Assembly: GCF_026965535.1 (NCBI RefSeq)
Contig: NZ_CP114039.1
Location: forward strand, 1,612,001 to 1,676,000
Source: Corallococcus sp. NCRR
Lineage (GTDB): Bacteria; Myxococcota; Myxococcia; Myxococcales; Myxococcaceae
Direction of reading: 5' to 3'
Length of the DNA stretch: 64,000 bases
Shown here: positions 1 to 64,000 of the stretch, one piece after another
How the letters are laid out: every line of letters starts with the position of its first letter
How positions within the stretch are numbered: the first letter of the stretch is position 1
Program-made: the position numbers and the translations under genes
Notes under the pieces: generated by a model
What the model was told of the DNA's origin: nothing
What the model saw: only the letters and a program-made list of their open reading frames with translations
Databases searched by the model: none

Positions 1-591
1 GAGGCCGCGTCCTCCCAGCGGAGAGGCGGCGTGCGCAACCTTCTGGAGAACGTGCCCGCCGTCCGGGAGCTGGCCCGTTCAGGTCCGGTGCGCGAAGCCG
101 CCGAGTCCGTCCTGGGCCCGCACTGCTTCGCGGTGCGAGGCCTGCTGTTCGACAAGACGCCGGACGCGAACTGGAAGGTCATCTGGCACCAGGATCTCAC
201 CGTCGCCGTGCGCGAGCGTCGCGACGTGCCCGGCTTCAGTCCCTGGTCGGAGAAGGCCGGTGTGCCATGCGTGCAGCCGCCCACGTCCGTCCTGGAGGCC
301 ATGGTCGCGGTGCGCGTCCACCTGGACGACTGCGGAGAGGACAACGGCCCCGTGCGCGTGCTCGCGGGCTCACACCGGGAAGGTCGTCTCTCCACTTCGA
401 GCATCCCGGGGTGGCTCGAACGAAGTGTCCCCGTGGACTGCCTCGTGCCCCGCTGCGGCCTGCTGGTGATGCGGCCCCTGCTGCTGCACGCCTCGTCACC
501 GGCACGCGTTCCCGCGCACCGCCGGGTCATCCACCTGGAGTTCGCGGCACGGCCCCTGCCTGGCGGGCTCGAATGGCACGCGCGCGTCTGA
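1..591 (+). CDS. Phytanoyl-CoA dioxygenase-family protein, 5' end cut off by window
   Basis: The frame is open from the first base, so the true start lies upstream; a GTG at 31 is only an internal candidate. The visible 196 residues carry an iron-binding His-x-Asp (WHQD), a distal His in LLLHASS and a following Arg in HRRVIH. These are the ligands of the Fe(II)/2-oxoglutarate PhyH fold, which hydroxylates small organic substrates. The stretch between them (DDCGEDNGPVRVLAGSH) is typical of PhyH proteins, where a conserved N-G-P/P-GSH segment follows the first metal site. The substrate cannot be told. It converges on the next gene with only 3 bases between stop codons. Confidence 0.8.
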   Translation, partial: EAASSQRRGGVRNLLENVPAVRELARSGPVREAAESVLGPHCFAVRGLLFDKTPDANWKVIWHQDLTVAVRERRDVPGFSPWSEKAGVPCVQPPTSVLEAMVAVRVHLDDCGEDNGPVRVLAGSHREGRLSTSSIPGWLERSVPVDCLVPRCGLLVMRPLLLHASSPARVPAHRRVIHLEFAARPLPGGLEWHARV

Positions 592-594
592 GGC

Positions 595-1209
595 TCACGG
601 CCACGTCAGCACCAAGCCCACGCCGTCCGGCGCGGGCACCAGGCGCGCCGTGAGCTGCCCGTTCAGCTTCGCGTTGAGGAACGTCAGCACGCCGTCGAAC
701 ACCAGCAGGAACGCCCCCTGCATGAGCACGCTCTTGCCCCAGCCTCGCAGGCGCTCCGAGTCCTTGCGCATCCCGCGCTCCCACAGGAACCCGCCGAAGG
801 CGATGTAGCCCACGTCCAGGCCCGCGTTGAGGAGCAGCACCTTCTCCATCCGCTGCCCTTCGGCCAGGCTGCGCGCCAGGTCCCAGGAGGCGGGATCCGC
901 CGTCGCCTGCCCGTGATAGCCGAGCCCCGCGATGACCAGGTTCACCACGTTCCAGGCCGCGTTCGCCTGGAAGAAGGCCCGCGTCTCGCCTTCGCTCGCG
1001 AAGTGTCCCGCGACGCCCGTGCCGATGTTCAGCACCGCCCAGCCGAACAGGATGCCCATCGCGGTCTGGTTCACGCGCACCGCTTCCGCGTTGTGCTCCG
1101 CGAGCCACGCCTTCGCGTCCGGCGCAGGCCTCTCCTGCGCCACTCCTGGCATCGCGAAGAACAACAGCACCAGGACGCAGCAGGAACGCACAAGGCGGGC
1201 GGAGGCCAT
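595..1209 (-). CDS. DUF6992-like membrane protein with signal peptide
   Basis: A 204-residue protein starting with a clear signal peptide (about residues 1-24, ending near PGVAQ). It is followed by three or four hydrophobic segments at roughly 52-70, 88-104, 130-145 and 165-182. The motif NAAWNVVN before a hydrophobic stretch, and the overall length, resemble the DUF6992 family, whose function is unknown. It probably sits in the inner membrane. It stands alone, convergent with the dioxygenase and back to back with a small gene. The function is unassigned; the family call comes from memory of the pattern, not from a search. Confidence 0.7.
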   Translation of the reverse strand: MASARLVRSCCVLVLLFFAMPGVAQERPAPDAKAWLAEHNAEAVRVNQTAMGILFGWAVLNIGTGVAGHFASEGETRAFFQANAAWNVVNLVIAGLGYHGQATADPASWDLARSLAEGQRMEKVLLLNAGLDVGYIAFGGFLWERGMRKDSERLRGWGKSVLMQGAFLLVFDGVLTFLNAKLNGQLTARLVPAPDGVGLVLTWP

Positions 1210-1258
1210 GGCGGCACTCTAGGCCCGCCAAGGCCCGTCCGCCGTGCGGCCGCCCGCG

Positions 1259-1495
1259 CTACCGTTCGCCGTCGTCACTGAGCGGTGGCGCTTCCCTCGC
1301 GGGCTCCGTGCCCTTCTCCGCGCCGTAGCCGCCAATGCCTTTCTGGAGGATGCGGTCCTCGCCCACGTCCTCGTCCGTCACGTCGCCCCGTTCGGTGCCC
1401 GGGCGCTGGTGCCTGGCTTCACGCTCCAGTTCCTCCGCGCTGTGGGTATCCGTGCGCTCGGGCCCCTTCACCGGCGGCCCCTTGTTGCTGGCCAT
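1259..1495 (-). CDS. Small, highly charged, probably disordered protein
   Basis: A 78-residue protein beginning MASNKGPPVKGPERTD. The ATG at 1495 is chosen over longer in-frame starts because an AGGAGA ribosome binding site lies about 8 bases upstream. The longer version would also add a Cys/Arg/Pro-rich segment typical of non-coding frames. Composition is dominated by Glu, Asp, Arg, Gly and Pro, with no hydrophobic segment or cysteine, so it is likely soluble and mostly unstructured. It is divergent from the MpaB-type oxygenase gene, 121 bases away. No family is recognised. Confidence 0.6.
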   Translation of the reverse strand: MASNKGPPVKGPERTDTHSAEELEREARHQRPGTERGDVTDEDVGEDRILQKGIGGYGAEKGTEPAREAPPLSDDGER

Positions 1496-1616
1496 GGTCG
1501 CGTCTCCTGTCTGGATGTCCTGCCCTCCAGGACAAGGTCCGGCGCGTCCCATCCCCCGACAAGGCCACTGGCGGGCTAGCATGGCCAATCGCATTGCCTC
1601 TCGGAGCCGCCTCGCC

Positions 1617-2585
1617 ATGACCCACCCGGCCGACGCTGTCCCCTCCAGCTGTCCCTTCAGCGGCGCGGGAAAGGCCTCCGCCGCTCGAGTCCCCGGCCCC
1701 GTCTACCGGAAGCCGTTCTGGCGAGCGCGTCTGCCCGAAGTGAGCCGGGAGATCGCCTCCCTGGATGCACGGCGTGACTGCCAGCGCATCGTGCACCTGC
1801 TGACCAACTACGAGTTCCCCTTCGACATCGTGCGGTCCACGGAGATTGCCCTCTTCCACACCTACGGCAGCCGCTCCGTCTCACGCCTGTTGGACCGCAC
1901 GGGTGAGTTCAACAAGCGAGGCCAGAAGCGCTACGACGACACGCGGCTGCTCATCGCGCGGTTCATGGAGTGCGGCTGGGATGGCGCGGATGGGCGCCGC
2001 TCGCTGGAGCAGATGAACCACATCCATTCCTTCTTCCGCATCCCGAACGAGGACTTCCTCTTCGTGCTGTGGACCTTCATCGACTTCCCCATCCAGTGGA
2101 TGAAGGACTACGGCTGGCGTCCCTTCACCCAGCACGAGCAGGAGGCCTGGTTCCATTACTGGTGCGAAATCGGCCGCCGCATGGGCCTGAAGGACATCCC
2201 CGAGGACAAGCCCGCCTACGACGCCTTCATCCGCGACTACGAAGCGCGAGAGTTCGTCCCCAACGAGGCCAGCCACCGCGTCGCCCAGTCCACCGTGGAC
2301 ATCCTCGCCGGCTGGGTGCCGCGTCCGCTGCGTCCGCTGGTGGCCCCCATCAGCCTCAGCCTGGTGCCGCCGCGCCTGCTCCCCGCCATCCAGTTCGACT
2401 CCCCACCCGCCTGGGTGGGAGGCCTGGTGAAGGGCGCCCTCAAGCTGCGCAAGCGCGTCAAACGCCACGTCTCGCTGGAGCGCTATCCATCCACCCTGGA
2501 CACGACGCTCAACCGCACCTACCCCGGCAACACCTACCGCATCGAAGGCCTGGGCCCGGACTACGCCCACCGCGACGCGGAATGA
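1617..2585 (+). CDS. MpaB/rubber-oxygenase family protein (DUF2236)
   Basis: A 322-residue protein of the ER-bound oxygenase MpaB/rubber oxygenase (Lcp) fold. These are heme-b proteins with a mostly helical catalytic domain. The matching segments run from YRKPFW near residue 25 through the FHTYGSRS and NHIHSFFRIPNEDFLFVLWTF region, where NHIH followed by an F-L/T segment is the family's hallmark, to a basic C-terminal tail. The ATG at 1617 has GGAG 10 bases upstream; an in-frame ATG at 1581 is possible. The 3' end overlaps the convergent AbiEii gene by 25 bases. The substrate is unknown. Confidence 0.75.
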   Translation: MTHPADAVPSSCPFSGAGKASAARVPGPVYRKPFWRARLPEVSREIASLDARRDCQRIVHLLTNYEFPFDIVRSTEIALFHTYGSRSVSRLLDRTGEFNKRGQKRYDDTRLLIARFMECGWDGADGRRSLEQMNHIHSFFRIPNEDFLFVLWTFIDFPIQWMKDYGWRPFTQHEQEAWFHYWCEIGRRMGLKDIPEDKPAYDAFIRDYEAREFVPNEASHRVAQSTVDILAGWVPRPLRPLVAPISLSLVPPRLLPAIQFDSPPAWVGGLVKGALKLRKRVKRHVSLERYPSTLDTTLNRTYPGNTYRIEGLGPDYAHRDAE

Positions 2586-3532
2586 AAACGGGTGAGCCAG
2601 GCACAGAGGGCCGCCACGGACTCATCCAGCGTCTGACGTGGCCCCCAGAACATCGGGGCAATCGCCTCGAAGGCATCCTGGATGGCCTCGGTGCCTTCGC
2701 CGCCTGGGAGGAAGTGCCGCAGGTCACCAGCAGGAGGCGCTGAAATCTGCTTCTGCCGGATCATCTCCTCCGCCAGCGCACGGACATCCGGGTAGTCGGC
2801 AAGAGGAGGTAGCGCATCCTCGGCGGCGATGATGCGTGCCGCGTCCTCGTAGTGACGCACGAAGGTAGCGGGCTCCAGCGGCTCCTTCTTGAGCCGGCGC
2901 TGGATGGCATCCACCTTCTCCAACAGCGTGACCATGGGATGAACGCACCGCACGGCCCTGGGGCGGTTTTCCCTGAAGTCCGCCAGTTGGCGCTGGGCCT
3001 CAAGCTCATCATGGACGAATGACGCCATGTCGCGCCGGACAAAGGGCGTCACCCGCGCATTGCCAACTTCCAGGAGGACGAAGGGACGCAGGATTCCCAC
3101 CATGCCGCCCAGGTGCTGCGCCGGATACAGGATGCGCACGCTGGCGGAGCGCCAGTACCGATCCGCTCCGTCGACATCCAGCTCCGTCCTCGCTCCGGGA
3201 ACCTGGATGCGCTCGGCCAGGGCCTCGAAGAACGCGCGGCGAGCCTTCGTTGCTCCCGCGCCGGTGCGGAGCCAGTCCGTCACCCGGGGAAGCTCGACCG
3301 CTCCTGCCTCCAGCTTGAGGTCCAGGTCTTCCGAGAACCGCTGGATGAGCGAGAAGCCCTTCGAGAGCGACGTGCCGCCCTTGAACCAGACCTCGAAGCC
3401 CACGTCATGCAGGGCCCACAGCGTATGGGTGACCCAGTAGTCCTTCTCGGTGAGTCCAAGAGAGAGCCGCCGTTTGTCGGCGACGATTCGCAGCAGTTGA
3501 TCGAATTCGGGGTCGTCGTGGATGAAGGTCAT
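2561..3532 (-). CDS. AbiEii-family nucleotidyltransferase toxin
   Basis: A 323-residue protein of the AbiEii/DUF1814 nucleotidyltransferase family, the toxin of type IV toxin-antitoxin systems. Near residues 48-75 it has FKGGTSLSKGF followed by SEDLDLKL, the GGT-x-x-SK and D-x-D nucleotide and metal-binding motifs. Characterised family members block growth through nucleotide transfer, for example onto tRNA acceptor ends (family knowledge). The ATG at 3532 forms an ATGA overlap with the stop of the upstream antitoxin gene, so the two are translationally coupled. The pair can act in phage abortive infection or plasmid/locus maintenance; here it sits on a core chromosomal segment. Confidence 0.85.
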   Translation of the reverse strand: MTFIHDDPEFDQLLRIVADKRRLSLGLTEKDYWVTHTLWALHDVGFEVWFKGGTSLSKGFSLIQRFSEDLDLKLEAGAVELPRVTDWLRTGAGATKARRAFFEALAERIQVPGARTELDVDGADRYWRSASVRILYPAQHLGGMVGILRPFVLLEVGNARVTPFVRRDMASFVHDELEAQRQLADFRENRPRAVRCVHPMVTLLEKVDAIQRRLKKEPLEPATFVRHYEDAARIIAAEDALPPLADYPDVRALAEEMIRQKQISAPPAGDLRHFLPGGEGTEAIQDAFEAIAPMFWGPRQTLDESVAALCAWLTRFHSASRWA

Positions 3533-4110
3533 GCAGAGGCAGAGAGGATCGCTTCGTGGATCCACTCACGCGTGCTCTGCCTACCAAACCGGTCAGACAT
3601 CTCTCCGAGCCGCCGGGCATCGAACGCGCCTCGCTTCAGTGCGCGCATCAATGCGCGCGCCAACTGAGCGGGTGCGACGCCTGCACTCCCGGCGTTCTCG
3701 AAGAGATCCACCACGAACCACTCCGGCGTCGGGGGTTGAGGGAAGGCGACCCGCCGCAGCTCAAAGGCCCTTCCCCCCAACTCGAAGCGACCCGAGCGCT
3801 TCGTGTTGTAGACGAGCGCCGAAGCGAAGACCGCCGTGGACCCCAACCCGAGCGCATTCCATCGCTCCGGCCCGGTGAAGACGAACGGACTGCCCTCCAG
3901 GAACGCCTTCATGATGGCTTCATCGGACGGAGCCACCACGCCGAAGCGTCCCCGCTTGGGACAGGCATAGAGCCCATGCGCCAGGGGTATCAGCACGCCC
4001 TCGCCCACCAATCGCCGGGCCAGCCGGGGTGCATTCGCGCCCCACGTGGCCAGCTCCTTCGTCCGGTAGACGCGGCCCGGCTCCAGCACGGGATGGACGG
4101 CGGCGGGCAT
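3529..4110 (-). CDS. AbiEi-family antitoxin / transcriptional regulator
   Basis: A 193-residue protein upstream of, and overlapping, the AbiEii toxin. The N-terminal part (VYRTKELATWG...ARRLVGEGVLIPLAHGLYACPKRG) is the winged-helix AbiEi domain found in AbiEi and DUF6088 proteins. The rest resembles the AbiEi C-terminal region, with FVFTGPERWNALGLG. Known AbiEi antitoxins bind inverted repeats in their own promoter and repress the operon; a GAAATTTC palindrome overlaps the predicted -10 region just upstream. The ATG at 4110 is preferred: the in-frame start at 4167 would lie upstream of that promoter and add unlikely sequence. Confidence 0.8.
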   Translation of the reverse strand: MPAAVHPVLEPGRVYRTKELATWGANAPRLARRLVGEGVLIPLAHGLYACPKRGRFGVVAPSDEAIMKAFLEGSPFVFTGPERWNALGLGSTAVFASALVYNTKRSGRFELGGRAFELRRVAFPQPPTPEWFVVDLFENAGSAGVAPAQLARALMRALKRGAFDARRLGEMSDRFGRQSTREWIHEAILSASA

Positions 4111-4112
4111 GG

Positions 4113-4149
4113 TGGTACGAAATTTCCCGAAGAAAAAGGACAACGTCAA
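4113..4149 (-). promoter_or_regulatory. Candidate promoter and operator of the abiE pair
   Basis: Reading on the minus strand, TTGACG (4149-4144) is followed after 17 bases by GAAATT (4126-4121). The 8-bp palindrome GAAATTTC (4119-4126) covers this weak -10 and would be a natural operator for AbiEi autorepression. Transcription would start within a few bases of the ATG at 4110, giving an almost leaderless message, which would fit the absence of a clear ribosome binding site. The hexamers are seen; the function is inferred. Confidence 0.4.
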
Positions 4150-4153
4150 CCGC

Positions 4154-4190
4154 GAAAAAGCCCGCATCCCTTCTCAGAGACACGGGCCTT
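4154..4190 (-). terminator. Intrinsic terminator after the redoxin gene
   Basis: On the minus strand, a GGCCCG...CGGGC hairpin with an extended imperfect stem is followed directly by TTTTT. It lies just past the redoxin stop codon and just upstream of the abiE promoter, so it separates the two transcription units. Confidence 0.6.
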
Positions 4191-4214
4191 CGGACCTCAT
4201 GACGTCACAGCGGC

Positions 4215-4802
4215 TCAGCTCTTGTACTTCACGGAGCAGCCGTACGGCTCGGAGGTCGCGGTCGGGACCTGCTTGCCGTTGAGGAGCGCGTCCACCGCCG
4301 TCTGCACGTAGTTCACCTTGGTGGCTTCCTTGCCACGCGGGTCGTTGTCGATGGCGCCCGCGTAGCGGACCACGCCCTCACCGTCGATGACGTACATGTG
4401 CGGCGTCGTCTTCGCCGCGTAGCTCTTGCCCACCGTGCCGTCCGTGTCCAGCAGCACCGGCTGGCTGAAGCCCTCCTTCTTCTTCCAGTCCGCGGCGCTC
4501 TTCGCGTTGTGCGTGGAGGACGAGTCCACCGCCAGCCACACCACCTTCTTCGCGTCGAAGCCCTTCTGCGTGTTCTGCATCGTCTTGGCCTCGTAGTGCC
4601 GCTTCACGAACGGGCACTCCGGGTTGGTCCACTCGAGCACCACCACCTTGCCCTTGTACTCGGACAGCGAGTGGGCCTTGCCCGCCTCGTCCTTCAGCGT
4701 GAACGCCGGAGCGGGCTTGCCCACCTCCGCGGTGTCAGCGGCGAAGACGGGCGCGGACACGAAAGCCGCGGTGAGAGCCAGAGCCTTGAAGACCTGCTTC
4801 AT
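4215..4802 (-). CDS. Exported thioredoxin-fold redoxin (AhpC/TSA-like)
   Basis: A 195-residue protein with a signal peptide (about residues 1-21, ending VFAADT) and a thioredoxin-like fold. It has VGKPAPAFTLKDEAGK, then WTNPECPFVKRHY with a single peroxidatic-type Cys in CPF, and a cis-Pro segment TTPHMYVID. There is no CxxC; another Cys lies close to the C-terminus (YGCSVKY). The ATG at 4802 has a GGAGG site 7 bases upstream. It lies 64 bases downstream of the DsbD/ScsB-like reductase on the same strand, so it may be that reductase's periplasmic partner. Confidence 0.8.
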   Translation of the reverse strand: MKQVFKALALTAAFVSAPVFAADTAEVGKPAPAFTLKDEAGKAHSLSEYKGKVVVLEWTNPECPFVKRHYEAKTMQNTQKGFDAKKVVWLAVDSSSTHNAKSAADWKKKEGFSQPVLLDTDGTVGKSYAAKTTPHMYVIDGEGVVRYAGAIDNDPRGKEATKVNYVQTAVDALLNGKQVPTATSEPYGCSVKYKS

Positions 4803-4866
4803 GACGGAACCTCCAATGAGTTGAACGCCGCGCAACGAACAGCCCGACCGCCACTTCACTCCCGGC

Positions 4867-7191
4867 TCAAGGCCGGGCACACACCACCGAGCCACCCTTC
4901 AACGGTGACCCACACTCCGCCGCGCGCTGCACCGCCGTGATGACGCTGTCCGCGGTGAGCAGCTCGTTGAGCACCTCCGGCTTGTCCGGCGCGCCCGGGC
5001 TCAACACCAGGTACATGGGCACACCCGCGCGGCCATGCTCCGCCAGCTTCGTGGTGATGCGCGCGTCCCGCCGCGTCCAGTCCGCCACGAAGAACGCCAC
5101 GTTGTGCTTCAGGAACGCCTGCCGCACGTCATCGCGCGACAGCACGGTGCGCTCGTTGAACTTGCACGTGAGGCACCAGTCCGCCGTGAAGTCCACGAAC
5201 ACCGGCTGCCCCGCCGCCAGCGCCGCCGTCACCGCCGCCTCGTCCCACGCCTGCGCGCCACCGTGCGCCGCCACCGCCGCGCCGCGCGTCTCCAGTGACG
5301 CCTGAGCCTCCTCGAAGCGCAGCGCCACCGCGCCCGCGCCCACCAGCACGAGCACCGCCAGCGCCACCGTCACGCCCCGGCGCCCGCCCTCCAGGCCCTG
5401 CGACTGGCCATACAGCCACGTGACCAGGCCCACCGCGATGAGGAACGCGAGCAGCCGCGCCATGCCGTCCACGCCAGCGAGCCCGCCCATCACCCACACC
5501 AGCCACACCGTCGTGCCCAACAGCGCGAAGCCCAGGAACTGCTTGCCGCGCTCCATCCACATGCCCGGCTTGGGCAGCCGCTTCGCCAGCCCCGGCACCA
5601 GCACCAGCAGGCAGAAGGGCAGCGCCAGGCCCAGGCCCAGCGCCACGAACACCGCCACCACCGTGGCCGGGCCCGCCGCGAACGCGAAGCCCACCGCCGT
5701 GCCCAACAGCGGCGCCGAGCACGGCGTCGCCAGCACCACCGCGAGCACACCCTCGCCCGCGCTGCGCATCAGGCCGTGGCTCTGGTCCACCTTGCCCGCC
5801 AGCGCCGTGCCGTCCGCGCCCAGCGTGTAGACGCCGAAGAGGTTGAGCGCGAACGCCACCAGCACCGCGCTCACGCCCGCGACGAACAGCGGCTCCTGGA
5901 ACTGGAAGCCCCAGCCCACGCTGGCCCCGCCCGCGCGCACCGCCAGCACCGCGCCCGCGAGCAGCAGCATCGTCGCCAGGATGCCGCCCGCGTACGCCGC
6001 CGCGTGCGGCGCGACCTTGCCCTTCTCCTCCTGCACCATCCGCGTGAAGCCATACGCCTTGAGCGCCAGCACCGGGAACACGCACGGCATCAGGTTGAGC
6101 AGCGCGCCGCCCAGGAACGCGAACAGCAGCGCGGCGCCCAGCCCCAGCGGGGACTCGCCCGCCGCCACCGGCGCCGCCGCGACCGCGGGCTTCACCTTGC
6201 CCATCGCGTCCTTCACCGACGGGACCTTCAGGGGCGCCGGGCCCGCGGACGCGCCAGCCGCGGCCACCATCGGCGCGAGCGCCGTGTCCACGTCCACCGC
6301 CGTGAAGCCCGTGGCCTTCGTGCCCAGGCGCAGCGCGCCCGTGAGCCGGGGCTCGCCCTTGGGCACCACCGTCGACGCCTGGCCCTCCAGCGCGAACGTC
6401 CCCGGCGCCGTCTGCTTCAGCTTCACGCTGTCCACGCCCAGGATGCGGCCGGGCACGAAGAAGTCACCCTCCACGTCGCCCGCGAGCGGCTTGCCGTCCG
6501 CCGCCGTCACCGTGAGCTTGCCGGTGAACGGCTGGCCCGCCGTCAGCGTCGTGCCATCCAGCGCCAGGGCCACGCGCGGCGCGCCCTGCGCTCCCACCGG
6601 CGACGGCACCTGGGCCTGCGCGGCGTCGAACCGCGGCGCGAACTCCGGATCCAACACCGTCTCCGGCCCCACCGGCACCGTGCGCGTCAGCACCAGCTGC
6701 GCGGGGATGCAGTGCACCTTGCACGCGAGCGCGTCCACCGCCGCCGCCACGTTCAGCGTGCCCGTGGCGTCCTTGGACACGTGCGCGGGCGCGAACAGCA
6801 GCACCTCGTCGTGGTAGCCGTGCGTGGTGATGAAGCCGTCCGGCGTGCGGAACGTGCTGGGGAAGGGCCAGCGCAGGTCCCCCACCGTGACGCCCGGGAT
6901 GTCCCACGACACGTCCGTGGCCAGGCCGGAGTCGCCCGGGTTCTTCCAGTAGACGTGCCACTCCGGGTCCATCTTGAGGCGCACGCCCACGCGGAAGTCG
7001 CCGCCCGCCTTCACCTGCGTGGCGTCCAGGAGCAGCGCGCCCTCCAGGCGCGGGTCGCCCTCGTCTGGCGCGGTGCTGCCCACGGCGGTGGGCGGCAGCG
7101 CGGCCTGGGCCCACGTCGCCAACAGCAGCGCGCCCACCACGCCCAGCCCACCGAGCCGGCTTCCAGACCTCTTGCTCCACGGATGCGTCAT
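4867..7191 (-). CDS. DsbD/ScsB-type protein-disulfide reductase
   Basis: A 774-residue inner-membrane protein that moves electrons from cytoplasmic thioredoxin to periplasmic thiol proteins. A signal peptide is followed by an ScsB/DsbC-type N-terminal domain (WHVYWKNPGDSGL and a CKVHC pair). Next comes an eight-helix DsbD membrane domain with both buried cysteines (NLMPCVFPVLALKAYGF and VLATPCSAPLLGTA). A C-terminal thioredoxin domain has DWCLTCK, with Cys near 673 and 676. The order alpha-beta-gamma is complete and the length is normal for ScsB. The redoxin gene follows on the same strand and is a plausible client. Confidence 0.9.
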   Translation of the reverse strand: MTHPWSKRSGSRLGGLGVVGALLLATWAQAALPPTAVGSTAPDEGDPRLEGALLLDATQVKAGGDFRVGVRLKMDPEWHVYWKNPGDSGLATDVSWDIPGVTVGDLRWPFPSTFRTPDGFITTHGYHDEVLLFAPAHVSKDATGTLNVAAAVDALACKVHCIPAQLVLTRTVPVGPETVLDPEFAPRFDAAQAQVPSPVGAQGAPRVALALDGTTLTAGQPFTGKLTVTAADGKPLAGDVEGDFFVPGRILGVDSVKLKQTAPGTFALEGQASTVVPKGEPRLTGALRLGTKATGFTAVDVDTALAPMVAAAGASAGPAPLKVPSVKDAMGKVKPAVAAAPVAAGESPLGLGAALLFAFLGGALLNLMPCVFPVLALKAYGFTRMVQEEKGKVAPHAAAYAGGILATMLLLAGAVLAVRAGGASVGWGFQFQEPLFVAGVSAVLVAFALNLFGVYTLGADGTALAGKVDQSHGLMRSAGEGVLAVVLATPCSAPLLGTAVGFAFAAGPATVVAVFVALGLGLALPFCLLVLVPGLAKRLPKPGMWMERGKQFLGFALLGTTVWLVWVMGGLAGVDGMARLLAFLIAVGLVTWLYGQSQGLEGGRRGVTVALAVLVLVGAGAVALRFEEAQASLETRGAAVAAHGGAQAWDEAAVTAALAAGQPVFVDFTADWCLTCKFNERTVLSRDDVRQAFLKHNVAFFVADWTRRDARITTKLAEHGRAGVPMYLVLSPGAPDKPEVLNELLTADSVITAVQRAAECGSPLKGGSVVCARP

Positions 7192-7356
7192 GCGACTCCC
7201 GTTAATCCACCTGGAAACGCCGTGCTACCTGGGATGCGTCCCCACAGGGTGCACTCAACCTTCCGGGCAGCCGGGCATTCCGCATGCCCGCACGCCCGGC
7301 GTCAGGGGCCATCCCGGCCCCCGTGCCTTTCCCCTACGTTCAAGGACTCCGGCCGG

Positions 7357-8703
7357 TTACGGCTCGGTGTTACCCGTCTTCCAGGGCAGCAGCGCCGCGC
7401 CATCCAGCGTTCCACCCGGAGGCGCGCCGCCGTTCGCCGGAGCGGGCAGGGCCGGCCTTGGAGGCGGCCCCACGTTCACCGCGGCCGGAAGCGCCGGCCC
7501 GATGCGGCTCATGGTGATGCGCGACACCTCCGACTGGGCCCGGCGCACCCCCAGGGCGGACGGCTGGGCCGCCCGGCGCTCCACCGCCCGGCGCAGGTCC
7601 GCCAGGCGGTCCACGTGCCGCTGCGCGGGGACCTCCGCGGAGCCCAGGCGGGCCAGCTTGTAGAGCCCCTTGTCCGCGCCCTCGAGCGCCCGCTCGGCCG
7701 CGTCCTGCTGACGGCGGGAGAGCGCCTTCCAGGCGGCGGCCTCGTGCGACACGAGCTCCAGCTCCGCGGACACCGCGCGCACGAAGCGGCCCTCGTCGCT
7801 GTCCGGCAGCAGGCGCGTCACCGGCACGGACAGCCGCCGGGTGTCGCCGTGCTCCGTGTACGAAGCGGTGACGGTGAGGTTCCAGTCGCCCTTCTCCAGC
7901 ACGCCCGCGAAGAGGACGCGGCGCGGGAACGCGTGCGACACCGCGCCCAGCGCGGCGCTCATCGCGTCGCCCTCCACGCGCGACGGGTAGCGGTGACGGC
8001 AGCGCAGGTCCGCGAAGCCCGTGGGCAGCACGTACACGCGCGCGTCCGACACCACCTCGCCGAACAGCTCCGCGCCCAGCGCGCCCACCGCCAGCGGCAG
8101 GCCCTCCGCGTCGTCCACGTGCGTGAAGCCCGTGCCGGACGGGCCGGTGAGGGCCTCCAGGATCTCCGGCAGGTAGTGCTTGCCCAGCCCCAGCGCGTGC
8201 AGCGCCACGCCGGAGTCGTGCACCCGCTGGCCCAGCACCTTGAACTCGCCCAGCGCGGTGGGCCCCACGGAGGGCTCGCCGTCCGTGAGCATGAGCAGCT
8301 GCGGCCGGGCGCCCGGCACCAGCACGCGCCGCACGGCCTCCGCGCCGTTCTCCACGGCCTCATGCAGCGCGGTGCCTTCACCGGAGTCCAGGCGGGAGAG
8401 CGCCTTCAGGAACGCTGCCTTCGCGCCCGGCTCCATCGCGCGCACGGGCAGCACCTGCTCCGCGTCCGCGTCGAAGGTGAGCAGGCCCACGTAGTCCTTG
8501 GGGCCCGCCCGCTCCACCAGCGCGCGCGCCGCCTCCACCGCCGCCGCCAGCGGCGCGCCCCGCATGGACGCGCTGCGGTCGATGACCAGGTTCACCGCCA
8601 CCGGGGCCCGAGGCGTCTCCGCTTCGGCCTCCAGGGTCACCAGCAGCAGCACTTCGCGGCCGCCCTCCGCGTCGCGCTCCACTGCCCAGGCCGTCTGCTT
8701 CAT
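7357..8703 (-). CDS. VWA-domain protein with intact MIDAS motif
   Basis: A 448-residue protein without an obvious signal peptide or membrane helix. The von Willebrand factor A domain begins near residue 37 with VIDRSASM, the DxSxS metal-ion-dependent adhesion motif, and has LMLTDGEPS further on. A second domain of beta character follows, then a helical stretch, and finally a Pro/Ala/Gly-rich tail of about 60 residues. The start at 8703 is supported by GGGAG about 7 bases upstream; a longer frame to 8946 lacks support. Such proteins act as metal-dependent protein-interaction scaffolds; the partner is unknown. Confidence 0.8.
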   Translation of the reverse strand: MKQTAWAVERDAEGGREVLLLVTLEAEAETPRAPVAVNLVIDRSASMRGAPLAAAVEAARALVERAGPKDYVGLLTFDADAEQVLPVRAMEPGAKAAFLKALSRLDSGEGTALHEAVENGAEAVRRVLVPGARPQLLMLTDGEPSVGPTALGEFKVLGQRVHDSGVALHALGLGKHYLPEILEALTGPSGTGFTHVDDAEGLPLAVGALGAELFGEVVSDARVYVLPTGFADLRCRHRYPSRVEGDAMSAALGAVSHAFPRRVLFAGVLEKGDWNLTVTASYTEHGDTRRLSVPVTRLLPDSDEGRFVRAVSAELELVSHEAAAWKALSRRQQDAAERALEGADKGLYKLARLGSAEVPAQRHVDRLADLRRAVERRAAQPSALGVRRAQSEVSRITMSRIGPALPAAVNVGPPPRPALPAPANGGAPPGGTLDGAALLPWKTGNTEP

Positions 8704-9190
8704 CCGCACTCCCGCATGGTGGGTGGGCCCCATCCTGCTCTTCGCGATTGCCGTCGCGACGACCCCCTGGCCCCGGACGCCCCTGCACGGGCCCGCGTCC
8801 GCCCGAAGTCCTGTCGCTGTTCCTGGAGGATGTCGGGTTTCCGGTCGTGAAAGCAACGTGTCCGGCCCGACCGGCCCCAGGTGTCCCAGGCCCGACCGGC
8901 ACTGGCGATCATCCCGTCCGGCGCGCCTCGGGACGCCTTGCGTCACCTACAAACACACGGATTTCGGCAGGTTCGTCCGGCGTTTTACGGATTTACTTCT
9001 GGAGGGTCCGGCACCGGGCATTTCCGGGGACCGCTCTGGTGAGCTCGACCCGGCCTTGGGCGGGGAGCGTCACGGTTGTCCAGCGCACTGCATCAGCGTC
9101 CAGGAGTGTCAGCTCCCCAACCTGTCCGACTGTCCGACAGGTTCGACAACGGAGGCCCCCGCGCAGGCCACGGGCCGCGGGGGCAGGGCG
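8704..9190. other. Intergenic stretch of about 490 bases
   Basis: I see no convincing gene here. The region between the VWA gene and the 53-residue gene (both on the minus strand) holds the VWA upstream region, a repeated GGCCCGACCGGC (about 8868 and 8898) and an AT-richer patch near 8940-9000. An inverted repeat near 9119-9143 is listed separately. Confidence 0.4.
9119..9143. repeat. 8-bp inverted repeat downstream of the 53-residue gene
   Basis: AACCTGTC, a 9-base loop and GACAGGTT form a perfect stem about 50 bases past the stop of the small minus-strand gene. No T-run follows, so it may be a weak terminator or a protein-binding site. Confidence 0.4.
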
Positions 9191-9352
9191 TCACTCCGCC
9201 ACGTGCCAGCCGCCCCAGGCCTCTTCATCCAGGTGGCCCCAGCGCCGGTCATCCGTGGGGTCCAGCGGAACCGAACGGCCATTTTCACCCGTCGCGGACA
9301 GCTCCAGGTCGTCCAACCCCTCGTCCAGGTACGTGCTCTCGTCGTGGCTCAT
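9191..9352 (-). CDS. Small acidic protein of 53 residues
   Basis: An open frame of 53 codons plus stop, starting MSHDESTYLDEGLDDLELS and ending GWHVAE. A strong GAGGAG ribosome binding site lies about 8 bases upstream of the ATG at 9352. Codons use G or C in third position as in neighbouring genes. Composition is very acidic, with four Trp in the last 16 residues (RRWGHLDEEAWGGWHVAE). It has no signal peptide or membrane segment. No family is recognised, but start, codon use and composition argue for a real gene. It stands alone between two long intergenic regions. Confidence 0.6.
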   Translation of the reverse strand: MSHDESTYLDEGLDDLELSATGENGRSVPLDPTDDRRWGHLDEEAWGGWHVAE

Positions 9353-9805
9353 GTCCGGCTCCTCGGCGCTCCATTCACGGGGTGTACGGCCTCATGACGG
9401 CTCGCGTCCCCTTGGACGCCCTGCGTCGGTCACCGGGCCCGCCCCATGCGGGTCCCTTTACAAGCGCTTCTTGACCGATTTACGAACATGTTGGGAGCCA
9501 GCCCCGATTTTGTAAAGCCCTCGGGACAGCAAAGTTCCGGGAGCGTCCGCGGGACCACGCCCGGCCGCCTGCCTTCCAGCACGCCAGGCGCGGGGATTTC
9601 GCGCACGACGGGTCCGGGACGGAGGGTGGGTGGGCGCCACCCTGGAGGGCGGCCTGGAAGCGATGAAGGGAACGCTGCGGGACATGGCCTCCGCAGAGCG
9701 CTTGATTCGCGAATCACCCCTGCTAGGGTTGACAATCACTCCCGAATTGCCGCGTCGCAGCAACCGGCGTTGCCGCCGTGCGGCCCCAGAGGGTCCCGAG
9801 GTTCC
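9353..9805. other. Intergenic regulatory region of about 450 bases
   Basis: No gene is seen. The region separates the divergent 53-residue gene and Fe-S oxidoreductase gene, so it should carry both promoters. It contains CTTTACAA (9456-9463) and its exact complement TTGTAAAG (9510-9517), an AACATGTT palindrome near 9486, and the TGATTCGCGAATCA palindrome listed separately. Confidence 0.5.
9702..9729 (+). promoter_or_regulatory. Perfect 14-bp palindrome overlapping a candidate promoter
   Basis: TGATTCGCGAATCA at 9703-9716 is a perfect dyad, typical of a site for a dimeric repressor. TTGATT (9702-9707) could be a -35, with TAGGGT (9724-9729) as -10 after 16 bases, so the palindrome would cover the -35. 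A consensus TTGACA at 9729-9734 is an alternative -35 but no good -10 follows it. The site lies about 90 bases upstream of the Fe-S oxidoreductase start. The palindrome is certain; the regulator is unknown. Confidence 0.5.
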
Positions 9806-12016
9806 ATGAACCCCATCATCACCGGCCTGCTGTTGGCAGGCGCAATCTCGATCTTCGTCATCACGATGTCCGGCCGCGTGGGCGTGCTGCTCGCGATGAA
9901 GAAGGAGAACCGGCTGGACCACATCCCCTACCGCGTGGCGCAGCTGGTGCGCTTCGGGTTGGGCCAGAAACGCATGGTGGATCCGGAGGAGTTCACGCCG
10001 GGCCTGTTCCACATCTTCATCTACGCGGCGTTCATGGTGCTGGCGGTGCGCACCATCATGCTGTTCGTGATGGGCTTCTCGTCCACCGCGCTGGACGTGC
10101 TCACCGACCTGTCGCACCCGGCGTGGGACGCCGCGCCGCCGCTCCTGGGCCTCTACAAGGTCTACCTGCTGGTGAAGGACATCGTCGCGGCGCTGGCGCT
10201 CGCGGGCGTGGCGTACTTCGTGTGGACGCGCTGGAAGGTGAAGCCGGACCGCATGTCCCAGTCCTGGGAGGCCTACCTCATCCTGGGCTTCATCGCGGGC
10301 CTGATGATCACCGAGTTCATGTTCGGTGGCAGCCACATGGTGGCCGCGCACGCCGCCGCGCAGCAGGTGCCCATGGGCGCCACGCAGGTGCCAGCGGCGC
10401 CGGCCGCGATGGTCTGGTGGGAGCCCGTCACCAGCCTGATGGGCCTGGCGATGATGCCCCTGGGCGCCACGGCGGCGCACGTGCTGGGCGTGGGCGGCTT
10501 CTTCATCCACCTGACCATCATCCTGGCGTTCCTGAACTTCCTGCCGCTGGGCAAGCACTTCCACATCATCACGGGCCTGCCCAACGTCTTCTTCCAGCGC
10601 ACGCACTCCACCGGCAAGCTGCCCACGCCCAACCTGGAGAAGGAGGAGTTCGGCGCCGCCACGGTGAAGGACCTCACCTGGAAGAACGGCATGGACCTGT
10701 ACTCCTGTACGGAGTGCGGCCGGTGCCAGACGCACTGTCCCACGTACATCACGGGCAAGCCGCTCACGCACAAGGCCGTCAACCAGGACCTGAAGCACTG
10801 GCTCTGGGACAACGAGCGCTGGGTGGAGGAGGGCTACGGCCCCCACGGCGTGAAGGAGCCCCTGCCGGAAATCATCGGCAGCGCGCTGAAGGCGGAGACG
10901 GTGTGGGCGTGCACGAGCTGCGGCTGGTGTGAGCAGGCCTGCCCGGTGTTCATCGAGAACGTCCCGCGCCTCATCGACATGCGCCGCTACCAGGTGCAGG
11001 TGAAGGCGGAGTTCCCGCCGGAGATCCAGCGCGTGTTCGAGGGCATGGAGCGCCAGGGCAACCCCTGGGGCATCGGCCAGGACCGGCGCGACGAGTGGGC
11101 GGAGGACCTGGCGCTGCCCACCTGGGGCGACGGCGGCGAGTACGAGTACCTGTTCTTCGTGGGCTGCGCGGGCAGCTACGACGACAAGCAGAAGAAGGTC
11201 AGCCGCGCGCTGGTCAAAATCATGCGCGAAGCGGGCGTGTCCTTCGCGACGCTGTCCAAGCAGGAGATGTGCAACGGCGACTCCGCGCGCCGCATGGGCA
11301 ACGAGTACCTGTACCAGACGCTGGCCAAGACGAACGTCGAGTCCTGGAACGCGATGGGCGTGAAGGCGGTCATCACGCAGTGCCCGCACTGCTTCAACAC
11401 CATCAAGAACGAGTACCCGGAGTTCGGCGGCGAGTACCGCGTCATCAACCACACGCAGCTCATCAACGAGCTGCTCAAGGACAAGCGCATCAAGCTGTCC
11501 TCGGTGATGAACGCCGGAACGAAGCTGACCTACCACGACCCCTGCTACCTGGGCCGGCACAACGGCGTGTACGACGCGCCCCGCGAAGTGCTCAACGCCA
11601 TCCCGGGCCTGGAAGTGGTGGAGATGCAGCGCAGCAAGCGTGAAGGCTTCTGCTGCGGCGCCGGTGGCGGCCGGATGTGGATGGAGGAGCACATCGGCAC
11701 GCGCATCAACCACAACCGCATCAACGAGGTGGCCCTCACGCTCAAGCACGCGGAGGACCCGAACACGCCCTACCCCGACGCCGCGGACAAGAAGAAGCCG
11801 GGCATGGTGGGTGACTACAAGGAGCCGGGCGGCAAGGGCATCGTCGCGGTGGCCTGCCCGTTCTGCTCCACGATGCTCAACGACGCGAAGAACGACACCG
11901 GCCGTGAGCAGATCCAGGTCAAGGACATCACCGAGCTGGTCGCCGACTCCATGGAGGTCAGCAACAAGGGCGGCACGGTGGCGCCGAGCCCCGTGGTGAG
12001 CGCCAAGCCGGAGTAA
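9806..12016 (+). CDS. Membrane Fe-S oxidoreductase (HdrD/FadF-like, electron transfer to quinone)
   Basis: A 736-residue protein. The N-terminal 270 residues hold about six membrane helices with spaced His, resembling the NarI/HdrE heme-b domain. Two [4Fe-4S] ferredoxin-type motifs follow (CTECGRCQTHCP and CTSCGWCEQACP), then two cysteine-rich CCG domains (CPHCFNT...HDPCYLGR and GFCCGAGGGRMW...CPFCSTML). This is the FadF/EtfD-like layout, which passes electrons from acyl-CoA dehydrogenases via electron-transfer flavoprotein to menaquinone (family knowledge). The ATG at 9806 has a GAGG site. The palindrome upstream suggests specific repression, perhaps by a fatty-acid-responsive regulator. Confidence 0.85.
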   Translation: MNPIITGLLLAGAISIFVITMSGRVGVLLAMKKENRLDHIPYRVAQLVRFGLGQKRMVDPEEFTPGLFHIFIYAAFMVLAVRTIMLFVMGFSSTALDVLTDLSHPAWDAAPPLLGLYKVYLLVKDIVAALALAGVAYFVWTRWKVKPDRMSQSWEAYLILGFIAGLMITEFMFGGSHMVAAHAAAQQVPMGATQVPAAPAAMVWWEPVTSLMGLAMMPLGATAAHVLGVGGFFIHLTIILAFLNFLPLGKHFHIITGLPNVFFQRTHSTGKLPTPNLEKEEFGAATVKDLTWKNGMDLYSCTECGRCQTHCPTYITGKPLTHKAVNQDLKHWLWDNERWVEEGYGPHGVKEPLPEIIGSALKAETVWACTSCGWCEQACPVFIENVPRLIDMRRYQVQVKAEFPPEIQRVFEGMERQGNPWGIGQDRRDEWAEDLALPTWGDGGEYEYLFFVGCAGSYDDKQKKVSRALVKIMREAGVSFATLSKQEMCNGDSARRMGNEYLYQTLAKTNVESWNAMGVKAVITQCPHCFNTIKNEYPEFGGEYRVINHTQLINELLKDKRIKLSSVMNAGTKLTYHDPCYLGRHNGVYDAPREVLNAIPGLEVVEMQRSKREGFCCGAGGGRMWMEEHIGTRINHNRINEVALTLKHAEDPNTPYPDAADKKKPGMVGDYKEPGGKGIVAVACPFCSTMLNDAKNDTGREQIQVKDITELVADSMEVSNKGGTVAPSPVVSAKPE

Positions 12017-12041
12017 CGCAGTCCCAGCTCCTGATGTGACG

Positions 12042-12080
12042 AGGGCCCGGTGGCTCCCCGAGTGGGAGCGGCCGGGCCCT
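12042..12080. terminator. Bidirectional hairpin terminator between convergent genes
   Basis: AGGGCCCGG (12042-12050) pairs perfectly with CCGGGCCCT (12072-12080). An inner GCTCCC/GGGAGC stem lies inside. A T-rich CGCCTTTCC follows on the plus strand. It separates the Fe-S oxidoreductase from the convergent ankyrin gene. Confidence 0.7.
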
Positions 12081-12103
12081 TCGCCTTTCCGGGCTTCGGA
12101 AGC

Positions 12104-12592
12104 CTACTTGCGGCCCTTGGGCGTGTGGCCCTCCGAGCGCAGCACGCGCTCCAGGCGCTTCGTGGCGCCGTCGTCGCCCAGCTTGCCCGCGACGTAGGCG
12201 CCCGCGGAGGCGAGCTTGCGGCGGAAGCCGCCGGGCGGGACCTCGGAGGGGCGCGAGGGGCGGGCGGGGATCTCCTCGATGCCCTGGTTCTTGAGCAGCG
12301 TGCGCGCCATGTCCTTCTCGTCCGAGGTGGCGTGCGGGAACAGGAGCGCGCAGACCGGGAGGTGGCCGTAGGCGGCGGCGGCGACGAACGGCGTCTCGCC
12401 CACGGCGTCCGGCAGCGAGGGGTCCGCGCCGGCCTCCAGGAGCAAGCGCACCAGGTCCTCCTGGCCCGCGCGCGCGGCCACCATCAGCGGCGTGCGGCCC
12501 TCCTCGTCGAAGGGGTTGGGGTCCGCGCCCGCGTCCAACTGGGCGCTCAGGGCGGCGCGGTCACCCGCGGCGACGGCATCGAACAGGGACAC
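12104..12592 (-). CDS. Ankyrin-repeat protein
   Basis: A 162-residue protein with about three ankyrin repeats. DAVAAGDRAALSAQLDAGADP, EGRTPLMVAARAGQEDLVRLLLEAGADP and VGETPFVAAAAYG match the repeat consensus. A basic C-terminal tail of about 60 residues has no known domain. The start is taken as the GTG at 12592 because GGAGG lies 7 bases upstream; an ATG at 12625 would place that site inside the gene. Ankyrin repeats mediate protein-protein binding; the target is unknown. No signal peptide is seen, so it is probably cytoplasmic. Confidence 0.85.
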   Translation of the reverse strand: MSLFDAVAAGDRAALSAQLDAGADPNPFDEEGRTPLMVAARAGQEDLVRLLLEAGADPSLPDAVGETPFVAAAAYGHLPVCALLFPHATSDEKDMARTLLKNQGIEEIPARPSRPSEVPPGGFRRKLASAGAYVAGKLGDDGATKRLERVLRSEGHTPKGRK

Positions 12593-12746
12593 GGTGCGTA
12601 CCTCCGGCAGGACGCGCGGGAGCATGGCGTTTCAGCGAACGCGACGCCAGGGAGGGGCCCACGCGCTGGCTCTACGGCGAAGAATGCAGGGCATTGCCGT
12701 TTCGCGTCGCCGGGCGCCCGCTTAGAGGGCGGGCAGGAGGCACGGC

Positions 12747-13205
12747 GTGGCTCTCTTCGCGGCGCGGGTCCTGGGTGCGACGTTCGTGGTGCTGGGCGCG
12801 TCCATGCTGGTGCTGACCTGGGGGTCGTACCGGCGGGACATGGGCATCCTGCGCGAGGGGCTGCACGCGGAGGGCACGGTGGTGAAGAAGGAGTTCCTCG
12901 CGGCCCCGGACGACAGTGACTACGTCCTCGTCTACGCCTTCACGCCCCAGGGCGGTGAGCGCCGGCAGCACCAGCGGAACGTCTCCGCGGAGCTGTGGAA
13001 GCGGCTGCGCCCCGGGGACCGCATCCAGGTGCAATATGGCCAGAGCGACCCGCGCCGCAGCTTCCCTGAGGGGCATGGGGTGACGTCGCTGGGGCTCGCG
13101 CTCTTTCTCAGCGTCGTGCTGGTGTCCATCACCCTCATCGGAGGGGTGGCGCTGCTGGCGAAGGCGGCGCCGGTTGCTCCTGAGTCCCCTCCCCCGTCAT
13201 CCTGA
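12747..13205 (+). CDS. DUF3592-domain membrane protein
   Basis: A 152-residue protein with an N-terminal membrane helix (about residues 7-25), a central beta-rich DUF3592 domain and a C-terminal helix (about 113-138). The central domain has AEGTVVKKEF, VYAFTPQGGE and RPGDRIQVQYGQSDPRRS. The GTG start at 12747 has AGGAGG about 7 bases upstream. DUF3592 proteins are common in myxobacteria and of unknown function. The next gene encodes a second protein of the same type only 7 bases downstream, so the two probably form an operon that arose by duplication. Confidence 0.75.
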   Translation: MALFAARVLGATFVVLGASMLVLTWGSYRRDMGILREGLHAEGTVVKKEFLAAPDDSDYVLVYAFTPQGGERRQHQRNVSAELWKRLRPGDRIQVQYGQSDPRRSFPEGHGVTSLGLALFLSVVLVSITLIGGVALLAKAAPVAPESPPPSS

Positions 13206-13212
13206 GGCGGCC

Positions 13213-13725
13213 ATGCCCTTTGACGCGATCGTGATCCTGGTGCTCCTCATTGGAGCGCCCCTCGTGATGATGGTGCAGCTGTGGCGCCAGTATCAGCTCA
13301 CCGTGGAGCTGGAGGAGAAGGGAGCTCACGCCTGGGCCGAGGTGGTCGGCACCCGCACGAACTGGCTGAACACGAGGTACCGCATCATCGAGTACGTCTT
13401 CCCCCTGCCGGACGGTTCGCGGGTCCACGGTGAGTTCAAGCAGTCCCGCGGGTTCCTGTCCCAGGGCACGGTCGAGGGCGAGCAGATTGAAGTCCGCTAC
13501 CTGCCGGACAACCCCCACCGGCACCAGCGCGTGGGCACGGAGGTCGGGCTGCTCGCCGTCCTGAGCCTGGCGCTCGCCGCGGTGGTCTTCACGTCCCTGA
13601 CCATCATCGTAATGATGAACGCGCCGGCGAAGAAGGCCCCGGCGCCGCGCGGGCCCACGCCCTCCGGCAGGCTGCGGAACTACGACGAGCCGCCTCCGCG
13701 CACGAAGCGGGGCATCGGGTACTGA
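13213..13725 (+). CDS. DUF3592-domain membrane protein, second copy
   Basis: A 170-residue protein with the same layout as its upstream neighbour: an N-terminal helix (about residues 5-25), a soluble domain (AWAEVVGTRTNW, YVFPLPDGSRVHGEF, GEQIEVRYLPDNPHRHQ) and a second helix near 110-135. It ends in a Pro/Arg-rich cytoplasmic-type tail. Sequence identity to the first copy looks low, so any duplication is old. The ATG at 13213 lies 7 bases after the previous stop; a longer frame from 13174 would overlap that gene and add no domain. The function is unknown. Confidence 0.7.
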   Translation: MPFDAIVILVLLIGAPLVMMVQLWRQYQLTVELEEKGAHAWAEVVGTRTNWLNTRYRIIEYVFPLPDGSRVHGEFKQSRGFLSQGTVEGEQIEVRYLPDNPHRHQRVGTEVGLLAVLSLALAAVVFTSLTIIVMMNAPAKKAPAPRGPTPSGRLRNYDEPPPRTKRGIGY

Positions 13726-13835
13726 ACCGGACGAACGATGACCCGGGAGGCCGCGAGGGGTTTCGTTCAGCCTCCATCAGGAGAAGACGTCCCCCTCGTG
13801 CTCATCGCGGTGAAGGGCCTCCGGCAGGGCGCGGA

Positions 13836-14801
13836 CTAGTTGGGCCCGTAGAAGGGCTCGTTCGCGGCGGGCACCGCGAGCGTCACGGAGCTGGCCGTGG
13901 AGGACACCGGCGCGCGGTAGATGCTGGGGTCACCGCCGGAGTCGTTGAAGAGGAAGCCCAGCTCCGTGCTGCTCGTCCAACTGGGGAAGCTCTCCTGCAC
14001 GGTGCTCGCGGTGTAGTCCGTCAGCCGCCGCAGGGCGCCGCCGAGGCCCGAGGCCGTCACGTTGCCCACGAAGATGCGCGTGCTTCCGGAGGACAGCCGC
14101 CCGTCCAGGGCAATCTGCCGCCCGTCCGGCGAAATCACCGCGCGGTTCGCGATGGCCAGCACCTCGTTGCCCAGCCGCACGTAGCTGGGGCTGCCGCCGC
14201 CCACCGGCACGAACGCGAGCTGGTCGAACTGGAAAGAATTGGTGCCCGCGGGCGCCACCACCGTGTTCCCGCTGGGGAAGAAGGACGGCGCGCCGTAGGC
14301 GATGGTCGTGCCGGGCGTCAGGTCCACGAAGCCGCTGCCATCCGCCGCGATGCGGCCCAGCGAGCTTTGCGACCCCGAGCCCCGGTCGAACGCGAACACG
14401 ATGGTGCGCCCATCCGGGCTGAAGCTGGGGCCGCGGAAGTTGGTGCAACCGCCGCAGGCCGCGTCGTTGGTGCTCAGCAGCGTGGCCACCGCCCCGCCCG
14501 TGGTGGGCACCGTCTGCAGGGAGTACGTGCTGCCGGAGCGCTGCACGAAGACGATGCTGTTGCCGTTCTTGGAGATGGCCGGCGTGTACGCGCCGCCCGC
14601 CGTCGTCAGCCGCTGCGGGCTGTTGGGGTCGCCGTCGTCGTCCACCACGTAGATGTTCCGGTCGCCGCGCACGAAGGCGAAGCCCCGGTCGAAGAGGACG
14701 TCACCCGCGGTGCCGCCGCCGCCGCCAAAGTCCGTGGGCTCGCACGCCCCCAACAACCCCACCGCCACCACTCCGCCGAGCCATCGCCGCATGCCCATCA
14801 T
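13836..14801 (-). CDS. Lipoprotein with TolB-like WD40 beta-propeller
   Basis: A 321-residue protein with a lipoprotein signal (VAVGLLGACEP, lipobox LGAC at about residue 19). A beta-propeller of PD40/TolB type follows. Its repeated blades include PSFSPDGRTIVFAFDR, PAISKNGNSIVFVQR and AVISPDGRQIALDGR. A Gly-rich linker follows the lipidated Cys. The ATG at 14801 has GGGAGA 7 bases upstream, with a second ATG next to it. The protein probably sits on the periplasmic face of a membrane. TolB-like propellers bind proteins or glycans; no catalytic residues are evident. Confidence 0.8.
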   Translation of the reverse strand: MMGMRRWLGGVVAVGLLGACEPTDFGGGGGTAGDVLFDRGFAFVRGDRNIYVVDDDGDPNSPQRLTTAGGAYTPAISKNGNSIVFVQRSGSTYSLQTVPTTGGAVATLLSTNDAACGGCTNFRGPSFSPDGRTIVFAFDRGSGSQSSLGRIAADGSGFVDLTPGTTIAYGAPSFFPSGNTVVAPAGTNSFQFDQLAFVPVGGGSPSYVRLGNEVLAIANRAVISPDGRQIALDGRLSSGSTRIFVGNVTASGLGGALRRLTDYTASTVQESFPSWTSSTELGFLFNDSGGDPSIYRAPVSSTASSVTLAVPAANEPFYGPN

Positions 14802-14933
14802 CGCTGTGTCTCCCGCCGTGCCGGCCCTGTCACACGCGCTTGCCGCCCGAACACTACAGGGCGCGCCGGACAGGACGTCAACGCACACGCGGGCATTCAC
14901 GCGCGCCCGTGTCCGGGAGCGCGCACGCGATTT

Positions 14934-15464
14934 TCAGCGGTTGAGGCGGTTCAGCTCGTTGCGGCAGACGTTGCAGGGGCCCAGCGACTTGCGGTCGATG
15001 TCCTGCGGGAACTGCGGGAAGAACATCACGCAGCGTGAGTCCTCGCAGTACGACAGGCCGATGAGGTGCCCCGCCTGGTGCACCGCCTCCACCTGCACGC
15101 GGCGGCGCAGCGTCTCGCCCTCCGCGCCCTGGCGCAGCCGGAACAGGCTCATCACCGCGACCTTGGACTCCCGGTCCGCCTGCCCGAAGACGAAGGGCGA
15201 GTCCGGTTCGAAGAGGTCCGCGTCCGTCACGCCCATCACCAGCTCCTGCGGCGACTCATCCAGCACCGTGCCCAGCCGGCGCATGATGGCGTTGCAGTGG
15301 TACTGGCTCCGGTCCTTGTTGAAGGCGTAGGCCGGGGACGACAGCGCCATCCGGCTCACGACCGCGCTGACGCCCAGATGGGTCGCCAGCGGTTCCTGCA
15401 GGGCGTTCACGAGCGCGGACGGTGGACTGCCCACGGTGACCAGCAGGAGCGTCTTCTGCGGCAT
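14934..15464 (-). CDS. Archaemetzincin-like protein lacking the catalytic Glu
   Basis: A 176-residue protein matching archaemetzincin (peptidase family M54). The family signature is HExxHxxGxxxC-x4-CxM-x(about 17)-CxxC. Here the sequence reads HQAGHLIGLSYC, EDSR, CVM and, 16 residues on, CNVC. All zinc-ligand His and all structural Cys are present, but the catalytic Glu is Gln (codon CAG). The N-terminus (KTLLLVTVGSPP) and length are normal for the family. It would still bind zinc but may be inactive or strongly altered as a protease. It lies 57 bases downstream of tRNA-Gln on the same strand. Confidence 0.8.
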   Translation of the reverse strand: MPQKTLLLVTVGSPPSALVNALQEPLATHLGVSAVVSRMALSSPAYAFNKDRSQYHCNAIMRRLGTVLDESPQELVMGVTDADLFEPDSPFVFGQADRESKVAVMSLFRLRQGAEGETLRRRVQVEAVHQAGHLIGLSYCEDSRCVMFFPQFPQDIDRKSLGPCNVCRNELNRLNR

Positions 15465-15521
15465 CAGCCCACCGCCTTTGCTTCCGGACGGACGACGTTA
15501 CCGCGTCCCCCCGGAGCGGAG

Positions 15522-15595
15522 TGGCTGGGGCGCAAGGATTCGAACCTTGATAATCAGAGTCAAAGTCTGACGTCCTGCCATTAGACGACGCCCCA
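15522..15595 (-). tRNA. tRNA-Gln (anticodon TTG), CCA end encoded
   Basis: On the minus strand the cloverleaf reads TGGGGCG acceptor, D-arm, a TCAGA/TCTGA anticodon stem with loop CTTTGAC (anticodon TTG), a CAAGG/CCTTG T-stem with loop TTCGAAT, the CGCCCCA acceptor strand, discriminator G and encoded CCA. All stems pair perfectly. It reads CAA and probably CAG by wobble. Confidence 0.95.
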
Positions 15596-15754
15596 GCAGG
15601 TTCGCACGCGTACTCGTGGGCCGATACTACGGCACTTTGACGGGCGCGGGAACCCACTCTGACGCTGACCCCCTCCGTCCGTGGAGTGCGGGGGGTGGAT
15701 CACCCGGGCGGGCTGTCATCCACCCGACAGGCGCCCCCCTCCCCTTCCAGGCCC

Positions 15755-16912
15755 TCAGCCCTTCAGGACGGCCAGGGGCGTGAGCCGAACGCGGGGCGTC
15801 ACGAGGTCCGCCTCGTCCTCCAGCACCTCGGTGAGGTCCCGGTAGGCGGCGGGGGCCTCCTCCACCAGGGCGTGCGTCCGGCCCGGGTCGAACACCACGC
15901 GGCGCAGGGCGTGGACCAGGGCGTCCGGGCGGATACGGGCGCGGGCCTCCGTGCGGGTGAGCACGCGGCCCGCCCCGTGCGAGCAGGAGCGGAAGGCGCG
16001 GGGCTCCCCCTGGCCTTCGACGACGTAGGAGGCCGTGCCCATGGAGCCGGGGATGAGCCCCCGGGCTCCGGCCTCCAGCCCCACCGCGCCCTTGCGGTGG
16101 ACCCAGAGCGTGCGGCCGAAGTGCGGCTCTGAGGCGACATGGTTGTGGTGCACGTCCACGGTGATCCCCGGGTCCGGGGCCACGCCCAGCACATCCGCCA
16201 GCACCGCCAGGGCCCGGGCGGCGAGCTGGTCCCGGTTCGCGCGGGCGAAGCGGCACGCCAGGTCCAGGTCGTTCACGCAGGCCCGGCCCGCTTCGGTGCC
16301 GGTGTCGAGCGCGGGCGGCGTGCCCTGCCCGAGCGCCCGGGCCACGCGCTGGTGGTGTTCCCCCACGGCGCCCCCTACGCCCCGCGAGCCGGAGTGGATG
16401 AGCAGCCACAGGTCCCCTGCCCCGTCGCGGTCCAGCTCCAGGAAGTGGTTGCCCCCGCCGAGCGTGCCCAGGTGACGCGGCGCCAGCCGCTCCCAGGCAT
16501 GCGCGAGCTTCTGGGTGGACAGCGGTGGCGCTTCGAGCCCCGGTGGCAGGGGCAGGCCCCGTCCCCGGTGCACCGCGTCTCCCACCGGGATGACCCGGGC
16601 GAGCTGGGACAACAGCCGCTCCAGGTCCGCGCGCGAGAGTGACGCGGCGGGGAAGGCGAAGCGGTGCGCGCTCACGCCGCAGCCCAGGTCGTTGCCCAGC
16701 GCGCCGGGGACGACGTGCGCTTCCGTGGCGAAGATGGTGCCCACCGCCACGCCCGACGCGAGGTGCACGTCCGGCATCACCGCCACGTGCTCCGTCACCC
16801 AGGGCTGCGCGGCGAGGAGCTGGAGCTGCTTCAAGGCCGCCGGGGGGACCGTGCGTGCCCAGGCAAGGAGGGGCACCGCGCCCGGTGGGACCTCGAGGAC
16901 GCGGGGCATCAT
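15755..16912 (-). CDS. rtcB: RtcB-family RNA ligase
   Basis: A 385-residue RtcB protein, which joins 2',3'-cyclic phosphate or 3'-phosphate RNA ends to 5'-OH ends using GTP and Mn2+. Motifs present are GNDLGCGV (metal-binding Cys), GTLGGGNHFLEL, HSGSRGVG, DVHHNHV, PGSMGTASYVVEG and CSHGAGR, which carries the His that is guanylylated. The set is complete, so the enzyme should be active. The ATG at 16912 forms an ATGA overlap with the stop of the upstream rbfA-like gene, so translation is coupled. No RtcR-type regulator or rtcA is visible nearby. Confidence 0.9.
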   Translation of the reverse strand: MMPRVLEVPPGAVPLLAWARTVPPAALKQLQLLAAQPWVTEHVAVMPDVHLASGVAVGTIFATEAHVVPGALGNDLGCGVSAHRFAFPAASLSRADLERLLSQLARVIPVGDAVHRGRGLPLPPGLEAPPLSTQKLAHAWERLAPRHLGTLGGGNHFLELDRDGAGDLWLLIHSGSRGVGGAVGEHHQRVARALGQGTPPALDTGTEAGRACVNDLDLACRFARANRDQLAARALAVLADVLGVAPDPGITVDVHHNHVASEPHFGRTLWVHRKGAVGLEAGARGLIPGSMGTASYVVEGQGEPRAFRSCSHGAGRVLTRTEARARIRPDALVHALRRVVFDPGRTHALVEEAPAAYRDLTEVLEDEADLVTPRVRLTPLAVLKG

Positions 16913-17307
16913 GCGTCACCGCCTTCCTCGGCGTCCGTGCGTGGGGCAGTGCCCACGAGGACGAAGCGCAGGTGCGGGGTGCGCTTGAGGTTCAGGTGCT
17001 GCGCGAGCCGCGAGCGCAGGAAGCCCTCTGCTCTGACGAGGGCCTCCTTCACGGCGGCGGGGTCCGCGTCGTGCGGCAGCGAGTAGCCGATGCGCACGGT
17101 GCGGCCTTCGGGGGACAGCTCGCAGGACGTCAGCGTGAGGTCTTCGAGCCTGGGGTCGGACAGCTCGCCGCGGAAGAGCAGCGAGACGTCCTCGGAGAGG
17201 GTGGACTGGACGCGCAGGTGACGCGCGGACGGGGCTTCGGAATGGAACAGCGAGGAGCCCGAGCGCCGGAGGGACGCGCGGGGACGGCGATGCCTGGAAG
17301 AGGACAT
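16909..17307 (-). CDS. RbfA-family ribosome-binding factor coupled to rtcB
   Basis: A 132-residue protein with the RbfA KH-like fold. The matching segments are RVQSTLSEDVSLLFRGELSDPRL, LTSCELSPEGRTVRIGYSLP and LRSRLAQHLNLKRTPHLRFVL. RbfA binds the 30S subunit near 16S helix 1 during maturation. The standard rbfA normally sits in the nusA-infB operon, so this is probably a second copy. The ATG at 17307 gives the normal length and a basic N-terminus; the ribosome binding site is weak. The ATGA overlap with rtcB implies shared function in RNA or ribosome repair. Confidence 0.8.
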   Translation of the reverse strand: MSSSRHRRPRASLRRSGSSLFHSEAPSARHLRVQSTLSEDVSLLFRGELSDPRLEDLTLTSCELSPEGRTVRIGYSLPHDADPAAVKEALVRAEGFLRSRLAQHLNLKRTPHLRFVLVGTAPRTDAEEGGDA

Positions 17308-17476
17308 GAATGAAGACGGATTCCTGCAAGCCGTGCCGGAGCACGGCCGGGTGTGCACGCGAACGGCTCCGCGCGGACACGCCGTCTGGACCTCACGGCA
17401 ATGGCGTCCTCCACGACCAAAGGCGGCGCTCACCTGGGCGCGGCCTTCGGACGGGCGCTGGACGCCGCCGGTGACG

Positions 17477-17530
17477 CTAGAAGCGCGACCCCGCGGAGCG
17501 GACCGAGACCACCTTGGCGACACGTCCCAT
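17477..17530 (-). CDS. Possible 17-residue leader or microprotein
   Basis: A short frame, MGRVAKVVSVRSAGSRF, preceded by GGGAGGTG six bases before the ATG, the best ribosome binding site in this region. It lies 169 bases upstream of the rbfA-rtcB genes on the same strand. It is basic and has no signal peptide. It could be a leader peptide of the rbfA-rtcB transcript, a conserved microprotein, or chance. Besides this frame, nothing else gene-like is seen between 17308 and 17711. Confidence 0.35.
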   Translation of the reverse strand: MGRVAKVVSVRSAGSRF

Positions 17531-17711
17531 GGCACACCTCCCGCCGCGCGAGCCGATGCGCGGACCGTCCACGGACGCGGGGGCCTTCCAGGTCCTGACA
17601 AAGGGCGGTGCTGTCCTCTGGTGACCAGCCGTTCCATCCACCATCCGACGCGCGGCGACAGTCGGATTGGCGGGACGGCCGTCACCGGGCAAGCAGGGGC
17701 CAGGAGGCGTC

Positions 17712-19103
17712 ATGGCCGAGACTTTCGACGTGGTGGTGATTGGGGCGGGTCCCGCGGGCGAGAACGCGGGCGCGCGCGCGGCGGCGGGGGGTTTGAAGGT
17801 CGCGCTGGTGGAGCAGGAGCTCCTGGGCGGCGAGTGCTCCTACTGGGCCTGCATGCCCAGCAAGGCGCTGCTGCATCCCAGCGAGACGCTGTGGCTCGCG
17901 AAGCACACGCCCGGCGTGCGCGAGCTCATCCAGGGCCCGCTCAAGGCGGACGCCGTGCTCAAGCACCGCGACCAGATGGTGTCCGGCTACGACGACAAGT
18001 CCCAGGTGAAGTGGGCGGAGGGCGCGAAGCTCACCGTCATGCGCGGCCACGGCCGGCTCACCGGCCCGCGCAAGGTGGCCGTCACGGGCAAGGACGGCAA
18101 GGTGCGCGAGCTGGACGTGAAGCAGGCCGTCGTCATCGCCACGGGCAGCAAGCCGCGCCTGCCGGACATCCCGGGCCTCAAGGACTCCAAGCCGTGGGAC
18201 AACCGCGAGGGCACCGGCGCCAAGGCCGTGCCGGGCCGGCTGGTGGTGCTGGGCGGCGGCGTGGAGGCGGTGGAGCTGGCGCAGGCGTGGCGCGAGCTGG
18301 GCTCGGAGGTGACGCTGGTGCAGCGCGGGCCGCGCGTGCTCAAGCGCTTCGAACCCTTCGTGAGCGAGCAGGTGGCCGAGGCGCTGCGCGACTCCGGCGT
18401 GCGCGTGCTGCTGGAGACGCAGGCCACCAAGGTGCAGCGCTCCGGCGAAAAGGGCGAGTACACCATCACGCTGACCGGCGGGGACACGCTGCGCGCGGAC
18501 GCGCTGCTCGTCGCCATGGGCCGCACCGCTCGCACGGACGACCTGGGCCTGGACACGGTGGGGCTCAAGCCCGGCGCGTCCATCGAGGTGGATGATCAGC
18601 TCCGCGCCACGGGCGTGGACGGCGGCTGGCTGTACGCGTGCGGCGACGCGAACGGGCGCAACCTGCTCACGCACATGGGCAAGTACCAGGCGCGGCTCTT
18701 GGGCGACGTCATTCTGGGCAAGCCCGCGAAGGCGTGGGCGGACGCGAAGGCCACGCCGCAGGTCATCTTCACGCACCCGCAGGTGGGCAGCGTGGGCCTC
18801 ACCGAGGAGAAGGCGCGCAAGGCGGGCGTGCCGGTGAAGACCGTGGAGTACGAGCTGGGCAACGTGGCGGGCGCGTCCGTCATGGGCAAGGACCTCAAGG
18901 GCACGGCCAAGCTGGTGGTGGACGAGCAGCGTCGGGTCATCGTGGGCGCCACGTTCACCGGTCCAGGCGTGGGCGAGATGATCCACGCGGCCACCATCGC
19001 CGTCGCGGGCGAGGTGCCGCTGGACACGCTCTGGCACGCGGTGCCGTCGTACCCCACCGTGAGCGAGGTGTGGCTGCGGCTCCTGGAAGCCTACGGCCTG
19101 TGA
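17712..19103 (+). CDS. FAD-dependent pyridine nucleotide-disulfide oxidoreductase (dihydrolipoamide dehydrogenase-like)
   Basis: A 463-residue class I flavin disulfide oxidoreductase. It has an N-terminal FAD motif (VVVIGAGPAGENAG), the redox pair in GGECSYWACMPSKALLHP (C-x4-C), and a central NAD(P) motif (LVVLGGGVEAVELAQ). The second FAD motif is YACGDANGRNLLTH. The C-terminal dimerisation domain has the His-Glu pair in HAVPSYPTVSE. The SYWACMPSK variant departs from the usual LNVGCIPSK of lipoamide dehydrogenase, so the substrate may differ. AGGAGG precedes the ATG at 17712. It is not next to 2-oxoacid dehydrogenase genes. Confidence 0.85.
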   Translation: MAETFDVVVIGAGPAGENAGARAAAGGLKVALVEQELLGGECSYWACMPSKALLHPSETLWLAKHTPGVRELIQGPLKADAVLKHRDQMVSGYDDKSQVKWAEGAKLTVMRGHGRLTGPRKVAVTGKDGKVRELDVKQAVVIATGSKPRLPDIPGLKDSKPWDNREGTGAKAVPGRLVVLGGGVEAVELAQAWRELGSEVTLVQRGPRVLKRFEPFVSEQVAEALRDSGVRVLLETQATKVQRSGEKGEYTITLTGGDTLRADALLVAMGRTARTDDLGLDTVGLKPGASIEVDDQLRATGVDGGWLYACGDANGRNLLTHMGKYQARLLGDVILGKPAKAWADAKATPQVIFTHPQVGSVGLTEEKARKAGVPVKTVEYELGNVAGASVMGKDLKGTAKLVVDEQRRVIVGATFTGPGVGEMIHAATIAVAGEVPLDTLWHAVPSYPTVSEVWLRLLEAYGL

Positions 19104-19145
19104 TTGCGGCGGGGCGCCCCCGCGTGGAATGGTGCGCGCCCCACC

Positions 19146-20369
19146 GTGTCCCCGTCCGTGAATGAGCCCGCCCGCCACCGCGCATCCCTGAAGGTGGAGT
19201 GGGCGCTGCTCCTGGTGCTCGCCGTGGCGGCCGTGGCGGTGGGACAGCATCCCCGGCGCGGCGCGGACTTCCGCGTCTACCTCACCGCCGCCGAGCGCTT
19301 CCGCGAGGGCACGGACCTCTACCGCGCCGAGGACGGCACCATGCCGTTCAAGTACGCGCCCGTCACCGCGCCCCTGTTCCTCCCCTTCACCGCCGTGCCG
19401 CCGCGCGTGGCCGTAGCGCTGTGGAACCTGGGCTCCGTGCTCGCGCTCGGCGCCGTGTCCGTGCTCACGCGCCGCGCGGCCCCCAGGAACGCAGAGGCGA
19501 CGCCGTGGCCCTGGGCGCCGGTGCTCGCCACCGCCGCGCTGCTGCCCGCGTTCTCCTTCGAAATCTTCTACGGCCAGGTGGACCTCGTGCTGCTGTGGCT
19601 GGGGGTGCTCGCGGCCGTGGGCGCGGAGCGGGGCCGGACGTGGGGCCCCGGCGCGGCCTTCGCCGTGGCGTGCTTGCTCAAGCCTCCGGCCGCGCTCCTG
19701 GGGTTGTTCTTCCTGGCGCGCCGGCACTGGCGGGTGGCGGGGACCACCGCCCTCTTCGGCGTCCTGCTGGTGCTGCCCACGCTGGGCCGCTACGGGTGGG
19801 CGGGCACGCTGTCACAGCTGCGTGACTGGACGGAGACCCTGGCGCGCACCACGCCGCCGTGGGCGCTGGGCCACAACCCTCAGGGCCTGCCCACGCTGCT
19901 GCTGTCGCTGGTGCTGCCTCCGGAGTCCATCCCTCCCGCGGGCGCGATGACGCTGGCGCAGGTCGTGGCGCTGGGGCTGTTCATCGGCGCGCTCGTGTGG
20001 GCGCGGCCCGGTCCGGTGGAGTTGCTCGCGTTCTGCTGCCTGGGCGTCACGCTTCTGTCACCGTTGGCGTGGCGCGCGAACTACCTGCTCGCCTGGCCGG
20101 TGATCCGCGCGGCGCTGGAGGGGCGCTCGCGGCTGGGGCAGGCGTGCGTGGCCGGCGTGGCCCTCATCGGCATGGCCCTGTCCGACGCGGTGTTGGGCGC
20201 GGACCCGGCCCGGCGCGTGTTGCTCTTCCGGCCGTTCGCGGTGGCGTACGCCGCCCTGCTGATCGCGCTGTTGTGGCAGACGCGGCGCCATGGGACGCCC
20301 ACGGCGGTGCTCTCCGACAAGACCGTGACCCACCTGCCGCGCGGATTTTTGAACGCTCGCGGTTCGTGA
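19146..20369 (+). CDS. GT87/DUF2029-family membrane glycosyltransferase-like protein
   Basis: A polytopic membrane protein of about 407 residues with around nine or ten hydrophobic segments. Its early soluble loop reads ADFRVYLTAAERFREGTDLY and then FKYAPVTAPLFLPF. This is the GT-C signature of DUF2029/GT87 (mannosyl- or arabinofuranosyl-transferase) proteins, in which an Asp after the first helix is catalytic. Such enzymes add sugars from polyprenyl-phosphate donors on the periplasmic side. The start is uncertain: GTG at 19146 or 19158 are candidates and no strong ribosome binding site decides. It lies 42 bases downstream of the flavoprotein gene. Confidence 0.75.
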   Translation: MSPSVNEPARHRASLKVEWALLLVLAVAAVAVGQHPRRGADFRVYLTAAERFREGTDLYRAEDGTMPFKYAPVTAPLFLPFTAVPPRVAVALWNLGSVLALGAVSVLTRRAAPRNAEATPWPWAPVLATAALLPAFSFEIFYGQVDLVLLWLGVLAAVGAERGRTWGPGAAFAVACLLKPPAALLGLFFLARRHWRVAGTTALFGVLLVLPTLGRYGWAGTLSQLRDWTETLARTTPPWALGHNPQGLPTLLLSLVLPPESIPPAGAMTLAQVVALGLFIGALVWARPGPVELLAFCCLGVTLLSPLAWRANYLLAWPVIRAALEGRSRLGQACVAGVALIGMALSDAVLGADPARRVLLFRPFAVAYAALLIALLWQTRRHGTPTAVLSDKTVTHLPRGFLNARGS

Positions 20370-20396
20370 CCCAATCGAGACATCGCCGGGGGCAAA

Positions 20397-20440
20397 GTGT
20401 CACGGAGCCTGAACCTTCGTGACACACGGTGTCGCTATAT
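20397..20440 (+). promoter_or_regulatory. Inverted repeat and candidate promoter of the tonB operon
   Basis: GTGTCACG (20397-20404) and CGTGACAC (20418-20425) form a perfect 8-bp inverted repeat around 13 bases. Ten bases on lies CTATAT (20435-20440), a plausible -10, 11 bases before the tonB ATG. GAACCTT (20411-20417) could serve as an ECF-type -35. The repeat would place a dimeric regulator between the promoter elements. The elements are seen; the regulation is inferred. Confidence 0.4.
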
Positions 20441-20451
20441 GCGTCCCCGTC

Positions 20452-21228
20452 ATGTTCGAAACGTTCGACAGCGCCTCCAGCGCCCCCGCCGCCCGGCGGT
20501 TCGCGCTCTCCACCACCGCGTCGGTCGCCGTCTTCGGACTCATCGCCGTGGCGGCGATGACCGCGGCCAACACGGTGAAGGAAGTCATCAAGGAGAAGAA
20601 GGTGGACGTCGTCTTCCGTCCCCCTCCGCCTCCGCCGCCTCCCGTCGTGGAGGTGAAGCCGCCGCCCCTGCCGCCTCCTCCCGTCGCGAAGCCGCCTCCG
20701 CGCGCCGCGCCGCCTGTCGCCAAGGCCGCGCCTCCGCCCGCGGCGGTGCCCACCGTCGCTCCCGCGCCGCTGAAGGCCCCGGACGCGGTGCCGCTCGACA
20801 AGCCGCCCGAGGCTGAGAAGGAAGTGGTCGCCGCGGCGCCCATGGCCGTGGGTGGAACGGGCACGCTCGTCCCTGGCGGTGTGGTGGGTGGCACCGGCAG
20901 CGGCGAGGGCATGGCCATTGGTGGTGGCCGCGCGCAGCCCATCAACCTCCCGGAGACGGGGACGCCGCCGGAGCCGCTGGCCGCGAACCTCATCCCCGAG
21001 TACCCCTCCGACGCCCGCTCCAAGGGGCTCGAGGGCCTGGTCATCCTCAAGGGCGTCGTCGAGGTCGACGGCCGCGTCACCGGCCTCAAGGTGATGCGCG
21101 GCGATGAGCCCTTCGCCAGCGCCGCGCTGGCCGCCGTTCGCACGTGGCGCTTCAAGCCCGCCGTCGTGTCGGGTCAGCCCACCGCCGTCTTCCGCATCTT
21201 CAAGGTCCCGTTCCGCCTCAAGTCCTGA
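20452..21228 (+). CDS. TonB-family energy transducer
   Basis: A 258-residue protein with one N-terminal membrane anchor (about residues 18-38). A long Pro/Lys-rich periplasm-spanning stretch follows (KVDVVFRPPPPPPPP and onward), and the C-terminal TonB domain reads PEYPSDARSKGLEGLVILKGVVEVDGRV...FASAALAAVRTWRFKPA. It transmits proton-motive energy from ExbB-ExbD to outer-membrane receptors. The ATG at 20452 is chosen for its position before the anchor; no good ribosome binding site is seen, so the leader may be very short. It is the first gene of a tonB-exbB-exbD-exbD cluster that runs into a TonB-dependent receptor. Confidence 0.85.
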   Translation: MFETFDSASSAPAARRFALSTTASVAVFGLIAVAAMTAANTVKEVIKEKKVDVVFRPPPPPPPPVVEVKPPPLPPPPVAKPPPRAAPPVAKAAPPPAAVPTVAPAPLKAPDAVPLDKPPEAEKEVVAAAPMAVGGTGTLVPGGVVGGTGSGEGMAIGGGRAQPINLPETGTPPEPLAANLIPEYPSDARSKGLEGLVILKGVVEVDGRVTGLKVMRGDEPFASAALAAVRTWRFKPAVVSGQPTAVFRIFKVPFRLKS

Positions 21229-21259
21229 CGCCTTCCTCCCCCTTCGGAGAGCCACCGCC

Positions 21260-22018
21260 ATGAACTTCAATCTCAAGGAAATCTACGCGCACATGGGCGT
21301 CTTCGCCCTGGGCATCGCCTGGACGCTGATCGCCTTCGCGGTCGCGTCGCTGGCGGTGTTCTTCGAGCGCCTGTTCGTCTTCTTCCGCTCGCGCGCCGCG
21401 TCCCGCCAGTTCGCGGGCCGCGCCGGTCCGCTGCTCGCGCAGCAGCAGCACGACGCGCTGGTGAAGGAGGCGGACGGCAACAAGAGCAGCCACCTGGCGA
21501 TGATGCTGGGCGGCGGCATGAAGACGTTCCTCGCCAAGTCGCGGGCTCCGGCCGGCAAGCTGGGCGCGGTGGAGCTCACGCGGCGCGACCTGGTGCGCAT
21601 CAACGAGCGCATCACCGCGGACGTGCGCCGGGGCATGTCGGTGCTGGCCACGGTGGGTTCGGTGGCGCCGTTCGTCGGTCTGCTCGGCACGGTGGTGGGC
21701 ATCATCGAGGCCTTCGCCGGCATCGCGAAGGAGGGCTCCGGCGGCCTGGGCGCGGTGTCCGCCGGTATCGCGGAGGCGCTCGTCGTGACGGCGCTGGGCC
21801 TGCTGGTCGCCATCCCCGCGGTGCTGATGTTCAACTTCCTGTCCACCCGCGCGGACGCGCTGCTGCTCTCCCTGGAGCAGGCCCGCAGCGAGTTCATGGA
21901 CCACCTGGAGGACATGGCCGGCGACAAGCGCGCGGTGGCGGCCCACGGCGGCTCGCACGCGGGCGCCACGGACGTCGTCTCCACGCGGACCGAGGCGGGC
22001 GATGTCGGCCACGCGTAG
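21260..22018 (+). CDS. exbB: MotA/TolQ/ExbB proton-channel protein
   Basis: A 252-residue inner-membrane protein with three helices, at about residues 12-37, 130-155 and 170-195. It has the signature GSVAPFVGLLGTVVGIIEAF and AEALVVTALGLLVAIPAVLMFN. Five ExbB subunits surround two ExbD helices and use the proton gradient to drive TonB. The ATG at 21260 lies 31 bases after the tonB stop. The 3' end overlaps the first exbD by 17 bases, indicating coupled translation. A His/Ala-rich C-terminal tail extends past the last helix. Confidence 0.9.
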   Translation: MNFNLKEIYAHMGVFALGIAWTLIAFAVASLAVFFERLFVFFRSRAASRQFAGRAGPLLAQQQHDALVKEADGNKSSHLAMMLGGGMKTFLAKSRAPAGKLGAVELTRRDLVRINERITADVRRGMSVLATVGSVAPFVGLLGTVVGIIEAFAGIAKEGSGGLGAVSAGIAEALVVTALGLLVAIPAVLMFNFLSTRADALLLSLEQARSEFMDHLEDMAGDKRAVAAHGGSHAGATDVVSTRTEAGDVGHA

Positions 22019-22409
22019 GAGCCTCACGCCGGAGATGAACGTGACGCCGCTGGTGGACGTGGTGCTCGTCCTCCTGATCATCTTCATGGTCGTCACGCCG
22101 CAATTGGAGGCCGGCGCCGCGGTGGACCTGCCCGCGGCGATGAACCCGGACGCGGAGAACAAGAACCTGGAGCCCACCACGGTGAGCCTGGCGGCCAACG
22201 GGTCGTTCTACCTGGACCGCAAGCAGCTGAACCGGGACGCGCTGGTGGTGGAGTTGAAGGCGCTGCACCAGGCGAAGCCGGACGCGCCCGTCGTGCTCAA
22301 GGCGGACAAGGGCGTGGCGTACGCGCAGGTGCGCGGCGTGTTCAAGGCGATGCAGGACATCGGGTTCCCGGGCATCAGTCTCCAGGTCATCGACCGGAAG
22401 AAGCACTGA
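22002..22409 (+). CDS. exbD: ExbD/TolR-family biopolymer transport protein
   Basis: A 135-residue protein with one N-terminal helix (NVTPLVDVVLVLLIIFMVVTP), whose Asp in PLVDVVL is the proton-carrying residue of ExbD/TolR. A periplasmic domain of about 95 residues follows (VSLAANGSFYLDRKQLNRDAL and onward). It starts inside the exbB gene. This copy and the next share almost the same helix but differ in the periplasmic domain, so they may form a heterodimer in the ExbB pore. Confidence 0.9.
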   Translation: MSATRRSLTPEMNVTPLVDVVLVLLIIFMVVTPQLEAGAAVDLPAAMNPDAENKNLEPTTVSLAANGSFYLDRKQLNRDALVVELKALHQAKPDAPVVLKADKGVAYAQVRGVFKAMQDIGFPGISLQVIDRKKH

Positions 22410-22425
22410 AGGGGAGGCACGCGCC

Positions 22426-22857
22426 ATGGCTTTCGATGTCGGTGGCAATAAGGGCGGCGGCGTCCGCCCCACGATGAACGTGACGCCCCTGGTGGACGTG
22501 GTGTTGGTCCTCCTCATCATCTTCATGGTCGTCACGCCGCTGATGACCAAGAACCTGTGGATGAACGTGCCCGCGAAGCCGGACAAGAAGGAGGAGGCCA
22601 CGCCTCCGCCTCCGGACGCGAAGCCGCCGGTGGTGCTCACGGTGGACAAGGCCGGCACGCTGCGCATCAACCGCGAAGAGGTTCCGCGCGACCAGGTGGT
22701 GGCGCGGCTGCAACGGATGTTGAACGCGCGCGCGGACAAGATCGTCTTCTTCGACGCGGGCGACGCGGTGCCGTACGGAAGTGCGATGGAAGTGCTGGAC
22801 CTGGCGCGGGGCGGGAACATCACCGTCGCCGTGCTGCCGGAACGACTGGCGGACTGA
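22426..22857 (+). CDS. exbD: Second ExbD/TolR-family protein
   Basis: A 143-residue protein with a helix almost identical to the first ExbD (NVTPLVDVVLVLLIIFMVVTP, Asp conserved). A Pro/Lys-rich linker (KPDKKEEATPPPPDAKPP) and a periplasmic domain (VVLTVDKAGTLRINREEVPRDQV) follow. It starts 16 bases after the first copy. Paired exbD genes behind tonB-exbB are known in Proteobacteria and myxobacteria. A long GC hairpin follows its stop, so the energising complex can be transcribed apart from the receptor. Confidence 0.9.
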   Translation: MAFDVGGNKGGGVRPTMNVTPLVDVVLVLLIIFMVVTPLMTKNLWMNVPAKPDKKEEATPPPPDAKPPVVLTVDKAGTLRINREEVPRDQVVARLQRMLNARADKIVFFDAGDAVPYGSAMEVLDLARGGNITVAVLPERLAD

Positions 22858-22868
22858 CTCCAGGCGCC

Positions 22869-22898
22869 CCGCGCGCGGCTTCGTGAAGCCGCGCGCGG
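22869..22898 (+). terminator. Strong GC hairpin after the exbD pair
   Basis: CCGCGCGCGGCTTC (22869-22882) pairs perfectly with GAAGCCGCGCGCGG (22885-22898) around a 2-base GT gap, in practice a 4-6 base loop. Only two T follow, so it may be a partial terminator or message-stabilising hairpin that sets the level of the downstream receptor. Confidence 0.6.
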
Positions 22899-23003
22899 TT
22901 CGTGACGCCGAGTTTTCCCGCCGCCGCCACAGACGTCACAAACCCTTCATCCCAATGCCACGGGCGTCGCGTTGAGTGCGCGTCGCTGTCGGCAAGGAGA
23001 GCC

Positions 23004-26000
23004 GTGTTGTCTTCCTCAAGCTTCGTGCGCGCCTTCGTCGCGTCACTCGTGCTCATCACCCTGCCTGCCTTCGCGCAGGCGCCCGGCGCGGACTCCACCG
23101 CGCCCGCCGCGCCTTCGCCCTCCGCGTCCCCCGGCCAGCAACCGGCCGGAGAGCTTCCGCCTCCGCCGGGCAGCACGCCCGCGACCTCCGCGCCGTCGCA
23201 GCCGGATGGAGCACTGCCTACCAGCCCCGCGCCGTCCCTGGGCACCCAGCCCGGCAGCGCCGCGAACCCGCTGCCTGTTGATCCCGTGCAGCCCGGCAAC
23301 GCGGATCCGTCGCAGGCCGCGCAGCCGGGTAGCGCACCCGCGAGCAACTCGCCCGTGCAGCCCGCGGATCCTTCCGCTCCGACCACCGCGCAGCCGGCTC
23401 CGGCCGACGGTGCCACTCCCTCAGAGGCCACGGCTTCCGATGACGCGGCCATGGGCGACGAGGCCCTGGCCGAGTCCGCCACACCGCCTCCGGGCTTCAC
23501 CGGCATCTACGGCCGGCTGACGGACGAGGCCAACGGTGAGGGCCTCATCGAGGCCACCGTGAAGGTCGTGACGGGCGCCGACAAGCAGGCCCTCACGGAC
23601 CTGGACGGCAACTACCGACTGGCGCTTCCGCCGGGCAAGTACGACCTGCGCGCCTTCTACGACGTGTACCAGGGCCGCCGCATCACGGGCGTCATCGTCA
23701 CGCAGGGTAAGGCCACGAAGCTGGACGTCGCGCTCAGCGCGGACGTGGGCGCGGTGCAGGAGGTCGTCGTCGAGGCCCGCTCCGACCGCCGCGCGGAAGG
23801 CGCCCTGCTCCAGGACCGCAAGAAGGCCGCCGCCGTCTCCGATGCCATCAGCGCGCAGGAGATCGCCCGCACGCCGGACTCCAGCGCCGGTGACGCCGTG
23901 AAGCGCGTGGTCAGCGCCACCGTGGTGGACGGCCGCTACGTGCTGCTGCGCGGCCTGGGTGGCCGCTACGCCACCACGCTCCTCAACGGCGCGCTCCTGC
24001 CCAGCCCGGAGCCGGACGAGCCCAGCGTGCCGCTGGACCTGTTCCCCACCAGCCTGCTGGCCAACCTCAACGTCGTGAAGAGCTACACGCCGGACCTGCC
24101 GGGCACCTTTGGCGGCGGCACGCTGCTCATCGAGACCAACACCTACCCCTCCCAGTTCGAGTTCAAGCCACGCCTCACCCTGGGCGGCGACACCGTCACC
24201 ACCTTCCGCGAGCGCAACTCGCAGGCGCAGGGCGGCTTCGGTGAGACGCTGGGCTTCGCCTCCTCCGACCGCGCCCTGCCCTCCGCGCTCCCCCGCGACC
24301 ACCGCCTGGGCGCGGGCGGCGAGTCAGCGCAGCAACTGGAGAGCCAGTGGGAGAGCTTCTCCAACATCTGGGAGAAGCGCACCACGCGCGCCGCCCCCAA
24401 CCTGGGCCTGGGCGCGTCCCTGGGCAACACGCTGCGCTTCGGCAACCAGCGCCTGGGCTACCTGGCCACCATCAACTACGGCCACCGCGACGGCGTGCAG
24501 ACAGGCGACTTCGCCCGCGCCGCCCGCGACGAGTCCGGCAGCCTCATCTCCCAGGACGTCGCCCGCACCACGCAGGGCTTCTCCACCGCGAACCTCAGCG
24601 GCCTGGCCAGCGTGGGCTACCAGTTCGACCGCGACAACGAGCTGACCCTCTTCAGCCTCTACACGCGCGGCACCGATACGCGCACGTACACCGCCAACGG
24701 CAACAACAACGTGCGCGGCGACACCTACGCCAGCACCCGCCTCCAGTTCATCACCCGCGCCCTGTCCTTCACGCAGCTGCGCGGCTTCCACCGCCTGGGG
24801 CTGCTGGGCGACTCGGAGGTGGACTGGCAGGCCAACCTCTCCCGCGTGGACCGCGACGAGCCGGACACGCGCGACACGCTCTACAGCGCCGCGCTCAACA
24901 ACCCGGACGCGCAGCTGTCCTTCCCCAACCAGCCCAACAGCGGCGAGCGCTTCTTCGCGGAGCTGGGCGAGACGTCCACCGGCGGCAGCCTCAACCTCAC
25001 CCTGCCCTTCAGCTCCGACTTCCGGTTGAAGGTGGGCGGCCTCACGCAGGTGTCCTTCCGCGACTTCAACGCGCGCCGCTTCCGCTACCTGCTCACCGAG
25101 GAGCCGGTGGACCGCACCCAGACCCCCGAGCAGCTCTTCTCGCCTGAGAACGTGGGCACCTCCATCAGCGTGCGCGAGACGACGCGCGCGGATGACGCCT
25201 ACAACGCCTTCCTGGGCATCTACGCCGGCTACGTGTCCGCGGACTACAAGCCCGTGGAGCCGCTGCGCCTGGTGGGCGGCGTGCGCCTGGAGGCGTCCAA
25301 CCAGCAGCTGACGCTCAAGGACCCGTTCACCGGCGTGGAGAGCGACTCCGGCGGTGCGGACCAGAACTACCTGGACGTGCTGCCGTCGCTCAACGCGACC
25401 TACGCGCTGTCTCCGGAAGTGAACCTGCGCGCGGGCTACAGCTACACGCTGGCGCGGCCCACCTTCCGCGAGCTGGCCCCCTTCATCTTCTTCGACTTCG
25501 TGCGCCGCCGGAACGTGTCCGGCAACCCCGACCTGCTGGAGACGCGCATCCACAACGTGGACGTGCGCGCCGAGTGGTTCGTCGGAGAGAACGACGTGCT
25601 GGCCGCGAGCGCCTTCTACAAGCGCTTCCAGAACCCCATCGAGCGCGTCATCCGCAACCCGGACTCGGGCGACCTGGGCTTCGAGAACGCCGCGGGCGCG
25701 GACAGCTACGGCGTGGAGCTGGAGGCGCGCACGTCGCTGGCGCGCTTCAGCCCCGCGCTGCGTCCGGTGCGCGTGGGCGCGAACCTCACGCTCATCCAGT
25801 CGCGGGTGGACCTGGGTGACTCCGCGCTGGGCGCGCAGACGAACAAGGACCGCCCGCTCCAGGGCCAGTCCCCCTACGTGGTCAACGTGAACGTGGGCTA
25901 CGAGCGGCCGGAGAGCGGCACCGAAGTGGCCCTGCTCTACAACGTGTACGGCCAGCGCATCAGCGAGGTCGGCGTGCAGGGCCTGCCGGACGTGTACGAG

Positions 26001-26174
26001 CGGCCCTTCCACCGCGTGGACCTCAGCCTCACCCAGAAGCTCGGCGCGACGCAGTTGAAGCTGACCGCCGCGAACCTCCTCAACGCGTCCGTCACCCTCC
26101 GCCAGGGGGACGTGACGGTGCAGACGTACAAGCCCGGCGTGGCGTTCACCGCGTCGCTCGGCTGGGCCCTGTAG
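23004..26174 (+). CDS. TonB-dependent outer-membrane receptor with long Pro/Ala-rich N-terminus
   Basis: A receptor of about 1056 residues. A signal peptide (FVASLVLITLPAFAQAPG) is followed by about 130 residues of Pro/Ala/Ser/Gln-rich low-complexity sequence. Next comes a carboxypeptidase-regulatory-like beta domain (TGIYGRLTDEANGEGLIEATV), a plug (VSDAISAQEIARTPDSSAGDAVKRV...VLLRGLGGRYATTLLNGA) and a 22-strand-type barrel ending in aromatic FTASLGWAL. The start is GTG 23004 or TTG 23007 behind AAGGAGA. The tonB-exbBDD genes lie directly upstream, so they probably power it. The ligand is unknown; the next gene may encode its surface partner. Confidence 0.85.
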   Translation: MLSSSSFVRAFVASLVLITLPAFAQAPGADSTAPAAPSPSASPGQQPAGELPPPPGSTPATSAPSQPDGALPTSPAPSLGTQPGSAANPLPVDPVQPGNADPSQAAQPGSAPASNSPVQPADPSAPTTAQPAPADGATPSEATASDDAAMGDEALAESATPPPGFTGIYGRLTDEANGEGLIEATVKVVTGADKQALTDLDGNYRLALPPGKYDLRAFYDVYQGRRITGVIVTQGKATKLDVALSADVGAVQEVVVEARSDRRAEGALLQDRKKAAAVSDAISAQEIARTPDSSAGDAVKRVVSATVVDGRYVLLRGLGGRYATTLLNGALLPSPEPDEPSVPLDLFPTSLLANLNVVKSYTPDLPGTFGGGTLLIETNTYPSQFEFKPRLTLGGDTVTTFRERNSQAQGGFGETLGFASSDRALPSALPRDHRLGAGGESAQQLESQWESFSNIWEKRTTRAAPNLGLGASLGNTLRFGNQRLGYLATINYGHRDGVQTGDFARAARDESGSLISQDVARTTQGFSTANLSGLASVGYQFDRDNELTLFSLYTRGTDTRTYTANGNNNVRGDTYASTRLQFITRALSFTQLRGFHRLGLLGDSEVDWQANLSRVDRDEPDTRDTLYSAALNNPDAQLSFPNQPNSGERFFAELGETSTGGSLNLTLPFSSDFRLKVGGLTQVSFRDFNARRFRYLLTEEPVDRTQTPEQLFSPENVGTSISVRETTRADDAYNAFLGIYAGYVSADYKPVEPLRLVGGVRLEASNQQLTLKDPFTGVESDSGGADQNYLDVLPSLNATYALSPEVNLRAGYSYTLARPTFRELAPFIFFDFVRRRNVSGNPDLLETRIHNVDVRAEWFVGENDVLAASAFYKRFQNPIERVIRNPDSGDLGFENAAGADSYGVELEARTSLARFSPALRPVRVGANLTLIQSRVDLGDSALGAQTNKDRPLQGQSPYVVNVNVGYERPESGTEVALLYNVYGQRISEVGVQGLPDVYERPFHRVDLSLTQKLGATQLKLTAANLLNASVTLRQGDVTVQTYKPGVAFTASLGWAL

Positions 26175-26206
26175 CTCCTCCCATTTCCCTGAAAGGACGC
26201 ACCGAC

Positions 26207-27582
26207 ATGAAGAGCCTCTTTGCCTCCGTCCTCACGCTCTCCAGCCTGACGCTGCTCGCCGGCTGCGGCGACGACGACGACACCAACAACACCCCGGACG
26301 GCGGCGGCGATCCGCAGGCCACCGCCCAGGACGTGAAGGGCAGCATCACCGGCGACACGACGTGGAAGGCCGGCACGACGTACACCCTGAAGGACTACGT
26401 GTTCGTGGAGAGCGGTACGCTCACCATCGAGCCGGGCGTCATCGTCAAGGGCGACACGGGCAGCGCGCTGGTCATCACCCGCGAGGCGAAGCTCAACGCG
26501 GTGGGCACGGCGGAGAAACCCATCGTCTTCACCAGCTCGCAGGCGGAGGGCACGCGCGCGGCCGGTGACTGGGGCGGCGTGGTGCTGCTGGGCAAGGCGC
26601 GCATCAACGTGGCCGGCGGCGAGAACACCATCGAGGGCTTCTTCGCTACCAGCGGTGACACGCGCACGAAGTACGGCGGCCAGGACGACGCGCACGACTG
26701 CGGCAAGCTGAAGTACGCACGCATCGAGTTCGCGGGCTACGAGCTGGCCGAGGACAATGAGCTCAACGGCCTGACGACGGGCGCGTGCGGCACCGCGACG
26801 GACATCGACTACGTGCAGGTGCACAAGGGCGCGGACGACGGCGTGGAGATGTTCGGTGGCACGGCGGGCCTGAAGCACATCGTCATCAGCCAGCCGGACG
26901 ACGACGGCCTGGACTACGACCTGGGCTGGCGCGGCAAGGTGCAGTTCCTGGTGGTGCAGCAGAACGCCACGGTGGGCAACCGCGGCATCGAGGCGTCCGG
27001 CAACAAGAACGACAACGTCGCGCAGCCGCACACGGTGCCGGAGATCTGGAACGCGACGTTCATCGCTCCGGCCGTCCGGCGGGCACGGCTCCGGCGCAGG
27101 AGGGCCTGGTGTTCAACACGGGCGCGGGCGGCCTCTTGCGCAACGTCATCGTGGCGAACTTCGCGGACAAGGCGGTCGACGTGGACGGCACGGCCTCCGC
27201 GGCGCTGTGGAACGCGGCCACCCCGGAGCTCTCCATCCAGAACGCCCTCTTCTGGAACAACAAGGGCGACACGGTCTCCATCCCGAACGCGCCGAACCCG
27301 AAGAAGGACGCGGCGGGCAACGTGACGGATCCGGACGTGAGCAAGTTCACGGAGGCGGAGAAGGTGCTGGCCACGGGCCTGAACAACAAGGTCGTGGACG
27401 CGCAGCTGACGGCGGCGACGAACCTGGAGGCCCCGAACTTCACCCCGGCGACCGGCTCCCCGGCGCTGAACCCGGACAACGCGGCCACCCCGGGCGCGGG
27501 CTTCGACACCAGCGCCCGCTTCGTCGGCGCGGTGGGCACCACCAACTGGCTGGCTGGCTGGACCGCGTTCCCGAAGAACTAG
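26207..27582 (+). pseudogene. Beta-helix lipoprotein, frameshifted near 27066-27071
   Basis: The start (MKSLFASVLTLSSLTLLAGCGDDDD) gives a lipoprotein signal with lipobox LAGC and an acidic tether. A right-handed beta-helix-like region follows ([48 protein letters not shown]-type turns). Near 27066-27071 the frame is lost: the first frame runs into Arg-rich nonsense, while the -1 frame continues as GRPAGTAPAQEGLVFNTGAGG to a normal C-terminus at 27582. One missing base explains it; the intact protein would have about 458 residues. It lies 32 bases after the TonB-dependent receptor and is probably its surface partner. Confidence 0.75.
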
Positions 27583-27599
27583 CCCTTCGGTGAACACAT

Positions 27600-27646
27600 G
27601 ACCGCGTGCTCCCGGCGACGCCGTACGGGGGCACGCGGTCTTCTTT
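27600..27646. terminator. Hairpin terminator between convergent genes
   Basis: GACCGCGTGCTCCC (27600-27613) pairs with GGGGGCACGCGGTC (27627-27640) with one mismatch, followed by TTCTTTCT. It ends the receptor/beta-helix operon and lies against the end of the convergent HNH gene. Confidence 0.7.
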
Positions 27647-28219
27647 CTACGGCTGGACCAGTCCCTGGCGGAGGAGCTCCATGGCCAGGAAGGGGAAGTG
27701 CCTTCGTAGGAAGTCGAAGGTGAACGCCCCTTGGCGATAGTTGTCGTACCAGCTCGTCCTGGCCTCGATGAACTCTTCGTCGTTGAGGTCCAGCCGGTCG
27801 ATGGTGTCCTGGACCCGCTGCTGCATTGAGGGCGGTAGCCCCGCGCCAGGGATGACTTGCAAGGTGGAGAGTTCCAGCGCGAACCAGCCGTCCTGCACCT
27901 CGAAGGGATCGAGCACGTCTTCGAAGGCGTTCTTGCGCGCGTTCATCCGGTTGCAGGCCAGCCGGTAGTTGCTCCACTCGTAGGCCAGCGCACGCTGCTT
28001 CGACTTGGGCAGCAGGTGGTCCACGGTGAGGGCTCCAGTCCCTCGCGGGATGTACAGGCACGAATAGGCGCAGATGCCCTGATAAGCCTTCCAAAGCTGA
28101 AGGCTGCAATGCCTCCAGTGGGGACGCAGTTCGTCCGTGCCCTGGAGGTCCTCCTGTCCCTTCTGTCGAACCCGGGCATCGAAGTCCGCGGGCTCTGGCT
28201 GCGGGGCGACGTGGATCAT
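27647..28219 (-). CDS. HNH endonuclease, PtuB-like partner of the upstream ATPase
   Basis: A 190-residue protein with an HNH nuclease core at about residues 50-95: CAYSCLYIPRGTG, VDHLLPKSKQ (catalytic His after Asp) and YEWSNYRLACNRMNARK. The ATG at 28219 overlaps the stop of the upstream AAA ATPase gene as ATGA. An ATPase followed by a small HNH protein is the layout of the Septu anti-phage system (PtuA-PtuB) and of the effector pair of some retrons; no reverse transcriptase is present here, so Septu is the better fit. The N-terminus resembles the TIGR02646 family. Confidence 0.75.
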   Translation of the reverse strand: MIHVAPQPEPADFDARVRQKGQEDLQGTDELRPHWRHCSLQLWKAYQGICAYSCLYIPRGTGALTVDHLLPKSKQRALAYEWSNYRLACNRMNARKNAFEDVLDPFEVQDGWFALELSTLQVIPGAGLPPSMQQRVQDTIDRLDLNDEEFIEARTSWYDNYRQGAFTFDFLRRHFPFLAMELLRQGLVQP

Positions 28220-29460
28220 GGGTCGATGCCCGCGGCCTCCGCGCGCGCAAGCCACCGTGGCCAGAACGGGTCCGTATCCCGGAGCACCCGGTAGAGCTCG
28301 TTGTGGATGCGGCGGACCTCTTCGATGGGGAGGTTCGGGTCCTTGAGCGCGGCCTTCGCCGCCGTGATGGCCTGCTCGGCCTCCACGGAGCGCGGCTCCT
28401 TCAAGTCGAAGACTTCGGAGGTGAGCCAGGCATTGGCGTCTCCGCGTGGGCGCCACTCCGCCTTGGTGGCCTGCACTTCCTGGCCCACCAGGTCGAACAT
28501 GAAGAGCGCGTCCTGCGATTCATCGAACAGGGGTTCGGCGGAGGCCAGCACCAGGGGTGAGTGCGTGACGGCAATCACCTGGACCTTCACGTCCTCGCGA
28601 AGCGCACGGACGACTTCGAGCAGCGAGGGCAGGATGAGCCGCTGCCAACGGGGATGGAGATGAGACTCCAACTCGTCGACAAGCAGCACGATGTGGTCCG
28701 TCACAGGCTCGCGGCTGAGTTCCGCGGCACGCACATGTTCTTCCCACGACCAGACCAACAGGTAGGCCAGTCCTACGATGCGCTTTACCGCCGCCGAAAC
28801 ATGCGTGAGGGGAACCAGGCCGTAGGGCATTTGAAGGGTCGGGATGTCCCGGACCTCATCAATGCTGATACGCGTAGGCTCGCCTGGAATCAGTGGCTCA
28901 TGAGCCCCGGGCGAAAGCGTTTCCAGGACCCTCTTCAGGCGGTGAAAAGGTTCCGCGTCCTTGATCTGCCACGCCACCCAGTCCTGGATAAGCCCGTTAC
29001 AGAGCGTACGTCCATCCTGTTCCAAGCGGTTCCAGAGTTCGTTCGGCGTGAAGTTGAAGGCAGGCTGCGCAGGGACTTTGAAGTAGCCGACCTTCCGACT
29101 GTTCCGAATCCGGTCCCAAACGGAAAAGCTGCCGTCGACGCGAGCGTAGACGGTCAATCCGTTTCTGGGAGGTATGAACGTCGATGGAGCCTGCCCCGGC
29201 ACAAGCACCACTTCACGTTTGATGCTTTCCCGGCCCCCCCACGTTTGGATGACCGCCTCGATGCTGGGTACGACGTTCCGGTCAGGTCTCGGCAGTGCAG
29301 GAACATCATCCCAATTCCGGGTCAGCGCCCACCACGCCAGCTCCAGCACGAACGTCTTGCCCAGCCCGTTGTCACCGGTCAGCAGGTTGAGGCGCGGAGC
29401 GAACTCGAACGAGAGGTGCGGGCTGGGCCCCACTCCCTCCATCTCCAACCGCTCAAGCAT
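28216..29460 (-). CDS. AAA/ABC-type ATPase, PtuA-like defence candidate
   Basis: A 414-residue SMC/RecF-like ATPase. Walker A is GDNGLGKT near residue 30, Walker B is VLLVDELESHLHPRWQ near 245, and the H-loop is VIAVTHSPLVL. There is no long coiled coil and no TOPRIM domain, so it is not an OLD/GajA nuclease. GGAGG lies 6 bases before the ATG at 29460. It is coupled by ATGA overlap to an HNH endonuclease gene, as in Septu. Codon use looks like the host. The defence role is inferred from gene order and domains. Confidence 0.75.
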   Translation of the reverse strand: MLERLEMEGVGPSPHLSFEFAPRLNLLTGDNGLGKTFVLELAWWALTRNWDDVPALPRPDRNVVPSIEAVIQTWGGRESIKREVVLVPGQAPSTFIPPRNGLTVYARVDGSFSVWDRIRNSRKVGYFKVPAQPAFNFTPNELWNRLEQDGRTLCNGLIQDWVAWQIKDAEPFHRLKRVLETLSPGAHEPLIPGEPTRISIDEVRDIPTLQMPYGLVPLTHVSAAVKRIVGLAYLLVWSWEEHVRAAELSREPVTDHIVLLVDELESHLHPRWQRLILPSLLEVVRALREDVKVQVIAVTHSPLVLASAEPLFDESQDALFMFDLVGQEVQATKAEWRPRGDANAWLTSEVFDLKEPRSVEAEQAITAAKAALKDPNLPIEEVRRIHNELYRVLRDTDPFWPRWLARAEAAGIDP

Positions 29461-29536
29461 CCTGGGCCTCCGGCTTCGGCATCATGGATGCTTCCTTACT
29501 TCAACTTCGAGGCTCCGCCCCAGTTCAGCACCCCGC

Positions 29537-29581
29537 CGAAAACAACACGGCCCGACACTCCCTCGCAGGAGCGCCGGGCCG
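29537..29581 (-). terminator. Intrinsic terminator after the AT-hook gene
   Basis: On the minus strand, CGGCCCG (29581-29575) pairs with CGGGCCG (29554-29548), with CTCC/GGAG pairing inside. TGTTGTTTTC follows. It lies 17 bases past the end of the AT-hook-like gene. Confidence 0.6.
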
Positions 29582-29597
29582 GAGGCCAGGGAACCAA

Positions 29598-30092
29598 CTA
29601 CGACTGGAGGCTCGCCGGGGCTTCGTCCTGCGCGGAATCCGGACCGTTGCCGTCCGTGAAGAGGTTGGCCACGGGGCGCAGCTTGGGGGGACGGCCGCGG
29701 CGGCGCGGAGCGTTGTCGTCGTTGCCCGGCGCGGCGCCCACCGGCTCCACCTGGGCCTGGCCGCCCTTGCGCACCGGGCGCGGCAGGTGGATGGCCTCCA
29801 GCTTCGCGCCCAGCTCCGCGTCGTCCTCCGCGAACACCTTCGCGTACGACAGCGCGCGCTGACCCTTCTGGAGCAGCGACTCCTGGCTCTCGTTCAGCGC
29901 CTGCCTCGCCATGTCCAGCGCCGCCTGCGCCCGGGCCACCAACTCCGCCTTCTCACGCACGTGCGCAGCGGACTCGCCCAGCACCGCCGTGTCCACGTCC
30001 GGGAACTTCACGTCCGCCAGGTCCGTGGCGAACAGCTCAAGCAGCGCGCGCAGCGCGGGGGAGATGGAATCGTTCTCGGGGGTTTCGAACAT
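29598..30092 (-). CDS. Protein with helical N-terminus and a C-terminal AT-hook-like motif
   Basis: A 164-residue protein. Residues 1-100 are predicted helical with Ala/Glu/Lys/Arg-rich segments (SAAHVREKAELVARAQAALDMARQALNESQESLLQKGQRAL), possibly a coiled coil. Near 129-139 it has PRRRGRPPKLR, matching the AT-hook core RGRP that inserts into the minor groove of AT-rich DNA in HMGA proteins and in myxobacterial CarD. GAGGAGG precedes the ATG at 30092 by about 6 bases. It may be a small DNA-bending or nucleoid protein. No family is recognised with confidence. Confidence 0.65.
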   Translation of the reverse strand: MFETPENDSISPALRALLELFATDLADVKFPDVDTAVLGESAAHVREKAELVARAQAALDMARQALNESQESLLQKGQRALSYAKVFAEDDAELGAKLEAIHLPRPVRKGGQAQVEPVGAAPGNDDNAPRRRGRPPKLRPVANLFTDGNGPDSAQDEAPASLQS

Positions 30093-30192
30093 GGGCAGGC
30101 CTCCTCACAAGGCGTTTGAACGGCGCCTATCTGCCCAGATGTTCAGTGCCCTTTCAAGGGGGTCGTCTAACCGGCCGGAAAGTCGGCCCTGA

Positions 30193-31386
30193 TCAATCCA
30201 CCCGCACCAGGCCCACCTCTCGCACACCCGCCGACGGATCCACGTCCACCGCCAGGAAGTGCCGCCCCACCCCGTCGAAGCGCTCCGGGATGGCCCCGCC
30301 TCCTCCGGAGATGTACGCCGGGATGCCCGCGTTGGAGAACGAGTAGTAGCTGTGGATGTGGCCGTAGAGCGTGAGGTCCACCCCCGCCCGCGCCATCTTC
30401 CCCACCAGCCCCGCCGCCTCGTTGCGCACCGCGAAGCCTCCGCCCCGGACGCCAATCGGATCCAATGGCGGGATGTGCATCGCCACGATGTGCACCGCGT
30501 CGCGCGCCTCCTCCAGCCAGCCGTCCAGCGCCTCCTCCACCATCGGATCCACGGTGCTGCTGCCGGAGTCCACCAGGCTGAAGTGCACGCCATGGAAGGT
30601 GAAGTGCTGGCTGCCCCGGCCCACCAGCCGCTGGTACTCGCGCGCGTCGTCCGTGAAGGTCTCGTGGTTGCCCAGCGTCGCGTACAGGGGAATCCGCGAG
30701 TCCGCCTCCAGCCGCTGCTGGAACTCCTCCAGTTGCTCGCGCGTGCCGAACTCCGTCAGGTCCCCCGCGAAGAAGATGAAGCGCAACGTGGGGTCCTGGT
30801 TCAGCTTCGCGTAGATGTCTCCCACCTTGGACAGCGCCTCCTGAACGTCCGCCAGCGCCGCGAAGCGGAACGGCTGACGCGCGTCCCAGTCCGGCGGCGC
30901 CACCGTCAGCCGCATCAGCGTCCCCGGCCGCAGGGCCACGCGCCACGCCTTCACCGTGGGGTGCGCGTCCGGCATCGCCACCACCGTCAGCGGCGTGCCC
31001 GCTTCGTCCACGGCGTCCAGCACCGCGTCCGGCATCGCGTTGTGCACCATGAACAGCCAGTCCGTCCGCGCGTCCGCGCCCGCGGTGACCTTCGTGGTGA
31101 ACACCGGCGCCTGGCCCCACAGCTCCAACGTCCCCGACGCCAGCGTCCGCACCGACGCGAGCCCGCCCTCCACCTCCACCGTCAGCGCGTCCGCCTCCGC
31201 CTGCCCCACGCGCGTGTCCCGCACCGCGCGGTCCTCGCTGGGGCGCACGCAGCCCAAGGACAGCAGCGCCGCCGTCAGGCCCAGCGCGCCCAGGACGCGC
31301 CGGGACCGCGCGGATCCGCGCCCCGCGCCTCCGAGCGTCCGCCCCGCCTCACGCGCGCCCACCGTGTCCTCACGCGTCCCGCTCAC
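30193..31386 (-). CDS. Calcineurin-like metallophosphoesterase lipoprotein
   Basis: A 397-residue protein. A basic stretch is followed by a lipoprotein signal (GLTAALLSLGCVRP; lipid Cys near 46). Metallophosphoesterase motifs are AALADVQ (Asp-x-Gln in place of Asp-x-His), FFAGDLTEFG, TLGNHETF, VAMHIPP and YGHIHSY. The enzyme class cleaves phosphoester bonds with two metals; the changed first motif may alter metal use. The GTG start at 31386 overlaps the upstream stop as GTGA, coupling it to the predicted membrane protein. The substrate is unknown. It is probably anchored in the envelope, facing the periplasm. Confidence 0.8.
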   Translation of the reverse strand: MSGTREDTVGAREAGRTLGGAGRGSARSRRVLGALGLTAALLSLGCVRPSEDRAVRDTRVGQAEADALTVEVEGGLASVRTLASGTLELWGQAPVFTTKVTAGADARTDWLFMVHNAMPDAVLDAVDEAGTPLTVVAMPDAHPTVKAWRVALRPGTLMRLTVAPPDWDARQPFRFAALADVQEALSKVGDIYAKLNQDPTLRFIFFAGDLTEFGTREQLEEFQQRLEADSRIPLYATLGNHETFTDDAREYQRLVGRGSQHFTFHGVHFSLVDSGSSTVDPMVEEALDGWLEEARDAVHIVAMHIPPLDPIGVRGGGFAVRNEAAGLVGKMARAGVDLTLYGHIHSYYSFSNAGIPAYISGGGGAIPERFDGVGRHFLAVDVDPSAGVREVGLVRVD

Positions 31387-32726
31387 GTGTCACCTCCCAC
31401 CGCGTACACCAGCGACAGCCGCCCCATCAGCGCGCCACCGGCCTGCGCCTCCGCCGCCACGCCCCAGTGCTCCGTCACCAGCACGCGCCCCTTCAGGCCG
31501 AACGACCCCACCATGCCGCCGCCCCGGCCGCGCAGCCCGCCCACCAGCCCGTCCTTGCGGTGGTCGTAGAAGAGCACCGCATCGCCCCGGAGCGCCCCGC
31601 CCCGCCCCAGCCACACGCCGTAGCCGAAGGTGTAGAGCAGCTGGCCGTACAGGTTGTCGTCGTCCACGCGCCCCGGGTAGCTGTACGCCTGCGCGGACAG
31701 CCCCACGCCGCCCTCCACGAACGAGCCCGCGAAGCGCGGCCCGAAGCGCGCCATCGCGTAGCGGCCCTTGAGCGCCACCTCGCCGCCGCCCAGCGTGAAG
31801 CCCTCCGTCGGGTAGCGGTGGTAGGTCGCGAAGCCCTCCACGTCCAACGACGTCCCGTCTCCCAGGCCTGGCGTCCGCTCCGGCGCGCCCCACAGCCGGT
31901 ACGCCGCGCCCGCGCGGATCAACGTGTTGCCCTCGTCCGGCGCCAGCCGCGCGGACGCCTGGAGCCGCACCTTCGACAGGCGCGCCACCGCGCCCAGCGC
32001 GAAGAAGTTCCGGTAGTCCGCCGTCGCGTCGTGCACGTACTGGTAGCCCAGGTCCAGCTCCAGCGGCGGCAGCGTGTCCGGCACCCGCCCCGGGTCGAAC
32101 GCGGGCGACGTCACCGCGTACAGGTTCGCCAGCATCGACAGCGAGAACACCCCCGCCCCCGTCAGCGTCACCGCGTACAGCGGCCCGATGGTCTTTCGCG
32201 ACGCGCCCGTCAACGCGATGGGCACCAGCCCCGCGGCGATGAGCCCCAGCCCCGTCGCCTCCGCCGCGAACAGGCCGCGCGCCGTCTCGGGGTCCCCCGC
32301 CGTCCAGGCCCCCAGCCCGTGCAGCAGCAGCCCCGGCACCACCGCGACCACCACCGGCACCGCCTTGAACGGGGGCCTCGGCGCGTCCTCCGTCAGGCGC
32401 ACGCGGGGCTCCGACACCCGGCCTCCCTCCGGCGCCACCACCGGCCCGGACTCCGCCGCGGACGCCGTGGGCACCGGCCGGGGCCCCTCCTCCGTCAGCA
32501 CCCGGGCCATCACCTCCGGCGGCACCACCGACGCGTCCGCACCCCGGCGCTTCGGCACGTCCCGGGGGATGTCACTGCCGCCCAGTTCGGGACCGCTCGC
32601 CAACAGCTCGAAGGCGGACCGCCAGCCGCCGCCGTCCTGCGCCCGCGCGGGCCCCGCGGCCAGCCAGAGCCCCAGCACCACCGCGAAGGTGGCTCGCGCA
32701 CTCCACACCGGGCGCCCATGCCCCAT
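31383..32726 (-). CDS. Envelope protein with signal peptide, membrane helices and beta-rich C-terminus
   Basis: A 447-residue protein. A signal peptide (about residues 1-29, ending GPARAQDG) is followed by a low-complexity region. Two or three hydrophobic segments come near 120-215, including FKAVPVVVAVVPGLLLHGLGAW. The C-terminal 230 residues show alternating short beta strands rich in Gly/Tyr (LELDLGYQYVHDATADYRNFF...LYTFGYGVWLGRGGALRGDAV), which suggests an outer-membrane barrel. The start at 32726 fits the signal peptide. It is translationally coupled to the metallophosphoesterase lipoprotein. No known family is recognised. Confidence 0.65.
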   Translation of the reverse strand: MGHGRPVWSARATFAVVLGLWLAAGPARAQDGGGWRSAFELLASGPELGGSDIPRDVPKRRGADASVVPPEVMARVLTEEGPRPVPTASAAESGPVVAPEGGRVSEPRVRLTEDAPRPPFKAVPVVVAVVPGLLLHGLGAWTAGDPETARGLFAAEATGLGLIAAGLVPIALTGASRKTIGPLYAVTLTGAGVFSLSMLANLYAVTSPAFDPGRVPDTLPPLELDLGYQYVHDATADYRNFFALGAVARLSKVRLQASARLAPDEGNTLIRAGAAYRLWGAPERTPGLGDGTSLDVEGFATYHRYPTEGFTLGGGEVALKGRYAMARFGPRFAGSFVEGGVGLSAQAYSYPGRVDDDNLYGQLLYTFGYGVWLGRGGALRGDAVLFYDHRKDGLVGGLRGRGGGMVGSFGLKGRVLVTEHWGVAAEAQAGGALMGRLSLVYAVGGDT

Positions 32727-33009
32727 GACCGTCGTCTCGCTTCCCTGGGAGCGGCCTTCCACCCCTCCCACCCGGCCCGAGGCCCGGAATGGCGCAGGAG
32801 ATAACCCCGCCCCCGGAATGCGCTGAACGAAGCAGCGTGAAGAAGTGTGAACCGGCGCAACAGTCCGCCTCACGTCCCACCTGGGACATCGCGTCACGCC
32901 CGAGGGCGGTTCCGACCCACCAGGACGCCCGCTCCAGCCCGGCCAGCACTCCGAGCGAAATCTTCGCATGCCATGCGAGCGCGGCCGGGACTTTCGATGG
33001 AAGACGAGT

Positions 33010-35874
33010 ATGCTGGGGCTTCCCCAATCCCGGCCTCGCCTCCCGCCCGTGGCAGAACCCAGTCCCCAGCAATTCGGCAAGTACGTCCTGGTCTCCAAGC
33101 TTGCCGCGGGGGGCATGGCGGTCACCTACCGCGCGCGTATGACGGGCGCGATGGGCGTCACCAAGCCCTGCGTCATCAAGCAGATCCTCCCGCACTTCGT
33201 GGACGACCACGACTTCGTGGAGATGTTCATTGGCGAGGCGCGCCTGGTGGCGGGCCTGACGCACGGGAACATCGCGCAGATCTTCGACTTCGGTGAGGTG
33301 GACGGGCAGTACTTCATCGCCATGGAGCTGGTGCACGGCCAGCCCCTGTCGAAGGTGCTGCGGCGCGCGTCGCGCGCGGGCATCGGGTTCCTCCCGCAGC
33401 CCCTGGCGCTGCACATCGCCAGCAAGCTGTGCGAGGGCCTGGACTACGCGCACCGCCACGTGGGCGAGGACGGCCAGACGCTGGGCCTGGTCCACCGCGA
33501 CGTGTCCCCGGACAACGTCCTCATCTCCTACGAGGGCGAGGTCAAGGTCATCGACTTCGGCATCGCCAAGGCCACGAGCGTCGTGGAGGCCCGGACGTCG
33601 CCGGGCACGCTCAAGGGCAAGTACCCGTACTTCTCCCCGGAGCAGGCCCAGGGGCGGCAGGACCTGGACGCGCGCACGGACGTGTACGCGGCGGGCGTCG
33701 TCCTCTACGAGATGCTCTGCGGCCGGCGCCCCTTCGAGGGCGAGTTCGTCACCGTGCTGCCCCGCATCATCACCGGCGACTGCCTGCCCCCGTCCGCCGT
33801 CAACCCGGGCATCGGCGAGGACCTGGAGACCATCATCGCGCACGCCATGGCGGTGGACCGCGAGGCCCGCTACCAGACGGCGAAGGACCTGAGCGAGTCC
33901 GCGGTGGAGCTGCTCTACCGGGACACGCCGCGCTTCACGCCCACGATGCTGAGCCAGCTCATGACGTACCTCTTCGCGGAGGAGCTGGCCGCCGAGGGAC
34001 GCAAGGTGGAGCTGCCGCCCGGCTTCAAGGAGCAGCTGGCCGCGTGGCAGTCGCCGTCGTCGGAGCCGTCCCAGGGCCGCGCGCGGCTGCCGTCCAGCAA
34101 CGGCCGGTCGTCCACCCCTGGCAGCCCCGGCGTGGCGCGGCCCTCCAGCCCGGGCGTGGCGCGCCCCTCCAGCCCCGGCGTGCGCGCGTCCGGCGGCGCG
34201 CCGGGCCTGCGCCCCTCCACGGATGGCGCCCCGCGCCGCTCGGCCACCCAGGCCACCGCCGTGCGCAGGAGCACCACCGGCGTGCGCCGCGTGACGGCCG
34301 GGGGCACCCGTGAGACCACCGGCACCGGCCGCCGCCCCCTGCCGCCCGAGCTCGCGGCCGAGCCGGACACCGACGGGGGCACGGAGCCCACGGCGATGCC
34401 CCGGGCGCTGTCCACGCTGGCCGCGCCGCATGACACGCCGGTGGAGACGGCCATCGCGACGGAGCCGCGGGAGTCGCTCGAGGCGTCCGAGCCGGAGGAG
34501 AAGCAGGCCCCGCGCGCCCGCACCACCGCAGACGACGCGCGCGAGCAACTGGCCGCCGAGGCCGCCGAGCGCGAGCAGAAGCGCACGAAGCAGGTGCGCC
34601 AGCTGAGCATGGCCGTGTTCGGCATCACCGGCGTGCTGCTCGTCATCGGCCTGCTGTTCCACTTCCTGTCCCCGGCCGAGGAGGGCGAGGTCTCCAACGA
34701 GCCCGTCGTCCTGTGGGTCACCTCCAAGCCGGAAGGGGCCGCCGTCGTCGTCAATGGCCGGCCGGTGGGCAACACGCCCAGCCGCGTCCTCGGCGCGGAT
34801 CAACGCACGTCCCACACCATCGTCGTCACCAAGCCGGGCTACCGCGCCTGGACGCGGCGCTTCACGCCCAACCAGGCGGAGGTCCACGTCAAGGCGGAGC
34901 TGGAGGTGGCGGCCGGCACCACCCAGATGGCGTCGGAGATTCCCACCTCCACCACGCCCGACGCGGGGGCCCTGGACGCGGGCACGGGCGCCGTCGCCGC
35001 CGCCGTTGGCACGGACGCGGGCACCGCCCTGGACATGGACGGAGGCCTGGCCTCCACGGACGCGGGGACGGAGCCCGCCGTGGCCGCCGGCGCCAACGAC
35101 GACCCGCTGGCCAACGACAAGGACCGCGAGATGCGGCGCATGGACTACCCCACGCGCCTGCTGGTGCTGCGGCCCATGTACAACGCGCTGCCGCTGCCGG
35201 AGTACCCCACGGCCACCATCGACGTGTCGCCCGGCGCCGCCTACTCCGTGTGGACCGAGGGCAGCGCGGCGTTCGCGGAAGGCGACGGCACCGCGTCCGG
35301 CACGCTCGTCTACTACGCGGAAGGCGACCTGCCGGCGGACAACGCCGTGGGCTTCATCAGCAGCGCGCCGCGCACCATCAAGGGCGCGAAGAAGCTCCAC
35401 TTCTTCGCCCTGGACGACACCGGCCTGGAGGACAACCGCGGCTCCATCCGCGTGCACCTGCGGCAGTCCGCGTACATCCCGCCCCGCTCCGTGCTGTTCG
35501 AGCCGGAGAAGAACGCGCTGAACGTGAAGCCCCAGCACCAGATGCTGCTGCGCGGCCTCAACCCCAAGTCCACCTACGCCTTCACCGTGCGCGACGACTT
35601 CGCGGAGGTGGGCTCCGGCGCCAATGGCCGCGTGCACACGGTGCTGTGCGTGGAGAAGGGCCCCAAGGCCCAGTCCGTGCGCAGCTCGCACCGCCTCTTC
35701 GAGACGGGCAAGCGCTACCAGGTGTCCGGCGTGCAGGACCTCCGCTGCGTCTTCCCCGACCTGCAGTTGGCGGACAACCAGGGCGCGCTCGACTTCGACA
35801 TCGTCGACGTGACGAACATGTCCCGCAAGGAGCGCGCGGAGGCGCTGCGCGGCGCCAAGCGCGCGGACCGGTAG
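33010..35874 (+). CDS. Transmembrane Ser/Thr protein kinase with C-terminal PEGA-like region
   Basis: A receptor-like kinase of about 954 residues. The kinase domain (about 22-300) is complete: glycine loop KLAAGGMAVTYRA, VIKQIL Lys, catalytic HRDVSPDNVLIS, DFGIAKA and SPEQAQG. A Ser/Pro/Arg-rich linker follows, then one membrane helix near 535-555 (AVFGITGVLLVIGLLFHFL). A PEGA-like domain (SKPEGAAVVVNGRPVGNTP) and about 290 further residues of unrecognised beta-rich sequence lie outside. ATG 33010 has GGAAG upstream; starts at 32968 or 33049 are possible. Such eukaryotic-type kinases control myxobacterial development and envelope signalling. Confidence 0.85.
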   Translation: MLGLPQSRPRLPPVAEPSPQQFGKYVLVSKLAAGGMAVTYRARMTGAMGVTKPCVIKQILPHFVDDHDFVEMFIGEARLVAGLTHGNIAQIFDFGEVDGQYFIAMELVHGQPLSKVLRRASRAGIGFLPQPLALHIASKLCEGLDYAHRHVGEDGQTLGLVHRDVSPDNVLISYEGEVKVIDFGIAKATSVVEARTSPGTLKGKYPYFSPEQAQGRQDLDARTDVYAAGVVLYEMLCGRRPFEGEFVTVLPRIITGDCLPPSAVNPGIGEDLETIIAHAMAVDREARYQTAKDLSESAVELLYRDTPRFTPTMLSQLMTYLFAEELAAEGRKVELPPGFKEQLAAWQSPSSEPSQGRARLPSSNGRSSTPGSPGVARPSSPGVARPSSPGVRASGGAPGLRPSTDGAPRRSATQATAVRRSTTGVRRVTAGGTRETTGTGRRPLPPELAAEPDTDGGTEPTAMPRALSTLAAPHDTPVETAIATEPRESLEASEPEEKQAPRARTTADDAREQLAAEAAEREQKRTKQVRQLSMAVFGITGVLLVIGLLFHFLSPAEEGEVSNEPVVLWVTSKPEGAAVVVNGRPVGNTPSRVLGADQRTSHTIVVTKPGYRAWTRRFTPNQAEVHVKAELEVAAGTTQMASEIPTSTTPDAGALDAGTGAVAAAVGTDAGTALDMDGGLASTDAGTEPAVAAGANDDPLANDKDREMRRMDYPTRLLVLRPMYNALPLPEYPTATIDVSPGAAYSVWTEGSAAFAEGDGTASGTLVYYAEGDLPADNAVGFISSAPRTIKGAKKLHFFALDDTGLEDNRGSIRVHLRQSAYIPPRSVLFEPEKNALNVKPQHQMLLRGLNPKSTYAFTVRDDFAEVGSGANGRVHTVLCVEKGPKAQSVRSSHRLFETGKRYQVSGVQDLRCVFPDLQLADNQGALDFDIVDVTNMSRKERAEALRGAKRADR

Positions 35875-36022
35875 CGGGCGGGCACCCGGGCCCCCGCCCG
35901 GGGGCTCGTCCAGCAGGCGGGCGGCTGATCCACTCCCAGTGTCACCCTGACGCGCTGCTCCCGCGCGAATGGGCAGTGCCTACCCTCACGGACATCCACT
36001 TCTTCTCCACTGGAGTCCGTCC

Positions 36023-36580
36023 ATGATGCCTGTCCTGTCCTCCACCGGCCTGGTGCTGCACAACCTGGGGCTCGCCGCCGGGTTCGGCGGTTCGCTCTTC
36101 GGCAAGGTGGCCCTCAACCCCGCGGTGAAGGTGATTGGCTCCACGGCGGAGCGCGGGCAGGTGGTGAACGCGGCCTGGAACGGCTTCAACATCGTCAACG
36201 CCGCGTCCGTGGGCCTGGCGGCCATCACCTGGCTGGTGGGCCGCTCGCGGCTGACGGGCCGGGAGATTGACGGCACCACGCGCGGGCTGGTCATCGCGAA
36301 GGACGTGCTGCTGGGCGCCAGCGTGGCGCTGGGCGCGGCCAACATCTTCGGCGGGGCCTTCCTGGCGAAGCAGGCGCCGGAGGGCGCCGTCCCCTCGGAG
36401 ACGGGCCTGACGCCCACCGTGGGCACGCCGGAGAAGGCCGCCAAGACGATGAAGGCGCTGGACGTGGGCGGCATCGTGAACCTCGCCACCCTGGCGGGCG
36501 TCATCGGCATCACCGCCATCCTCAACATGCGCGCGGGGGCGTCCTCGCGCTGGTCACTGGTCGCCAGGTTCCTTCCGTAA
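36023..36580 (+). CDS. Four-helix membrane protein of unknown function
   Basis: A 185-residue protein with hydrophobic segments near residues 8-30, 55-75, 95-118 and 150-170. Gly/Ala-rich helices contain GLAAGFGGSLFGKVALNPAV and NAAWNGFNIVNAASVGLAAITW. There is no cleavable signal peptide. The ATG at 36023 has GGAG 9 bases upstream. The N-A-A-W-N-x-x-N segment recalls the DUF6992-like protein at the left end of the window, but too little else matches to claim homology. It stands alone, downstream of the kinase gene, and converges on gyrB. Confidence 0.65.
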   Translation: MMPVLSSTGLVLHNLGLAAGFGGSLFGKVALNPAVKVIGSTAERGQVVNAAWNGFNIVNAASVGLAAITWLVGRSRLTGREIDGTTRGLVIAKDVLLGASVALGAANIFGGAFLAKQAPEGAVPSETGLTPTVGTPEKAAKTMKALDVGGIVNLATLAGVIGITAILNMRAGASSRWSLVARFLP

Positions 36581-36640
36581 GGGCTCACGGGGGCCGCCGC
36601 GCAGCATCCGCGGCCCGGCTCGAAAAGGATGGGAAGGGCA

Positions 36641-36685
36641 CGTGGGCGCGGAGCCGAAAACGGCACCGGGCCCACGGGTCTTTCC
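36641..36685 (+). terminator. Hairpin terminator between convergent membrane-protein gene and gyrB
   Basis: CGTGGGC (36641-36647) pairs with GCCCACG (36670-36676). An inner GCCG-AAAA-CGGC hairpin lies within, and GGTCTTTCC follows. Confidence 0.55.
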
Positions 36686-36690
36686 AGGCT

Positions 36691-39725
<3,035 letters not shown>

Positions 39726-39835
39726 GGTGGCGGGCGAAAGGAATGAAACCTAACCCCCTGGCGCACGGTGTGCGCGTCCTTTCCTCCGGGGCTGTTCTGT
39801 GGCCGTCGTCCCCGCGCATAGGCTCCCGGCCCGCA

Positions 39836-40588
39836 ATGACGGACGCCGAGCTCACCCTTCGACTGCACACCAACCTCATCGCCTTCAAACGCTTGCAAGC
39901 CGAGCGCGGCCCGCTGCGCCACCTCCAGCTCCCCGGGGTGGACGCGTTCGCGCTGCCCGGCTACCAGGACGCGCACTTCCAGCAGGTCCTCTTCACGGAC
40001 GTGGACGCGCTGGCCGCCGCGCTGCCGGCCGTCATGGACTTCTACCGGGGACACGGGCTGTCGCAATGGCGCGTCACCCTGACACCGGGGCAGCGGGACG
40101 CGACGCGCGTGCTGGGCGCCGGGGGCTACCGGCCGGACTTCACCGTGGTGGCCATGGGGGCCTGGCTGAGGGAGCTGCCGGACGCGGCGCCCGGCGTGCC
40201 GGTGGAGCCCGTGGAGGACATGGACGAGCTGGTCGAAATCAACGTCCAGACCTACGGCCCGGAGTGGCGGGACATCCTCTCCGTGTGGCAGCGGCCGCCC
40301 CGCTTGCCGGTGCACACCGTGGTGGCGCGCGAGCAGGGCCGGGCCCTGTCCTGCGGGCTGGTGGTGGACGTGGCGGACACGGCGGGCGTGTACCTGGTGG
40401 CCACCCACCCGGAGGCCCGGGGGCTGGGGCTCGCGTCGGCGGTGATGCGGGGCATCATCGCCCAGGCGCGCCAGCGCGGGTGCATCGCGATGGTGCTCCA
40501 GTCCACCCAGGCGGGCCTGCGCGTGTACCGGCACCTGGGCTTCCGCGACCTCGGTCCCTGGGAGCACTGGGTGCCCCCCAGGCGCTGA
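39836..40588 (+). CDS. GNAT-family N-acetyltransferase
   Basis: A 250-residue protein with a C-terminal GNAT fold. VYLVATHPEARGLGLASAVMRGI is the acetyl-CoA pyrophosphate-binding motif A (normally Q/R-x-x-G-x-G/A, here ARGLGLA), and GCIAMVLQSTQAGLRVYRHLGFRDLG is motif B. The first half is a less conserved acceptor domain. The ATG at 39836 gives a compact start (MTDAELTLRLHTNLI). Members transfer acetyl groups to amines; the substrate cannot be deduced. It converges on the XRE-EIIA gene with 13 bases between stops. Confidence 0.85.
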   Translation: MTDAELTLRLHTNLIAFKRLQAERGPLRHLQLPGVDAFALPGYQDAHFQQVLFTDVDALAAALPAVMDFYRGHGLSQWRVTLTPGQRDATRVLGAGGYRPDFTVVAMGAWLRELPDAAPGVPVEPVEDMDELVEINVQTYGPEWRDILSVWQRPPRLPVHTVVAREQGRALSCGLVVDVADTAGVYLVATHPEARGLGLASAVMRGIIAQARQRGCIAMVLQSTQAGLRVYRHLGFRDLGPWEHWVPPRR

Positions 40589-40601
40589 AGCCGCGCGGCC
40601 C

Positions 40602-41420
40602 TCAGCGCAGCGCCTCCAGCTCCTCCACCGTCTCCAGCACCCGCCGCGGCTCCTCCACGCCGAGGAGCCGGTCCGCCAGCCCGCGCCCGGCGAGCCGGGC
40701 CACGTGCGCCAGCCGCATCAGCCGCGCGCGGCCCACGTGGCCGTCCACCAGCGCCACCACCAGCCGCAGGGGCTGGCCGTCCGGGGCATCCACCTTCAGG
40801 GGCCGGGCCAGCGTCACCAGCGCCGCCACCGGGGCCGCGCCGGGGACGAACGCGTGCGGCACCGCCACGCCGTTGCCCACCTGGGACGGAGCTTCGCCCT
40901 CGCGCTGGCGCAGCCCTTCGGCGAGCGCCGCCGCGTCCACGCCGGGCAGGGCCGCCGCCAGCCGTCCGGCCGCCACGTCCAGCGCGTCCTCGTAGTCGCT
41001 ACAGGAGAGCTGGACCACCACCCGCTCCGTGCTCAAGAGCGGCACCAGCGGGGGCACGGGTTCGTCGCCGCGCACCTCGCGCAGGGGGAACTCCGCGTCC
41101 AGGAAGGCCCGCACGCGGGCCAGCTGCGCGCCGGTGAGCTTGCGGCGCGCGATGTCCAGCATCAGCGTCCCCGCCGCGGGCACGTCCTCCAGGTAGCCCG
41201 CCACGTACGGGCTCACCCGGTTGGCCACGTCCATGAGCAGCCCCGGGGGCACGTCCAGCTCCCGGGCGATGGCCGTCAGCCGCTCCTGCGTGGGCGGCGC
41301 GTCCACGCCGTTCTCCACGCGGCTCAGGTACGCGCTCGACACGCCGATGCGCCGGGCCAGGTCCCGCAGGGACAATCCGGCATCCACCCGCAGCAGCCGC
41401 AGTGTCGCTCCCAGGTGCAT
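40602..41420 (-). CDS. XRE-type regulator fused to a PTS EIIA-like domain
   Basis: A 272-residue protein. Residues 1-60 form a Cro/CI helix-turn-helix (LRLLRVDAGLSLRDLARRIGVSSAYLSRVENG). Residues 120-265 form a PTS EIIA type-2 (fructose/nitrogen-PTS) domain with the phospho-accepting His in GNGVAVPHAF. DNA binding could therefore be controlled by phosphorylation or by sensing PTS state. The ATG at 41420 lies 5 bases after the CPA2 antiporter stop and has GGAGC upstream, so it is co-transcribed with that gene and may regulate ion homeostasis. No PTS permease is nearby. Confidence 0.8.
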   Translation of the reverse strand: MHLGATLRLLRVDAGLSLRDLARRIGVSSAYLSRVENGVDAPPTQERLTAIARELDVPPGLLMDVANRVSPYVAGYLEDVPAAGTLMLDIARRKLTGAQLARVRAFLDAEFPLREVRGDEPVPPLVPLLSTERVVVQLSCSDYEDALDVAAGRLAAALPGVDAAALAEGLRQREGEAPSQVGNGVAVPHAFVPGAAPVAALVTLARPLKVDAPDGQPLRLVVALVDGHVGRARLMRLAHVARLAGRGLADRLLGVEEPRRVLETVEELEALR

Positions 41421-41425
41421 GGCGG

Positions 41426-43606
41426 TCAGCTCCGCGCGCCGAGCGGCTGCGTCGTCGGGTTCGCTTCCGGCTCCGTCCCCTGCGCCCGGGCCTGCTCCGG
41501 GGAGCGGGCCAGCACCGCCGCCGCCTCCGGGTGGTGCACGAGCAGCAGCGAGGCGGGCGCGTCGCGCACGATTCGCTCGCGCTGCACGCCGAACAACCGG
41601 TCTTCCAGGCCCCATTCGGCCCCCAGGCCCACCACCACGAGGTCGTAACCCGCCTTCGCTTCCTCCAGCGCGGCTTCTTCCGGCGACGCGTGGCGCACCA
41701 CCTTGAGCTTCACGGAGGCGCCCTCGTCCGCGGGGAACAGCTCCTCCACCTGCGCGCGGCCCGCGCCCGGGCCCGAGTCCCTGGGCGACGTCACGTGCAG
41801 CACCGTCACCTCCGCGCCGGCCTGCTTCACCAGCCGCCGCGCCAGGCCCAGGGCCGCGCGGTCATGCCGGCTGCCCACGAAGGGCACCAGCACCCGGCGC
41901 ACCTGCGCAAGGCCCCGGTCCACCAGCACCGCCACCGTGCCGCCCGCCTCCTGCATCACCTCGTGCACCGTGCCGCCCAGCACCGTCTGGCTGAAGAGCG
42001 GCTTGTGCCAGCCCAGGAGCACCAGGTCCGCGCGCTTGGCCCGCGCCGTGCGGCAGATGTCCCGCGCGGGCTCGGAGGACACGAACGACAGCGTGCGCAC
42101 GGACAGCCCCAGCTTCTCCGCGCGGCCCACCAGGGGCGCCAGCGCGCCGCCGGACGCGGCCGTGGGGTCCAGCGACTCCTCTCCGCGGGCCTTGAGCGAG
42201 CGCTCCGGGGACAGCAGGTGCAGCGCGAAGAGGTTCGCCTCGTTGCGCTCGCCCGACAGCGCGCGCGACAGCACCGCCATGCCCGGGCCGGCCTGCCCGT
42301 GCGACACGCACAGGAGCACCGTGTACGCGGACGGGGCCAGCGCCGGCTCCGCCACCTGCACCAGCTTCTCCCGCGCCTGCTCCTCCGGCGAGTACATCAG
42401 GCGCAACAGCGGCGTGGTCATGAAGGTCGTGACCAGCGCCATGATGACCATCATCGTGAAGAGCGTGGGCGAGATGACGCCCAGGTCCAGGCCGAGGTTG
42501 AGCACGATGAGCTCCATCAGGCCGCGCGTGTTCATCAGGATGCCGATGGCGCCCGCCTCCCGCCACCGCAGGCCCGTGAGGCGCGCGGCCACCGCGCTGC
42601 CGCCGAACTTGCCCAGGCACGCCAGCAGGATGATGGCGCCGCACGTGAGCCACGCCTCCGGCGTGTTCAGCAGGCCCAGCTGCGTGCGCAGGCCGCTGAA
42701 GGCGAAGAACACGGGCAGGAGCAGCACGACGGCCACGTCCTCCAGCTTCTCCGCCAGCGCCGCCGCCAGCCCGCCCTCCTTGGGAATCACCGCGCCGAAC
42801 ATGAAGGCGCCGAAGAGCGAGTGGATGCCGATGGATTCGGTGGTCCACGCGGAGCCGAGCAGCATCACCAGGGTGATGGCCACCACGTTCTGGGTGAGCC
42901 CCTCGCGGTTGGCCACGCGCGCGCCCAGCCGGGCGAGGAACGGCTTCACCAGGAGCAGCATGAAGCCGATGTAGAGCAGCGCGAACACCGTGGTGAGCCC
43001 CGCCTGCGCCAGGTCCGACGCGCGCACCAGCGACACCACGAACGCCAGGATGCACCACGCCGTCACGTCGTCCACCGCCGCGCACGCGATGGCGATGGCG
43101 CCCAGCTTCGACTGCATGAGCCCGCGCTCGGTGAGGATGCGCGCCAGCACCGGGAAGGCCGTGATGCTCATGGACACGCCCATGAACAGCACGAACGAGG
43201 AGAACGGCACGTCCGGGCTGGACAGCGACCTGTACAGCCACAGCGCGCCCGCCACCGCGCCCAGCGCGAACGGGGCGATGATGCTGGAGTGGCTGATGGC
43301 CACCGACGCGTGCCCCCGCCCCTTCAGGAGCTTGGGGTCCAGCTCCAGGCCGATGAGGAACATGAAGAGCACCAGGCCGACCTCGGCCAGCATCTTCAGG
43401 AACGGCATGGACTCCGGCGGGAACAGCCAGCGCATGGCGTCCGGCGCCAGCCAGCCCAGGAGCGACGGGCCCAGCGCGATGCCCGCCACCACCTCCGCGA
43501 TGACCAGGGGCTGGCCTATCCAGCGCGCGCCCCGGCCGATCAGCCGGGACACCGCGATGATGACGATGAGCTGGACCAGGAGCTGGGCGAGCATGTGGGG
43601 ATTCAT
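41426..43606 (-). CDS. CPA2-family cation:proton antiporter with C-terminal USP domains
   Basis: A 726-residue protein. Residues 1-395 are about 12 helices of the KefB/NhaA-type exchanger fold, with the ion-binding DD pair in IACAAVDDVTAW and family segments IGLELDP and MNTRGLMELIVLN. Residues 420-700 hold two universal-stress-protein-like domains, the second with VVVGLGAEWGLEDRLFGVQRERIVRDAPASLLLVHHP. They may bind nucleotides or adenylate second messengers and gate transport. It exchanges K+ or Na+ for protons. The XRE-EIIA regulator gene follows after 5 bases. A long intergenic region lies upstream. Confidence 0.85.
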   Translation of the reverse strand: MNPHMLAQLLVQLIVIIAVSRLIGRGARWIGQPLVIAEVVAGIALGPSLLGWLAPDAMRWLFPPESMPFLKMLAEVGLVLFMFLIGLELDPKLLKGRGHASVAISHSSIIAPFALGAVAGALWLYRSLSSPDVPFSSFVLFMGVSMSITAFPVLARILTERGLMQSKLGAIAIACAAVDDVTAWCILAFVVSLVRASDLAQAGLTTVFALLYIGFMLLLVKPFLARLGARVANREGLTQNVVAITLVMLLGSAWTTESIGIHSLFGAFMFGAVIPKEGGLAAALAEKLEDVAVVLLLPVFFAFSGLRTQLGLLNTPEAWLTCGAIILLACLGKFGGSAVAARLTGLRWREAGAIGILMNTRGLMELIVLNLGLDLGVISPTLFTMMVIMALVTTFMTTPLLRLMYSPEEQAREKLVQVAEPALAPSAYTVLLCVSHGQAGPGMAVLSRALSGERNEANLFALHLLSPERSLKARGEESLDPTAASGGALAPLVGRAEKLGLSVRTLSFVSSEPARDICRTARAKRADLVLLGWHKPLFSQTVLGGTVHEVMQEAGGTVAVLVDRGLAQVRRVLVPFVGSRHDRAALGLARRLVKQAGAEVTVLHVTSPRDSGPGAGRAQVEELFPADEGASVKLKVVRHASPEEAALEEAKAGYDLVVVGLGAEWGLEDRLFGVQRERIVRDAPASLLLVHHPEAAAVLARSPEQARAQGTEPEANPTTQPLGARS

Positions 43607-43714
43607 CGGACAGGCCTCGCTGGGAAAGTGTTAAGGATGCACTTACCAAGGCGTCTCGCGCAGCGTCAACCCGCGCGAGCCGGGCCGCGCGTGCGAGCGG
43701 ACACACCCGGAGTG

Positions 43715-44092
43715 TCAGGCGGCTTCGGGGGCCTTGTTGGCCGCCACGGCCTTGAGCAGCGTCTCCACGTCCACCGGCTTGCGCAGGTAGCCGCAGGCGC
43801 CCATCTCCTCGGCGACCTGGCGCGCGTTGGCGGAGGCGGAGAAGACGAGCACGGGGATGTCCCGCCACGCCTCCACCTGGCGCATCTGCCGGCCGAAGGT
43901 GGCGCCGTCCATCACCGGCATCATCATGTCCAGCAGGACCAGGGACGGCATCACCGGCTCCCGGCGGAGCACCTCCAGCGCCTGAAGTCCGTTGCCCGCG
44001 CCGAACACGGTGTAGCCCGCGTCGCGCAGGACCTCCTCCAGCGCCTCCCGCAGGTCCGTGTCGTCATCCACCACCAACACCGGCCGACTCAC
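43715..44092 (-). CDS. Single-domain response regulator
   Basis: A 125-residue stand-alone receiver domain. VLVVDDDTDLREAL carries the acidic triad, LVLLDMMMPVMDG the phospho-acceptor Asp (near residue 55), LVFSAS the switch Thr/Ser, and GYLRKPVDVETLL the conserved Lys-Pro. It has no output domain, so it relays phosphate or docks on a partner. The GTG start at 44092 overlaps the stop of the hybrid histidine kinase as GTGA, so the two are translationally coupled cognate partners. Confidence 0.88.
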   Translation of the reverse strand: MSRPVLVVDDDTDLREALEEVLRDAGYTVFGAGNGLQALEVLRREPVMPSLVLLDMMMPVMDGATFGRQMRQVEAWRDIPVLVFSASANARQVAEEMGACGYLRKPVDVETLLKAVAANKAPEAA

Positions 44093-45753
44093 TCGCGCGT
44101 CTCCTTCTCCAGCGGCAGCTCCAGCGTGAAGCGCGCGCCCTCTCCCGAGGCCGACTCCGCCCAGGCCCGTCCGCCGTGCGCCTCCGCGGCGCGGCGGGCC
44201 AGGTAGAGCCCCAGCCCCAGGCCTCCATACGAATGCGAGCTGACCGCGCGGCCGAAGCGCTCGAAGATGCGCTCCACCTGGTCCACGGGCACGCCGATGC
44301 CCCGGTCGCGCACCTGGATGCGCGCGAAGCTGCCTTCCCGCCCCACGTCCACCTCCACCGGCCGCCCCGGACCGAACTTGAGCGCGTTGGATATCAACGC
44401 CGCCACCGCCTGGTCCACCCGGAGCCGGTCCCACGTCCCCCACAGCCCGCGGCGGGGGGACTGGCGCAGCTCACACCCGGCCGCGCGGGCCTCCGCCTGG
44501 TAGCGCTCCAGCACCTCGGAGACCAGCTCCTCCAGGTCGAATCGCTCGGGCATGAGCGACAGCTCGCCGCTGGACAGCTGCGACACGTCCAGCAGGCCCT
44601 CCACCAGCGTGCCCAGCCGGCGCACCTGGCGCACGCTGCGCTCCAGGCGCGTGACGACCTCCGGCTCCAGCCGGTGCGCCTCCGAGCGCTGCAACAGCGT
44701 GCCCAGCTGCAGCCGCAGCGTGGTGAGCGGCGTGCGCAATTCGTGCGCGGCCACGGTGAGGAACTCGTCGCGCAGGCGCACCGCCTCGCGCGCCTCCTGG
44801 AAGAGCCGCGCGTTCTCCAGCACCAGCCCCGTCCGGCGCGCCAGCTCCTGCGCCAGCGACAGGTCCACCGGCGCGAGCGTGCGCTCCCCCAGCGTGCCCA
44901 TGGACAGCACGCCCAGCCGGCCCTCGTTGCCGGGCAGGGCCACGTTCACCACCGAGCGCAGCCCCAGCCCCTCGATGGCGCGCTGGTGCGCCGCGTCCTT
45001 CGTGATGGGCTCCGGGCGCCGGCGCACGTCCGGCATGAACTCCGGCTGGCCGGTGCGCAGCACGTGCGCGGGGCCCGCCGCGGCCTGGGGGTCCAGCGGG
45101 AAGCGCTGGTCCAGCTTCCACGCGTGGGCGCGCCGCTCCGCGTCCGGGTGCGCCAGCGCCACCAGCCGCAAGCCCCCCTGGTCCGGATCCTGGAGGAAGA
45201 AGGCGCACCAGTCCGCCACCCGGGGCACCATCAACTGCACCAGCTGGTCCAACCGCGCCGCCTGCTCCAGGGACGCGGTGAGCAGCTCGCTGGCCCGGGA
45301 CAGGATGTCGCGGTCCACGTCCGCCCGCGCGCGCTCGCGCCGCACGCGCGTCTCCTCCAGCTCGCGCGCCACCGCCGGGCCCAGCCGGGCCATCCGGTCC
45401 TTGGAGAAGCAGTCGCGCGCGCCCGCCTTCATCAGCGTGACGGCCTGGTCCTCGCTCAGCTGGCTGGACAGGACGATGAGGGGCACGTCCCGCCCCTGCC
45501 CGTGCAGCAGCGACAGCACGTCCAGCGCGGTGAAGCCCGGCAGCCGGTAGTCGCACAGCACCAGGTCCCACGGCGCATGGGCCAGCGCGTCTCGCAGCGC
45601 GTCCAGCGTCTCCACGCGCCGGGCCGTGGGCAGGTAGCCCGCCTGCTCCAGCGCCGCCGTCACCAGCGCCGCGTCGTTGACGCTGTCCTCCACGAGCAAC
45701 AGCCGGAAGGGCGTCATCCCCGGGCCCCGCCCATCAGCCCCGGGGCCCGACAT
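44089..45753 (-). CDS. Hybrid sensor: receiver-GAF-histidine kinase
   Basis: A 554-residue cytoplasmic sensor kinase without membrane segments. A receiver (residues 15-130, Asp in LCDYRLPG) is followed by a GAF domain (about 150-315). The HisKA domain has the phospho-His in LTVAAHELRTPLT, and the HATPase domain has ISNALKFG, RDRGIGVP and GGLGLGLYLARR. It should autophosphorylate and pass phosphate to the following stand-alone receiver, and may itself receive input at its N-terminus. The start is 45753 or the internal ATG at 45717; neither has a perfect ribosome binding site. Confidence 0.87.
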   Translation of the reverse strand: MSGPGADGRGPGMTPFRLLLVEDSVNDAALVTAALEQAGYLPTARRVETLDALRDALAHAPWDLVLCDYRLPGFTALDVLSLLHGQGRDVPLIVLSSQLSEDQAVTLMKAGARDCFSKDRMARLGPAVARELEETRVRRERARADVDRDILSRASELLTASLEQAARLDQLVQLMVPRVADWCAFFLQDPDQGGLRLVALAHPDAERRAHAWKLDQRFPLDPQAAAGPAHVLRTGQPEFMPDVRRRPEPITKDAAHQRAIEGLGLRSVVNVALPGNEGRLGVLSMGTLGERTLAPVDLSLAQELARRTGLVLENARLFQEAREAVRLRDEFLTVAAHELRTPLTTLRLQLGTLLQRSEAHRLEPEVVTRLERSVRQVRRLGTLVEGLLDVSQLSSGELSLMPERFDLEELVSEVLERYQAEARAAGCELRQSPRRGLWGTWDRLRVDQAVAALISNALKFGPGRPVEVDVGREGSFARIQVRDRGIGVPVDQVERIFERFGRAVSSHSYGGLGLGLYLARRAAEAHGGRAWAESASGEGARFTLELPLEKETRE

Positions 45754-45947
45754 CGCCCCTTCGGCCGGGAGCCTCGTGCTGCATCCATTCGCGTTGCTCC
45801 TCCCGTGGGGTGTGGGCCTCTTTCACTGCATGCTAGTGGCCCTGCCTGTCACGCCAGCGGGAGAAATGGCGGACGTTCAGCACCGAGCGCTGGCTGGTGA
45901 ACGTCCCCAAGCCAGCGCCCACCGCCAAGAAGCGCAACAGCCCCGGA

Positions 45948-46577
45948 TTACCAGGAAACGTCGTACTCGGTATCCAGCAGGGACAGCTGCCGCCCGTGCA
46001 CCTGGACGTCCTGGGCGCCCACGGCCTCCAGGGCGGCCTGGAGCACGCCCTCGTGGTACGGCGCGGGCATGAAGTCCCGGCGCATCACGAAGCGGGCGCT
46101 GTGGTCGCCCGTCCAGAGGACGCCGCGCTCGCCGTAGCTCACCGCGACGCGGTAGTTCTCCACCATGTGGTGCAGCATCTTCCGGGGGTTGCGGCCGGCC
46201 GCCTGCATCAGGTCCCGGCCGAACATGGAGCCCAGGAAGTCCAACGTGGCCTGCGTCCCGATGTAGCGCAGCGCCTGCTCCCAGTCGCCCAGCTGGGGCT
46301 TGAGCAGCCGCGTCGCCTCGGCGGCCATCTCCAGGAAGCGCGTCACCGGGTACAGCTCCCCGGCGTTCAGATCCTTCAGCCCGGACGCCGCCAGGCACTT
46401 CGCCGCGGCCTCCTCGCCCTGGAGGAAGTTCACCACGCCCACCACGCCCTGGAAGAACATCCCACGCGCCCCGTCCTCCGGGGTCGCGGCCAGGCACCGC
46501 TCCGTCAGGTGCCACGCCGCGTACTGCTCCGCCCAGCCCGCCGCCCTCGTCGAACCTTCCACCGGTCCGCGATCCAT
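45948..46577 (-). CDS. TIGR02265/DUF2378-family myxobacterial protein
   Basis: A 209-residue protein of a paralogous family largely confined to myxobacteria. Its features include ARGMFFQGVVGVVNFLQGEEAAAKCLAASGL, the hydrophobic YPVTRFLEMAAEA and the C-terminal YHEGVLQAALEAVGAQDVQVHGRQL. Predicted fold is mixed with a heme-NO-binding-like (HNOB-type) flavour, but no function is established. GAGG lies about 5 bases before the ATG at 46577. An unusually AT-rich region lies upstream. It supports the taxonomic call more than any pathway. Confidence 0.75.
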   Translation of the reverse strand: MDRGPVEGSTRAAGWAEQYAAWHLTERCLAATPEDGARGMFFQGVVGVVNFLQGEEAAAKCLAASGLKDLNAGELYPVTRFLEMAAEATRLLKPQLGDWEQALRYIGTQATLDFLGSMFGRDLMQAAGRNPRKMLHHMVENYRVAVSYGERGVLWTGDHSARFVMRRDFMPAPYHEGVLQAALEAVGAQDVQVHGRQLSLLDTEYDVSW

Positions 46578-46679
46578 ACCGACCTCACTTCCACCTCAGG
46601 CGCTGGAATCGGCCCCCCCGTTTCGTGGTGCCATCCGCCAGCGCAGCCCTTCCCCCTCACAGGTGCCGGGGCCCACGCC

Positions 46680-46830
46680 CCGCTCACACCGTGCAGCCAA
46701 ATCACACAATTCCACCAAAACGACAAGAAATCCCAGTAAGCCCGGAAGTACCTGTCATTATCCACCAGCTTACACAAATCTAATGGGAGGGCGGATGGGT
46801 TTTCTTGTGGCCTGAGAAAGAATTGGGGGT
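46680..46830. other. AT-rich intergenic segment upstream of the TIGR02265 gene
   Basis: Within a very GC-rich window this segment is visibly AT-rich (ACACAATTCCACC, GACAAGAAATCCC, TTACACAAATCTAATGG). On the minus strand it contains GATAAT (46762-46757), a good -10, and TTATCCACC on the plus strand is one base from a DnaA box. No gene is credible here. It most likely holds the promoter of the minus-strand gene at 46577. Confidence 0.4.
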
Positions 46831-46850
46831 CAGGCCCCTCACTTCGGGCC

Positions 46851-48014
46851 CTACCCGGAGAGGGCGGCCTGGGCGGCGGCGACTGCGGTCCCGGTGGCGG
46901 CGGCGCGGTGGCCGGCGGCGTGAAGGGCGCGCTCGATGGCGCCCACGGTGACGAGCACGTCCCCGGGGCTGACGCGGTTCATGTGGCCCACGCGGAAGTA
47001 GCGCGTCTTGATTTCGGGGTGGAGGCCCCCGGCGATGGCCACCCCCTGCGCCTTCACGCGGCCCACGAGCGTCGCGTCCACGCCGTCCGGGTAGTACACG
47101 GCGCTCAGGGTGTTGGCGGCCACGGCTTCGGAGGTGGGAACGGGCTTCAGGCCCAGCGCGCTCCAGGCGGCGCGGAAGGCGCGGGCCATGCGGCGGTGGC
47201 GCTCGAAGCGGGCCTCCATGCCCTCCGCCAATATCTGTCCCAGGCTGACGTCCAGCGCGCACACCAGGGACGTGGGCGGGGTGGCGAAGTAGGCGGGCTT
47301 GCCGGCTTCGTAGGCCTCCATGACGGGAAGCCACTCCGCCCAGTCCGCGTACACGCTGGCGACGGGCGATTTGCGCGCCTTCCACGCGGCGATGGCGCGG
47401 GGGCTCACCGTGAGGAGCGCCAGGCCCGGCGGCACGCCCACCGCCTTCTGGCTGGCGGTGAGGTACACGTCCGCGCCCCACGCGTCCTGCTGGAAGGCCT
47501 CGCCGGCGGTGGCGCACACGCCGTCCACCACGGCCAGGACGCCGTGCTGGCGCGCGGCCTTCACCAGCGGCTCCACGGGCGCGAGCACCGCGGTGGAGGT
47601 GTCCACGTGGGTGACGGTCATCAGCTTGAAGCCGCCGCCGCGCAGCTCCGCCTCCACCTGGGCCACGTCCGGGGCGCTGCCCACGCTGGCCGCGCGCACG
47701 TGCGTCACCTTCGCGCCGTGGCGCTCCAGGATGTGGGCCATGCGGTCGCTGAAGTAGCCGGTGTTCACCACGAGCGCGCGGTCGCCGGGCTCGATGAGGT
47801 TGGCCACCGCGAGTTCCATGGCCAGGGTGCCGCTGCCGGAGACGACGAAGGGCTGCGCGCCGGGAGCGAGCGACACCTCTCGCAGGCGCTTGAGGGCGCG
47901 GCCGAAGGTGGCGATGAAGCCCGCGTCCAGGTGCCCGGGCACCGGCCCGGACATCGCCTGCAGCACGTCCGCGTCCACGTCCACCGGCCCGGGAATCATC
48001 AACAGGTCTCTCAC
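46851..48014 (-). CDS. Class V aminotransferase (alanine-glyoxylate/serine-pyruvate type)
   Basis: A 387-residue PLP enzyme. MIPGPVDVDADVLQAM starts the fold, VSGSGTLAMELAVANL is the phosphate-binding region, TVTHVDTSTAVLAPVE and VVDGVCATAGE hold the PLP-ring Asp, and YLTASQKAVGVPPGLALL carries the Schiff-base Lys. RVGHMNRVSPGDVLVTVGAIE closes the C-terminal domain. The class moves amino groups between alanine or serine and glyoxylate or pyruvate. The GTG at 48014 is preferred over a start at 48068 because GGAGGAG lies upstream. It is monocistronic on this strand. Confidence 0.88.
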   Translation of the reverse strand: MRDLLMIPGPVDVDADVLQAMSGPVPGHLDAGFIATFGRALKRLREVSLAPGAQPFVVSGSGTLAMELAVANLIEPGDRALVVNTGYFSDRMAHILERHGAKVTHVRAASVGSAPDVAQVEAELRGGGFKLMTVTHVDTSTAVLAPVEPLVKAARQHGVLAVVDGVCATAGEAFQQDAWGADVYLTASQKAVGVPPGLALLTVSPRAIAAWKARKSPVASVYADWAEWLPVMEAYEAGKPAYFATPPTSLVCALDVSLGQILAEGMEARFERHRRMARAFRAAWSALGLKPVPTSEAVAANTLSAVYYPDGVDATLVGRVKAQGVAIAGGLHPEIKTRYFRVGHMNRVSPGDVLVTVGAIERALHAAGHRAAATGTAVAAAQAALSG

Positions 48015-48102
48015 GGCGCCACTCCTCCTGAAGGGCCCCCTCCGGACAGCCGGAGGGCGGTCCCCCACTGTGGCCAGCGCGGGCCCGGCTTGTCCACGCA
48101 GG

Positions 48103-48146
48103 AAAAAGACGACGCCGGAGCCCCCTGCGGCGGGGACCCCGGCGTC
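48103..48146 (-). terminator. Intrinsic terminator of the first M43 protease gene
   Basis: On the minus strand GACGCCGG...CCGGCGTC forms a hairpin with inner GGTCCCC/GGGGGC(T) pairing, followed by GTCTTTTTCC. It lies 28 bases past the gene's stop. Its core is shared with the terminator of the paralogous gene upstream. Confidence 0.8.
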
Positions 48147-48173
48147 TGTGACTTCAGGAAGCGAAGCCGTGGA

Positions 48174-49076
48174 CTAGCGGTACGTCGCGGTCACGCTGTC
48201 CGCGCGGGCCACCTGGCCGGCGGTGAACGTGTTCATGCAGTTGTCGTCGGTGTAGTCCATGAAGTTGTAGATGGGGTCCGCGCCGCCACCGGAGCAGGTG
48301 TCACGGCCGGCGGGGCAGCCGTACGCGGGCGAGGCCTCCGGCGGCGTGTCGCTGACGGAGTCGCCCGGGTTGTTACAACCGCCCTGGAACGTGTGGTACA
48401 GGCCCAGCCAGTGGCCGACCTCGTGCGTGCCCGTGTCACCCTCGTTGTACGGGGACGCCGTGCCGCCGGGGACGCTGCTGTAGAGGATGACCACGCCGTC
48501 CATCTTCGGCTGGCTGGTGTAGCTGGAGGGGAAGGTCGCCCAGCCCAGCAGGCCGCCGCCCAGGTTCGCCGAGTAGATGTTCAGCGACTCCGGGCCACCC
48601 TTGCGCAGCGCGGCCTTCATCTTCTTCTCCGCGGCGGAGCCGCTGCGCAGGCCGTACCACTGGCTGTTCGTGGTGCGGTCCGTGCCGGCCAGCGTGAACT
48701 TGAACGGGGTGTTGCTGTAGGCCGCGTTAAGCACGTTCATCTGCGCGGTGATCTGCGAGTCCGGGATGTCGCCGTTGGCGATGCCCGTGCCCTTGTTGAT
48801 GACGTGGAAGTACACGGGCACGTTCACGGAACCCACCGCGCGCTTCGCGGACACGCCGCGGGCCGCGATCGCCGCGTCGACCTCCGCCTTCTCGTCGGCG
48901 GACAGCTCCTCGGTCGCACAGCCGCGGTGCGGGATGGCCTGGGCGTTGGTCTCTTCGGTGGGAGCGGGCGTCTGCTCCTCGGAAGTCGGGGCGCTGCTGC
49001 TGCAACCCGCCAGGGACATCAGCGTGCCAAAGACAACCGCGATACGGCCACTGCGCTGCGCGATGTGACGAAGCAT
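48174..49076 (-). CDS. M43-family zinc metalloprotease lipoprotein, copy 1
   Basis: A 300-residue secreted metalloprotease. A lipoprotein signal ([15 protein letters not shown], lipid Cys near 25) and an acidic linker lead to a propeptide-like region. The M43 (pappalysin/cytophagalysin) catalytic domain has [11 protein letters not shown], the extended zinc site HExxHxxGxxH, and later [11 protein letters not shown] with the Met-turn. Cys pairs ([18 protein letters not shown]) suggest disulfides. The ATG at 49076 follows GAGGAGTTGGGAACC. It is a tandem duplicate of the next gene and may serve in extracellular digestion of prey protein. Confidence 0.9.
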
Positions 49077-49109
49077 CGGTTCCCAACTCCTCAGAAAAGG
49101 GGTGAAACA

Positions 49110-49139
49110 GTGATACGCGGATGAAACAGCGTATGTCAA
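49110..49139 (-). promoter_or_regulatory. Promoter of M43 protease copy 1
   Basis: TTGACA (49139-49134) and TATCAC (49115-49110) with an 18-base spacer, about 34 bases upstream of the start codon. The same spacing and distance occur before copy 2. Confidence 0.6.
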
Positions 49140-49234
49140 ATCACGCGATAAAATTGAACTCCCAGCAAAACACTGAAGACAAACCAAGCGTCACAGGGCC
49201 GGGAGACGGCCTGTCCGTGAATCCGCCTGGAAAT

Positions 49235-49271
49235 GGAAAATGCCGGAGCCCCCTGGACGGGGACCCCGGCA
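49235..49271 (-). terminator. Intrinsic terminator of the second M43 protease gene
   Basis: On the minus strand TGCCGG...CCGGCA, with the same inner GGTCCCC/GGGGGCT core as the copy 1 terminator, is followed by TTTTCCATTTCC. The shared core shows the terminator was duplicated with the gene. Confidence 0.75.
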
Positions 49272-49304
49272 TCCGGAAAACGGCCACAGCCCTGCGTGAT
49301 TTTT

Positions 49305-50207
49305 CTAGCGGTACGTGGCGGTGAGGCTGTCCGCGCGGGCCACCTGGCCGGCGGTGAACGAGTTCATGCAGCTGTCGTCCGTGTAGTCCATGAAGTTGTA
49401 GATGGGGTCCGCGCCGCCACCGGAGCAGGTGTCGCGGCCGGCGGGGCAACCGTACGCGGGCGAGGCCTCCGGCGGCGTGTCGCTGACGGAGTCACCCGAG
49501 GCGGAGCAGCCGCCCTGGAACGTGTGGTACAGGCCCAGCCAGTGGCCGACCTCGTGCGTGCCCGTGTCGCCCAGGTTGTAGGGGGACGCGGTGCCGCCGG
49601 GGACGCTGGTGTAGAGGATGACCACGCCATCCATCTTCGGCTGGCTGCTGTAGCTGGAGGGGAAGGTCGCCCAGCCCAGCAGGCCACCGCCGATGTTCGC
49701 GGTGTAGAGGTTCAGCGACTCCTTGCCACCCTTGCGCAGGGTGTTCTTCATGCTCGACTCGGCGGAGCTGCCCGGCGTCACGGTGTACCAGGTCGAATTG
49801 GTCGTGCGGTCCGTGCCCGCCAGCGTGAACCGGAACGGGGTGTTGGCGTACGCCGCGTTCAGCACGTTCATCTGCGAGGTGATCTGCGAGTCCGGGATGT
49901 CGCCGTTGGACAGGCCCGTGCCCTTGCGGATGACGTGGAAGTACACGGGCACGTTCACGGAGCCCACCGCGCGCTTCGCGGACACGCGGCCCGCGATCGC
50001 CGCTTCAATCTCCAGCTTCTCGTCGGCGGACGGCTCCACGGTCGCGCAGCCGCGGTGCGGGATGGCCTGCGCGTTGGTGGTCTCCTCCGCGGGAGCGGGC
50101 GTCTGCTCCTCGGTGGTGGGGGCGTTGTTGTTACAGCCCGCCAGGGACATCAGGGTGCCAACGACCACCGCGAATCGACCGCTGCGCTGCGCGACGTGAC
50201 GAAGCAT
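49305..50207 (-). CDS. M43-family zinc metalloprotease lipoprotein, copy 2
   Basis: A 300-residue close paralogue of the adjacent gene: signal [28 protein letters not shown], linker with [22 protein letters not shown], zinc site [11 protein letters not shown] and [11 protein letters not shown]. Most differences lie in the linker and around [13 protein letters not shown]; the catalytic domain is nearly the same, so the duplication is recent or under gene conversion. Both copies keep intact catalytic residues, promoter and terminator. Two active copies would raise dosage or allow slight divergence in substrate. Confidence 0.9.
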
Positions 50208-50241
50208 GGGTTCCCAACTCCTCGAAAAGTAGGGGGGAGCG

Positions 50242-50271
50242 GGAATACGTTTCCAACGACATCCGAGTCAA
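50242..50271 (-). promoter_or_regulatory. Promoter of M43 protease copy 2
   Basis: TTGACT (50271-50266) and TATTCC (50247-50242) with an 18-base spacer, 35 bases upstream of the ATG. Geometry matches the copy 1 promoter although the surrounding sequence has diverged. Confidence 0.55.
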
Positions 50272-50403
50272 TACGCGGACAGTCGTGGAAACAAAGTAAA
50301 ACCTTACGAACCCGTAGGATGTCTCACCGCGTGAAACCTCCGGGTGTCATCTTCACCCGGAAGGCGTTTCGCACCCCGCCAATCCCTGACGCGCACTGAC
50401 GAC

Positions 50404-51588
50404 TCAGGGCGTCGGGGCGGGGGCGCCGCCCGCGTCCGGGGCGGGCGTGAGGGGGGTGGGCGCCGTCTGGGGGGCTCCCACCTGCTCCAGGGACTCGCGG
50501 TTGCTCACGGAGAAGCGCACCAGGGCGCGGAGGATGCGGTTGCGCTTCACGTTGCCCAGCACCTCGCGCAGGTCGTCGTAGACGGTGGGGTCGTTGACGA
50601 GCGCGCCCAGGGTGCCGTCGCCCTTGGCCACGGTGGCGGTGATCTGCTTGATGTCCGCGGCGGCGCTGCCCAGGTCCGCGAACATGCCCTTGGCGTCGCC
50701 GTAGACGAGCTGGTGCACGGCGCCGTTGGGGCTCTTCTTCGCGTCCTCCAGCAGGCCCGCGAGCTGGCCGGCGGCCTCCCCCAGCTCCCGCATGGCCACC
50801 GCGCCGTCCTGGCCGTAGATGAGCGCGTGCGCGGTGCCGTCGCCGCGGCGCACCTCGCCCAGGATGGCCTCCACGTGGCCCAGGGCGCCGTCCATGCGCT
50901 TCGCGGCGCCGGAGGCGTTGGCGAGCAGCGTGCTCACCTCCTGGCCGGTGCGCCGGTCGTAGATGAGCGCGTGCAGCGCGCCGTCGCCCTTCTCCACCTC
51001 TTCCATGATGGAGCGCAGCGACGCGACGCTCTTGGCCAGGTCCCGCGTCAGGTCCGGGTTCGAGTAGGCCTTCACGGCGTCCTTGAGGGACTCGCTGATT
51101 TCGACCGAGTTATCCATCACGCGGCTGGCGCTGGACATCAGCTTGGACAGGTCCCCGCCGCTGCTGGACTGGATGACGCCGCCGGGCTCCACGGGGGGCT
51201 GGTTCGCGCTGCCCAGGGAGATGTCCACCGCCTTGTCGCCCAGCACGCCCATGCTGGTGAGCTTGGCCACGGAGTCCTTGCGGATGCGGTTCGCGTAGGC
51301 GCTGGCCACCTGGAGCTCCACCTGCAGGCGGCTGTCATTCAAGTCCTGGGAGAAGGACACGCTGTTCACGCGGCCCACCTTCAGGCCGCCAATCCACACG
51401 GGGGACTGGTCGCTCAGGCCGTCCACGCTGTTGAAGTAGGCGTGGAAGACGACCTGGCGTTGAAAGAGATTGGACTCGCGGCCGATGAAGAAGACGACGA
51501 CGCCAGCCACGGCGAGGCCAACGGCGACGAAGAGGCCCGCGCGCACGGCCAGGCGCTTCTCCTTCGAGGTCGACGTGAAGAGACTCAT
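50404..51588 (-). CDS. mlaD: MlaD-like MCE-domain lipid-binding protein
   Basis: A 394-residue protein with an N-terminal anchor (LAVRAGLFVAVGLAVAGVVVFFIG). The MCE domain at about 40-125 has FNSVDGLSDQSPVWIGGLKVGRVNSV and GVLGDKAVDISLG. A long helical region of about 220 residues follows, with repeats of the type GDGALHALIYDRRTG, GDGTAHALIYGQDG and PNGAVHQLVYGDAKG, spaced by helices. It ends in a Pro-rich tail. MCE rings carry lipids between inner and outer membranes. The ATG at 51588 overlaps the mlaF stop as ATGA. It is longer than E. coli MlaD (183 aa), as in other MCE families. Confidence 0.88.
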   Translation of the reverse strand: MSLFTSTSKEKRLAVRAGLFVAVGLAVAGVVVFFIGRESNLFQRQVVFHAYFNSVDGLSDQSPVWIGGLKVGRVNSVSFSQDLNDSRLQVELQVASAYANRIRKDSVAKLTSMGVLGDKAVDISLGSANQPPVEPGGVIQSSSGGDLSKLMSSASRVMDNSVEISESLKDAVKAYSNPDLTRDLAKSVASLRSIMEEVEKGDGALHALIYDRRTGQEVSTLLANASGAAKRMDGALGHVEAILGEVRRGDGTAHALIYGQDGAVAMRELGEAAGQLAGLLEDAKKSPNGAVHQLVYGDAKGMFADLGSAAADIKQITATVAKGDGTLGALVNDPTVYDDLREVLGNVKRNRILRALVRFSVSNRESLEQVGAPQTAPTPLTPAPDAGGAPAPTP

Positions 51589-52418
51589 GGTGTTCCCCGG
51601 GGGTTCAGCTCCAGGCGGCGCGCGTCGATGAAGGCGCGCACCTCCGGCACCTGGGAGCGGCGCATCTCCTCCGGGGTGCCCACCTGGACGATCTTCCGGT
51701 TGGCCAGCATGGCCATCCGGTCCGCCAGCACGAAGGCGCTCACCATGTCGTGCGTGACGACAATGGACGTGGCGCCCAGGCGCTGCTTCATCGAATCAAT
51801 CAACTCGTTGATGGTCTGCGTGGTGACGGGATCCAGGCCCGTCGTGGGCTCGTCCCAGAGGATGACCTCCGGGTCCGTGGCGATGGCGCGCGCCAGGCCC
51901 ACGCGCTTGCGCATGCCGCCGGACAAATCCGACGGCATCAGCTTCTCCGTGTTGGGCAGGTCCACCAGCTCCAGCTTCTCCGCCACGCGCTTCTGGATTT
52001 CGGCGCGCGTCATCGTCTTGAAGTGTTCGCGCAGCGGGTACGCCACGTTGTCCGCCACGCTGAGCGAGTCGAACAGCGCCGCGCCCTGGAACACCATGGC
52101 CACGTGCTTGCGGACCTCCAGGAACTGCTCCTCGGAGAACTTCGCCAGGTCGTAGCCTTCGAACAGGATGCTGCCGCCGTCCGGGTGCAAGAGGCCGATG
52201 AGGCACTTGAGCAGCACGCTCTTGCCCACGCCGGAGCCGCCCAGCACCACCAGCGTCTCCCCGGCGCGCACGTCCAGGTCCACGCCGTCGTAGATGCGCT
52301 TGGGGCCGAACTGCTTCATGAGCCCGTCGAAGCGGATGAGCTCCTCGCCCGGCGTGGGCTTGCGGAAGCTGAACGGGACGGCGGGGTCGCGGTGGTGGTG
52401 GTGGCGGGCCTTGCGCAT
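51585..52418 (-). CDS. mlaF: MlaF-like ABC transporter ATPase
   Basis: A 277-residue ATPase of the lipid-asymmetry ABC transporter. Walker A is GGSGVGKS, the Q-loop is MVFQGAALFDSL, the signature is LSGGMRKRVGLARAI, Walker B is VILWDEPTTGLDP, and the H-loop is VVTHDM. The motif order and the LSGGM variant fit MlaF. A His-rich N-terminal start (MRKARHHHHRDP) is unusual but plausible. The ATG at 52418 lies 13 bases after the mlaE stop. An apparent fusion with mlaE in one frame is an artefact of the mlaE frameshift. Confidence 0.9.
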   Translation of the reverse strand: MRKARHHHHRDPAVPFSFRKPTPGEELIRFDGLMKQFGPKRIYDGVDLDVRAGETLVVLGGSGVGKSVLLKCLIGLLHPDGGSILFEGYDLAKFSEEQFLEVRKHVAMVFQGAALFDSLSVADNVAYPLREHFKTMTRAEIQKRVAEKLELVDLPNTEKLMPSDLSGGMRKRVGLARAIATDPEVILWDEPTTGLDPVTTQTINELIDSMKQRLGATSIVVTHDMVSAFVLADRMAMLANRKIVQVGTPEEMRRSQVPEVRAFIDARRLELNPRGTP

Positions 52419-52431
52419 GGTGCGGACGGCT

Positions 52432-53225
52432 TCAGAAGTAGAGCGTGATTTTCGTGATGAAGAAGTCCGCCAGACACACGGTGACGGAGGTGATGGCCAC
52501 CGTCTGCGTGGTGGCGCGGCCCACGCCCTCCGTGCCGCCCTCCACCGCCAGCCCCTTGAAGCACCCCACCAGGCCGATGTGAGCCCGAACACGGCGCCCT
52601 TGATGACGCCGGACACGAAGTCGCCCATCAGCACGGCATCCAGCGCGCCCTGGGAGAACTGGTCCAGGGAGATGCCGTACTGGGACTTCACCACCAGGGC
52701 GCCCGCCACCAGGCCCACCACGTCCGAGAACACGGTGAGCACCGGCAGCACGATGAGGCACGCGAACACGCGCGGCACCACCAGCTTGCGCAAGGGGTCC
52801 GCGCCCAGCGCGCGGATGGCGTCCACCTGCTCCGTCACGGTCATGGAGCCCAGCTCCGCGGCGATGCCGGACCCGATGCGCGCGCCCACGGTGAGGGCGG
52901 TGAGCACGGGGGCCAGCTCCCGGAACAGCGTGAGGATGACCACGCGGCCCACGGTGTACTGGACGCCGAAGCGGGCGAGGAAGTAGCCGAACTGCAGGGA
53001 GATGACGAGCCCGGCGAACGTCGCGGTGAGCAGCGCGATGGGCAGCGAGCGCACGCCCAGGGACTCGGTGTGGAAGATGAGGCCGGCCCAGTCATAGGGC
53101 GGGCGCACGGCGCGGCTGAACACCTGGCCCGTCATCACGGACAGGGCGCCCAGGGACTCCATGCGCTCGCGCAGGCGCTCCTTGAGGCTGGGGCCGCCGG
53201 CGAAGAGCTTCGCCTCGGGCATCAT
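52432..53225 (-). pseudogene. mlaE: MlaE-like permease, frameshifted near 52578-52581
   Basis: The permease of the lipid ABC transporter. The first 215 codons encode a normal MlaE, with FRELAPVLTALTVGARIGSGIAAELGSM in the characteristic amphipathic region. At GAVFGL the frame is lost; after one added base it continues as IGLVGCFKGLAVEGGTEGVG and ends LADFFITKITLYF at 52432. An intact protein would have about 264 residues. As written, the first frame reads through into mlaF as a 546-residue false fusion. The ATG at 53225 overlaps the lipoprotein stop upstream as ATGA. Confidence 0.8.
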
Positions 53226-53728
53226 CGCTGGCGCTCCGCGTGGAAGCCCTGGAAGAGGCTCTCGAAGTCCGCCATGCGCGCGTCGGCGGTGCCCACGGGG
53301 GCGACGTAGCTGAAGTCGAACACGCAGTTGTCCTTCTTCACCACCACCAGCTCCAGGGAGATGGGCACGCCGTCGAGCTTCGCGACGTAGCGGCTTCTGA
53401 GCGCTTCACGGCCGTCCAGGGTGAAGGTGCGCTGGCCCAGATCCTGGCGCTCGGTGAAGCCCATGAGCAGGTGCTTCGTGAGGACCTGGAGGGACGGGTC
53501 GTCATGGTCCCGGCAGGTGGCGTTGGAGGCGATGACGCGGCCGGTGTCGCCGCGCTCCACGAAGGCCAGGTCGTTGTCGTCGAAGCCGCGGCGCTCCCAG
53601 ACGTCGTTGGACAGCGGGCCGACGCGGTACTTCACGTCGGACTTCTGGAGCACCGAGTCCTCGAACGTCGCGCGGTGGCACCCCGCGAGGAGGCCGGACA
53701 GCACGAGCGTCAGCAGCAAGCGCGACAT
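53222..53728 (-). CDS. Lipoprotein heading the Mla-type operon
   Basis: A 168-residue protein with a lipoprotein signal (MSRLLLTLVLSGLLAGCHR, lipid Cys at 17). A mixed alpha/beta domain contains GPLSNDVWERRGFDDNDLAFVERGDTGRVIASNATCRDHDDPSL and later YVAKLDGVPISLELVVVKKDNCVFDFSYVA. No Mla family is recognised. It ends in an ATGA overlap with mlaE, so it is the first gene of a four-gene operon (lipoprotein-mlaE-mlaF-mlaD). It may be the outer-membrane partner of the transporter, the place MlaA takes in E. coli, but the sequence is unrelated to MlaA. Confidence 0.75.
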   Translation of the reverse strand: MSRLLLTLVLSGLLAGCHRATFEDSVLQKSDVKYRVGPLSNDVWERRGFDDNDLAFVERGDTGRVIASNATCRDHDDPSLQVLTKHLLMGFTERQDLGQRTFTLDGREALRSRYVAKLDGVPISLELVVVKKDNCVFDFSYVAPVGTADARMADFESLFQGFHAERQR

Positions 53729-53963
53729 GGCACCATTTCGTTCGTCCCGGGTCCGCCCGGTGGGACGGCGGGCATGGTCATGGTGCACGCCCGTCGGGTC
53801 CGCAAGAACTTCGTCGGAGCGAACGTTGGCTCACGGACGCGCGCCCGCCGAGGGCCCGCCGCCCTGATCGGGCTCCGGACGGAAGGCGGAGGCGGGGTGC
53901 CCCCGGCCTTGCGGAGGGCGCATGTTCAGCCGGGAGCCGGGGGATTCTCACGAGGAGGATTCG

Positions 53964-54347
53964 ATGGACGGCGGACTGGCGATATTCGGATTCGGGTTGT
54001 TCCTGCTGTCGATTGCCAACCTGTACGCACGCACGTCGTACTGGCTGGCGTGGCCGCTGCTGGCGCTCTCCATGCTGGCCATGGGGATGGCGTTCAGCGA
54101 GTCGAAGCGCCTGCGGGACGTGTCGCTGGGGGTGGCGGCGGTGCTGGGGGTGTTGTTCATCGCCGCGCTGGCCACGGGCACGGTGTGGTGGCTGACGCTG
54201 GCGGTGTTCCTGTTCGCGGTGGCGTTCGGGCTGCTCTGGGCGGAGTTCCGCTTCGAGTACTTCGGGCACGTGACGCGGCAGGAGTTGCCCCACCACACGC
54301 ACCGCAGGTCGGTGCACTGGCCCTGGCACCGGCGGCGGGTGCACTAG
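53964..54347 (+). CDS. Small membrane protein with four helices and a His-rich tail
   Basis: A 127-residue protein with hydrophobic segments near residues 4-20, 25-44, 52-70 and 74-92, and a short C-terminal tail rich in His, Arg and Trp (PHHTHRRSVHWPWHRRR). AGGAGG lies about 7 bases before the ATG at 53964. It has no recognised family. The stop TAG is shared, on the opposite strand, with the recF stop in a CTAG overlap. The tail might bind metal or nucleic acid; that is speculation. Confidence 0.7.
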   Translation: MDGGLAIFGFGLFLLSIANLYARTSYWLAWPLLALSMLAMGMAFSESKRLRDVSLGVAAVLGVLFIAALATGTVWWLTLAVFLFAVAFGLLWAEFRFEYFGHVTRQELPHHTHRRSVHWPWHRRRVH

Positions 54348-55474
54348 GGTTGTGACGGGGACTCGGTGGCCACCTGTCCCGCGTGGACGGTGAGCCAGAG
54401 GGTGTCACTGGCGGCGGCGGCCCTCACGAGCCCCGCGTCGGTGGTGGTGAGGAAGACCTGCGCGCCGCTCCGGGCCAGGTAGCCCATGAGATAGGCATTG
54501 CGCTCGGGGTCCAGCTCACTGGAGACGTCATCCAGGAGCAGCAGGGGGAGGAAGCCCATGGCCGCCTCCAGGTTTTCAATCTCCGCGATCTTCCAACCGA
54601 GCACCAGGGCGCGCTGCTGCCCCTGGCTCGCGTAGGCGCGCGCGCTGCGGCCTCCGAGCGTCACGGACACGTCGTCCACGTGCGGGCCCACGGAGGTGAA
54701 GCCGCGGTCCAGGTCGCGGCGCAGGCGCGCGGAGAGGGCCTCGCGCAGCGCGGTGGCGAGGGCGCCCTCGTCCGCGTGGGCGAAGTCGGCGCCGAGGTGC
54801 GCGGGGTGGTAGCCGTAGACGGCGGGGTCGGCGGTGCGGCCGATGGACGCGAAGGTGGCCTGGGCGAGGGGCGCGAGCTCGGCCATCAGGGCGCGGCGGC
54901 GGGCGTAGAGGCGTGCGCCCGCGCGGGCGAGCGTCTCGTCATAGGCGTCGAGGTACGCGGCGTCGACGGTGGCGCCTTCCCGGAGCAGGCGGTTGCGGTT
55001 CTTGAGGGCGCGGGCGTACTCGCGGCTCTCCTTGAGGAAGGCGGGGAAGCGGTTGAAGACGGCGCGGTCCAGGAAGGCACGGCGCGCGTCGGGGCCGCCC
55101 TTGATGACCTCCAGGTCATCGGGCGTGAAGGCGACGACGGAGACGCCGCCGAAGTAGTCCTCGAGGCTGGCGGCCTTCTTGCCGTCCACGAGGGCCTGGC
55201 GGGTGCCACCGCCGACCTCGACGGAGATTTCGCGCTCGGCGCCCTTGAGGAGGAAGCGGCCGGTGACGCGAGCGGCCTGGGAGCCCCAGCGGACGAGCTC
55301 GGAGAGGCGTCCGGCGCGCAGGGGCTTGAGGGTGGCGAGGAAGTAGAGCGCCTCCAGGAGGTTGGTCTTCCCCTGCCCGTTCTGGCCCACGGCGATGGTC
55401 GAGTGGGGGCTGGGTGCGAGCTGCACCGCCGGGAGGTTGCGGAAGTCCTGGACCTGGAGCGAGAGGAGGCGCAC
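54344..55474 (-). CDS. recF: RecF, single-strand gap repair protein
   Basis: A 376-residue SMC-like ATPase that helps load RecA on gapped DNA. It begins MRLLSLQVQDFRNL, Walker A is VGQNGQGKTNLLEAL, the signature is YASQGQQRALVLGWKIAE, and Walker B is LLLLDDVSSELDPERN. Spacing and length match RecF. The upstream genes on the strand are now toxin-immunity and membrane operons, not dnaN, which lies 5.6 kb further upstream. The 3' end overlaps a convergent small membrane protein gene by 4 bases. Confidence 0.95.
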   Translation of the reverse strand: MRLLSLQVQDFRNLPAVQLAPSPHSTIAVGQNGQGKTNLLEALYFLATLKPLRAGRLSELVRWGSQAARVTGRFLLKGAEREISVEVGGGTRQALVDGKKAASLEDYFGGVSVVAFTPDDLEVIKGGPDARRAFLDRAVFNRFPAFLKESREYARALKNRNRLLREGATVDAAYLDAYDETLARAGARLYARRRALMAELAPLAQATFASIGRTADPAVYGYHPAHLGADFAHADEGALATALREALSARLRRDLDRGFTSVGPHVDDVSVTLGGRSARAYASQGQQRALVLGWKIAEIENLEAAMGFLPLLLLDDVSSELDPERNAYLMGYLARSGAQVFLTTTDAGLVRAAAASDTLWLTVHAGQVATESPSQP

Positions 55475-55572
55475 AGCGTCACCGTGAAGGGGCCGACCTT
55501 CGTACTACAGATGCGGCGGCCGGCGGGGCGCGGGATTCAGCGGGTGACGCTCGGTTGGTGGGCGCGGGGGCG

Positions 55573-56478
55573 TCACGGACAGAGCCGTCGCCGCCAGCGG
55601 TCCAGGTAGCTGCCGATCCCGGGGTCGTCCGACTTGTACATGAAGGGTTTCAGGAAGCAGGCCAGGGCGCGGTACTGGGGCGGAACGGGTTCCTGCTCGA
55701 TGTCGATGGCCTGGGGCCATTCGCTCAGGGTGACCAGCAGGCGCTCCTGTTCCATGGGGAGGAGGGAGACCTCCGGGAACGGCAGTGCCTGCCGCACCGC
55801 TTCGGTGCCGCCCATCCGGTCCAGCAGCGGCGGGCCCAGGAAGGTGAGCCAGTGGGCTCCAAGGGCGTGGAGCCCGATGACGGAACCGATCCTGGCGGTC
55901 GAGGGCAGGTCCAAGCCCAGATAGCGCGCGAAGTATTCATCCAGGACCTGCCACTTTCCAGCGGCCCAGGAGCCATCTGGCGGGACAAGGGCGAAGCTCG
56001 CGTAGCCGAAATGAAAGGGCAGTTCCCGAGCCAACTCCAACACCAGGGCACGCATCTGATGGGACCCCTGTTCCAGGAGGAATTCGGTCGGGAACGAGAA
56101 AGATATCGCGGTGCTGGACCCAATGCAGAGCGGGCGCACGATCCGGTTGCTGTGATACTCGAACTGGTACCCGCCAGTTCCTCCAGGTAGGTCGAACAAC
56201 TCGACGTGCCAGGCCAACCGGGAGGGCTGATCCACCATCCGCTTGCGAATGACTTCCCATCCGTCTTCATCCAGCTCCAGGACATCCCCATCGTCCGCGC
56301 CGTACCAGTTCAGCGACTGGGGCGGGAGGGCTCGAACGTAGGTCTGCAAGGCCCGCCAGCATGCCTGCGCCACGATGCTGTGGTCATGGGGGATGAAGAA
56401 CAAGACCGCGACACCGTCGCGGGCCGCTACTGCGCCGTCCCTGTGATGGCGACGAAGGGTGGGGAGGTTCGCGCTCAT
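55573..56478 (-). CDS. DUF3396-family immunity protein
   Basis: A 301-residue protein of the DUF3396 (type VI immunity, Imm-type) family. LFFIPHDHSIVAQACWRALQTY, LNWYGADDGDVLELDEDGWEVIRKRMV and FEYHSNRIVRPLC match the family's core. The ATG at 56478 overlaps, as ATGA, the restored stop of the upstream lipoprotein toxin gene, so it is translated right behind it. Family members neutralise cognate toxins by binding. No signal peptide is seen, so it acts inside the cell, as needed against an incoming nuclease. Confidence 0.8.
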   Translation of the reverse strand: MSANLPTLRRHHRDGAVAARDGVAVLFFIPHDHSIVAQACWRALQTYVRALPPQSLNWYGADDGDVLELDEDGWEVIRKRMVDQPSRLAWHVELFDLPGGTGGYQFEYHSNRIVRPLCIGSSTAISFSFPTEFLLEQGSHQMRALVLELARELPFHFGYASFALVPPDGSWAAGKWQVLDEYFARYLGLDLPSTARIGSVIGLHALGAHWLTFLGPPLLDRMGGTEAVRQALPFPEVSLLPMEQERLLVTLSEWPQAIDIEQEPVPPQYRALACFLKPFMYKSDDPGIGSYLDRWRRRLCP

Positions 56479-57271
56479 GGCCAGCGCACCACTCCACGGC
56501 GAGGAGAAACGAGCAGGGCCCTCCCACCAAGCGCATCCTCGTAGACCTCTCCTTGCGTTTGTCCCTTGTAGGGACTGCCGTCCCATAGGGTGACCACCGA
56601 GGTGGGTTGTCCTCAGGGCAGGGGAACTTGAAGTCCAACGTGAGCGCGGACGCGAGCAGATTGCGGTCCGCATGAAGGACTAGATCCGGCTTGATCGTGC
56701 CCCGGAGTTCATCTGTGCAGCCCTCGGCGAGCATCCGCGCTTCTTTCTCCCGGCTGATCGTCTCCACGAATCGGGCATTCGGATAGTAGCGATAGCGCTG
56801 CTCGATGCTGTAGGGTGCGGCCCAGAGTTCCTTGAGCACCTCCTCCGCGCACTGGAGGACCAGGACGTGCTTCTGCTTTCCGAGCTGCATGGCCCGCGTG
56901 ATGGGGTTGCCGCAGCGGTCGCGCCCCACCACCTCGCGGCACTCCTGCCGTGTCGGCGAGCGGTTTTCGAAGAAACGCGCATTGCCCTGGCGCTCGGCCT
57001 GGACGGCGCATTCCACGAGTCGCGCCTCCAACTCATCCGCGGAGTGGTCCTGTTGCATCAAGCCGAGGATGACCGGGGCGGCCTGGACCAGGGCGGAGGC
57101 CGTGGTGGAAGAGGCGCCCTGCTCCGCCACCACGGCCGCATGGCGAAGCCTCGCGGCGGTCTCCGTGTCGACGAAGCGCAGGTCTCCGTGCACGGAGCGC
57201 CGTGCGCTTCCGCCGGCACAGGCTGTGAGCAACGCGCTGACCGCGCACAGCGATACGAGTCTCCAACCCAT
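56475..57271 (-). pseudogene. Lipoprotein toxin with REase-like fold, frameshifted near 56580
   Basis: The first frame gives MGWRLVSLCAVSALLTACAGG (lipobox Cys at 18), a 150-residue middle region and a nuclease-like C-terminus with KPDLVLH (Asp near 196) and LDFKFPC (Asp213-x-Lys215), the D...D/E-x-K pattern of restriction-endonuclease-fold toxins. At codon 231 one base is missing; with it restored the protein continues GSPYKGQTQGEVYEDALGG and stops at 56475, overlapping the immunity ATG as ATGA. Intact length would be about 265. Lipoprotein toxins with downstream immunity genes are the SitA/SitI type delivered by outer-membrane exchange. Confidence 0.7.
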
Positions 57272-57281
57272 GCCACGGAAT

Positions 57282-57851
57282 CTACCGTGGGGACAACGCG
57301 GATTCCTGGACAACACGCCGGCTGCGAAACCCGGCCACGAACAACGCCGTGACGTAGGAGAGCCCCGACCACGGATGCGTGAGGCCATCCATGGGAATGG
57401 CCATCCATGGCAGCACCACACCGGAGATGACGGCCTTCCCCCAGCGATCTCCCCGAGAAAGCGGGGGCGGCGGAGGGTCGAGGGGTGCATCCTTCCCCGC
57501 GAAGATTCGCTTGAAGGCCTTCATGTCTCCGCGCACGTACAAATCAATCCCTGGCCGCGGCGTCTGCAGTTCCGTGTGGAGCGCCGGAGACAGCGCGGCG
57601 CCCACCGCCAGGTACGTCAGGCCCACCGCGAGCGTCCGGTAGAACCAGCCGCCGCGCCGGTCCGCCCCTTTCGCCACGGCCGTGCCCCCCCCCCATCCCA
57701 CCGCGATGGCGAGCACGCTGACGTTGTAGCCCGACAGGCCCGCGCAGAAGAGCACCAGCCCTCCCCCGAGCGCCGTGAAATAGCCATACACGCCCGCGCG
57801 CAGCATCCGGCTCGACCGTGTGCTGACAACCTCCGCCGTTGCGTTCGTCAC
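57282..57851 (-). CDS. Membrane protein, paralogue of the gene at 58911-59645
   Basis: A 189-residue protein with hydrophobic segments near residues 22-50, 68-92 and 140-165. The stretch SGYNVSVLAIAVGWGGGTAVAKGADRRGGWFYRTLAVGLTYLAVGAALSP is a clear homologue of TGYNIGLIAILVGWMVGT in the upstream paralogue. It lacks that gene's N-terminal zinc-ribbon. The GTG start at 57851 overlaps the stop of the M50 protease gene as GTGA. It is the last gene of a three-gene operon with the protease in the middle. The function is unknown. Confidence 0.7.
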   Translation of the reverse strand: MTNATAEVVSTRSSRMLRAGVYGYFTALGGGLVLFCAGLSGYNVSVLAIAVGWGGGTAVAKGADRRGGWFYRTLAVGLTYLAVGAALSPALHTELQTPRPGIDLYVRGDMKAFKRIFAGKDAPLDPPPPPLSRGDRWGKAVISGVVLPWMAIPMDGLTHPWSGLSYVTALFVAGFRSRRVVQESALSPR

Positions 57852-58918
57852 AGCGCCGCCGCCGCCCCCGTCCAGTGTTGCGCGGCCCAGCCCAGCGCGC
57901 CCAGGCCCACCACCAGCGCGCAGAACTCCACCAGCGTGCGGCGGTCGCCCGTCTCCGACGCGGGCGTGAGCAGGGTCCGGTACGCCGCCACACCCGCGAT
58001 GAGCAGGAGCAGGTTCTCTCCCGTGGCGAACCACGTCGCGCCCACCACGGCCACCACCAGCCATCGCTGCTGGCGCGCCAGGGCCCGGAACCCGCGCGAG
58101 CCATCCAGCTGCCACACCGGCACCAGGTTGAACAGGTTCATCCATGCCGCGAAGTGCGCGATGGCGCCCAGCGCCTTCCACCCCGTCAGCACCGCCGCCA
58201 CCAGCGTCACCACCACCGCCGCGCTGCCCCAGATGGGCCCCGCGAGCCCCACTCGCGCATCCTCGCGCTCATCCACCGGCAACTGCTTCAGGCGCACGAA
58301 CGCGCCCAGGCCCGGGATGAACATGGGCGCGTCCGCCTTCATGCCCAGCCGGCGCAGCGCTGCCACGTGCCCCATCTCGTGCACGTAGATGCAGGCCACC
58401 AGCCCCAGCGCGAAGCTCCAGCCCCATATCGTCCAGTACACGCTCGCCGCGAACAGCATGGAGAACAGCGTGCTCGCCTTCGTGAGCCCGAGCAGCAGCA
58501 GCTTTCCCTTGCCCAGCAGCAGCGCCAGCACGAACTTGAACTTCCACAGCATCAGGCCCACCGCGCCCATGCTGGCCAACACCTTCGGCATCCCCGAACG
58601 CTTGCGCTCCGCCTCCGCCAGCGGCGCCGCCAGGCCCTGCGCGTCCGCCTGCTGGCTCAGCGCCGTCACCCGCGCCGTCACCTGCGCGTGCTGCGCCGTG
58701 TCCGGCGGCAACAACTCCAATGCCTCACGCCACAGCGCCAGCGCCTCCAGCGGCGCGCCCCGCGCTGACGCAGCCTGCGCGTCCGCCGCCAGCTGCGTCA
58801 GCCGCTTCCCGTGCACCAGCTTCCGGCACGACGGACACGTGAGCAGCCGGGGCGCCAGCTCCGAACCACACCCCTCACACCGCTGCGTGAGGAGCGATAC
58901 CGCGAGCGCCTCAGCCAA
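57848..58918 (-). CDS. M50-family site-2-type metalloprotease with N-terminal zinc ribbon
   Basis: A 356-residue protein. An N-terminal zinc ribbon (CEGCGSELAP...CPSCRKLVHG) is followed by a TPR-like helical region (about 40-100) and then about five membrane helices. The active site is VHEMGHVAALRRLGM (HExxH), with the distal ligand in NLVPVWQLDGSRG. Site-2 proteases cut membrane-embedded substrates such as anti-sigma factors. Both flanking genes overlap it by a few bases and are homologous to each other, which suggests that their products are substrates or subunits of the protease complex. Confidence 0.85.
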   Translation of the reverse strand: MAEALAVSLLTQRCEGCGSELAPRLLTCPSCRKLVHGKRLTQLAADAQAASARGAPLEALALWREALELLPPDTAQHAQVTARVTALSQQADAQGLAAPLAEAERKRSGMPKVLASMGAVGLMLWKFKFVLALLLGKGKLLLLGLTKASTLFSMLFAASVYWTIWGWSFALGLVACIYVHEMGHVAALRRLGMKADAPMFIPGLGAFVRLKQLPVDEREDARVGLAGPIWGSAAVVVTLVAAVLTGWKALGAIAHFAAWMNLFNLVPVWQLDGSRGFRALARQQRWLVVAVVGATWFATGENLLLLIAGVAAYRTLLTPASETGDRRTLVEFCALVVGLGALGWAAQHWTGAAAAL

Positions 58919-59645
58919 CGGACCGCTCCTGCTCCGCGGGCGCGGCCTCGCCCTCGGCCGGCGCCTCCGCCAGCTTGAACGGCCCCGCGATGTTCAGCTC
59001 CGTCCGCTTCGTGCGGCGCCACGCCTCGAACAGCGCGAAGCCGTAGATGAGCCCGGAGATGGGGCTGTTGATTCCCACCAGCACCGGCGCCGCCACGGAA
59101 ATCACTCCCGCGAGGACCACGTTGGCCGCGGGAGAGGACTCCACCGCTTCCCCAGCAGGCGCGTCCGCCGCCACCTCGGCCGGAGGCTGTGTCGTGAGCT
59201 CCTTGTAGACATCCGGCGCGAGCGAGGCCGCCACGGCGAAGTACGTCAGCCCCACCGCGAGCGCCTGGTAGAACCAGCCGCCGCGCGACTCCGAGCCCTT
59301 GAACACCGCTGTCCCCACCATCCACCCCACCAGGATGGCGATGAGGCCGATGTTGTAGCCCGTCAGGCTCACCACCCAATACACGAGCGCCCCCGCGATG
59401 GCCGCGCCAAAGCCAAACACCGCCGCCTTCAGGGCGCGCTTTGACTTCGAGCCGCCCGTCATCGCGGCCTCCACCTGCTCGCGGCACTCGGGACACAGCA
59501 GGCGCGTGTTCAAGTCGTAATACACGCTCTTGATGGCGCGCTGGCAGAAGGAGCACTTCGGCGCCGAGGGTGCTTCGGTGAACTCGGCGCGGTCGAACTG
59601 CAGCGATGCCTCGTCGGAGGCCGGCGGAGGAACTGGCTGGGTCAT
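58911..59645 (-). CDS. Zinc-ribbon membrane protein, first gene of the M50 operon
   Basis: A 244-residue protein. A zinc ribbon near residues 30-55 (CSFCQRAIKSVYYDLNTRLLCPECR) is followed by three or four helices. TGYNIGLIAILVGWMVGT and SRGGWFYQALAVGLTYFAVAASLAP are shared with the paralogue downstream of the protease. The end reads INSPISGLIYGFALFEAWRRTKR plus an acidic tail. The ATG at 59645 lies in a region without a strong ribosome binding site. The gene overlaps the M50 gene by 8 bases. The zinc ribbon resembles that of the protease, so the two may share a partner. Confidence 0.7.
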   Translation of the reverse strand: MTQPVPPPASDEASLQFDRAEFTEAPSAPKCSFCQRAIKSVYYDLNTRLLCPECREQVEAAMTGGSKSKRALKAAVFGFGAAIAGALVYWVVSLTGYNIGLIAILVGWMVGTAVFKGSESRGGWFYQALAVGLTYFAVAASLAPDVYKELTTQPPAEVAADAPAGEAVESSPAANVVLAGVISVAAPVLVGINSPISGLIYGFALFEAWRRTKRTELNIAGPFKLAEAPAEGEAAPAEQERSVG

Positions 59646-59726
59646 GGGCGGGGTGACGACAGGAAAAGGAAGCAGCCGTGCCAACCTAACAGAAGCCTCG
59701 CACCGTCCCCAAACCGGTGTCTGTCT

Positions 59727-60995
59727 TCAGCCGCCCTGCTTCAGCGCCGCGTGCCGAGCCGCCTGCACCAGCACCACCAGGTCCCCGTTGCGCGCCACGT
59801 CTCCCCCAGCGGGCTTCGCGTGCTCCGGTGAGAACAGCCGCGCGGGCGTGCGCGCCTGGCCCCGCAGCATCACGAAGAGGCGCAGCGCGTCCCGCAGGGC
59901 CTCCGCCTCCTGCCCCTCCTCCGCGCGCGCCCGCTGCGCGGCCTGCTCCAGCCGCGACCACGCCACCTCTTCATTCCACGCGCCCCGGGGCCGCTCGCGA
60001 GACAGGGCCGCCAGCGCCGCCGCCGTCTCCACCAGCCCCGCGCGCCCTTCCGTGAACACACTCCGCGCGGACAGCCGCAGCGCCGGGTCCTCCGACAGCG
60101 CGGCCCTCCAGGACAACAGCGCGGGCAGCTCCGACTCACGCGGCACCACCGGCGCCAGCTCCGCCTCCAGCACCGCGCGCACCCGCACCCGCGCCACGTC
60201 GTGCCAGAAGGCCGCGTGCAACAGCAACTCCGGACCGCTGCGCGCCACCCGCGTCGGCGCCCGGCGCATGCGCCGCTGGAGGAAGTCCTTCACCCGCCCC
60301 CGGCTGTCGTAACGCTCCAGCCGCTCCCACAGCGCCACCAGCGCGGCGGCGCCCAGCGGCAGCGCCCGCGCCAGCTCCCGCGCCTCATCGTCGGAGAAGG
60401 CCGGCGCCCCTTCCGTCACCGGGCGCTTGAACACGCGCTCGAAGACCTCGCCCGCGGCGCACGCGGCGCGCAGCTCCGGCAGATTGCGCGGCAACAGCTC
60501 CACCGCCTGGGCCCAGACGCGGCCGCCCAGGAATGGCGCCGCGTCCAGCACCTCCGTCTCCAGGCGCAGCAGCCGCGCGCCCAACGTCGCGGGCCCGTCG
60601 TCCTCCTCCGCGTCGTCGGAAGCCGGGGAGACACTGGCGGACAGCCGCCGCTCGGCCGCGCGCTCCACCGCCTCGCGCAGGCGCTCCACCTCGTGCATCA
60701 ACCGGACAGGGGCGGCGTTGTGGGGCCAGCCTTCCGCCTCCACGCGGCGCCGCATCGCGGCCAGCGTCGCGTCCACCTCCGGCTGGTCGGCGGCCACTTC
60801 ACGCAGCAGCTCGAAGTGGTTGCGGATCCGGTCCTTCCAGAAGAAGGACTCCAGCACGCCCTTGAGCGCGCGGTAGCGCAGGCGCGTGGCCTCCAGGAGG
60901 TCCGCTCGGTCCTCCAGCCGCGCTCTCAGGTCGTCTGGACGGGTGGCCACGCCTTCATCATAAGGGCGCCCCGCGCCGGGCGCAGGCCTCCCCAT
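59727..60995 (-). CDS. Helical protein of unknown function next to dnaN
   Basis: A protein of about 422 residues from ATG 60995, or 407 from GTG 60950; neither has a clear ribosome binding site. It is rich in Leu, Arg, Ala and Glu, with long amphipathic helices (DDLRARLEDRADLLEATRLRYRALKGVLESFFWKDRIRNHFELLREV), and lacks membrane segments, a signal peptide and known motifs. It lies 67 bases downstream of dnaN on the same strand and is probably co-transcribed. It could be a chromosome- or replication-linked protein, but the sequence does not show that. Confidence 0.7.
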   Translation of the reverse strand: MGRPAPGAGRPYDEGVATRPDDLRARLEDRADLLEATRLRYRALKGVLESFFWKDRIRNHFELLREVAADQPEVDATLAAMRRRVEAEGWPHNAAPVRLMHEVERLREAVERAAERRLSASVSPASDDAEEDDGPATLGARLLRLETEVLDAAPFLGGRVWAQAVELLPRNLPELRAACAAGEVFERVFKRPVTEGAPAFSDDEARELARALPLGAAALVALWERLERYDSRGRVKDFLQRRMRRAPTRVARSGPELLLHAAFWHDVARVRVRAVLEAELAPVVPRESELPALLSWRAALSEDPALRLSARSVFTEGRAGLVETAAALAALSRERPRGAWNEEVAWSRLEQAAQRARAEEGQEAEALRDALRLFVMLRGQARTPARLFSPEHAKPAGGDVARNGDLVVLVQAARHAALKQGG

Positions 60996-61062
60996 GGCGC
61001 GGAGCGTCGGACTTGGAACGGTGGCGTCCCGCCGACGTGGGAAGGTGGACGACCGCGCCGGC

Positions 61063-62169
61063 TCAGACGCGCATGGGCATGACCACGGCGGTGAAGCTGC
61101 GGTCGCCGGGGCCGTGCAGCACGCCCGGGCTGTGCTCGTCCCCCAGCTCGAAGCTGACCTCGTCCGTCTCCGTCACGCCCAGGACGTCCATGAGGTAACG
61201 GGCGTTGAAGCCGATGGTGATGTCGTTGCCCTTGTAGTCCACGTCCAGCGCGTCTCGCGCCTCACCCAGGTCCGGGTTGCTGGCGGTGATGAGCAGCTTG
61301 CCCTTCTCCAGGCCGATGCGGATGGCGTTGCTCTTGTCCGCGGACAACAACGCGATGCGCTTGAGGCCCTCCAGCAGGCGCACCTTCGGGACGAGGACGA
61401 CCTTCTCGCCCTCCTTGGGGATGACGCGCTGGTACTCGGGGAACTGCCCGTCGATGAGGCGCATCACCATGGTGAGGCCCGGCTTCTTGAACAGCGCCGA
61501 GTTCTCCGCGAACCCCAGGTGGCACTCCGCGTCCGGGGCCTCATCCAGCAGGCGCTTGAGCTCCATCAGGCCCTTGCGCGGGATGATGACGCCGCTCTTG
61601 AGCTTGAAGTCACCGGACATCTCGCGCTCGATGAGCGACAGCCGGTGGCCGTCCGTGGCCACCATGCGGACCTTGCCGCTCTGCTGCGGCTCGAAGAAGA
61701 CGCCGTTGAGGATGTAGCGCGTCTCGTCGCTGGAGATGGCGAACTGGGTCTTCTTGATCATCTCCAGCAGCACGTTGCCGGAGATCTGCACCAGCGGAGC
61801 GTTCTCCTCCTTGGGCAGCTTCGGGTACTCCTCGGCGGCCATGCCGACGATCTTGAAGTGCGCGGAGCCGGAGGAGATGTCGACGTAGTTGTTCGCCAGC
61901 TTCTTGAGCGTGACCTCCGCGTCCGGGAGGTTCTGGACGATGTCGAAGACGTACTTCGCGCTCAGCGTGACGGCGCCCGGCTTGGCCACGTCCGCCTGGT
62001 GCTCGGACACGATGCCGATGTCCAGGTCGAAGGCCGTGACCGTGATGCTGCCCTTGTTCGCCGTGAGCAGCACGTTGGCGAGGATGGGCATCGTCGTCTT
62101 GCGCTCCACGATGCCCTGGGCGCGATAGAGGGCCTTCTTCAGCTCGTCGGCGGCGATGCGGAATTCCAT
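61063..62169 (-). CDS. dnaN: DNA polymerase III sliding clamp (beta subunit)
   Basis: A 368-residue beta clamp, three repeated domains of about 120 residues. It begins MEFRIAADELKKAL, has the domain 1 pattern RKTTMPILANVLLTA, VATDGHRLSL in the middle domain, and ends FTAVVMPMRV, the conserved P-M-R terminus that lines the hydrophobic clamp-binding pocket. It holds DNA polymerase on DNA as a ring-shaped dimer. AAGGACG lies before the ATG at 62169. dnaA is not next to it within the window, and no cluster of DnaA boxes is seen, so the origin lies elsewhere. Confidence 0.97.
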   Translation of the reverse strand: MEFRIAADELKKALYRAQGIVERKTTMPILANVLLTANKGSITVTAFDLDIGIVSEHQADVAKPGAVTLSAKYVFDIVQNLPDAEVTLKKLANNYVDISSGSAHFKIVGMAAEEYPKLPKEENAPLVQISGNVLLEMIKKTQFAISSDETRYILNGVFFEPQQSGKVRMVATDGHRLSLIEREMSGDFKLKSGVIIPRKGLMELKRLLDEAPDAECHLGFAENSALFKKPGLTMVMRLIDGQFPEYQRVIPKEGEKVVLVPKVRLLEGLKRIALLSADKSNAIRIGLEKGKLLITASNPDLGEARDALDVDYKGNDITIGFNARYLMDVLGVTETDEVSFELGDEHSPGVLHGPGDRSFTAVVMPMRV

Positions 62170-62422
62170 CGTGGGCGTCCTTACAGGTCACGGCCCCGGA
62201 GGCCGATCTCTTGGGGCGCGGGTGTACAACGAACAGGCACTGTCTTGGCACCCCTTTCTGGACGGGCTCCGACCGCTTCCAGACGCTCTGGGGCCCATGT
62301 AGGACATGGAGCAAAATCGCGCCTGTCGCCCTGGCAGGAGGGCGCGCGGCCGGGCAGAGTGGACCCGGCCGTGCCCCTCCCGCGTTGAAGGAGGGCACCC
62401 CGTCCTCCTTCTGGAGTCCGCC

Positions 62423-62926
62423 ATGAACGCCCGCTCCCTGCTCCTGTCCGCCGTGCTCATGCTCGGCCCGGTGGCGTGCAGCACGCCGTCCTCCCCCACC
62501 GCGCAGCCGTCCAGCGACATGTCCGGCGCGGAGGCCCCCGCCGACCTGAAGCGGACCGACGTGAACGCGCCCACGGGCGCCGCCAACGAGCCCGGTACGG
62601 CCGCCCCCACCCCCTCACCCGGAGACGCCACCATGACCACCAGCACCGTCTACATCATCAAGGACAACGGGAAGCGCTGCTTCGCGCCGCCCTGCGACCA
62701 CTACGACCTGTTCAGCGCGGACGCGCCGGACAAGAAGCTCCAGTCCTTCCATGAAATCGACCTGACGGCGGTCACCGGCGGGGACGACGCGAAGCTGGGT
62801 GAGCTCATGCAGCGCGCCGCCAAGGGCGGCCCCGGACTCAAGGTGGAGGGCTCCCTGGACAAGCGGCTCAAGGCCGGCCCCGCGGGCGACGCCATCGTCC
62901 TGCGCGCCACCCGCGTCGTCGGCTGA
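62423..62926 (+). CDS. Lipoprotein, DUF6748-like
   Basis: A 167-residue protein with a lipoprotein signal (MNARSLLLSAVLMLGPVACST, lipid Cys at 19), an Ala/Pro-rich linker and a compact C-terminal domain. STVYIIKDNGKRCFAPPCDHYDLFSADAPDKK, with two Cys six residues apart, resembles DUF6748 domains found in myxobacterial lipoproteins. TGGAG precedes the ATG at 62423. It is divergent from dnaN and convergent with the surface-repeat gene. The function is unknown. Confidence 0.7.
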   Translation: MNARSLLLSAVLMLGPVACSTPSSPTAQPSSDMSGAEAPADLKRTDVNAPTGAANEPGTAAPTPSPGDATMTTSTVYIIKDNGKRCFAPPCDHYDLFSADAPDKKLQSFHEIDLTAVTGGDDAKLGELMQRAAKGGPGLKVEGSLDKRLKAGPAGDAIVLRATRVVG

Positions 62927-62984
62927 GCGGCTCTGCCCACCGGGACCGCGTCCCGCGCGGTCCCTCAGCAAGGCTCAGAGCCGC
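62927..62984. terminator. Bidirectional hairpin terminator
   Basis: GGGACCGCG (62942-62950) and CGCGGTCCC (62956-62964) form a perfect stem. An outer GCGGCTCTG (62927-62935) and CAGAGCCGC (62976-62984) pair perfectly around it. It serves the lipoprotein gene and the convergent surface-repeat gene. Confidence 0.65.
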
Positions 62985-64000
62985 ACACCCACCTGGAAGC
63001 CCGGCCAGCGCTGCATGCGCGTGTCCGTGCCGATGGAGTGCAAGCGCACCGGCAGCGTCGTCAGCTTCGCGAACTCCGGCTCCCCCCACGTGAAGGCCAC
63101 GTTGTAGGTGGGGCCCGCGAACACGGCCAGCCGGGGCATCACCTGGAAGCCCAGCATGGCGCGCGCCTGGGACAGCAGGTTGTTGGACGCGCTGGAGAAC
63201 GGGTCTCGCGTGGACAGCACCTGGCTGGCCGCGACGTCCACGTCCACCCAGAAGCGCGAGCCCAGCGGGATGTGCCCACCCAGACCCAGGCCCAGGCTGA
63301 AGCGCTGGAAGCGGTCGTCCGGGCCGATGCCCGCGAGCAGCGTCGTGTAGAAGTGCTTGCCGCCGAACTTCAACGCCAGGTTGGTGAGCTGCACGTCGCT
63401 GCCGAACAGCTCCAGGTGCAGCTGGCCCTTCTTCTCGTAGGAGACCAGGCCCACCGGCACGCCGTTCACCTCGTCGGAGACGTTGACCAGGCCCAACTGC
63501 ATGCCGTGCACCGTGTCCGCGACGTTGATCAACCCCAGCTGCATGCCGGACACGTCGCCGCCCACGTTGATCAACCCCAGCTGCATGCCGGTGAGGGACG
63601 GCGCGTGGTTGAGCAGCACCGACCCCTGGATGCCGCGCGCCGCCGCCGCCACGGAGTTGACGCCCAGCGTGAACTGCACGCCCTTCATCGTGCCGTTCGC
63701 GTGATTGACACCCAGTGACAGCTGCATCCCGGTGGCGTCCGAGGTGGTGACGTTGGCGCCCAGCGCCGCCTGCACACCGCCCAGCGCGCCGCGGGCCACG
63801 TTGGCGCCCAGAGCCAGCTGCCCCACGCCGTCCACGTCGCCGTGGGCCACGTTGAGCCCCAGCGACGCCTGGGCGCCCAGCACCGGGCCGCCCGCCACGT
63901 TGGTGACCAGGGACAGCTGCGCGCCGCGCACCTCGCGGCCGGACGTGTTGAAGCCCAGCGCCATGGCCAGGCCGGACACCTCCGCGTCGTACACGTTGCC
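62975..64000 (-). CDS. LA_2272-type surface repeat protein, 5' end cut off by window
   Basis: The frame is open through the right edge, so the start is outside the window. The visible 341 residues contain about 11 repeats of roughly 18-20 residues with the pattern GxQLGLINVxxxVxGMQ (GMQLGLINVGGDVSGMQLGLINVADTVHGMQLGLVNV and similar). A C-terminal beta-rich domain of about 170 residues follows (LFGSDVQLTNLALKFGGKHFYTTLLAG), probably an outer-membrane barrel. The repeats resemble those of the LA_2272 family. It is probably exposed on the cell surface. Confidence 0.8.
   Translation of the reverse strand, partial: GNVYDAEVSGLAMALGFNTSGREVRGAQLSLVTNVAGGPVLGAQASLGLNVAHGDVDGVGQLALGANVARGALGGVQAALGANVTTSDATGMQLSLGVNHANGTMKGVQFTLGVNSVAAAARGIQGSVLLNHAPSLTGMQLGLINVGGDVSGMQLGLINVADTVHGMQLGLVNVSDEVNGVPVGLVSYEKKGQLHLELFGSDVQLTNLALKFGGKHFYTTLLAGIGPDDRFQRFSLGLGLGGHIPLGSRFWVDVDVAASQVLSTRDPFSSASNNLLSQARAMLGFQVMPRLAVFAGPTYNVAFTWGEPEFAKLTTLPVRLHSIGTDTRMQRWPGFQVGVRL

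Follow-up and report, generated by a model that had tools for sequence, protein, structure and literature searches.

In Corallococcus sp. NCRR, an intramembrane protease of the M50 family is encoded next to, and in a reading frame overlapping with, the gene of a membrane protein with an N-terminal zinc finger, here called A; A accompanies the protease in many unrelated bacterial groups, probably as a working partner. We see about an even chance that the two proteins form a two-protein membrane module, in which A would serve the protease as a subunit or adaptor instead of being its substrate. The original prediction for this DNA had assumed that the protease has its partner encoded in the neighbourhood, and this link turned out to be dedicated, old and widespread, both within the Myxococcota and in a scan of 80 protease loci. 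The window analysed here is a stretch of 64,000 nucleotides (NCBI RefSeq assembly GCF_026965535.1, contig NZ_CP114039.1, positions 1,612,001 to 1,676,000), and all coordinates refer to it.

Genes of the locus and fold of the protease

According to the open reading frames of the window, three genes follow each other on the minus strand in the order A, protease and C. The genes and the features discussed below are:

58911-59645, minus strand: gene A, 244 amino acids; zinc finger, membrane-helix core and C-terminal strand; putative partner of the protease
59484-59555, minus strand: four-cysteine finger of A (C31, C34, C51, C54) with a profile match to CONSTANS B-boxes and a weak structural match to ZZ domains
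58974-58997, minus strand: conserved C-terminal strand of A, xLxxxGPF (G in 37 of 43 and P in 42 of 43 rows)
58911-58918, minus strand: overlap of gene A and the protease gene, 8 bases; relatives usually have a short overlap or gap here
57848-58918, minus strand: gene of the M50 (site-2) protease, 356 amino acids, TTG start
58826-58879, minus strand: N-terminal zinc ribbon of the protease, CxxC-x10-CxxC (C14, C17, C28, C31), from sequence and alignment
58640-58810, minus strand: N-terminal helical bundle of the protease (residues 37-93), TPR/MIT-like in predicted shape
58367-58381, minus strand: HEMGH zinc-binding/catalytic motif of the protease (H180, E181, G183 and H184 invariant in 43 rows)
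58100-58138, minus strand: NLFNLVPVWQLDG motif of the protease (N..NLVP..QLDG; N261, N264, P267, D272 and G273 invariant in 43 rows)
57282-57851, minus strand: gene C, 189 amino acids, GTG start; duplicate of the membrane core of A without zinc finger or GPF strand
about 57252-57840, no strand assigned: segment of about 590 bases corresponding roughly to gene C, missing from the relatives L098 and L100, in which the flanks are at most about 15 bases apart

Several elements of the original prediction were borne out at this level. All three genes overlap as described, the protease gene and gene C by 4 bases, and the two flanking genes are paralogues with 40% identity over 170 positions (E 2e-32 in that single comparison). 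The enzyme matches the Pfam family Peptidase_M50 with an E-value of 2.5e-13 and 50.3 bits, against a cut-off of 27.2. The zinc ribbons that had been predicted for A and the protease are visible as two CxxC pairs near each N-terminus; no zinc family of Pfam passes its cut-off for either protein.

Upstream of the three genes lies a gene which we take to be dnaN (61063-62169). It is separated from A by a gene of 422 amino acids (59727-60995), which all 16 genomes of the genus carry and whose product matches nothing in Pfam or NCBIfam at E ≤ 1. The gene content of the region between the protease and recF (54344-57271) differs within the genus: G000, G077, G079, G087 and G088 have a lipoprotein-like gene and a TsiV-like immunity gene (55573-56673; Pfam E 1e-51), other content is found in G075, G082 and G085, and neither A nor the protease is present in the stretch examined in G078, G081 and G084. 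A link of the pair to toxin immunity was considered and rejected; the TsiV-like gene follows in these five genomes of the genus, but in other genomes the pair sits at a different place and lacks this gene.

The HExxH motif and a downstream NxxPxxxxDG-type motif are both conserved in the protease across 43 aligned rows. Its structure, predicted as a single chain (pLDDT 88.1), resembles SpoIVFB (8vjl; Z 9.8, 134 residues at 3.2 Å), RseP (Z 9.2 with the protein from K. koreensis and 9.1 with that from E. coli), with which it shares the HExxH motif, and the M. jannaschii protease MjS2P (3b4r; Z 8.8), with which it shares core fold and motifs; at the level of sequence profiles, MjS2P is matched with an E-value of 2.1e-12 and SpoIVFB with one of 2.6e-6. 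A Foldseek search with the same model returned nothing at E ≤ 0.001, the best match being SpoIVFB (E 5.8e-3, probability 1.00). The top row of the structure list is the TPR protein BepA (Z 10.4), which aligns to the N-terminal bundle, a common shape. As modelled, the protease has the membrane fold of site-2 proteases (S2P), and it would act as such an enzyme, its membrane domain being preceded by a zinc ribbon and a small bundle of helices. These N-terminal parts distinguish it from SpoIVFB, and MjS2P is smaller, with a chain of 224 residues. The sequence match to RseP is weak (NCBIfam TIGR00054 scores 10.8 bits, E 0.16, where the cut-off is 147.55), and, unlike RseP, the protease has no PDZ family in Pfam at E ≤ 1. 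A function as a peptide-maturation protease, for which a weak NCBIfam match to LiaK (E 0.021) was the support, was dropped.

Occurrence and co-divergence of A and the protease

When 195 Myxococcota genomes were searched with each of the three proteins, A was matched in 29 genomes (E ≤ 0.001) and adjoined by the protease in 25 of these, including G008, in which both matches are partial and lie 334 bases apart. A is present without an M50 gene alongside in G088, G106, G148 and G029, and as a second copy in G082. Starting from the protease, 25 of the 26 strongest matches (E ≤ 1.1e-26) have A alongside, the exception being G006; this cut-off, like that of E ≤ 1e-30 used for A below, was set after the lists had been seen. 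Within the genus, A and the protease occur in 12 of 16 genomes and C in two of 16. The original prediction had described a three-gene block and named separation of the genes in most genomes as evidence against it. By this measure, A and the protease, which are mostly found together, hold up as a unit; the trio was dropped as one conserved system because C is present in only two of the 195 Myxococcota genomes.

A scan of named genomes with the protease alignment extended the pairing beyond the Myxococcota. Among the best 80 of at least 223 confirmed relatives of the protease, 42 loci have A, recognized by a profile match, directly upstream on the same strand, and these loci come from at least 11 named phyla: Acidobacteriota (10), Gemmatimonadota (9), Myxococcota (8), Planctomycetota (4), Rokuibacteriota (3) and, with one locus each, Pseudomonadota (a metagenome bin), Sumerlaeota, Lentisphaerota, Spirochaetota, Walliibacteriota and Eiseniibacteriota; two loci have no phylum assigned. 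The spacing between the two genes is -20 to +30 bases in 40 of the 42 loci and -43 and +50 in the remaining two. The presence of A differs with the type of protease: if proteases matched by the profile from position 10 or before are counted as ribbon-type, A lies upstream in 36 of 40 testable ribbon-type loci, leaving four without it, versus six of 36 loci without ribbon, among the same 80 (one of 41 and three of 39 loci, respectively, were set aside since they lie at contig ends; Fisher p 2.3e-11, run with 37 rather than 36 loci in the group without ribbon). A search of 14 whole genomes taken from the 38 loci without A gave no match to the A profile at E ≤ 1e-5, and the same search recovered A in 11 of 11 genomes with the pair. 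Unlike in the SpoIVFB system, there is no third gene family that keeps appearing next to the pair in different phyla: none is found in more than five of 52 loci, and the recurrences mostly fall in one bacterial family. One recurrent cluster of 19 loci is a reading frame opposite the protease gene and was read as an artefact.

The reverse survey used the A profile to search 742 genomes. Matches at E ≤ 1e-6 were obtained in 27 of 249 Gemmatimonadota, 19 of 247 Acidobacteriota and 39 of 246 Planctomycetota genomes. Strong matches (E ≤ 1e-30) were found in 35 of the 742 genomes (20, 11 and 4, respectively) and lie beside an M50 gene in 30 of these (19, 7 and 4), a proportion that is biased towards pairing because the profile was built from A genes beside M50. 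The other five are L246, L269, L275 and L276, with no M50 gene beside A, and L273, which is cut by a contig end. When all examined matches at E ≤ 1e-6 are considered, an M50 gene is found alongside in 37 of 76 genomes (Gemmatimonadota 20/27, Acidobacteriota 9/19 and Planctomycetota 8/30, the check in the last phylum covering 30 of 43 matches and 30 of 39 genomes). Many of the non-paired matches are distant relatives without finger, and of the 42 weaker matches examined, 29 have no finger or no visible finger region. Among Acidobacteriota and Planctomycetota loci, 15 of 25 testable A-like genes with a finger are accompanied by the protease, the other ten having no M50 gene in the flank examined, versus two of 24 finger-less ones (L278 and L297). 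Finger and protease thus tend to go together, which makes C, a finger-less core beside a protease, unusual.

The two partners also diverge in parallel. For 40 A-protease pairs, the tree distances are correlated with r = 0.95, and for 34 ribbon-type pairs with r = 0.57; in both cases, none of 2000 permutations reached the observed r, and part of the correlation is due to shared descent. The underlying alignments (A6 and A7) had 43 rows each, of which 40 were common, and the two trees share 13 of 37 splits. Within the genus, nine comparisons with the window genome, identical for both genes, give dN/dS ratios of 0.36-0.64 for A versus 0.20-0.41 for the protease; further A pairs reach 1.15, and the A pairs considered are a subset. 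The faster evolution of A would fit a subunit or adaptor as well as a substrate. Between G000 and G077, dS of A (0.33) exceeds that of the adjacent protease (0.17), which hints at an exchange of divergent A alleles. Selection on A seemed relaxed in G088, where the protease has been lost (dN/dS 1.22 and 1.31, with wide intervals), but this was discarded as evidence because G087, which bears the protease, gives 1.35.

The zinc-finger domain of A and the origin of C

The finger of A has the pattern CxxC-x16-CxxC near the N-terminus, and its four cysteines are kept in 42 to 43 of 43 aligned rows. In the predicted structure (pLDDT 88.0), the finger is followed by roughly five long helices, and residues 219-224 form a terminal strand. 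A sequence profile (A1) matches the finger to the B-boxes of CONSTANS proteins (7wsj, E 1.1e-5; 7vsq, E 4e-5). The Pfam families zf-B_box and ZZ are absent from the matches of A at E ≤ 1 and from those of five distant relatives at E ≤ 0.5, and one distant relative has a LIM match with an E-value of 0.0031, which is below the Pfam cut-off. A Foldseek comparison of the whole model with the PDB yielded no match at E ≤ 0.001. In the structure list, the ZZ domain of p62/SQSTM1 is aligned over 46 of 51 residues with a low Z of 4.4 and an rmsd of 2.0, covering residues 24-226 of the model, and the ZZ domains of p62 and BIG as a group give equally low Z values of 4.3-4.4 (rmsd 1.9-2.9, 45-49 residues, range 24 to 225/226); RING and LIM proteins follow with Z 4.2, and unrelated helical proteins rank above the ZZ rows with Z values of up to 6.2. 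As the finger region (approximately residues 24-63) is too short to accommodate 46 aligned residues ending at position 226, the domain appears to be completed in the model by the C-terminal strand. A would then consist of a membrane core bearing a treble-clef domain of B-box/ZZ-like type, to which both the N-terminal finger and the terminal strand contribute and which probably lies on the cytosolic face of the membrane.

The likeness to p62 has its limits. The ZZ domain of p62 binds N-degrons via an aspartate following its first cysteine; in A, this position is occupied by A (18), S (7), G (7), V (4), T (3) or Q (2) as the six commonest residues among 43 rows, and aspartate is not one of them. 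A also differs from the ZZ domain in that a second set of zinc ligands is not conserved, the four cysteines kept in the finger across the 43 rows amounting to one set.

Other arrangements of A-related proteins were seen in the surveys. Stand-alone A-related membrane cores without finger occur in Gemmatimonadota and Planctomycetota (L257-L260, L262, L263, L298, L300 and L302-L314), A-like cores follow longer N-terminal regions in L121:9125-10288 and L237:202-2178, with no M50 match in the stretch, and Planctomycetota proteins with a different cysteine-rich N-terminus (L293-L296, L299 and L301) have no M50 match alongside.

Gene C was the only second match when its own genome was searched with A, with no further copy, and the likeness between the two is thus not due to chance. 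C lacks the finger and has no CxxC pairs. Among the Myxococcota genomes searched, only G000 and G077 carry an orthologue (90% identity), and the remaining matches of C in the Myxococcota are A genes with 33-53% identity, except for a weak match in G050 (E 7.5e-4). In a tree of 57 A-type rows, C is placed inside the A genes of the genus (support 99/81) on a branch of length 1.87. Based on this placement, on the presence of the orthologue in two genomes and on the cleanly missing segment in L098 and L100, C is, as far as its sequence tells, a genus-level duplicate of A that keeps the membrane core and has neither the finger nor the C-terminal strand. C may still be functional: its two copies, with a dN/dS of 0.28 between them, do not look obviously dead. 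The long branch of C could also be that of a gene losing its function.

Possible roles of the pair and its relation to known systems

In B. subtilis, SpoIVFB is governed by membrane partners, SpoIVFA and BofA, which restrain the protease, and PDZ domains filter the substrates of RseP. By analogy with these controlling elements, A would regulate access to the protease or bring substrates to it, presumably by direct contact. To our knowledge, SpoIVFA and BofA are unrelated to A, and we know of no A-type partner of MjS2P and of only few bacterial site-2 proteases with a known partner. C, as a truncated copy, may modulate the protease; it might compete with A or form an alternative complex.

The pair could instead serve the quality control of membrane proteins, with the treble clef of A recognizing misfolded or orphan membrane proteins and the protease degrading them, so that a single dedicated substrate would not exist. 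The patchy distribution over many phyla and the lack of a recurrent third gene are in line with this, as is the link of prokaryotic B-boxes to the folding, stability and proteolysis of membrane proteins, which is made in PMC4506424 with reference to a 2011 paper by Burroughs, Iyer and Aravind. However, A is found in a minority of genomes (29/195, 27/249, 19/247 and 39/246, the last three including weak matches), which would be odd for a housekeeping function, and we regard this role as rather unlikely.

The original prediction had proposed both paralogues as candidate substrates from their adjacency. In that case, a cut by the protease within the membrane helices of A would set its zinc-finger portion free to act as a signal. 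An enzyme and its substrate could likewise be neighbours with correlated trees, the genes overlap, and within the genus A changes faster than the protease, as a substrate might. However, the finger and the C-terminal strand, located at the two termini, seem to make up a single domain, so that a cut between them would free no complete domain; Pfam gives A no match at E ≤ 1 to a DNA-binding or sigma-factor family, most known S2P substrates span the membrane once, and C has no finger to release. The pairing, the conserved cysteines together with the C-terminal strand and the correlated divergence fit a subunit or adaptor better, and we assign a low probability to A, or C, being a substrate. That the protease has substrates of its own, with A merely travelling along in a small cassette that is transferred as a whole, is consistent with the patchy distribution and with the absence of A from most related proteases without ribbon (30 of 36 testable loci among the best 80 of at least 223), but it is very improbable given that the pairing holds across deep divergence with frames overlapping or nearly touching and that 14 genomes without A beside the protease have A nowhere else (E ≤ 1e-5).

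A connection between prokaryotic B-boxes and the proteolysis of membrane proteins has been proposed before, according to PMC4506424; the B-box membrane proteins described there combine a zinc treble clef with a link to proteolysis, as is suggested here for A. No description of the pair, a site-2 protease with a probable dedicated treble-clef membrane partner, was found in the literature searched, which includes few subscription papers.

The conservation of the pair across many phyla, often in overlapping frames, offers a defined two-component system in which the substrate choice of site-2 proteases could be tested, with C, a natural partner copy without the zinc-finger part, serving as a built-in control. 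A more specific version, which sequence and model allow us to put forward but which we consider unlikely as it stands, is that A is a membrane-embedded substrate receptor whose two-ended treble clef reads clients and hands them to the protease. If this were true, at least 11 bacterial phyla would possess a ubiquitin-free counterpart of the eukaryotic recognition by B-box, ZZ and RING domains, and in two genomes of the genus, C would be a copy without the receptor domain that acts as a natural competitor.
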